Made by a program: the position numbers and the translations under genes. Positions 1-24,364 of a stretch of 24,364 nucleotides of DNA are shown here, in pieces (the stretch's first letter is position 1; the number at the start of each line of letters is the position of its first letter). The notes below the pieces were generated by a model that was not told the DNA's origin, ran no database searches, and saw nothing but the letters and a program-made list of their open reading frames with translations. This stretch comes from a virus: positions 1 to 24,364 of the IMG/VR virus record IMGVR_UViG_3300047471_000250; one strand, given 5' to 3'.

Positions 1-347
1 CTAGGAGAGCATGGTTTGTAACACGTAAATGTGGTGCCCCCCCATGGGACTGCTTGCGGCGCTGTGGGCGGGTGGGAGTATGGGCGTGGGCTGGCGTGGC
101 GTCTGCGTGGCTGTGGTGGCTTGGTGGGTGGTTGCTACAGCGGGCGTGGGATTCATACCTAACTCGCTGCCGGCGGCATCTAGAAGTTTTGGCCCCGTTT
201 TCGGGGGCTTGCCGCACGAGCTCGTCGACGTGCTGGTTTCGATCGCTGGAGTAGCGCGATCGGTTGGCGGTGGTGTGGCGACGTGGTCGCGACCATCCAG
301 CGACGTGGTCGCGACGTGGCTGCGCTCGAGCTGCGCGCGCGCATAGC
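1..347. other. Region past the terminator without a confident gene
   Basis: The plus strand is strongly G/T-rich between 50 and 155, and the minus strand correspondingly C/A-rich. A small stem GCCCCG-TTTT-CGGGG occurs at 192-206, and the 16-base repeats lie at 278-315. A minus-strand frame 156-1 (ATG at 156, 51 codons, threonine- and proline-rich: MNPTPAVATTHQATTATQTP) is open to the TAG at base 1-3 but has a poor ribosome site. A plus-strand frame from 29 is glycine- and tryptophan-rich and equally doubtful. Confidence 0.4.
278..315. repeat. 16-base direct repeat containing a 12-base palindrome
   Basis: GCGACGTGGTCGCGAC is present at 278-293 and 300-315. The first copy extends into the perfect palindrome TGGTCGCGACCA (284-295), and a third partial copy begins at 311. 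Spacing is 22 bases, about two helical turns. An operator or attachment-type site is possible. Confidence 0.5.
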
Positions 348-373
348 AAGAGACCCGCTTTCGCGGGGCTCTT
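348..373 (-). terminator. Terminator-like hairpin after the early operon
   Basis: AAGAGnCCCGC and GCGGGnCTCTT form an 11-base stem with one mismatch around a 4-base loop (GAAA on the minus strand, a stable tetraloop). It lies 28 bases beyond the last stop (402). No U-run follows, which is usual for high-GC genomes. Confidence 0.6.
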
Positions 374-401
374 GGTGGTGCGGCTATGTTCGTTGGTCGT
401 G

Positions 402-839
402 CTAGCGAGCCAGGATCCAGTCGTCTAGGAATTCGCGGTGTTCTTGCGTGAGGAGTCCGTTGGTCACTGCGTTGGCGGTGAGTTTGAGCAGCTCGCGCTG
501 TTCGCTGCTGAGGTAGGCGTGCTCTTCCGGTACTCCTGCCCATTCGCGGAGTTGCACGTCGCCTGGATCGATCTCGGCGGCGAGACCTTGCAGCTCGGCG
601 ATTTCTCCAGTGCTGATCTGTTCTTCGTCGATCTGTGAGCGTAGGTACTCGAGCCGGATCGCGGTGTGGAAGTATTCGAACGGACATCGTCCGCTTGGCG
701 CTGGGGTCCATGATGTGCTTATGCCATCGTCCCAAGTGAGTCCGCACGTTCCGCAGGTAGCCGGATCTATGGCGCTTGGGTCGTCTGGGGCGATCGGCTG
801 GACTTCAAAGTCTGTGGGGATTCCGGTCTCGGTAATCAT
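402..839 (-). CDS. 145-aa putative zinc-binding protein, last gene of the operon
   Basis: 145 aa. PATCGTCGLTWDDGI (26-40) gives a C-x2-C pair, and GRCPFEYFH near residue 50 a further cysteine and histidine. The remaining 85 residues are helical and acidic (RLEYLRSQIDEEQISTGEIA, then HAYLSSEQRELLKLTANAVT). The N-terminal C-x2-C-G-x-x-W is common in small phage proteins that carry a rubredoxin-like knuckle. ATG in an ATGA overlap. A hairpin follows the stop after about 30 bases. Confidence 0.65.
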   Translation of the reverse strand: MITETGIPTDFEVQPIAPDDPSAIDPATCGTCGLTWDDGISTSWTPAPSGRCPFEYFHTAIRLEYLRSQIDEEQISTGEIAELQGLAAEIDPGDVQLREWAGVPEEHAYLSSEQRELLKLTANAVTNGLLTQEHREFLDDWILAR

Positions 840-919
840 TTTTTTCCTTTCACTTTGAGTAGGTCGGCGAGGGCTAGGAGGGCGAGGACGCCGATGGTGA
901 TGTCGGCTGGGGCGCTCAT
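836..919 (-). CDS. 27-aa hydrophobic peptide
   Basis: 27 aa: MSAPADITIGVLALLALADL then LKVKGKK. Exact ATGA overlaps with both neighbours are the main support. It may be a small membrane peptide or simply a translational bridge between its neighbours. Confidence 0.45.
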   Translation of the reverse strand: MSAPADITIGVLALLALADLLKVKGKK

Positions 920-1236
920 GAGAGGAACCCTGCCGGGACTACTGTGAACGCATAGGAGTCGGCGTCAAGGTCTCCGGGGATGAATACGCGCGGCTGTTCG
1001 TCGCCGGCGGACGTCTCCTCGTGCTCGGCCCGGTATTTGTTCCAGCATTCAACGGCGGCGTTGAGGGCGTTCGAGGGGCCGCTTAGCGCGTAGTCGTAGG
1101 ATTCCGTGTAGCGGACTCCGTGGAGGGTCGCGATGTAGCGTGACCCGCGGTAGTCGGTCGGCCCGTGGAAGCGGACCCGGATGACGGGGAACGCTAGTCC
1201 GTTGAGGCTCTTGGTTAGCATCGTTGCGGTTGTCAT
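916..1236 (-). CDS. 106-aa actinobacteriophage-type hypothetical protein
   Basis: 106 aa. VIRVRFHGPTDYRGSRYIAT and SYDYALSGPSNALNAAVECW are a pattern I associate with small early proteins of actinobacteriophages: a strand with R-F-x-G-P-T-D-x-R-G-S-R followed by a DYAL..NA helix. The end, DSYAFTVVPAGFLS, matches the closing strand of that pattern. Biochemical role unknown. ATGA overlaps at both ends. Confidence 0.62.
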   Translation of the reverse strand: MTTATMLTKSLNGLAFPVIRVRFHGPTDYRGSRYIATLHGVRYTESYDYALSGPSNALNAAVECWNKYRAEHEETSAGDEQPRVFIPGDLDADSYAFTVVPAGFLS

Positions 1237-1475
1237 GGTGTCCTTTCCAGGGTGGCGGTGATGTCCTCAGCACGAACGCGGAAGATGCCGCGTTCGTTGC
1301 GCCGCGGGAATCCTTCGCCTTTAGGCGCGCATGCGAGCGAACCGAAATCCACAAGGACGACACGATTCGCCGTCGCGGATTGCGTGCTCCCAACCTTTAG
1401 CACGGTCCCAGGTTTGATGACTCCCATGGTCATGGGATGGAAAGCTAGGACGCGATCGCCTACTTGTGGCGTCAT
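1233..1475 (-). CDS. 80-aa SH3/Tudor-like hypothetical protein
   Basis: 80 aa from the ATG at 1475, two bases after the previous stop with GGCAGGCGG upstream. VGDRVLAFHPMTMGVIKPGT and VVLVDFGSLACAPKGEG give a small five-strand barrel pattern (basic residues between turns), and the protein ends FRVRAEDITATLERTP. The fold guess is by pattern only; no function assigned. Its stop overlaps the next gene as ATGA. Confidence 0.58.
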   Translation of the reverse strand: MTPQVGDRVLAFHPMTMGVIKPGTVLKVGSTQSATANRVVLVDFGSLACAPKGEGFPRRNERGIFRVRAEDITATLERTP

Positions 1476-1477
1476 GG

Positions 1478-1603
1478 TTACCGCCTGCCTTTCGGCGTCC
1501 GGGCGAAGCGCACCCAAACGTAGACGGGGATGAGTGATGCGGGGATCCCGATGACGAACAGCGGGATCCCGAAGATCATGGTGACTGCGGTGCTACCGAT
1601 CAT
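1478..1603 (-). CDS. 41-aa membrane protein
   Basis: 41 aa: MIGSTAVTMIFGIPLFVIGI is mostly hydrophobic, followed by a second short hydrophobic part (PASLIPVYVWV) and a basic cytoplasmic-type tail (RFARTPKGRR). Starts by TAATG coupling. One or two membrane passes. Role unknown. Confidence 0.58.
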   Translation of the reverse strand: MIGSTAVTMIFGIPLFVIGIPASLIPVYVWVRFARTPKGRR

Positions 1604-1791
1604 TAGTTGTCCTCCCGGTTGAGCCGATCGGCGGTTGCCGGTTTCATGTCGCGGCGATGTTGCGCCTCACGCTTCTTTGCGTCAGCGAGAGTTAGCGCGA
1701 TCCCGTATAGATCTCCGCAGTCTTCACAAACAACGTGATAAATGCTCGGACGACCCCGAAGATGCGTCCGATGTTTCTTCTGTGCGGCCAT
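1603..1791 (-). CDS. 62-aa basic zinc-binding protein
   Basis: 62 aa from the ATG at 1791, which is preceded by AGAGGCAAGG; an upstream extension of the frame covers promoter sequence. It reads MAAQKKHRTHLRGRPSIYHV, then VCEDCGDLYGIALTLADAKK, a single C-x2-C zinc knuckle with histidines around it, and a charged tail. It is the first gene after the regulatory block. The TAA overlaps the next ATG as TAATG. Confidence 0.6.
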   Translation of the reverse strand: MAAQKKHRTHLRGRPSIYHVVCEDCGDLYGIALTLADAKKREAQHRRDMKPATADRLNREDN

Positions 1792-1804
1792 TGGCCTTGC
1801 CTCT

Positions 1805-1834
1805 CTTGTAGTGAACCTAGACGAGAGGAGTAAA
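1805..1834 (-). promoter_or_regulatory. Promoter candidate with CTAGGTT box in the spacer
   Basis: On the minus strand TTTACT (1829-1834) and TACAAG (1805-1810) are 18 bases apart, four of six matches each to the -35 and -10 consensus. The spacer contains GTCTAGGTTCAC (1811-1822), an exact copy of a 12-mer at 2135-2146 and related to the iterons. The promoter would drive the six genes from 1791 down to 402; a CTAGGTT-binding protein would control it. Confidence 0.45.
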
Positions 1835-1992
1835 GCACCGCGGCGACCGCTACGCAAGGGTGCGCGCGCAGGCTTTACAAAGGCGCCGACGCTCGAGCGG
1901 CGATCGGCGGCGAGCTCGCATAGGCGAGACGCGGCCGAGGCGCGCGGCTTTATCCTTTGCGAGTGGCACGAACAGCCGTTCGGGAATCCCTA

Positions 1993-2010
1993 CTATTCCG
2001 GTAGGAATAG
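1993..2010. repeat. Small dyad CTATTCC-GGTA-GGAATAG
   Basis: A perfect 7-base inverted repeat with a 4-base centre in the non-coding block; an operator or a small hairpin. It is followed on the plus strand by AGGAG and ATG (2014), but the frame after that ATG has no gene-like content. Confidence 0.4.
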
Positions 2011-2038
2011 GAGATGATTAGCGCGCCGCGGGGTTCCA

Positions 2039-2106
2039 TCAGAGGACGGCCTAGGTTTGGCATCAGAGACAAGCCTAGGTTTGACTCAGAGGACAACCTA
2101 GGTTTG
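2039..2106 (+). repeat. Three direct repeats (iterons) with CCTAGGTTTG core
   Basis: Copies at 2039-2059, 2063-2083 and 2086-2106, 21 bases each. All start TCAGAG and end CCTAGGTTTG; the bases between vary. Spacing is 24 and 23 bases, about two helical turns, so proteins would bind the same face. A degenerate fourth core (TCTAGGTTC) follows at 2136-2144. They could be replication-origin iterons or operators. Confidence 0.7.
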
Positions 2107-2108
2107 GA

Positions 2109-2163
2109 GGGCCGGCGCCTGATGCCAACGGACTGTCTAGGTTCACGGAGGCGGCGCCGGCCC
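2109..2163. repeat. Perfect 11-base inverted repeat around a CTAGGTT box
   Basis: GGGCCGGCGCC at 2109-2119 is mirrored by GGCGCCGGCCC at 2153-2163, with a 33-base centre carrying GTCTAGGTTCAC. It lies shortly after the endonuclease stop, so on the minus transcript it could fold into a strong stem and act as a terminator without a U-run, or serve as a DNA cruciform or operator. Confidence 0.6.
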
Positions 2164-2196
2164 GTTCCCCTACAAGCTTGGGTTATACCACGTGGG

Positions 2197-2838
2197 CTAC
2201 CGGAGAGGAAGCTGGTTTTCGTGGATAGAGCGCTGACGAAGACGAATCTGATAGCGATGCTCACGCTCTCGCGCCTTCGCCCTTTCGCCCGGTTGTGACC
2301 ATTTCCATCTGGCGTGGCACGCCTTTGTACAGAACGTCCTTGACTGCCCGTGATCCCTGCGAACAAAGGACTTGCCGCAGCCGATGCATTCAATAGGAGC
2401 TCTAACACGGTCTAATATCTCAGTCGCTTCGGAGAGGATCGCATCTCCAGTTTCTCGTCTGCGGACACCTAAGAATGGACGCATCAGCAGGAAAGCTTCT
2501 CCACCAGTATGTCCAGTAGTGCTCCATGAATAAGCCTGCTTATGATGGGTTTGCCGCCGCCGCCGTTTCAAGATCGACGAGTCATGCTGAACACCGTGCG
2601 GCCTATCAGAGCGCTTGATTCCGTGGCTGCGAAGGACGGCGACAAAATGTTCAAGTACGTCCAGATCGCACGTTTGTAAGCCCACTTGGATGTAGACGCG
2701 CACACCAACCTTGCGTCTAACAATGTATCCCTCGCCCTCGAACAGACCAGCAGCCCACGCGAGTTCGGCTTCTAGTGACATACGACCGATTCGGGTTGTG
2801 TGCCGGCGATCACGCCAGCGATCGATCTTCCGACGCAC
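2197..2838 (-). CDS. LAGLIDADG homing endonuclease with C-terminal zinc finger
   Basis: 213 aa from the GTG at 2838 (GAGG six bases upstream); an internal ATG at 2781 lacks a ribosome site. One LAGLIDADG motif is visible, LAWAAGLFEGEGYI (26-39), so it would act as a dimer. The following region (VYIQVGLQTCDLDVLEHFVA) keeps the expected strand-helix order. The C-terminus has a zinc finger with four cysteines: CIGCGKSFVRRD, then FCTKACHARW. A basic tail follows (RAKAREREHRYQIRLRQR). Homing endonucleases cut alleles that lack them and spread by repair. No intron boundary is seen, so it is free-standing. It is the last gene before the non-coding regulatory block. Confidence 0.72.
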   Translation of the reverse strand: MRRKIDRWRDRRHTTRIGRMSLEAELAWAAGLFEGEGYIVRRKVGVRVYIQVGLQTCDLDVLEHFVAVLRSHGIKRSDRPHGVQHDSSILKRRRRQTHHKQAYSWSTTGHTGGEAFLLMRPFLGVRRRETGDAILSEATEILDRVRAPIECIGCGKSFVRRDHGQSRTFCTKACHARWKWSQPGERAKAREREHRYQIRLRQRSIHENQLPLR

Positions 2839-2996
2839 GGCACACCTCGAAGTGATCGTGAATCCGCGGCTGTATGCGCCATCTTCAACACTTGCATGTT
2901 GCCGCCGGATTCTCTGACGACGGCCTCGAGTTTGCGTGCGTGGTCTGCTCTGGTGGCGTGTGTTTCGAGGAAGCGTGGTAGGGCGACGCTAGCCAT
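2772..2996 (-). CDS. 74-aa hypothetical protein, 3' end overlapped by endonuclease gene
   Basis: 74 aa. MASVALPRFLETHATRADHA with VVRESGGNMQVLKMAHTAAD is a well-formed helical domain. After residue 49 the protein (SLRGVPCVGRSIAGVIAGTQ) is low in quality and lies over the 5' end of the LAGLIDADG gene in another frame. This suggests that the original 3' end was replaced or extended when the endonuclease gene arrived. Start at the ATG, 8 bases inside the upstream gene. Confidence 0.5.
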   Translation of the reverse strand: MASVALPRFLETHATRADHARKLEAVVRESGGNMQVLKMAHTAADSRSLRGVPCVGRSIAGVIAGTQPESVVCH

Positions 2997-3243
2997 TCTT
3001 GAGCCAGTCTGCGTAACTTGAGAACTCGCCGCCGGGGCCTTTTACGCGCCCGAACGGTAGCTGCTCTGTAGTTCCATCAGACTTCTCTCTGAATCCCACA
3101 ATTCCCGAGCCTCCCATGATGGCCGCTCCTGAGCATGTTCCGAGATGAGACAGCCCATAGGGACGCTCACATTCTTGGCAAGAGCTTCCGGGTGGGATTG
3201 CTGGATCTGGTTCAAGAATGACAGCGTTTCCTGTAATGCTCAT
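2989..3243 (-). CDS. 84-aa putative zinc-binding protein
   Basis: 84 aa. SSCQECERPYGLSHLGTCSG holds three cysteines and one histidine of a probable zinc site. The rest is glycine-rich and ends PGGEFSSYADWLKNG. ATG in an ATGA overlap; the TAG overlaps the next gene by 8 bases. Function unknown. Confidence 0.58.
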   Translation of the reverse strand: MSITGNAVILEPDPAIPPGSSCQECERPYGLSHLGTCSGAAIMGGSGIVGFREKSDGTTEQLPFGRVKGPGGEFSSYADWLKNG

Positions 3244-3449
3244 GTCCCGGTCCCTTCGTAGAAGTCAGACATCCGCTTACCAGCAGCCCGATAATGGCCT
3301 CTAACGGTGGCGCTATCTCGACCCATGATGGCCGCAATCTCGAGCCAACTATGGCCTTGACGGTCACGCAGCGTGACGACTCGAAACTGTAGGTCGGTGA
3401 GTACCTTCTTGGCGTCAGGCCAGTAGTCGCGGATGATGGTGACGCTCAC
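3240..3449 (-). CDS. Sigma-region-4-like HTH protein
   Basis: 69 aa. LTDLQFRVVTLRDRQGHSWL, EIAAIMGRDSATVRGHYRAA and GKRM match the shape of sigma factor region 4 or LuxR-type helix-turn-helix domains: L-x4-F-R-V-V-x-L-R-x-x-x-G-x-S-x-x-E-I-A, turn, recognition helix TVRGHYRAA. Such short phage proteins may bind promoter DNA or hijack RNA polymerase. The GTG start is in a GTGA overlap with the ATPase gene, and its stop overlaps the next ATG. A role in expression of the late genes is possible but unproven. Confidence 0.65.
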   Translation of the reverse strand: MSVTIIRDYWPDAKKVLTDLQFRVVTLRDRQGHSWLEIAAIMGRDSATVRGHYRAAGKRMSDFYEGTGT

Positions 3450-4612
3450 CAGGGAATCCCATCGCCAGAGCCATTGTCATCAGCGTGGTCGTCGTCCTCA
3501 CGGTACGGCCTCAACGACTCCACAAACTTCGCGCCCCTCGCACCCTCGATCGCGCGTGCGTAGCCTTCACGGATCAGCGAGTCGATCGCCGCTCTCACGT
3601 ATTGGCCTTTGCCGCCGATAGCGTCACAGATCGTGTTCCTGCCCTGTGGGTCGGCGCAGTTCTCGATGAAGATGCTGACTCGTTCCATCTTGCCGGTGTA
3701 ACGGAACGCCCCATCAGCAGCGACATCGTGTGTGTGTTCGACTTTGTCCCAGGAGCCGAACTTGCCTGCGCCGAGGCTCATCTCCCAGCGTCCTGTGTCG
3801 CCGAACCGTGAGTCTGTGATCTCGAGACGCACCTTTCCAGTGTGGTCAAGTCCGTACCGTTCGATGGTTTCTAGCGTGAACAGCACCTCGTTCAGGTCGC
3901 CTTTGCTGCTGGCACCACGGCCACGCTTGCTGTCGCCGTGGCCTGTGTTGTCGAGGATGAGGGTAGCGATGCCTGCGGCGAACAACGGGTCAACCAGGGC
4001 GGCCATGAATTCGGCGTAGTCGTCCGATGAGTTCTCCTCCAACCCGAGGTCGCTGAGGTACATGCGTTGGCTGTCGAAGATGACGAGGTCGGCGTTCAGG
4101 CACAGCTTGACCAACTCGTTGCCGTCGTCTTTGCGGAAGCGTGGGAACTCGTAGTAGGAAAGGTTCTTCGAGAGCTGAGCCTGTTGGAGTGTGCTCATCT
4201 CGCGTCCGTTGATGATCGCCTCGAGCCGGGACGCATACAGGTCGCCACCGTTCTCACGGTCGAACACGACGACGGTTGCGCCGGCGAGCACCATGTCGCC
4301 AGCGTGGATCAGGGCGCCCAGCGACTTGCCCACCTTTTTCGGTGCCGCCCAGTAGTGGCGCTTGCCGCGCCTGAGCATCAGGTCCGAGGCGGGGAGGTAT
4401 TCGGCTGGTGGGATGCCGTGCCGGATCCTGTCGACGAGGTCTAGTTGCCTGGAGCGGACGCGGTCGGTGAAGTCGCCGCGTTTCGCGTCGTCTGGTAGGA
4501 CTCCGGCTTCTGGGACACGGTATGCGTCGACCTCGGCGTCTTCGAGTTGTTGGCGCTGTCGTTCGTCGTCTGGTGCGAGGCCGATCTCGTGGATGGGACG
4601 CAGTTGCGTCAC
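3446..4612 (-). CDS. AAA_25/RepA-like RecA-fold ATPase (replication or recombination)
   Basis: 388 aa. RRGKRHYWAAPKKVGKSLGA (81-100) contains an A-P-K-K-V-G-K-S Walker A loop (90-97) of the RepA/AAA_25 kind. ADLVIFDSQRMYLSD (174-188) is Walker B; ATLILDNTGHGDSKRGRGAS (216-235) is the next core strand with its catalytic-side H, followed by SKGDLNEV. The last 120 residues contain a probable winged-helix segment (KGQYVRAAIDSLIREGYARA). RepA-like phage ATPases act as hexameric helicases or loaders. A primase domain is not seen. GTG start in a GTGA overlap; its stop overlaps the next gene by GTGA. Confidence 0.75.
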   Translation of the reverse strand: MTQLRPIHEIGLAPDDERQRQQLEDAEVDAYRVPEAGVLPDDAKRGDFTDRVRSRQLDLVDRIRHGIPPAEYLPASDLMLRRGKRHYWAAPKKVGKSLGALIHAGDMVLAGATVVVFDRENGGDLYASRLEAIINGREMSTLQQAQLSKNLSYYEFPRFRKDDGNELVKLCLNADLVIFDSQRMYLSDLGLEENSSDDYAEFMAALVDPLFAAGIATLILDNTGHGDSKRGRGASSKGDLNEVLFTLETIERYGLDHTGKVRLEITDSRFGDTGRWEMSLGAGKFGSWDKVEHTHDVAADGAFRYTGKMERVSIFIENCADPQGRNTICDAIGGKGQYVRAAIDSLIREGYARAIEGARGAKFVESLRPYREDDDHADDNGSGDGIPW

Positions 4613-4884
4613 CCGGTTTTGAGGAGGTCGATGGCGTGCATATCAAGACGCACCAGAAGCCGCTGCTTCGCCCACTTCAACTGCTTATGGTCGACCCTGT
4701 CAGGATCCACCGGGCCGCCCTCGAGCAGCTCGGCACAGGTTCCGACGTCTTTGGCGAGGCGCATCGCGACACCAACCCGTGCCGGGTGCGGCCACCGCTC
4801 CTCTAGGCTGCTCAAGGGCCAGTCATGGAGGAGGGAGTCTAAGCCACCCTCGGTTTGTGTGCCAACATGCCTGAGCCCTCGCAT
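4609..4884 (-). CDS. Hypothetical protein, start uncertain
   Basis: 91 aa if the ATG at 4884 is used, which would overlap the zinc-protein gene by 46 bases, or 68 aa from the TTG at 4815. The supported part is DWPLSSLEERWPHPARVGVA, MRLAKDVGTCAELLEGGPVD and the helix DHKQLKWAKQRLLVRLDMHA. The N-terminal residues before the TTG lie antiphase to a good gene and are doubtful. Its TGA overlaps the GTG start of the AAA ATPase. No family recognised; a small accessory factor of the ATPase is one reading of the position. Confidence 0.5.
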   Translation of the reverse strand: MRGLRHVGTQTEGGLDSLLHDWPLSSLEERWPHPARVGVAMRLAKDVGTCAELLEGGPVDPDRVDHKQLKWAKQRLLVRLDMHAIDLLKTG

Positions 4885-5045
4885 GGCATTCCAGGGTTGA
4901 ACCAGTCGCGGTGGCGTTCGTTGTTGTTGCGTGTGGCGCGCCTGTGCTTCGCGATGCGATATCTGTGCGCCTCGCGTCCCATTCCATCGTCGATGAACTC
5001 GATCGGATGCTCGCGGTGGCAGACGGGACAGAGAGCACGGATCAT
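4839..5045 (-). CDS. 68-aa zinc-binding protein
   Basis: 68 aa: MIRALCPVCHREHPIEF supplies a C-x2-C-H cluster, and PCEGSGMLAHKPRVA near the end supplies another cysteine and a histidine. The middle is very basic (RYRIAKHRRATRNNNERHRD), consistent with nucleic-acid contact. The closing GxxCxGSGxxAHK pattern is frequent in small actinobacteriophage proteins of unknown role. ATG in an ATGA overlap. Confidence 0.6.
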   Translation of the reverse strand: MIRALCPVCHREHPIEFIDDGMGREAHRYRIAKHRRATRNNNERHRDWFNPGMPCEGSGMLAHKPRVA

Positions 5046-5278
5046 GCTGAATCCCAGAGTGTCGGTTCGTCGCCAGTACGGTCCCGCAGAAGGCCACGTC
5101 CAACCAAATCATCAACGGTCTTGCGGCGCTGATAGGAGGAAAACGATTCCTGCTGGTAACGGCAGAGTGACAACAACTCAAGACCAGCGTTGCGAAGTTG
5201 GAGGTTCGTAGCCTCTCCGTGCAACAGACGCTCTATCGCTTCAAGGTTTGTCACGCGATGCGAGCCTGAGTCAGGCAA
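5042..5278 (-). CDS. 70-78-aa hypothetical protein, winged-helix-like end
   Basis: 78 aa from the TTG at 5278, or 70 aa from the GTG at 5254; neither has a good ribosome site. The body is helical (LEAIERLLHGEATNLQLRNA, then LELLSLCRYQQESFSS) and ends TVDDLVGRGLLRDRTGDEPT, which looks like the last helix and wing of a small DNA-binding domain. This is a weak resemblance only. The stop overlaps the next ATG as ATGA. Confidence 0.5.
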   Translation of the reverse strand: MPDSGSHRVTNLEAIERLLHGEATNLQLRNAGLELLSLCRYQQESFSSYQRRKTVDDLVGRGLLRDRTGDEPTLWDSA

Positions 5279-5296
5279 TTCCCATAGGAGGTTCGC

Positions 5297-5596
5297 TCAT
5301 GTCGGCCAGCTCTGCCACGGCAGCCATGTCGCCTTACCACGCGGAGGCCACCAAACAAGCCACGCATCCGCACCAGCCCACTCCGCAACCTGCCGTAGAT
5401 CCTTCCGCTTCGCAGGCGGAAACCTCGCATACGGACCCCGCGCTGTGGCTTTGCACTCGATCATCATCGGCGTCCTCCCATCCTTCAACGCGACAAGGTC
5501 GGCGCAGCCGAGACTGCCCGCAGCGCGGATCACGACCCAATCGTCCGCCTCGAGGCTGTGGCGGAGCTGGCGCTCGCGTTGGATGCCTCTAGCCAA
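5297..5596 (-). CDS. Hjc-type Holliday junction resolvase
   Basis: 99 aa. GIQRERQLRHSLEADDWVVI, RAAGSLGCADLVALKDGR and MMIECKATARGPYARF follow the archaeal Hjc order: N-terminal R-E pair, RxxxSxGxxDLVA with the metal-binding aspartate, and the IECKA pair (E-x-K) of the PD-(D/E)XK nuclease core. Such enzymes cut four-way junctions, resolving recombination or replication intermediates before packaging. The start is the TTG at 5596, 8 bases inside the zinc-ribbon gene, so initiation may be weak. Downstream, bases 5279-5296 are a short spacer. Confidence 0.72.
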   Translation of the reverse strand: MARGIQRERQLRHSLEADDWVVIRAAGSLGCADLVALKDGRTPMMIECKATARGPYARFPPAKRKDLRQVAEWAGADAWLVWWPPRGKATWLPWQSWPT

Positions 5597-5927
5597 CGGT
5601 GTCTTTCATGCCGGCGGACTCGTCAACAACACACGCGAACGACTTACGCCACGGATGAGACTGCGGCTGCGGTGAACCTGTCGGCTGACTGATTCCGCGC
5701 ATCGCCTCATGGCGACAACGACGGCAGATCCTCCCGTTCTTCGACTTCGGACCACCACAGCTCGCGCACGTCATCCGCTGCCAATAGTCAGGACTGCGAC
5801 GACGCTCCACAGCGCATGAGGCACAGGTGAGAGCCTGATCGGTCTTGAAGTTCCCACACTCGCACAGGATCCCGTAGCGGAGATCGATGTAAGTAGCGCG
5901 TGCCCAGCGGTGCGTCTTCTTCTTCAC
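5589..5927 (-). CDS. Multi-zinc-ribbon protein
   Basis: 112 aa from the GTG at 5927 (a GTG three bases earlier is equally possible; GAGG precedes both). Four cysteine pairs form two ribbons: CECGNFKTDQALTCASC (residues 22-38) and CASCGGPKSKNGRICRRC (54-71). A basic segment RRCRHEAMRG and a proline-rich tail follow. Such double ribbons usually bind nucleic acid or act as structural zinc modules. It follows the RPF-like gene after a 19-base spacer, and its TAG lies 8 bases inside the resolvase gene. Confidence 0.62.
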   Translation of the reverse strand: MKKKTHRWARATYIDLRYGILCECGNFKTDQALTCASCAVERRRSPDYWQRMTCASCGGPKSKNGRICRRCRHEAMRGISQPTGSPQPQSHPWRKSFACVVDESAGMKDTVG

Positions 5928-5946
5928 CACGTCCTCGCCGGTCCCG

Positions 5947-6505
5947 TCAGCGGTAACCCAAGCAGCTTCGAGAACTGACAGGCCACTGCCCCAGCAACCA
6001 AGCCTCCGAATAGCCCGACTGGCGGTACCCGGTTTCCGCCGCTGCCATCTGCTGCTCGGGTGAGAGCAGGGCTGCGTTGCCGACGAGGCCGTCCCAGCCA
6101 TAGGTCATTTGCAGCCCGCCGTAGTAGCCGTTCCCTGTGTTCGCGTTCCATGCTCCTTCTCCGTTATGTATGCAGGTCCAGAGGGCGTAATGCAGTCCAG
6201 AGCTCCCAGGCGGCGAACTCGGCACGGGACGCGCTGAGGCCGTTGCGACGAAAGATGTCGGCTGTGATGCGGAGTATGAGATCGCTCGCGCTCTCTCCTT
6301 GACTCGCTGGATAGCTGCGAGCCGCCTCGAGGCCGACACGTACAACAAACGGCGTCGATCCCTGCGAATCGCGTGCCGGCGGAGTTTCACGTCCGCCCGG
6401 ATCGTGTAGTGGTGCCTGATCGCCGGCACTCTTGGCGAGGTCGATGATGCGCTGATCGAAAGGCTGGTTGCTGCGGCTAGTAGGGTCAGGATTATGAGAG
6501 GCCAT
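5947..6505 (-). CDS. Secreted RPF-like transglycosylase (lysozyme fold), start codon out of frame
   Basis: About 185 aa. A signal-anchor (PLIILTLLAAATSLSISASS), a basic linker (about residues 30-95, with RRDRRRLLYVSASRRLAA) and a C-terminal domain: WTCIHNGEGAWNANTGNGYY, then GGLQMTYGWDGL and SPEQQMAAAETGYRQSGYSE. This is the resuscitation-promoting-factor/transglycosylase-like domain; E in NGEG is the expected catalytic acid that cuts glycan strands. No ATG, GTG or TTG stands in frame just before the signal. An ATG at 6503-6505 with AGGAAAGGGA upstream is one base out of phase; removing one G of ATGG gives M-P-L-I-I-L. Likely a 1-base insertion or assembly error. The interval is therefore not a multiple of three. 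Confidence 0.68.
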
Positions 6506-6710
6506 CTGAATACGATCCCTTTCCTTTCCTCGACAGCGCGTCCTCGGGAGTTTCCCGGCTTGCGTTTGCGTTCCGGTTCGGTTGCACCTCTGGCAGCTCG
6601 CGTCCCAGCCAATGCACCGGCCCCTGGCCTGAGTAGCAACCCATCTCTATCGTCATTAGGCCGTCGTAGTAGATGTTGTCGAGTGAACACCAGACGGTTG
6701 TGCCGCTCAT
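6492..6710 (-). CDS. 72-aa hypothetical protein
   Basis: 72 aa beginning MSGTTVWCSLDNIYYDGLMT and ending in a polar basic stretch (SRKGKGSYSDGLS). The first three residues come from the junction repeat. The last dozen codons overlap the 5' end of the RPF-like gene. No family recognised. Codon choice in the last 40 bases is less GC-rich, which may reflect the ribosome site of the next gene (AGGAAAGGGA). Confidence 0.5.
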   Translation of the reverse strand: MSGTTVWCSLDNIYYDGLMTIEMGCYSGQGPVHWLGRELPEVQPNRNANASRETPEDALSRKGKGSYSDGLS

Positions 6711-6734
6711 GTGTCCTCGCTCGGCGTACCAGCA
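6702..6734 (-). repeat. LAGTPSED / ATGAGCGGC junction repeat, copy 1
   Basis: 33 bases at the end of paralog B and the start of the 72-aa gene. 32 of 33 bases equal copy 3, and the ATGAGCGGC start of the following gene is included. Confidence 0.75.
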
Positions 6735-7210
6735 GGCCATTCCACGAACCTCTCGCCCAGCGCCTCATCTTGTGACAGGCAGCGTTCATAGTGGGCATCA
6801 CGCTCGGCAGCGGTCGGGAACTGCGAGTCACAGATCGAGCACTTCATCAGTACGTCGGTGTCCTCGCTCGGCGTACCGGCCAAAGCAGCGCGATCGTCAT
6901 GCAGGGCCTCGTCCCACGAATTCAGCGACACAGCGACGGCTGAGTCGCCTCCGGTGTTGTCGAGCCGCTGCGCCTTGTCGATCGCGGCGTACCAGAACTC
7001 TAGCGCGTCTCGTAGTTGCCTAGTCTCCTTGTCCGCCTTCTCCCATTGTGATATGGCATCAAGTCTTTCGTCGCGTAGCCGCTGTTTCTCCGCCACAAGC
7101 GCGTCCAGAGCATCCAGTCCTTCCTGAGCAGCGGGGCGCTCGAAGCGCCCATAGCGGATCAGTCCTAGCTGATTCAACACGCGGCGGATGGTGTCGGCCT
7201 GGCCGCTCAT
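6707..7210 (-). CDS. Coiled-coil protein, paralog B, with added zinc finger
   Basis: 167 aa. Starts MSGQADTIRRVLNQLGLIRY, has a long helix (VAEKQRLRDERLDAISQWEK) and at about residue 109 reads RAALAGTPSEDT, where its paralog at 7716-7988 ends. Here the frame continues with DVLMKCSICDSQFPTAA and AHYERC, a C-x2-C-x12-H-x3-C zinc finger, and ends again with AGTPSEDT. So a zinc-finger segment has been joined through a second copy of the repeat. Function unknown; the finger could bind DNA or protein. ATG start in an ATGA overlap; its stop overlaps the next ATG in the same way. Confidence 0.65.
   Translation of the reverse strand: MSGQADTIRRVLNQLGLIRYGRFERPAAQEGLDALDALVAEKQRLRDERLDAISQWEKADKETRQLRDALEFWYAAIDKAQRLDNTGGDSAVAVSLNSWDEALHDDRAALAGTPSEDTDVLMKCSICDSQFPTAAERDAHYERCLSQDEALGERFVEWPAGTPSEDT
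6858..6892 (-). repeat. LAGTPSED repeat, copy 2 (internal)
   Basis: 35 bases inside the paralog B gene encoding RAALAGTPSEDT, at the point where the paralog A protein ends. It matches copy 4 at 34 of 35 bases and marks the fusion point before the zinc finger. Confidence 0.75.
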
Positions 7211-7234
7211 GTGTCCTCGCTCGGCGTACCGGCA
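7202..7234 (-). repeat. LAGTPSED / ATGAGCGGC junction repeat, copy 3
   Basis: 33 bases spanning the 3' end of the GNAT-like gene and the first codons of the next gene (M-S-G). It matches copy 1 (6702-6734) at 32 of 33 bases, including the ATGA overlap. Confidence 0.75.
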
Positions 7235-7719
7235 AGATCGAACTGCTTGTGAAGGAGCGTCTTTTTGTCGTCCGCCGAACGACCGATGACATTCCAGCCG
7301 GCCATCTTGAAGCAGTAGCCGGGGTTTGCCGAGACGACCCTCTTATCCCAGACGTAGGTGAGCATCCCGTCCGGGCCGCAGCCACGGTCTAGCTCTCTGA
7401 GTTCTAGTTCGGCGCGAAGGATGAGCAGACTCGACCGCACATTCCCGGTATTGCGGAAGATCGTGCAAGTCCAACCGTCCAAGCCATTCATGGCCTTTAA
7501 GCCGCTGGCGGGATGTGGACGCCACCAACCGAACAGCGCGCGACCATCCCCCGAGAGCAGGTTCAGCGTCTCGCCGGGGGGCATCCATTGGAGCGAGCCG
7601 ACCTTGCGTCGGCTGTAATGCTCGTCGGCAAGAGCAGCCCCTCGCGGATCGAACTTGTGGATCCGTTCCCACTCATCGGCAGGGATAGGAAGGCACGTCT
7701 GTTGGCCCACTGCGATCAT
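7207..7719 (-). CDS. GNAT-like protein of the phage HYSRR/NPGYCF type
   Basis: 170 aa. Motifs in order: ALADEHYSRRKVGSLQWMPP (29-48), LLSGDGRALFGWW, GWTCTIFRNTGNVRSSLLIL (81-100), MLTYVWDKRVVSANPGYCFK and MAGWNVIGRS. The FRNxGxxxSS segment sits where GNAT enzymes bind acetyl-CoA, and the TYV...NPGYCFKMAGW ending parallels TYT...AGW in the XF1762-like gene at 9098-9616. The family recurs in phages, often unnamed. The last ten codons, DLAGTPSEDT, are the shared repeat (copy 3) and are probably an added tail rather than part of the fold. ATG in an ATGA overlap. Confidence 0.62.
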   Translation of the reverse strand: MIAVGQQTCLPIPADEWERIHKFDPRGAALADEHYSRRKVGSLQWMPPGETLNLLSGDGRALFGWWRPHPASGLKAMNGLDGWTCTIFRNTGNVRSSLLILRAELELRELDRGCGPDGMLTYVWDKRVVSANPGYCFKMAGWNVIGRSADDKKTLLHKQFDLAGTPSEDT

Positions 7720-7988
7720 CCGGTGGCCTCGCTCGGCGTACCGGCCAAAGCAGCGCGCGCGATGTCCTTCATGGCTCCCGCGATCTGACCTCCATACCGC
7801 ACCTCGACGCGTCCTGCTGCGTCGATCTGTTCCAGCGCGTCGCGTAGTTGTTGGTTCTCCGCCACAAGCTCCGGGATCGCCAGTAACACATCGACAGCTT
7901 CCTCCGCTTCCTGTGGCGTAAATCTCCGCAGCGAACAGATAGCCGAGAGGCGGTCAGCTTCAAGGATGGTGTCGGCGTGGCCGCTCAT
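7716..7988 (-). CDS. 90-aa coiled-coil protein, paralog A (MSGHADTI...LAGTPSEATG)
   Basis: 90 aa. It starts MSGHADTILEADRLSAICSL, has a central helix PELVAENQQLRDALEQIDAA with coiled-coil heptads, and ends IARAALAGTPSEATG. The protein at 6707-7210 starts MSGQADTI, has the same QxLRD-type helix and contains AALAGTPSEDT, so the two are paralogs from a duplication. The first 25 bases of both genes match at 24 positions. Function unknown; coiled-coil phage proteins of this shape are common in early regions. The ATG start is in an ATGA overlap with copy B of the methyltransferase end. Confidence 0.62.
   Translation of the reverse strand: MSGHADTILEADRLSAICSLRRFTPQEAEEAVDVLLAIPELVAENQQLRDALEQIDAAGRVEVRYGGQIAGAMKDIARAALAGTPSEATG
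7723..7757 (-). repeat. LAGTPSE repeat, copy 4
   Basis: 35 bases at the 3' end of the 90-aa gene, encoding RAALAGTPSEAT. It matches copy 2 (6858-6892) at 34 of 35 bases. Confidence 0.75.
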
Positions 7989-8042
7989 GCGGGCACCCGG
8001 CCTGCGCTGCGAGCCATGTCGAGCAACAGGGTCACCAACGCT
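7985..8042 (-). repeat. Copy B of the methyltransferase-like 3' end
   Basis: Encodes ALVTLLLDMARSAGRVPA and a TGA that overlaps the next gene's ATG (7988) as ATGA, the junction type used across the operon. It is in a different frame from the long methyltransferase ORF. It looks like the original gene end, now separated from its body by about 360 bases holding the plus-strand gene. Confidence 0.6.
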
Positions 8043-8997
8043 CACCGTTTCCGTCGGGATAGCCAAAGAGGCTAGTCGCCTCGTCATTCTCATAGACGTG
8101 GAGAACCGGGGCCGTGGAGGGGAGGAAAGTGTCACCGTCCCTACCCTCGCAATCGGCCCCGGAAGATGGTAGTGTCGCAGGTGTCACCGTCCCATAGGAG
8201 GAAACATGCCCCGTACCATCCTCATCCACCTGAACGTCGAAGTCCCCGAAAGTAGGATCACCGCCGACGAGATCGGTGACTTCGTTCTCGGCGCGCTCGA
8301 AGTCGGGTTGGAAGGCGCCCCCGGATCGCTCGCCTCCGGCAACACTCTTGAGATCAGAAATCTCAAGGTGTGCTGCGCGCTGGTAGACGAAGTCTAAGCC
8401 TGTACCCGTCGCGTTCCGCGCCATGTCGAGTAGGACGTCGCGGAACGCTGGCGGCGTCGGCATAGTCAGACGTTTACGCTCAGTCTCCGACGGCCCGAAT
8501 AATGGGTTCTTTACCGTAGGCGCGTACCTTCGGGGGAGAATGATGCCTGGGCCTTCGCCCCATTTCATAGCCGGCGGATCGGTGCCCACGCAGTAGAGCC
8601 ATGTTGGCTTCTTTAGAGTGTGTCCATACCAGCCCTGGTCGATCCAGCATGACCATCCCCCATCGTCAAGGGTCCCCACCCATCCACCTCCGCGGGTCGG
8701 TATAGGGAGACCGAAGGTTCGGAAGGCCGCTGAGTGGGCGGGATGCTCGAGGACGCCACCCCATTTCCGTACCGCGTTGAGTGCGGCCTCGAAGCAGCCC
8801 CCATCGTCCCCCCGCTTGTAGCCGTAACGTGTCTCAATCATTCCTGCGAGGATGCTCCACCGGGCGCAGGGCGGGTGTGCGACGACCGGCCACGGCCCCG
8901 CATACAACCGCGCATCACGCTCCTCATCCCAAGGGTCTACGTCGGGGAGGCCGTAGTAGACGCCGTTGGTTTCGACGTAGAGGGCGGCGACGGTCAC
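8032..8997 (-). CDS. Degenerate DNA methyltransferase-like protein with altered C-terminus
   Basis: 321 codons from the GTG at 8997. The core (about residues 1-200) has VVAHPPCARWSILAG (38-52), a P-P-C motif like motif IV of cytosine-5 methyltransferases, and GGVLEHPAHSAAFRTFG (80-96), in the place of motif VI. Later come WSCWIDQGWYGHTLKKPTWL and GPSETERKRLTMPTPPAFRD. No clear glycine-rich SAM motif I is visible, so activity is uncertain. After VLLDMARNATG (188-198) the frame runs antisense through the plus-strand gene at 8206-8397 and stops at 8032. That last third is probably not native: a second copy of the natural-looking end, LLLDMARSAGRVPA and a stop, lies at 7985-8042 in another frame. 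Confidence 0.55.
   Translation of the reverse strand: MTVAALYVETNGVYYGLPDVDPWDEERDARLYAGPWPVVAHPPCARWSILAGMIETRYGYKRGDDGGCFEAALNAVRKWGGVLEHPAHSAAFRTFGLPIPTRGGGWVGTLDDGGWSCWIDQGWYGHTLKKPTWLYCVGTDPPAMKWGEGPGIILPRRYAPTVKNPLFGPSETERKRLTMPTPPAFRDVLLDMARNATGTGLDFVYQRAAHLEISDLKSVAGGERSGGAFQPDFERAENEVTDLVGGDPTFGDFDVQVDEDGTGHVSSYGTVTPATLPSSGADCEGRDGDTFLPSTAPVLHVYENDEATSLFGYPDGNGERW
8129..8193 (+). repeat. Duplicated 13-base element upstream of the plus-strand gene
   Basis: GTGTCACCGTCCC occurs twice, at 8129-8141 and 8181-8193, 52 bases apart, the second ending just before the AGGAGG ribosome site. Between them is a weak promoter-like pair (TCGCAA at 8147-8152, TAGTGT at 8170-8175, 17-base spacer). 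A repeated element flanking a promoter suggests a regulator-binding site, but the match to a promoter consensus is poor. Confidence 0.4.
8206..8397 (+). CDS. Plus-strand small conserved-type phage protein (moron candidate)
   Basis: 63 aa, the only convincing plus-strand gene in the window. AGGAGG (8196-8201) lies four bases before the ATG. The product MPRTILIHLNVEVPESRITA, then VLGALEVGLEGAPG and NTLEIRNLKVCCALVDEV, is like small proteins common in actinobacteriophages in which an N-terminal strand, an ALEVG helix and a C-terminal strand form a compact alpha/beta fold; function unknown. It lies inside the 3' part of the methyltransferase-like frame on the other strand and is bracketed by two diverged copies of that gene's end. 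It must have its own promoter; only a weak candidate is visible. Confidence 0.68.
   Translation: MPRTILIHLNVEVPESRITADEIGDFVLGALEVGLEGAPGSLASGNTLEIRNLKVCCALVDEV
8398..8452 (-). repeat. Copy A of the methyltransferase-like 3' end
   Basis: Encodes AFRDVLLDMARNATGTG in the gene's frame. It shares the 11-base core CTCGACATGGC, the AGCGTT start and the codon phase with copy B at 7985-8042. It directly abuts the stop codon of the plus-strand gene (8395-8397). Confidence 0.6.
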
Positions 8998-9101
8998 GCG
9001 ATCCACCCCACCAACAGCACGATCCCGATCAGGGTGAGGATGGCGACGCCGAGGACGGCGGCCCAGGCGCCTGCGAGGAGCCAATCAAACTGGCGGCTCA
9101 C
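8994..9101 (-). CDS. 35-aa membrane peptide
   Basis: 35 aa from the GTG at 9101, in a GTGA overlap. Almost all of it is one hydrophobic helix (GAWAAVLGVAILTLIGIVLL) after a polar start MSRQFDWLL. Its stop overlaps the methyltransferase-like gene start as GTGA. The ORF is short, but the exact double coupling supports it. Confidence 0.55.
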   Translation of the reverse strand: MSRQFDWLLAGAWAAVLGVAILTLIGIVLLVGWIA

Positions 9102-9616
9102 GATAGAACCTCTGCGAACAAACCAATGCCAGGAAGTTCCGCCTGTACCGGATCACGGAAACGAACCGACCACCTCGTCTTAGCCTCGTCATGATGCGGA
9201 CGCGTCACGGCGGGAGTTCTGCTTCCATTGTGTGTCCACCAAGATTGGATGCCGTCCTTGTCTCGGTTCCAGCCTGCCGCGCGCAGCGATGCTCCCCCTT
9301 CGCTTTCGAGCGTGTAGGTAAGGATTAGGGAGGCGCCCATCTCTCGTGCGACACGAGCGGAGGCGCCGTAAAGAAACGAGCAAGCGTTTCGTGTTCCATC
9401 GCTCGCCAGTCGGATGACTTCTACTGTCTGTCCGTCATCGTTGTTGCGGTTCGTCGGCCGACCGCAGATAGCGGCTGCCACGATTTGTCCTTCCTGTGTT
9501 GCCCCGAGGCAGTACCAAGCGAATCCGCCAGGAAGAGGTGCGTGGTGCCGATGCCACATGCGGACGCATTCATTGGCCTTCGGGAAAGTGAGGGGAACTA
9601 CGCGGAGACTGCTCAC
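9098..9616 (-). CDS. XF1762-like GNAT-fold protein
   Basis: 172 aa from the GTG at 9616. The order VVPLTFPKANECVRMWHRHH, GFAWYCLGATQEGQIVAAAI with CGRPTNRNN, VEVIRLASDGTRNACSFLYG and ASLILTYTLESEGGASLRAA followed by GW is the pattern of the XF1762 group, phage and prophage proteins with an acetyltransferase-like (GNAT) fold. The GTRNACS segment corresponds to the acetyl-CoA-binding loop, and TYT...GASLRAAGW is the conserved end. The substrate is unknown. A second GNAT-like gene lies at 7207-7719. An upstream extension of the frame is the shadow of the neighbouring gene. Confidence 0.7.
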   Translation of the reverse strand: MSSLRVVPLTFPKANECVRMWHRHHAPLPGGFAWYCLGATQEGQIVAAAICGRPTNRNNDDGQTVEVIRLASDGTRNACSFLYGASARVAREMGASLILTYTLESEGGASLRAAGWNRDKDGIQSWWTHNGSRTPAVTRPHHDEAKTRWSVRFRDPVQAELPGIGLFAEVLS

Positions 9617-9783
9617 TCTTCGCTCGTTTCCTCGATCGGTGGCGCATAGTCGGAGAGGATGAAGCGCACTAGCTCGCGCAGGCTCATGCCGTCCGCCAGC
9701 GCGTAGCCAAGTAGCCGCTGCGCGACGACCGGGTTCACGCCGAGACGCGAGAGGTGCGTGAGCGCCCGATCGTCGGCGCTCAT
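9613..9783 (-). CDS. 56-aa helical hypothetical protein
   Basis: 56 aa: SADDRALTHLSRLGVNPVVA and MSLRELVRFILSDYAPP suggest a compact three-helix domain with an HTH-like spacing, but no family could be assigned. The ATG at 9783 lies in an ATGA overlap, and its TGA overlaps the GTG of the next gene. Confidence 0.55.
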   Translation of the reverse strand: MSADDRALTHLSRLGVNPVVAQRLLGYALADGMSLRELVRFILSDYAPPIEETSEE

Positions 9784-9902
9784 TCGTCGTCCCAGACTTC
9801 GTCCAAGAACGCCTCATGGCAAGCGTCGGTCACGTCCACCCACATGGCGACGAGCATCGAGACGAGGAGGGCGAGGATGAGGAGGCCGATGGCGAGGTTC
9901 AT
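9780..9902 (-). CDS. 40-aa single-pass membrane protein
   Basis: 40 aa: a membrane segment right at the N-terminus (MNLAIGLLILALLVSMLVAM) followed by an acidic tail (DACHEAFLDEVWDDE). ATGA overlaps on both sides fix the ends. Tiny early membrane proteins of this design may alter the host membrane or exclude other phages, but nothing in the sequence shows the role. Confidence 0.6.
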   Translation of the reverse strand: MNLAIGLLILALLVSMLVAMWVDVTDACHEAFLDEVWDDE

Positions 9903-10852
9903 TCCGCCGCCTGGAGCTTCGACAACCGATCGATCAACTGGTGGGCCTCACCCTTCGACAACGTCTTGGACAGCGGCCCCCAGTGGAGTTTCCCTGGAAG
10001 CGTGGACTCGGAGGTCCCCGAAGCCACATCTATTTCATCACGGGCATCGGGCAACGCAGCCGCGAGATCGTCCGGGTCTACATCGCGCATCAGACCGACA
10101 GAGTGATAGAGCTGCTCCGTCGTGATCTTCCCCGCGTCCCGCAGTTCCACGACGAGCAGGTTCAGCTTCGTCGACGCAGCCTTGGTCGGTGTTTCGCCGG
10201 ATGTGTGGCTCTCCTTGAAGATGTCTTCGAACGTCTCGCCCGGCAACTCAGTCTTCTGAGCTGCGCGCTTCTTGGGTTCGTCGCGCGGCATCTCCTCCGC
10301 CGGCGTCGGATTGAACCCGGCCAACTGCATCACGAACCCCAATGGCTGACGCAGCGCCTTCGACGTCGCCCTGGTCTGCGCCATCGACCGGAGCGCGTAG
10401 TCGTCGCGAGGGGAAAGTTTCTGTCCATTCTTTCCAGTGGGCTCCCATGACCACTGGTTCTCGTCGCGCGTGCATTGAGACTCCGCAGCGCCGACGACCT
10501 CGCCAGACCTCGTATGAGCCTCTACTCGAGCTTCCCAGCCGAACTCGCGGTCATCGCGCATGAGCTGGCGCGTCCACACACAGACGGGGAACACACCAAG
10601 CATCGAACCGAGTAGCGTCCATCCTTCTACGCGGACGTGCTCGCTGGGGCCGATCTTGACGCTGAGTTTTTGTTTGCGGATGACGTCGACGAGCGGGATG
10701 GCTGCTGCTCGAGCCGCCTCTACAACCCCGGCGGGGTCGTTGGTGCCGAACAGCGAGACGGTGGTGGGTGGCTGGTAGGGGACGAGTTCACCCGTGCCGC
10801 CGTCAAACGATGCGCCGGGTTCGATGATTTTGCTTTGGACGAGGTCGGTCAT
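9899..10852 (-). CDS. Probable ssDNA annealing / recombination protein
   Basis: 317 aa. The middle of the protein (residues 60-180) has a conserved-looking core: HVRVEGWTLLGSMLGVFPVC, then a strand with EARVEAHTRSGEVVGAAESQ, then the motif DYALRSMAQTRATSKALRQP followed by LAGFNPTPAEEMP. This SMAQTRA-type helix with a downstream AEEM resembles the one found in phage and plasmid annealing-type proteins (Rad52/RecT/ERF superfamily), which pair single strands. The C-terminal third is a charged linker plus small helices. An Hjc-type resolvase and a RecA-fold ATPase lie further along the same operon, which fits recombination. The family call is by motif only. Confidence 0.5.
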   Translation of the reverse strand: MTDLVQSKIIEPGASFDGGTGELVPYQPPTTVSLFGTNDPAGVVEAARAAAIPLVDVIRKQKLSVKIGPSEHVRVEGWTLLGSMLGVFPVCVWTRQLMRDDREFGWEARVEAHTRSGEVVGAAESQCTRDENQWSWEPTGKNGQKLSPRDDYALRSMAQTRATSKALRQPLGFVMQLAGFNPTPAEEMPRDEPKKRAAQKTELPGETFEDIFKESHTSGETPTKAASTKLNLLVVELRDAGKITTEQLYHSVGLMRDVDPDDLAAALPDARDEIDVASGTSESTLPGKLHWGPLSKTLSKGEAHQLIDRLSKLQAAE

Positions 10853-11058
10853 CTCTTCTCCACCGTCCCGATCTGAAAGCCATTAGGCAAAGCGAGACTG
10901 AGCACTTCGGAGTCGGCGAACATCTCGAGGTAAAGTCTTCCTGCGCTGCCGACCTCCAAATCCAGGATCAGTCGGCTGACGTATGTCTTGTCGATTCCAG
11001 CCTTGTCGAGCAAAGAATCGAATAACGGTCCGGTGTCCATTACGACGAACTTAGTCAT
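10849..11058 (-). CDS. 69-aa hypothetical protein
   Basis: 69 aa, alternating short strands and helices (VVMDTGPLFDSLLDKAG, SRLILDLEVGSAGRLYLEMF). It starts at the ATG of an ATGA overlap and ends by ATGA coupling to the recombination-type gene. No motif recognised. A longer open frame upstream is the shadow of the zinc-finger gene and was not used. Confidence 0.55.
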   Translation of the reverse strand: MTKFVVMDTGPLFDSLLDKAGIDKTYVSRLILDLEVGSAGRLYLEMFADSEVLSLALPNGFQIGTVEKR

Positions 11059-11204
11059 GCTGCCACCTTCTTCCTGCGGCGTTGGCGCTTCGCGCAAGCC
11101 GCAACATTGCCGCAGTAGTAGAGATTCGTGAAGCGGCTGTAGACACGCTGAACCGGCAACGGCGAGAGGCGCTTGCCGCAGCGGGCACACGTCTTGGCTT
11201 TCAT
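11055..11204 (-). CDS. 49-aa zinc-finger protein
   Basis: 49 aa. CARCGKRLS and YYCGNVAACAKR provide four cysteines (C-x2-C and C-x5-C) of a probable zinc site, and the C-terminus is strongly basic (KRQRRRKKVAA), suited to nucleic-acid binding. ATGA overlaps at both ends. Too short for family assignment by eye. Confidence 0.6.
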   Translation of the reverse strand: MKAKTCARCGKRLSPLPVQRVYSRFTNLYYCGNVAACAKRQRRRKKVAA

Positions 11205-11452
11205 GCCGTCGCCGCCCATGCGTTCAGCTTGTCGGCTTTCGCCTCAGCCATAGCCTGACGATCGGCGTCCGTAATCTTCTTGAAGCGGTTGCCGTGATTC
11301 TGGCCGTCGACCGCGTAGACGACGCGGTAGCAGTAACCGCGATCGAGAACGTAGTAGCTGGTGGGTGCTTCCTTGCTGCCAGCCGTGTAGAGGCCGGTGG
11401 ACGGTTTGATCTTGTAGCCGGTTGTGCTGCGGACTACGAAGCGGTCACGCAT
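11201..11452 (-). CDS. 83-aa hypothetical protein
   Basis: 83 aa from the ATG at 11452, chosen because AGGAG stands seven bases upstream; a longer ATG at 11467 would add five residues. The body is beta-rich with many tyrosines (YYVLDRGYCYRVVYAVDG) and a charged C-terminal helix (DADRQAMAEAKADKLNAWA). I do not recognise a family. It is coupled by ATGA to the following zinc-finger gene. Confidence 0.6.
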   Translation of the reverse strand: MRDRFVVRSTTGYKIKPSTGLYTAGSKEAPTSYYVLDRGYCYRVVYAVDGQNHGNRFKKITDADRQAMAEAKADKLNAWAATA

Positions 11453-11795
11453 TGAGCCACTCCTCATCCATCAACAGCCACGGCTGGAACCTCTGAGACC
11501 ATGCCCGGTGCGCCCGCATGAACGCGGCTCGTAGTTCGGGGTCGGACGGCTGCTCGCCACCAACGGCAGCCGAGACGGAGGACTGCGAATCCAGCGTCGC
11601 CTGTGGTTCCGACCCCGAAGGCGGCTTAGGCTTGCTCGATTCGGGTGTCTCCGCCCCGGCATGGGGGTCTATGGCACACACGACTTCTGGCGGTCGTGTC
11701 AGGCCGGGATTGAAGGCACCCGAATCCAACAAACCACACTCAGGACAGGGGCTGGCAAGGGTCGGCTGCTCACGGCCACAGCGAGGACAAGTCAC
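11445..11795 (-). CDS. Zinc-ribbon protein with disordered linker
   Basis: 116 aa. MTCPRCGREQPTLASPCPEC is a textbook CxxC...CxxC zinc ribbon at the N-terminus. A proline-, serine- and glutamate-rich linker (residues 45-80) follows, then a C-terminal helix with PELRAAFMRAHRAWSQRF. The ribbon may bind nucleic acid or a host protein; nothing shows which. GTG start in a GTGA overlap. The stop lies 8 bases inside the next gene. Confidence 0.62.
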   Translation of the reverse strand: MTCPRCGREQPTLASPCPECGLLDSGAFNPGLTRPPEVVCAIDPHAGAETPESSKPKPPSGSEPQATLDSQSSVSAAVGGEQPSDPELRAAFMRAHRAWSQRFQPWLLMDEEWLNA

Positions 11796-11944
11796 GGCTT
11801 GTCCTTGAACAGCTTCTCATAGGTGTCAGGATCGACGATGCCTACGGAAAGGACGGTGTCGATGAACATGGCAACTCCTACAAGTGCGGCTCGCAGTTCG
11901 TCGCGTTCCTTTGTGAGCTGTTCGATCATGGTCTCGTCGGTCAT
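11792..11944 (-). CDS. 50-aa helical hypothetical protein
   Basis: 50 aa with a charged N-terminal helix (ETMIEQLTKERDELRAALVG), a short hydrophobic stretch (AMFIDTVLSVGIV) and a polar end (DPDTYEKLFKDKP). The pattern of a short coiled coil is common in phage accessory proteins. Coupled by ATGA upstream and GTGA downstream. No family recognised. Confidence 0.55.
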   Translation of the reverse strand: MTDETMIEQLTKERDELRAALVGVAMFIDTVLSVGIVDPDTYEKLFKDKP

Positions 11945-12102
11945 TTCGTGAACGGCTTGTCGAAGAGGGCGGCAGCCTTGATCGCGTGCTGGCGGCAGTA
12001 GCCGACAAGGTCTCCGCTGGCCGTGACTCTCGTGTATTCGGTGCCGGTGGTGCAGCCGTGGACGGCGCAGATGGTGTTCAGCTTCGGCGAGAGGATCGTC
12101 AT
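11941..12102 (-). CDS. 53-aa putative zinc-binding protein
   Basis: 53 aa. CAVHGC (12-17) and YCRQH form a probable C-x4-C / C-x2-H zinc site. The remainder (TGTEYTRVTASGDLVGYC) would be a small beta hairpin between the two halves. It begins and ends with ATGA overlaps. Function unknown; tiny zinc proteins like this are abundant in actinobacteriophage early regions. Confidence 0.6.
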   Translation of the reverse strand: MTILSPKLNTICAVHGCTTGTEYTRVTASGDLVGYCRQHAIKAAALFDKPFTK

Positions 12103-12278
12103 GCTGGCGCCTCACCGGAGTCTTCCGCTGGATGAATAAAGCACCACCAGCGAAGGGCGCGACGAATCTCGGCAGCAACCGTCCGATCTTCGGAATCAGC
12201 GCGACGCCTGAGCGCATCGAGGAGTTCGACGTCGAGTTTGAGGTTGACCTTCTCGGTCAGGTATTGGTTGCTGCTCAT
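12099..12278 (-). CDS. Ribbon-helix-helix (Arc/CopG-like) DNA-binding protein
   Basis: 59 aa. After a short N-terminus the sequence VNLKLDVELLDALRRRADSE gives a beta strand with alternating polar residues followed by helix A. A turn and a second helix (RTVAAEIRRALRWW) complete an RHH fold. RHH dimers insert the strand pair in the DNA major groove. The gene sits second in the operon of the promoter at 12451-12479, whose -10 element is covered by an inverted repeat, so it is a candidate autorepressor. Start and stop are both set by ATGA overlaps. Confidence 0.72.
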   Translation of the reverse strand: MSSNQYLTEKVNLKLDVELLDALRRRADSEDRTVAAEIRRALRWWCFIHPAEDSGEAPA

Positions 12279-12442
12279 GCTGACGCGGCGTGCTCCTTCG
12301 CATACTCGACGAGCGCGATCTGCTCACGCATGGTCAGGTTGGGCCATGCCTCAGCGAATTCGTCGAAGCGGGCGGTGTCCTCGGCGACGATACGGAGTAT
12401 TTCGTGCATCGGCCGACCTTTGGGCTTGCTCTGTGTATCCAT
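12275..12442 (-). CDS. First early gene, 55-aa hypothetical protein
   Basis: 55 aa from the ATG at 12442, beginning MDTQSKPKGRPMHEILRIVA and ending with a charged helix (MREQIALVEYAKEHAASA). ATGs six codons upstream also exist, but one lies inside the -10 region, so the downstream start is preferred, possibly leaderless. The body is one helical acidic domain; no family recognised. The stop overlaps the RHH gene start as ATGA, so the two are made together. It might be a partner of the repressor or an unrelated early host-takeover protein. Confidence 0.6.
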   Translation of the reverse strand: MDTQSKPKGRPMHEILRIVAEDTARFDEFAEAWPNLTMREQIALVEYAKEHAASA

Positions 12443-12462
12443 GGGTGGCATTCTTACCACCC
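12443..12462. promoter_or_regulatory. Inverted-repeat operator candidate over the -10 element
   Basis: GGGTGG (plus 12443-12448) and CCACCC (12457-12462) form a perfect 6-base inverted repeat with an 8-base centre that holds the -10 hexamer. A protein bound here would block RNA polymerase. The second gene of the operon encodes a ribbon-helix-helix protein, a family that typically binds short inverted repeats and represses its own promoter. Autoregulation is therefore the simplest hypothesis. Confidence 0.5.
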
Positions 12463-12479
12463 CATGCCACGAGAGTCAA
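12451..12479 (-). promoter_or_regulatory. Early promoter, TTGACT-17 bp-TAAGAA
   Basis: On the minus strand TTGACT (12474-12479) is followed after exactly 17 bases by TAAGAA (12451-12456), with a TG one base before the -10 element (extended -10). The expected start of transcription falls within a few bases of the ATG at 12442, so the first mRNA may be leaderless, a common arrangement in actinobacteria. It lies in one of the few gaps in the gene tiling (12443-12486), between the late block and the early block, which makes it the best candidate for the promoter of the whole early operon. Confidence 0.65.
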
Positions 12480-12486
12480 GCAGACT

Positions 12487-12873
12487 TTACGTTGGGACCG
12501 GCTTCGCCCCAGTCCCATCCCAAAACACAGCCTGCCCCGCAGCGATCATCGCGTCGCCATAGCTCGCACCATTCGCGAGCGTCACCGCCCCGTCGAAGCG
12601 GCCACCGTACTTATCCCAGCCATGAGAGACGACCGTAACGAGGTCGCCGACCTTGATTAGCGTCTGCGCGTAGGCGAGCGCCGCCTTCCCAGCCACCGTT
12701 GAGAGCTCCGGCGCGTTGATTCCCACCACACGGCAGGCCAGCCGTGTCTTGCCGTTCCAGTCGTCACCGACGATCATGTGGTCGAACCCGAGGTCGATGT
12801 CGAGGGTCATCGTGTCACCATCGTGGATGCCGACGATCTTGGCCGGATAGGGTCCGAACGTCTGGTCGGTCAC
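12487..12873 (-). CDS. Staphylococcal-nuclease-like (SNase) protein
   Basis: 128 aa from the GTG at 12873 (GTGA overlap). The SNase fold motifs are in order: IHDGDTMTL (17-25), the metal-binding DGDT; LACRVVGINAPE (45-56), with the catalytic-type arginine R48 and the APE glutamate; and HGWDKYGGRFDG (84-95), equivalent to the second arginine region. The aspartate before T-P-E in the classical enzyme is N here. Enzymes of this fold cut DNA or RNA using calcium. There is no signal peptide. It is the last gene of the late/lysis block, immediately upstream of the early promoter, an unusual place for a nuclease. Degradation of host or competitor DNA at lysis is a guess. Confidence 0.72.
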   Translation of the reverse strand: MTDQTFGPYPAKIVGIHDGDTMTLDIDLGFDHMIVGDDWNGKTRLACRVVGINAPELSTVAGKAALAYAQTLIKVGDLVTVVSHGWDKYGGRFDGAVTLANGASYGDAMIAAGQAVFWDGTGAKPVPT

Positions 12874-13022
12874 AGCTTCGGCGCGAGAACAGCGACAGCC
12901 AGAGAGAGCAGGCCTCCTGCTGTCCATGCTGCCTCGTTGGCGCTGAACGCGCCGACCGCCGAAAGGAGCGAAACGGCGAAACAGACGACTGCAGCGAGTG
13001 CGGGGATCTGGTTGATGTTCAT
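12870..13022 (-). CDS. Small two-segment membrane protein (second holin candidate)
   Basis: 50 aa: MNINQIPALAAVVCFAVSLL begins with a first membrane segment, and a second (TAGGLLSLAVAVLAPK) ends the protein. It starts with an ATGA overlap after the coiled-coil gene and ends with a GTGA overlap into the nuclease gene. Two-segment proteins of this size near endolysins are often class II holins or antiholins. With the 59-aa protein upstream of the endolysin, this gives a possible holin/antiholin pair. Which is which cannot be told from sequence. Confidence 0.6.
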   Translation of the reverse strand: MNINQIPALAAVVCFAVSLLSAVGAFSANEAAWTAGGLLSLAVAVLAPKL

Positions 13023-13234
13023 GCTGGCGGGTTGAGAGCCGTGTTGGCTGCGGCGGTTGCCGTCTGGAGGTTCCCCGTTGCTGCGGTGAGAGCGTCGACC
13101 TCAGCCTGGAAGTCGGCGGCCGCGGGAGACGAGTTGATCTTGTCGATGAGAGCTGTGACGGCCGCGTCGATCGCGTCGGTGTGGGTGACGAGATCGGCGA
13201 CTGCCTGGTCAAGTGCTGCCTGGTCTGCTGCCAT
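13019..13234 (-). CDS. Small helical coiled-coil protein of the lysis cassette
   Basis: 71 aa, composed of short alanine-, threonine- and aspartate-rich helices (MAADQAALDQAVADLVTHTD and AEVDALTAATGNLQTATAA). Such repeats are common in small phage virion or lysis-associated proteins, but I cannot name a function. The start was chosen at the ATG (13234) because AGGAGG lies nine bases upstream. A TTG at 13312, overlapping the endolysin stop as TTGA, would add 26 residues (SSWRDLFGYATINSKLDDI and so on) and is a real alternative, since that extension is also amphipathic. The stop overlaps the next gene as ATGA. Confidence 0.65.
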   Translation of the reverse strand: MAADQAALDQAVADLVTHTDAIDAAVTALIDKINSSPAAADFQAEVDALTAATGNLQTATAAANTALNPPA

Positions 13235-13308
13235 GAGTTTGAGCCTCCTAGTGATGTCGTCGAGTTTGCTGTTGATGGTGGCGTAGCCGAACAGGTCGCG
13301 CCAACTAC

Positions 13309-13905
13309 TCAAGGCTTTCCCCAGTCCGGCCTGAATCCACCACGATGATATTCGTATCGCACCAAGCCGGCGAACGCCGACCAGAGATGCGGGTTCGTGG
13401 TCGGGCAGGAAGTGTGGCCGCCCCCGAGTTGTCCAAGGTCTCCGTGACGGCAGAACCCTGTGCCGTGGACGATCCCTGTGGCGTCGAGCTCCTTCGGCGG
13501 CAGGCCATGATGGTGGAGCAGATAGGCGGTGATGCGAGCGAGCTGGTGGAATCCTGCTGGGTCGGCCCCCAGCCAGATAGCGTCGGCGCTCTCGATCTCC
13601 ACCGCGTCGGGGTTGTAGTACGCCTCCGCCCATGCTTTCTGATGCCACGGCACCATCTGTGTCGCCTCACCCGGTACCGCGGAGCCCGGATAGACGATGT
13701 GCGCGCTGACCTGGCTCGAGGGCTGCTTGAAGAAGTTGATGACGCCCTGATAGGAGCGTGACTCGGCCTGTTCGTCGGTGAAGCGGACGCCCCAACGGTG
13801 AACGACTACGAGCCGGATCTTGGCCCCGTTGCGGGTGCCGCAGTTCGGCGTCGACTGCCACTTCAACTCTGGGAGGACGTGCGGCAGAACGGTTGCGGCG
13901 CTCAC
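13309..13905 (-). CDS. Endolysin: N-acetylmuramoyl-L-alanine amidase (Amidase_2 type)
   Basis: 198 aa, a single catalytic domain with no visible cell-wall-binding domain. RLVVVHRWGV (31-40) supplies the first zinc histidine, H36. QVSAHIVYPG (65-74) and QMVPWHQKAWAEA (83-95) are the substrate-side strands of the fold, and VEIE (102-105) is the usual conserved acid. FCRHGDLGQLGGGHTSCP (151-168) supplies the remaining ligands, C167 with H154 or H164. These enzymes cut the amide between muramic acid and the stem peptide. There is no signal peptide, so holin-dependent export is expected. The GTG start overlaps the upstream holin candidate's stop (GTGA). Confidence 0.85.
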   Translation of the reverse strand: MSAATVLPHVLPELKWQSTPNCGTRNGAKIRLVVVHRWGVRFTDEQAESRSYQGVINFFKQPSSQVSAHIVYPGSAVPGEATQMVPWHQKAWAEAYYNPDAVEIESADAIWLGADPAGFHQLARITAYLLHHHGLPPKELDATGIVHGTGFCRHGDLGQLGGGHTSCPTTNPHLWSAFAGLVRYEYHRGGFRPDWGKP

Positions 13906-14081
13906 GACTTCGGAACTTTGGTCCCAGCGAGGGCACCGCCGAGAAGGATGGCGAGGTCGCGGAGGCCGGTAGCGCCGATCGCGTCGGAGCCGCTGACGAT
14001 GACGACGACGGCGAGGGCGGCGATGGTGACTACGAGTGCGAGAGCGATCGATCCTTCGTTGATGGAATCTTTCCAGTCCAT
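13902..14081 (-). CDS. Putative holin (59-aa single-pass membrane protein)
   Basis: 59 aa: a short polar N-terminus (MDWKDSINEG), one hydrophobic segment SIALALVVTIAALAVVVIVS, then a polar turn and a weaker hydrophobic end (DLAILLGGALAGTKVPKS). Size, membrane segment and the 4-base GTGA overlap with the endolysin start are what one expects of a holin that releases or activates a cytoplasmic endolysin. Similar tiny proteins next to amidases are common in actinobacteriophages. The start is the ATG at 14081 with AGGGA a few bases upstream. No family motif proves holin activity, and there are two other membrane proteins in this cassette. Confidence 0.6.
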   Translation of the reverse strand: MDWKDSINEGSIALALVVTIAALAVVVIVSGSDAIGATGLRDLAILLGGALAGTKVPKS

Positions 14082-14120
14082 GTTGTCCCTACTTCCCGGT
14101 TGGGTTCCGGCGTTGCCGGT

Positions 14121-14633
14121 TCACGTTTTTCTTCTATCGCCCAGAAGTCCTAGAATCCGCGTCTGGTTTTCCATGCCGATATTCATCCTCTGCATCGCCT
14201 CATCATGCTGTCTCGCGAGCAAATCCAGAAGCGCGGAGAGGTCGGTCTTGGAGTGTTCGACGGCGAGAAGAGCCTTGACTGCTACGAGCTCGTTCTTTAG
14301 TTCATGGCGAAGAAGTCTCTGCTGTTCCGCGGACGTGGCTAGTTGCTCGTGGTACTGCTCTTGTAGTTCGAGCGTGTGTTCTTCTCTCTCTCGAGCGTGC
14401 TCCTCGAGGACTCTGATCTGCTCCTGCCTCTCTTCGGCGAGGTTGCGCCAGAAGGTTCGCATGTTGTTGCGGAAGCTGAAAACTCCGCCGGCGATGACGA
14501 CCAGCGACGCGACGATGATCGAGCCGATGGTGACCGTGTCTGAGAAGCGGACGGTTCCGAACACTCCATAGATCACTCCGGAGACTGCGAGCAGTCCGGA
14601 CCATCCCTTTGGTATTAGAAGATCCCACCCCAT
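14121..14633 (-). CDS. Membrane-anchored coiled-coil protein at the head of the lysis cassette
   Basis: 170 aa. Two hydrophobic segments are seen: WSGLLAVSGVIYGVFGTV (residues 11-28) and TIGSIIVASLVVIAGGVF (about 35-52). A long charged coiled coil follows, from about residue 62 to 140, with heptad-like LEEHAREREEHTLELQEQYH. The ATG directly abuts the TAG of the tail-tip gene. A 39-base gap containing a small CCGGC/GCCGG hairpin separates it from the holin candidate. Position between tail and endolysin suggests a lysis role (holin partner or envelope-spanning component), but a structural role is possible. I do not recognise a named family. Confidence 0.6.
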   Translation of the reverse strand: MGWDLLIPKGWSGLLAVSGVIYGVFGTVRFSDTVTIGSIIVASLVVIAGGVFSFRNNMRTFWRNLAEERQEQIRVLEEHAREREEHTLELQEQYHEQLATSAEQQRLLRHELKNELVAVKALLAVEHSKTDLSALLDLLARQHDEAMQRMNIGMENQTRILGLLGDRRKT

Positions 14634-15224
14634 CTAGATGTTGCCGCCAGCGTATGGTCCTAGATACTGCACGAACGTTTGAACGGCAACTGTGATGCTT
14701 GAACCAGACGCCAAATTGGCGTAGGGAAGGATCCACATGGGTGCAGGGTTTCCCGCTGTGGCATCGCCCAGTTCCCAGAAGAACGTGTGGACCTTCCCTG
14801 GCGCTCCACCATCCCAGGTATCTCCGACGACTGCGCCGGTTCGCCCGGGCTGGTAGAAGCTAATCGTGTGTCCGCCAATGAGAGAGTGATACGTGGTGAA
14901 CGCAACTCCCGCCGTTCCGCCCGTCACAAAATAGTTCTCGCTGACGATGTAGGTGCCGTTCAACAGGCACTTGATCCCCCACGGATCACCGGACTGTCCG
15001 CTGCCGTTCGCATTTGAGAAGACGGCGCTGTCGCTCGTCTCGAAAAGGGCTCCCGCGGTTCCTCCTTCCATTGAGAGGAACTGGTTGGTGCCCGCTCCGG
15101 TGACGGTCTGCGGTGTGCCGCCGTTTGTGAGGGACGCGAAGGGAACCTGGCCGATTCCTGGAATCGGGTCCGTCCCATTGGCGCCGTGCCTCGAGCCGTG
15201 CTGTAGATAGGGACGGTCGCTCAT
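14634..15224 (-). CDS. Tail-tip / receptor-binding-type minor tail protein
   Basis: 196 aa. The N-terminus carries LQHGSRHGANGTDPIPGIG, the H-x-x-x-H-x-x-G-x-D-P motif that opens many phage tail fibre and tail-tip proteins. The C-terminal 130 residues are glycine-, threonine- and tyrosine-rich and beta-like (FVTGGTAGVAFTTYHSLIGG, then SFYQPGRTGAVVGDTWDGG), as in small trimeric host-recognition domains of the C1q/TNF kind. The ATG at 15224 overlaps the minor tail stop as ATGA. No fibre-length collagen repeat is present, so this would be a short tip protein rather than a long fibre. Receptor binding is inferred. Confidence 0.55.
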   Translation of the reverse strand: MSDRPYLQHGSRHGANGTDPIPGIGQVPFASLTNGGTPQTVTGAGTNQFLSMEGGTAGALFETSDSAVFSNANGSGQSGDPWGIKCLLNGTYIVSENYFVTGGTAGVAFTTYHSLIGGHTISFYQPGRTGAVVGDTWDGGAPGKVHTFFWELGDATAGNPAPMWILPYANLASGSSITVAVQTFVQYLGPYAGGNI

Positions 15225-17215
15225 GCGCGCGCCGGAAACACGGAGTGGGTGTCGGCGGACCAGACAAACGGTGACAGCTCGAGGTTCAACTCCACATAGT
15301 CAAAGCTGGCGTTGGCCGGCCTTACGGTCATCTGGCGTCCCTCGACGAAGTAGCGGTCGGCGGTTGCGCCTCCGGTGAACCCGGTCCCGTCCGGGTAGCC
15401 GACTTTCACGTTCACGGTGTCGCTCACATCCGACTTCGTCAGACACGACCAGACATTCGCAGCCCTCGGTGTTGACGGGTTGATCGACTTCAACTGGATG
15501 GCGGTGATCGACTCTCGCGGATCCTTCTGGTTCTTGACCAGCAGTTCCGCGTACATGAGCGTCTCCGGGTAGTTTGCCGTGCTGTCGAAGATCCCGCGCT
15601 CAACCAGCAGATCGCTCATCGGAGGTGCTGCGTGCTTGCCGAAGTCTTCGATGCTGGTCGTGTCGGCGTACACCTGGGACGGCATCTGTGCGGGCGGCGT
15701 ATTCGCCGGATATGCGACGGCTACGTTTATCACCTCTGACCGTCCGCGGCCATAGGAGAGGACACGGATCTGGGTGCGTGTCGCGTCGGCGAGGACCGCC
15801 TTGCCGTCACCGAGCTGCCAGTTGTGGAAGTCCCAGCGTGCCGTGCCGGCGTCGGCTGCGACCCCGTCAGGGTCGAAGCGCCCATACCTCCCGTGGAACA
15901 CCACGCGGCCCTGACGATCCACGTACAGATTCGCGATGAAGGGAAACTCTGCATCGGCTGCGTCACGAAGAGCGGTGAGAGCGGACTCGTCAGCGTTGTA
16001 TTTGGTCTCCTGAACCGAGACATTTCCGCTGAACACGATGCTCCTGGTTGAGTCGATCAGGACGTCGGCGAGGATCTCGATGATCCTGTCGTCCACCGTC
16101 CCAGTCGTCTGCGCGTAGTAGACGCTGTCCTCAGACCCCGGAAGTGTTGGTAGGACACCATCCAGGCCGGGAGTGAGACCGTACCCTGCGAGGTAGTCGA
16201 AGATGTCGACGCACTCCAACTGGATGCTCGCGTTGACTGGGTCTCCGTTCTCGTCGGAGGCGTCGTCTATGTCATAGGTGACGTTGTCGATGTGCCCGCG
16301 GAACTGTGACTCCCACGAGGCAGCGATCGGATCGTAGAGCTGCAACATGATCTGGCGGCCGTCGAGCTTCTGAAAGTACGGGCTCGAGGCGTTCCTCGGA
16401 TCGAAGAGGGCGAGGTCGTGGTCGTTGATGTAGACGGTCGCGCTCCCGGTGTCGGTTTGCGCGAGCAGGGTTTGCCGTCCGCTCGTTATGTCGTAGCCGG
16501 AGACGAACGAGTTGGGGAACAATCCTCCCTGGTCGATGACCGTCCACGTTGGGTTCGCCACCAATGGTCCGTCGTCGAAGGCGATGAGGACGCGCCCCGC
16601 TGGGTTCTGGGTTGGCGTCGCAGTCGGATTACCCGACGCGCCGGCGCTCGCCACGCCTCCAACAAAGATGCGGTTGCAGTATTCGTTTCCATCCGAATGG
16701 TTCTGTAGGAGACCAACGAAACTTTTGCCAGCAGGATCAGTCGGAGACGTGGTGGTGAGCGTAATGGTGTGGCTTGTGCCGCCCGTGAACGGGCCTGCGG
16801 TCGTAGAGTCGGGGAGTCCTACACCGGTATAGGCGTCAAGTTCGTAGGTGACTCCTCCAACTGCGGTGAAGGTGACGGCGAGCGAGTTCGTGCCGTTGTA
16901 GACCCATGTGACGGGCGTGAAGACGTGGCCGGACGTGGATCCCGTTCCTTCGGAGAAGATGTTGTCGTAAAGGCACGGGTCAGATGTACTGACGCTGCTG
17001 CTGTCGCCGTGGTAGATGTAGGCGCCGAACAGGAAACCGGCCCCATCACCACCAACCCCCGTCGTCGTCATCGTCAGGGAAGCGCCAGTTGCTACCGCCG
17101 TGATGACTGCGGAGCCGCTATCGGAACAGGAGAGTTCGTAGTAGTCGCCGGCGATGGCGTCGTCGATCGAGACGATGAGGGTGCCCGTCCCGTCGTATTG
17201 CCATGTGGCGGCCAT
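15221..17215 (-). CDS. Minor tail protein (tail hub / distal tail structural protein)
   Basis: 664 aa. The first part holds two related beta units: TWQYDGTGTLIVSIDDA with DYYELSC at residues 4-30, and TWVYNGTNSLAVTFTAVGG with YELDAY at about 105-131, an internal duplication. From about residue 208 the protein reads RVLIAFDDGPLVANPTW, then a region with ITSGRQTLLAQTDTGSATVY and GRQIMLQLYDP, as seen in minor tail (hub) proteins of actinobacteriophages. The end is a strand-rich domain (FDYVELNLELSPFVWS). It lies directly after the tape measure gene with a 1-base TAATG overlap and is coupled to the next gene by ATGA. Hub function is inferred from order and from this pattern. Confidence 0.7.
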   Translation of the reverse strand: MAATWQYDGTGTLIVSIDDAIAGDYYELSCSDSGSAVITAVATGASLTMTTTGVGGDGAGFLFGAYIYHGDSSSVSTSDPCLYDNIFSEGTGSTSGHVFTPVTWVYNGTNSLAVTFTAVGGVTYELDAYTGVGLPDSTTAGPFTGGTSHTITLTTTSPTDPAGKSFVGLLQNHSDGNEYCNRIFVGGVASAGASGNPTATPTQNPAGRVLIAFDDGPLVANPTWTVIDQGGLFPNSFVSGYDITSGRQTLLAQTDTGSATVYINDHDLALFDPRNASSPYFQKLDGRQIMLQLYDPIAASWESQFRGHIDNVTYDIDDASDENGDPVNASIQLECVDIFDYLAGYGLTPGLDGVLPTLPGSEDSVYYAQTTGTVDDRIIEILADVLIDSTRSIVFSGNVSVQETKYNADESALTALRDAADAEFPFIANLYVDRQGRVVFHGRYGRFDPDGVAADAGTARWDFHNWQLGDGKAVLADATRTQIRVLSYGRGRSEVINVAVAYPANTPPAQMPSQVYADTTSIEDFGKHAAPPMSDLLVERGIFDSTANYPETLMYAELLVKNQKDPRESITAIQLKSINPSTPRAANVWSCLTKSDVSDTVNVKVGYPDGTGFTGGATADRYFVEGRQMTVRPANASFDYVELNLELSPFVWSADTHSVFPARA

Positions 17216-19947
17216 TAGCCGCCCGCGTTAGGACCGCGCCGCTGGTGCGGGTTACGTCTGCGGTGGCGTTGCTGGTGGCGGGTGACGTTGTTGGCGACAC
17301 GTTTCCCGTCGATGTTCACATGGGTGTGGACGATCAGCGGCCGACCGTCGGTTCCGATGATGAACCCGGCTGCTCCAACCCCGGAACCGGGGATTGTCCC
17401 GCCGGGGCCGAGCTGTGACAGACGCGCCCTGAGTGCGCGTCGTTGAGCGTCTGTGAGGCCGAGTCCCTTCGTCAAGGCTCGAGTGGACGCCTGCTTGAAC
17501 CCTCCCAGGGCTGATGCGGCTGTCTGTCCGAGTTGCTGGTTGACGGCGTATAACTGGTTGTAGGCGTCAGTGACGGCGGCGATGTTCTTCTTGTGGGTGG
17601 CGATGAAGTGGAGGATCGCCTTCCGCAACTTGAGTAGATCCTGAGTCTGACTCCTTCCGAGCGCCTGATCCTTGGCGATGGCGAGTGTCAACTTCGCAGA
17701 CGCCTGGAAGTTCTGGACGGTCTGGGTTGCGAGTTGCTGCCGCGCCGAACCGATCACGTTCAGTGCGGCGATGACTCCCTGCCAGTTTTTCTTGCCGGAC
17801 TTGATCGCCTTCTGCGCGACAGCGATAACCTCGTGGAGCAACTTGGTCTGGTCTCCCCCGTAGGCTTGTAGGCGAGCCTGAGCGACTTGGAGTGCTGCCG
17901 GAAGCTGGAATGTGGATGCGGCGGCTTGTGCCTTGGCTGCTGCGGCCTGTCGCTTTGCGGATGCTGCCGCGGCTGCGCTCTGGATGGTCCCGATCGCGCC
18001 GGCTTCTGCTTGTAAGGCTTGGACGAGCGCGTCACCGTGGAGATGTCCTGCCGCGATGATGCGCTTGATGCGAGCGATGATCTGCTTCGCGGCTGCGACG
18101 TCGTCTGTCGTGGATTTGGTGAGTGCGGCTTGTGCTTGGGCGACGTTCTCTGCGATCGTCAACTTGAAGGCTGCCCATTGTTGGATCGGACCCTTGGCGC
18201 CACCGGCCTGTCCTCCGCCGGCTCCTAGCGGGAATTGGAACGCTGACGGAACACCGCTTCCTCGCGTGATCGCGGGCGAGAACGGGGGGGCGTTACCTCC
18301 TCCTCCACCGCTTCCGAACAGAGCCTTGAATCCGGCGATTGGAAGCTGCCCCGTGAATGGAGTGGTGAGAGTATTCGCGGTCAGGAAACCGAGTCTCTTC
18401 GCCGCAGCGAGTCCAGCCGAGACCCCGGATTTGAGTCCATCGCCGACGCTTCCGTGGATGAAGTCGTGGAGTTCCTTCCTCGCGTTAGCTGTGACCTTGG
18501 TATCGGTGAGGAGAAGGATTGCGGGGATCGTCAACGGAGCGACATCTGCTGCTCCTGGCAGGAACCGGCGAGAAGCTGCCCCAGCGGCTGCTCCTTCACC
18601 AACCGACGCATATTGGGAGACACGGGACACCACTCCTGATCGCGCAGCGGCGCCACCCGCGGCTCCGCCGGCTGCTCCGCCTGCACCTAGAGCGGCGGTC
18701 TGAGCTGTCGCCGCTTCACCAGCAGCCGTCGCGACCAGTCCCCACTTCGATGCGAGTCCGCTCACGGCCGTCGTCAACGCGACGATCTTCGACACCGTGT
18801 AGATACCCAACAGGATCTCAAGCGTCTTCTTGAACGATCCGGTCACCTTGTCAACTGCACCGATCGCGTCTCCGAGCGCCCGGAACAATTCGCCCGCGAC
18901 TTTCGTGATGTCGTTGACATCCTTCTGCAACCTGCCGGTCTCGTTCATCTTCGACAGCCAGTTACCCAAGCCAACGACCAACTTGTTCACGGAGGGCAAG
19001 AGAGCCTTACCGATGATCTCCTCCGTGTTCGTCAGCGTGGCGCTGAACCTTTGCGTTGTCGTAGTCCCTGACTCAGCCTGACCTGCATACTTACGCTGCA
19101 CGAACGCGAGCGCCTGCAATTCAGTGGCGCCCTTTGGGATCACGATGTTCAACCTACGGAGTGCGCTGAACGAGCCAGCGGCAGCCTTGGCGAGCGCGTT
19201 CGATGCTGCGGCGAGGCTGATGTTGCGTCCCCGGGCCACGTCGGCTGCGACAGAGTTGAGATGGAGTGCTTTACCGACGTTGTTCGTGACGCGGAACAGG
19301 GTCGTGAACGAGGTAAGGAGATCCTTGTTCGTGAATCCAGAGACGTGACTGAGTTTCAGATCGGCTTCGTTGATGCGAGCCCCATAGTCCGCCCACGACT
19401 TCCCGCTCACCTGTAGCTGCCGCGTCACCTGACGTTGCGCCACGGCGAACTCTCTGGCTGCGTCGATGCTCTTGCGGATAAGGGCGGCGCCGGACGCGAA
19501 CAGAAGGAACCCGCCGGACGCGAATGCGAGCGAGCGGCCGAGGCTAGTGAACGCACCGGAGCCGGCGAGGATGCCTCTCGTCGTCTTGCCGAAGTCACGT
19601 TCCGCCGTCTTAGACTTCGCGCTGAACGCCAGCGTCGAAGTCGCGGTCTCACCCGTCAGGACAGCCAGCCGCTTCTGCGCGATCCCCAACTGGTAGGCAG
19701 CAGCTATCTGCTGGTCGGAGCCTTTGACGTAACTCTCAGACGCCAACTGGAATGAGGCGATGCTCTGCTTGGTAGCCGCGATCCTGGTCGCCGTACCGTC
19801 AAGGACGCTCTTCGTGACCTTCGCCTGAGCCTCAGTCGAAAGAGTCGCATACTGTTTCGTCGCGACGCCGACCTCAGTGAACGTCTTGTTGAGCGATGCG
19901 GCGTCACCGAAGAACTCGACACCAACCCTGCGACTAAACGTGTTCAA
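17215..19947 (-). CDS. Tape measure protein
   Basis: 910 aa, the longest gene in the window and in the standard position after the chaperone. It opens with FSRRVGVEFFGDAASLNKTF, then long alanine-rich helices, a hydrophobic stretch (SLAFASGGFLLFASGAALI, near residues 141-159), a glycine/alanine repeat (about residue 430) and a second helical half from about residue 590 rich in AAKAQAAASTF-type sequence. Such proteins set tail length and pass into the cell envelope. By the usual 0.15 nm per residue rule the tail would be about 135 nm, an inference only. The TTG at 19947 follows the frameshift product's TAG directly and has AAGGAAGG seven bases upstream. Its TAA overlaps the next ATG as TAATG. 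Confidence 0.88.
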   Translation of the reverse strand: MNTFSRRVGVEFFGDAASLNKTFTEVGVATKQYATLSTEAQAKVTKSVLDGTATRIAATKQSIASFQLASESYVKGSDQQIAAAYQLGIAQKRLAVLTGETATSTLAFSAKSKTAERDFGKTTRGILAGSGAFTSLGRSLAFASGGFLLFASGAALIRKSIDAAREFAVAQRQVTRQLQVSGKSWADYGARINEADLKLSHVSGFTNKDLLTSFTTLFRVTNNVGKALHLNSVAADVARGRNISLAAASNALAKAAAGSFSALRRLNIVIPKGATELQALAFVQRKYAGQAESGTTTTQRFSATLTNTEEIIGKALLPSVNKLVVGLGNWLSKMNETGRLQKDVNDITKVAGELFRALGDAIGAVDKVTGSFKKTLEILLGIYTVSKIVALTTAVSGLASKWGLVATAAGEAATAQTAALGAGGAAGGAAGGAAARSGVVSRVSQYASVGEGAAAGAASRRFLPGAADVAPLTIPAILLLTDTKVTANARKELHDFIHGSVGDGLKSGVSAGLAAAKRLGFLTANTLTTPFTGQLPIAGFKALFGSGGGGGNAPPFSPAITRGSGVPSAFQFPLGAGGGQAGGAKGPIQQWAAFKLTIAENVAQAQAALTKSTTDDVAAAKQIIARIKRIIAAGHLHGDALVQALQAEAGAIGTIQSAAAAASAKRQAAAAKAQAAASTFQLPAALQVAQARLQAYGGDQTKLLHEVIAVAQKAIKSGKKNWQGVIAALNVIGSARQQLATQTVQNFQASAKLTLAIAKDQALGRSQTQDLLKLRKAILHFIATHKKNIAAVTDAYNQLYAVNQQLGQTAASALGGFKQASTRALTKGLGLTDAQRRALRARLSQLGPGGTIPGSGVGAAGFIIGTDGRPLIVHTHVNIDGKRVANNVTRHQQRHRRRNPHQRRGPNAGG

Positions 19948-20211
19948 CTAGACGCCTTCCTTCACGGCATCCCAGAGGGCGATGATCTCGAACAGGCTGA
20001 TGTTGTCATCGACGATGTCGCCGCGGTGCAGGTTGAACTTCAACATCCACGGCGCCCACATCAGGCTGGGGTCTCGCTGGAACCCTCGGATGTCGAGGGG
20101 CTCGGTTCGGGAGCAGATGTCTCCGCTGGGGTCACAGATGACTCGGATTCGTCGGATGGCGAGCCGGAGCTGCTTGCGTCGTCCTCTGGCTTCGGCTCCT
20201 CGGTCAAAGGG
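19948..20211 (-). other. Frameshifted C-terminal extension of the tail assembly chaperone (gpGT-like)
   Basis: In the -1 frame relative to the short form the sequence stays open down to a TAG at 19948-19950. Its last part reads RDPSLMWAPWMLKFNLHRG, then DIVDDNISLFEIIALWDAV, a conserved-looking tryptophan-rich helical domain that no other frame explains. A canonical X_XXY_YYZ heptamer, C CCT TTG in the minus-strand zero frame, lies at 20205-20211 (codons P108-L109). Slippage there gives a product of about 194 aa. A later single-codon slip at a CCCC run near residue 146 is an alternative, because the frame between 20205 and about 20095 encodes an unnaturally basic linker. The TAG is immediately followed by the TTG start of the tape measure gene. 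Confidence 0.7.
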
Positions 20212-20531
20212 ACCGCCCCGTTCGACTCCTCCTCTTCCGACCCCAGGAACGTGACCTCGTTCAACTCGAGCTCGTCGACGAGCAGCATGATGCGTTCCAC
20301 CGACCAGTCGGGATGCTTGGCGCGGATGCTGAGGCCGATCATGGCGAGCATCATCGGGCCACGGCCACGCTGCGACGGATCATCGAACGCCTCCGCGAAC
20401 TCGTCCAAGGGCATCTGGGTGCAACGGTCGATGATCTTCAAGTCCTTCGCGCCGCTCATCCCGATCGCGAACGGGAAGAACTCCGAGTCCGCGTCGGGGA
20501 ACTTCAACTCAAAACCAGCTTCCTGTGCCAT
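20061..20531 (-). CDS. Tail assembly chaperone, short form (gpG-like)
   Basis: 156 aa. Residues 1-95 are a compact acidic helical domain with SVERIMLLVDELELNEVTFL, as in phage tail assembly chaperones. Residues 97-156 are a serine, proline and glutamate-rich tail that runs to a TGA. AGGAGG lies seven bases before the ATG. Position immediately upstream of the tape measure gene is diagnostic. Together with the frameshifted long form it would coat the tape measure during tube polymerisation. The 112 bases between this stop and the tape measure gene are open in the -1 frame and encode a well-formed C-terminal domain. Confidence 0.8.
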   Translation of the reverse strand: MAQEAGFELKFPDADSEFFPFAIGMSGAKDLKIIDRCTQMPLDEFAEAFDDPSQRGRGPMMLAMIGLSIRAKHPDWSVERIMLLVDELELNEVTFLGSEEEESNGAVPLTEEPKPEDDASSSGSPSDESESSVTPAETSAPEPSPSTSEGSSETPA

Positions 20532-20542
20532 GTCCCGGCCTC

Positions 20543-20908
20543 CTAGTACGTCTCGAAAATGGTGGCGATCTTGTCGATCGCCTTCACGAACTCTGCTTCC
20601 AACTCCGGCATCGTCTTCGTCACCGCCGGTAGCAAAGCCTTCCTCATCTGCAACGAGCCCCAGTCGGGCCGCTTCCCTGTCGTCTTGAGAAGTGACTGCT
20701 CGACGGCGACTCCGCGCTGACGGACGCGGACCTTGAATCCTGCCGCCGACTTGGTGCTGTATTTGGCGAGGCGCGGGACGGCGTCCACTTTGACGATGTC
20801 TCCTGCTTCGCGGAACGCCTCCCGCACCTCCTTGTTCGTTGCGCTGCCCATAGCCTTCGACGCTTTCAACAACTCCGATAGGCCGCTGACTACGAACTCG
20901 TCAGGCAT
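20543..20908 (-). CDS. HK97 gp10-like neck / tail-completion protein
   Basis: 121 aa. The N-terminal VSGLSELLKASKAMG helix, the central basic region (AGFKVRVRQRGVAVEQ) and the long C-terminal helix ending EAEFVKAIDKIATIF resemble the HK97 gp10-like group of neck proteins. In many phages this gene precedes the tube gene; here it follows it, which is an order change worth noting, and the assignment is therefore moderate. The ATG at 20908 directly abuts the TAG stop of the tube gene, so it is translationally linked. An alternative is a generic minor tail protein. Confidence 0.5.
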   Translation of the reverse strand: MPDEFVVSGLSELLKASKAMGSATNKEVREAFREAGDIVKVDAVPRLAKYSTKSAAGFKVRVRQRGVAVEQSLLKTTGKRPDWGSLQMRKALLPAVTKTMPELEAEFVKAIDKIATIFETY

Positions 20909-21334
20909 CTAGCTCGTCGCCCACGCCCAGACGGCACCTGACGCCGGCAGGATCGTCGCCGTGATCTCCGCGCGAGCGTCCAACTGCGCGTTCAAGGCGT
21001 CGTATTCGTAGAGCTGGGCGGTCCCGCCATACCACGGGTTCGTGGCTGACCGTGCAGCCGAGGTCGGCCTGACCTCGAACGCGAACGTCGCCGTGCTGCT
21101 CGTGTAGAGCGGGTTGAGCAACTGGTGGATCTGGGTGTTGCCGAAGTCCTGCAAAATCTGGACGACGGCTGACTGTGTGCGGCGTCCGGTGACGAACTCC
21201 GATGTGCTGGTCGGGTTGAACCCCGACACGTCGATCTGGGTGCGTGCATCCGGCGTGTCGACGGAAACGCACCAGTCGGAGATGTTCGTGCTGTTGATGA
21301 GCACTAGAACATCGGTTGCGGCAAACTTTGCCAC
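20909..21334 (-). CDS. Major tail protein (tail tube)
   Basis: 141 aa. The sequence is beta-rich and typical of small siphovirus tube proteins: FAATDVLVLINSTNISDW at the start, a central NPLYTSSTATFAFEVRP strand and a C-terminal AEITATILPASGAVW. Tube subunits stack in hexamers around the tape measure. The GTG start at 21334 has GGGAG seven bases upstream. The gene has its own strong ribosome site, unlike most neighbours, which fits a protein needed in high copy. Its TAG stop (20909-20911) follows the next gene's ATG directly on the plus-strand map, so the two genes abut without a gap. Confidence 0.65.
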   Translation of the reverse strand: MAKFAATDVLVLINSTNISDWCVSVDTPDARTQIDVSGFNPTSTSEFVTGRRTQSAVVQILQDFGNTQIHQLLNPLYTSSTATFAFEVRPTSAARSATNPWYGGTAQLYEYDALNAQLDARAEITATILPASGAVWAWATS

Positions 21335-21381
21335 GGTCAGCTCCCTTCGGGACTATGGATGGATATGCACATGCGTCCCGG

Positions 21382-21789
21382 TTAGAGCTCGATCTGGATA
21401 TGCCAAGTAGTACCCCAAACTTCACCACTGGGCGTCTCTAGGAATTGGGCACCGTCACATCTGGTGACTATGGCGTTGTTGACGACCCCTCCGAGTGTCT
21501 TGTCGGATTCGATCGCCTTCCAAATACTTGTCGTACCGAGTGGTGAGATCCACCCGTCCAGTCTCATCTGCGCTGACTCCTGCGTGGGTGCTCCTGCGAG
21601 TCCCTGAACAAGAAACTCCATTTGCCAGGAACCCATCGCGACCCTCACCAACTCACCGAAGCCCGTGACTTGCAGCATGGGCGGAGTAGGAGACTGAGTC
21701 TTATATGGAGTTACCTGAGCGGTGCTCCCAACCGTCGCCTTGATGTTCGCGACTAGCCCGGCACGGATCTGTGAGGTCTCGACTGTCAC
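21382..21789 (-). CDS. Tail terminator / head-tail joining-like protein
   Basis: 135 aa, GTG start overlapping the connector stop as GTGA. The N-terminus (IRAGLVANIKATVG) is the helix typical of small tail-completion proteins, followed by a beta-rich body with the motif MEFLVQGLAGAPTQESAQM and a C-terminal strand WGTTWHIQIEL. Proteins of this size between connector and tail tube usually terminate tail polymerisation and dock the tail to the head. No diagnostic catalytic motif exists for this family, so the call depends mainly on order. After its stop, bases 21335-21381 are a 47-base spacer holding the ribosome site of the tube gene. Confidence 0.6.
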   Translation of the reverse strand: MTVETSQIRAGLVANIKATVGSTAQVTPYKTQSPTPPMLQVTGFGELVRVAMGSWQMEFLVQGLAGAPTQESAQMRLDGWISPLGTTSIWKAIESDKTLGGVVNNAIVTRCDGAQFLETPSGEVWGTTWHIQIEL

Positions 21790-22394
21790 AAGATGAGAAG
21801 CGGCTCATCGGCGTCGAGGTTGTCGAGGAGGAAGCTGACGTCAGGGTCGATCTTGCCGAGACGGGCCGCGGCGATTGCATCGGTGCCGACTGTCAGGATC
21901 CCGTATGGCGTCTCGCGTGCCCTTTTGAGGTAGCGGCCGGCGAGGATCGTTGTCGCCTGCGTCACCTGATACGGGGCCGTTGACCAGCCGAACGTCCCAC
22001 CAATCTGGACGCCGTAGTCGAACGGCGGCCAGATGTCTCCGCCCTGCGGTCTCAGCGTGACTTGGTTGTACGGCCTGCTGTCGAGAGCGGCGTTGATCGG
22101 CTCGAGGTAGAAGTCGACGTCGACCGTCCACGTCGTGTCATAGGTGCCGTCTCCTTGCATGTCCACCTTCAACGCGGTAAGCGTCACGAGATCGTCAATC
22201 TGGATGCTGCACTCGTTCACGTTCGCCGTGTACCGGCGCGTCTCGGCGACGGGATAGAACTTGGTGTCCTTGTAGGCGTCGATGACTCTGCTCGCCGAGG
22301 AGATGGCGGTGGTGATGTCATCATCGGCGTAGGTGGCTGTCCCGATCTCGAGCGTGTTCTTCAACTGGGTGCTGGTGATGTAGTTAGTAGGCAA
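21786..22394 (-). CDS. Head-tail connector protein (gp6-like)
   Basis: 202 aa. The N-terminal half has the pattern of phage head-tail connectors of the gp6 type: a short helix rich in T and A, the DDDITTAISSASRVIDAYKD helix, then a beta region with RRYTANVNECSIQIDD and repeated Y and P residues ending in a GTFGW turn. These proteins form the ring below the portal. Position fits: glycosyltransferase upstream, tail completion proteins downstream. The start is a TTG at 22394, 11 bases inside the upstream gene, preceded by a GGGAGG ribosome site 9 bases away. The family assignment rests on pattern and gene order, not on a search. Confidence 0.7.
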   Translation of the reverse strand: MPTNYITSTQLKNTLEIGTATYADDDITTAISSASRVIDAYKDTKFYPVAETRRYTANVNECSIQIDDLVTLTALKVDMQGDGTYDTTWTVDVDFYLEPINAALDSRPYNQVTLRPQGGDIWPPFDYGVQIGGTFGWSTAPYQVTQATTILAGRYLKRARETPYGILTVGTDAIAAARLGKIDPDVSFLLDNLDADEPLLIL

Positions 22395-23499
22395 GAGTCA
22401 GCGCCTCCCTCGCTCGAGCGATGAACCGTTCCCGGTTCGCCAACGTCGCGGCGCGAACCTTCGGGTCGTCGGGTTTCATGGTTCCGTTACGGATGTGGTG
22501 GAGTGGTACGCGCACCTCTCGGAGAGTCATGCCTGCCATACGGGCACGGAGGCAAAGGTCGTTGTCCTCGTAATAGGCGGGCGGCTGGAAGTCCTCGTCG
22601 AAGCCGCCGATCTCTAGGAGGTCGTCTCTCATGCCGGCGAGGCACCATCCGTCCAGGTAAGGCAACGGTGTTCCATCGACTGAGCCGTGCGGGTCGTCGC
22701 GCAACTGGGCTCCGACAAGGACTCCCGGCTCTATGGCTTCGCGGATCGGCTCGAGCCAGCGCGATTCTCGCGCCACCACATCGTTGTTGAGGAACAAGAC
22801 GATGTCGGACTTGGCTGCTCGTAGCCCCTGGTTGCATGTCGAGCCGAACCCTGTCGACTCGTCGTTACGGATCTGCGCGAACGGGAGATGCTGGTTGGAG
22901 CCATCGTCCACGACGATGACCTCGTCTCTTGGACTGCGACGGTTCACGGCTGCGAAATAGGCGTCCGCGAACTCGAGTCCGTTCAGCCAGGGAGTCACGA
23001 TCGCGATCGTCGGGAAGTCGGGCCTGACCATGCAGATGATCTCGTCGCGCCACTCGGGTCCGCCCATCTTCTCGACGCATCCGCTGATGAACGAGAAGTC
23101 GCCGCCCGGCTCCGCGAACCCTGGCGCGTGCTCCTTCCATTCGCCCAACTCCTCTGGCCGGTTCGGCACAAGGAACATAGGAGTGCCGACGTTGCCGAAC
23201 TCGAGCCACGGATGACGCCACATGACTCCATGCTGGTGGTGGTCCATCTTGAAGATGACCGGCACGTCACAAGCTGCCTCACGCATCAACTCGATCGTCC
23301 CTGCCGTGTAGACGTCGTCGTCGTCGAGGAACGCCAGATGGCTTCCTGTGGCCTTCTGGATGCCTCTCGTGCGCGCCGAGTAGCCGTGGTCTCCATCATG
23401 GTTCTCGATGATGATGTTCTCGTCAGCGCCGGCACATGATTCTTTCGCGGCGGCCAGCGAGTCGCGTCCGATGGTCGGGATTATCACGCTTATCGTCAC
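22384..23499 (-). CDS. Tandem-domain GT2 glycosyltransferase
   Basis: 371 aa from the GTG at 23499, which overlaps the methyltransferase stop as GTGA. An earlier GTG at 23526 exists but would overlap by 31 bases. Two GT-A-like units are visible. The first starts VTISVIIPTIGRDSL and carries the acidic run LDDDD near residues 58-62. The second starts near residue 164 (TIAIVTPWLNG), has VIVVDDGSN at 194-202, FLNNDV at 236-241 as the metal/nucleotide motif, and YYEDNDLCLRARMAGM at 309-324 as the acceptor-side motif. The first unit lacks a clear ED-type acceptor motif and may bind rather than catalyse. The gene lies directly upstream of the head-tail connector, so a role in glycosylating capsid or tail proteins is the best inference. 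Confidence 0.82.
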   Translation of the reverse strand: MTISVIIPTIGRDSLAAAKESCAGADENIIIENHDGDHGYSARTRGIQKATGSHLAFLDDDDVYTAGTIELMREAACDVPVIFKMDHHQHGVMWRHPWLEFGNVGTPMFLVPNRPEELGEWKEHAPGFAEPGGDFSFISGCVEKMGGPEWRDEIICMVRPDFPTIAIVTPWLNGLEFADAYFAAVNRRSPRDEVIVVDDGSNQHLPFAQIRNDESTGFGSTCNQGLRAAKSDIVLFLNNDVVARESRWLEPIREAIEPGVLVGAQLRDDPHGSVDGTPLPYLDGWCLAGMRDDLLEIGGFDEDFQPPAYYEDNDLCLRARMAGMTLREVRVPLHHIRNGTMKPDDPKVRAATLANRERFIARAREALTLAY

Positions 23500-24092
23500 C
23501 ACGTAATAACCCCGATCCCGCCCCACAATTCCATGTCACGTCGCTCGTCACCCAAGAACTCTTGCGTCTCGAATCTCGGCGTCAACTGCTTCCACAGCTT
23601 CCTCACGAACACACCGGTCTCGGTGGGATGCGGCAGGATGTCGTGGAAGGCGATCAGGCCACCCCTTCTGACGAGCCAGCTATACATCGCGAAGTCTTGG
23701 AGGACGCCTTCGTAGGTGTGGTCTCCGTCGATGAAGAGAAAGTCGACCGGTTCATTGCGGAGGATCTTCATGACCGTGGTCAGCGTGCTCTGCTCATGAG
23801 AGTTCACGTTGAGCCAATGTTCGATCTCTCCCTCGATCGTTTGACCCCCAACGCTTCCACCGCCGAACGGACCATCGGTGAGGCTGACGCTGATGATCTT
23901 CGCGTCGGGAGCTGCGAGACGCCATGCGAGCAGCGAACCACCGCATTTGCTGCCGATCTCAAGGATCACCTTCGGCTCGAGCTCCACCACCAGATCGACG
24001 AGATGCTCGAACTCGTCCATCTTCTGTGAGGCGTCAGCACGGATCGCCCACTCCGCAATCTCCTTGCCCCTGGTGGTCGCAACAGCGGTCAT
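23496..24092 (-). CDS. Class I SAM-dependent methyltransferase (Methyltransf_24 / cephalosporin-hydroxylase-like)
   Basis: 198 aa. Residues 42-53 (VILEIGSKCGGS) are a Rossmann motif I that binds S-adenosylmethionine. Residues 118-130 (FLFIDGDHTYEGV) are the signature of the Methyltransf_24 / CmcI-like group, and an IAFHD strand follows near residue 147. In this family the methyl acceptor is usually a sugar or a small molecule rather than DNA. It is coupled by ATGA to the upstream glycosyltransferase and by GTGA to the downstream one, which supports methylation of a transferred glycan. The acceptor is inferred, not visible. The ATG at 24092 is fixed by the overlap. Confidence 0.82.
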   Translation of the reverse strand: MTAVATTRGKEIAEWAIRADASQKMDEFEHLVDLVVELEPKVILEIGSKCGGSLLAWRLAAPDAKIISVSLTDGPFGGGSVGGQTIEGEIEHWLNVNSHEQSTLTTVMKILRNEPVDFLFIDGDHTYEGVLQDFAMYSWLVRRGGLIAFHDILPHPTETGVFVRKLWKQLTPRFETQEFLGDERRDMELWGGIGVITW

Positions 24093-24364
24093 ACGACAGC
24101 CCCGTATTTCTCGCGCAAGAGGGCGAGTCCCTGCTGGCCTTCGCGTTCCATGCCTTCCTCGCCGATGGTCACACGATAGGTGGCGTGGTGGTCGTGGTCG
24201 ACCCAGGCGTCGTTCGCGATTCCCAGCTTCCAGCCGGCCTGACGCATCCTGATGCAGTAGTCGTCGTCCTCTCCATAGCCGAGGCCGTACTCCTCGCTCA
24301 ACGGTCCAACCTCTTCGAGTGCCTCGCGGCGGACGATCTCGCAGAAGAATGCGAGCAATCCGTT
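24089..24364 (-). CDS. Glycosyltransferase family 2, C-terminal fragment (5' end outside window)
   Basis: Only the last 91 codons are present and the frame is open through the right edge, so the start lies beyond base 24364. What remains is the acceptor-side end of a GT-A fold enzyme: an acidic GEDDDYCIRMRQAGW stretch, in which the ED pair is the usual catalytic-base region of GT2 enzymes, followed by a WVDHDHHATY stretch. GT2 enzymes transfer a sugar from a nucleotide-sugar donor. The stop overlaps the methyltransferase start by ATGA, and a second GT2 gene follows, so the three probably form one decoration module. Substrate and target cannot be read from the sequence; a virion surface protein is the inference from position. 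The codon at 24356-24358 is TTG and is unlikely to be the true start. Confidence 0.8.
   Translation of the reverse strand, partial: NGLLAFFCEIVRREALEEVGPLSEEYGLGYGEDDDYCIRMRQAGWKLGIANDAWVDHDHHATYRVTIGEEGMEREGQQGLALLREKYGAVV

Follow-up and report, generated by a model that had tools for sequence, protein, structure and literature searches.

The window, that is, the whole stretch of 24,364 nucleotides analysed here (IMG/VR virus record IMGVR_UViG_3300047471_000250), carries on its minus strand a methyltransferase-like gene (core at 8398-8997, phrog_12600) in which the motifs HPPC and GGxxEHP are invariant. No Pfam match was obtained for this gene, and its best fold matches in the PDB, M.HaeIII and DNMTs, are weak (E about 4e-3, TM 0.25-0.30); judged from its predicted fold, the interrupted gene would weakly resemble C5 methyltransferases, and it is best called methyltransferase-like. 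Just upstream of it, at 9101-9817, lies a Mom-like DNA modification gene (phrog_1384, E=8e-28). Elsewhere among the minus-strand genes, a repeat of 33-37 nt is found at 6702-6734, 6849-6881, 7202-7234 and 7714-7746, as well as in two related phages, L008 and L012. This repeat encodes the C-terminal tag LAGTPSEDT-stop, or one close to it, ends successive genes and overlaps the start of the following one, and could represent a common gene-end module that favours the exchange of genes. In addition, two minus-strand genes share the same MSG-ADT start (7186-7211 and 7964-7989; 26 nt, 96%) and a common LVAE-QLRD stretch, which suggests a duplicated small gene.

Two ends of the methyltransferase-like gene are present in the window, with a small plus-strand gene between them. 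Copy 1, the C-terminal coding end of the gene itself (8398-8459, minus strand, TPPAFRDVLLDMARNA...), reads VLLDMARNATG at 8452-8398, and copy 2 is a second, truncated gene end (7984-8025, minus strand, TGCTCGACATGGCTCGCAGCGCAGGCCGGGTGCCCGCATGAG) that reads LLLDMARSAGRVPA-TGA and finishes at 7985, its stop TGA (7987-7985) overlapping the ATG of the next gene (7988-7986). A previous sequence-only reading had described these pieces as the traces of a moron-like insertion, and all of them are found where it had placed them. A family HMM was built from the C-termini of 68 relatives and run on the window in six frames (813 stop-to-stop segments). It recognises both copy 1, at E=6.9e-9, and copy 2, at E=4.7e-5, and no third gene end, the remaining segments giving E values of about 0.5 or worse. 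It has to be noted that the direct similarity between the two copies (77-85% over 20-22 nt) is unconvincing when taken alone, since an unrelated site at 10992 matches equally well; it is the comparison with relatives that makes the case.

The plus-strand gene comprises 63 codons (MPRTILIHLNVEVPESRITADEIGDFVLGALEVGLEG...LVDEV; 8206-8397, with the stop TAA at 8395-8397) and is the only plus-strand ORF of the window with both a Shine-Dalgarno sequence and a good, phage-like codon usage. Its own AGGAGG, already pointed out from the sequence, is located at 8196-8201, and a candidate -10 hexamer, TAGTGT, at 8170-8175, although a consensus scan of the window revealed neither a complete sigma-70 promoter for the gene nor a terminator after it. 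Upstream, an exact 13-nt direct repeat, GTGTCACCGTCCC, occurs on the plus strand at 8129-8141 and 8181-8193, and could possibly function as an operator pair. The 63-aa protein has no match in Pfam, PHROGs, NCBIfam or PADLOC, nor any structure match, and its predicted structure (pLDDT 65) contains a single helix, at residues 20-37. A homing endonuclease, an intein or a transposase was discarded, no such domain being found in the protein in those four collections.

Two of the 80 loci related to the methyltransferase-like gene in IMG/VR, L008 and L012, are syntenic with the window over the greater part of the sequence retrieved, the matching blocks having nucleotide identities of about 70-94%. 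Both lack the segment 8026-8393 (about 368 bp), which lies between the two gene ends in the window, and in both the end of the methyltransferase-like gene is uninterrupted, running directly to ...FRDVLLDMARSAGRVTA-stop with an ATGA overlap onto the next gene. The empty site of the insertion is directly observed in these two phages, and they correspond to the insert-free relative that had been predicted, their methyltransferase core being joined in frame to an AGRV-T/P-A-stop end with ATGA coupling. The arrangement of the window recurs almost unchanged, with a single mismatch over 12,189 bp, in another and longer contig, which argues against an assembly slip. In base composition the insert cannot be told apart from its surroundings, and no match to 6500-10000 was obtained when known phages were searched at the DNA level.

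Copy 2 shares 41 of 42 nt with the end of the gene in L012 and 34 of 36 with that in L008, and copy 1 is closest to the end found in a different relative, L006 (49 nt, 86%). Thus, copy 2 is the gene end proper to the lineage of the window phage, and copy 1 a different allele. Since copy 2 is the one that matches the syntenic relatives, copy 1 together with the small gene looks like the incoming part; no donor allele carrying both was found outside the window phage. The proposal of recombination with a related allele is therefore supported by L008 and L012 and modified as to which part would have arrived. Target-site duplication was rejected, because the two flanking gene ends are different alleles, and no support was obtained for regarding the 3' half of the methyltransferase gene as a recombinant block, since that half varies among all relatives. 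It might also be argued that the two gene ends are look-alikes arisen by chance and that the plus-strand ORF is spurious, taking into account how short their raw similarity is and that another site of the window matches copy 2 equally. This explanation is already refuted by the relatives and retains practically no probability: copy 2 is nearly identical to the end of L012 and is recognised by the HMM, syntenic relatives lack the insert, and a homologous small gene exists elsewhere.

From just after the arginine codon of DMAR to the end of the stop there are 24 nt in L006, L008 and L012 and 22 nt in copy 1. According to the alignment, the window gene appears to retain its own TAG stop (8394-8396, minus strand), which overlaps the TAA of the small gene. 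Copy 1 being 2 nt shorter than the ends of its relatives, this stop falls out of frame, and the reading frame would consequently stay open for about 120 further codons, facing the small gene. This read-through tail (8035-8393, minus strand) has no homolog, and AlphaFold models it with low confidence, most of the core being above 90. A tail of this kind is present in no relative, all homologs stopping 15-41 residues past the start of the conserved TPxxF motif; conservation of the last third of the 321-codon methyltransferase ORF, named beforehand as evidence that would speak against an insertion, is seen in no relative. The long antisense tail described by the sequence-only reading does exist and would arise by a 2-nt shortening that shifts the gene's own stop, and copy 1 extends beyond 8452-8398, as far as the out-of-frame TAG at 8396-8394. 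A shift of reading frame can in this way hide the true end of a gene, automated annotation then reporting a false 320-residue protein.

The 63-aa protein is not devoid of homologs, whose absence had likewise been named beforehand as evidence against an insertion. A search of 2.9 million viral contigs yielded one relative, of 47 codons, at 6001-6144 of the contig L004, with 63% identity over the first 31 residues. Scans with degenerate patterns for further family members returned the same two phages only; a protein search of known phages with both small proteins gave nothing credible, and no member of the family was found in 85,000 prokaryote genomes. DNA similarity between the window and L004 starts at the -10-like hexamer (TAGAGT in L004), continues through the Shine-Dalgarno sequence (AAAGGAGC at the matching place in L004) into the gene, and covers the gene plus 36 bp upstream, the homologous part being only about 180-230 bp and differing in length between the two phages. 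The -10, the Shine-Dalgarno sequence, the start and the stop are all kept, and in L004 a -35 (TTGACT) situated 16 bp upstream of TAGAGT completes a full -35/-10. A scan for the shared promoter-leader motif gave three extra matches; no relative of the small gene comes after any of them, and they are read as chance.

In L004, the small gene lies antisense inside a cytosine-methyltransferase gene (phrog_363), adjoined by a phrog_67 methyltransferase. The protein encoded by the former has an extra in-frame loop of about 60 residues between the motifs ADAL and AIHASPPCQ, absent from 19 aligned relatives, the loop being encoded by the strand antisense to the small gene. No other DNA common to the window and the 12 kb fetched for L004 was detected by blastn. 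On this basis, L004 is an unrelated phage with an unrelated gene context, and provides a second, independent landing site of the small gene. The 9-mer AGCCTGTAC is found at 8397-8405 of the window and at 6151-6159 of L004, where it follows or overlaps the stop of the small gene at a slightly different distance, and it could be due to chance or be a recombination microhomology. The possibility that the window segment was lifted from a cytosine-methyltransferase gene was rejected, as there is no trace of such a gene in the window and the 9-mer common to both phages is, by itself, too weak an argument.

The minus frame opposite the small gene is open in both phages and in frame with a methyltransferase, and its codon score is just slightly below that of the plus frame (14.4 vs 17.2), codon usage alone separating the two frames poorly. 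It could thus be argued that what is conserved is a stretch of peptide added in frame to methyltransferases, the plus-strand ORF being its shadow. Nevertheless, the substitutions between the window and L004, a single pair, preserve the plus-frame protein (p=0.0023, permutation) and leave the antisense frame at random level (p=0.63); the changes by plus-frame codon position number 13, 13 and 23, third positions changing most; and the Shine-Dalgarno sequence, the ATG and the -10 are kept. Moreover, the antisense tail is predicted with low confidence, and the window reaches that frame just because copy 1 is 2 nt short. This explanation is, in consequence, very unlikely.

Both copies of the small gene lie antisense at DNA-methyltransferase-type genes, in the window beside the Mom-like gene and in L004 within phrog_363, beside phrog_67, although a preference cannot be deduced from just two cases. 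This coincidence would leave room for a small gene whose main action is antisense regulation of the overlapped DNA-modification gene, its protein being secondary. However, the protein is conserved as such, the common location of only two cases may be chance, and the small gene of the window overlaps the true gene end by only a few bases, plus a run-off transcript, so that a mainly regulatory role is rather unlikely. Somewhat less likely still is a broader proposal in which a minimal, horizontally moving gene would prefer antisense sites in the DNA-modification genes of phages. Its phase would match an open frame on the reverse strand, allowing the host gene to survive, and the antisense transcript and the small protein would jointly control DNA modification.

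The best explanation for this locus is that a moron was inserted by recombination where the methyltransferase-like gene ends, a reading to which we assign a probability of roughly 0.8. Recombination with another phage would have brought to the very end of this gene a foreign gene end and a short autonomous unit on the opposite strand, made up of the candidate -10 box, the ribosome-binding site and the 63-codon gene. The lineage's own last 42 bp would have stayed on the far side as copy 2, which still provides the overlap of stop and start that couples the next gene. The short, diverged homology at the junction suits this reading, because phage recombination tolerates divergence (PMC3945230). 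The small gene would then be transcribed against the operon, from a promoter and with a timing of its own that we infer, giving rise to the small protein, and its transcript, antisense to the methyltransferase mRNA into which it would extend, may dampen the methyltransferase. By analogy with other morons, the job of the protein is most likely an accessory role directed at the host or at rival phages. The moron-like insertion proposed from the sequence is supported by the empty site in L008 and L012 and by the homolog in L004, and the sequence-only reading was, as a whole, right in the main.

The process is an ordinary and well-documented one, with an unusually traceable history and an orphan gene as its cargo. 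Insert-free relatives, both gene-end alleles, the stop/start coupling left behind and a second independent landing site make this a rare moron history that can be read base by base. If the antisense-in-methyltransferase location holds as a preference with more examples, it would link such orphan genes to the control of phage DNA modification.

Among known systems, the mycobacteriophage mobile elements MPME1 and MPME2 (439 bp, with the inverted repeats IR-L and IR-R and 6 bp added at insertion; PMC3029335) resemble the window insert (about 370 bp) in being ultra-small insertions with a small ORF, recognisable against an insert-free relative. A self-mobile element of this type, or a site-specific cassette, instead of a passive moron, would agree with two occurrences with sharp edges in unrelated phages and genes, with the 9-mer that in both phages adjoins the small gene at its 3' end (chance about 0.002, a rough post hoc estimate) and with the gene-end duplication flanking the insert. 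Unlike MPME1/2, the window insert lacks terminal inverted repeats and has no constant unit beyond the gene and the 36 bp upstream, its length differing in the two phages; in addition, the flanking duplicates are different alleles and not a fresh target duplication, and just two copies exist in IMG/VR and none in the other collections searched. Self-mobility is, then, improbable. Bacterial antisense overlapping genes born by overprinting (PMC4683798) are comparable to L004, where the gene lies wholly antisense within an open methyltransferase frame, but there the loop that holds the small gene is an insertion lacking in relatives, and the gene has a homolog in another phage; transfer would for this reason be a simpler reading than birth on a pre-existing frame.

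The closest parallel is the phage moron (PMC2629481). As in morons, a single gene has been inserted into an operon, as seen against two syntenic relatives in which the flanking genes are contiguous (L008 and L012, without 8026-8393), and it has been acquired horizontally in otherwise unrelated phages, its only other copy being in L004. It has the opposite orientation, its own AGGAGG and a candidate promoter whose -10, TAGTGT, is conserved with L004, no full consensus promoter or terminator being found in the window. As to insertion, the segment agrees with the moron definition, and we infer its independent expression; the small gene is an orphan moron of unproven function. It differs from described morons in the orphan nature of its protein, in the lack of a detected terminator, and in being placed exactly over the stop codon of a gene, with a second gene-end allele left behind.
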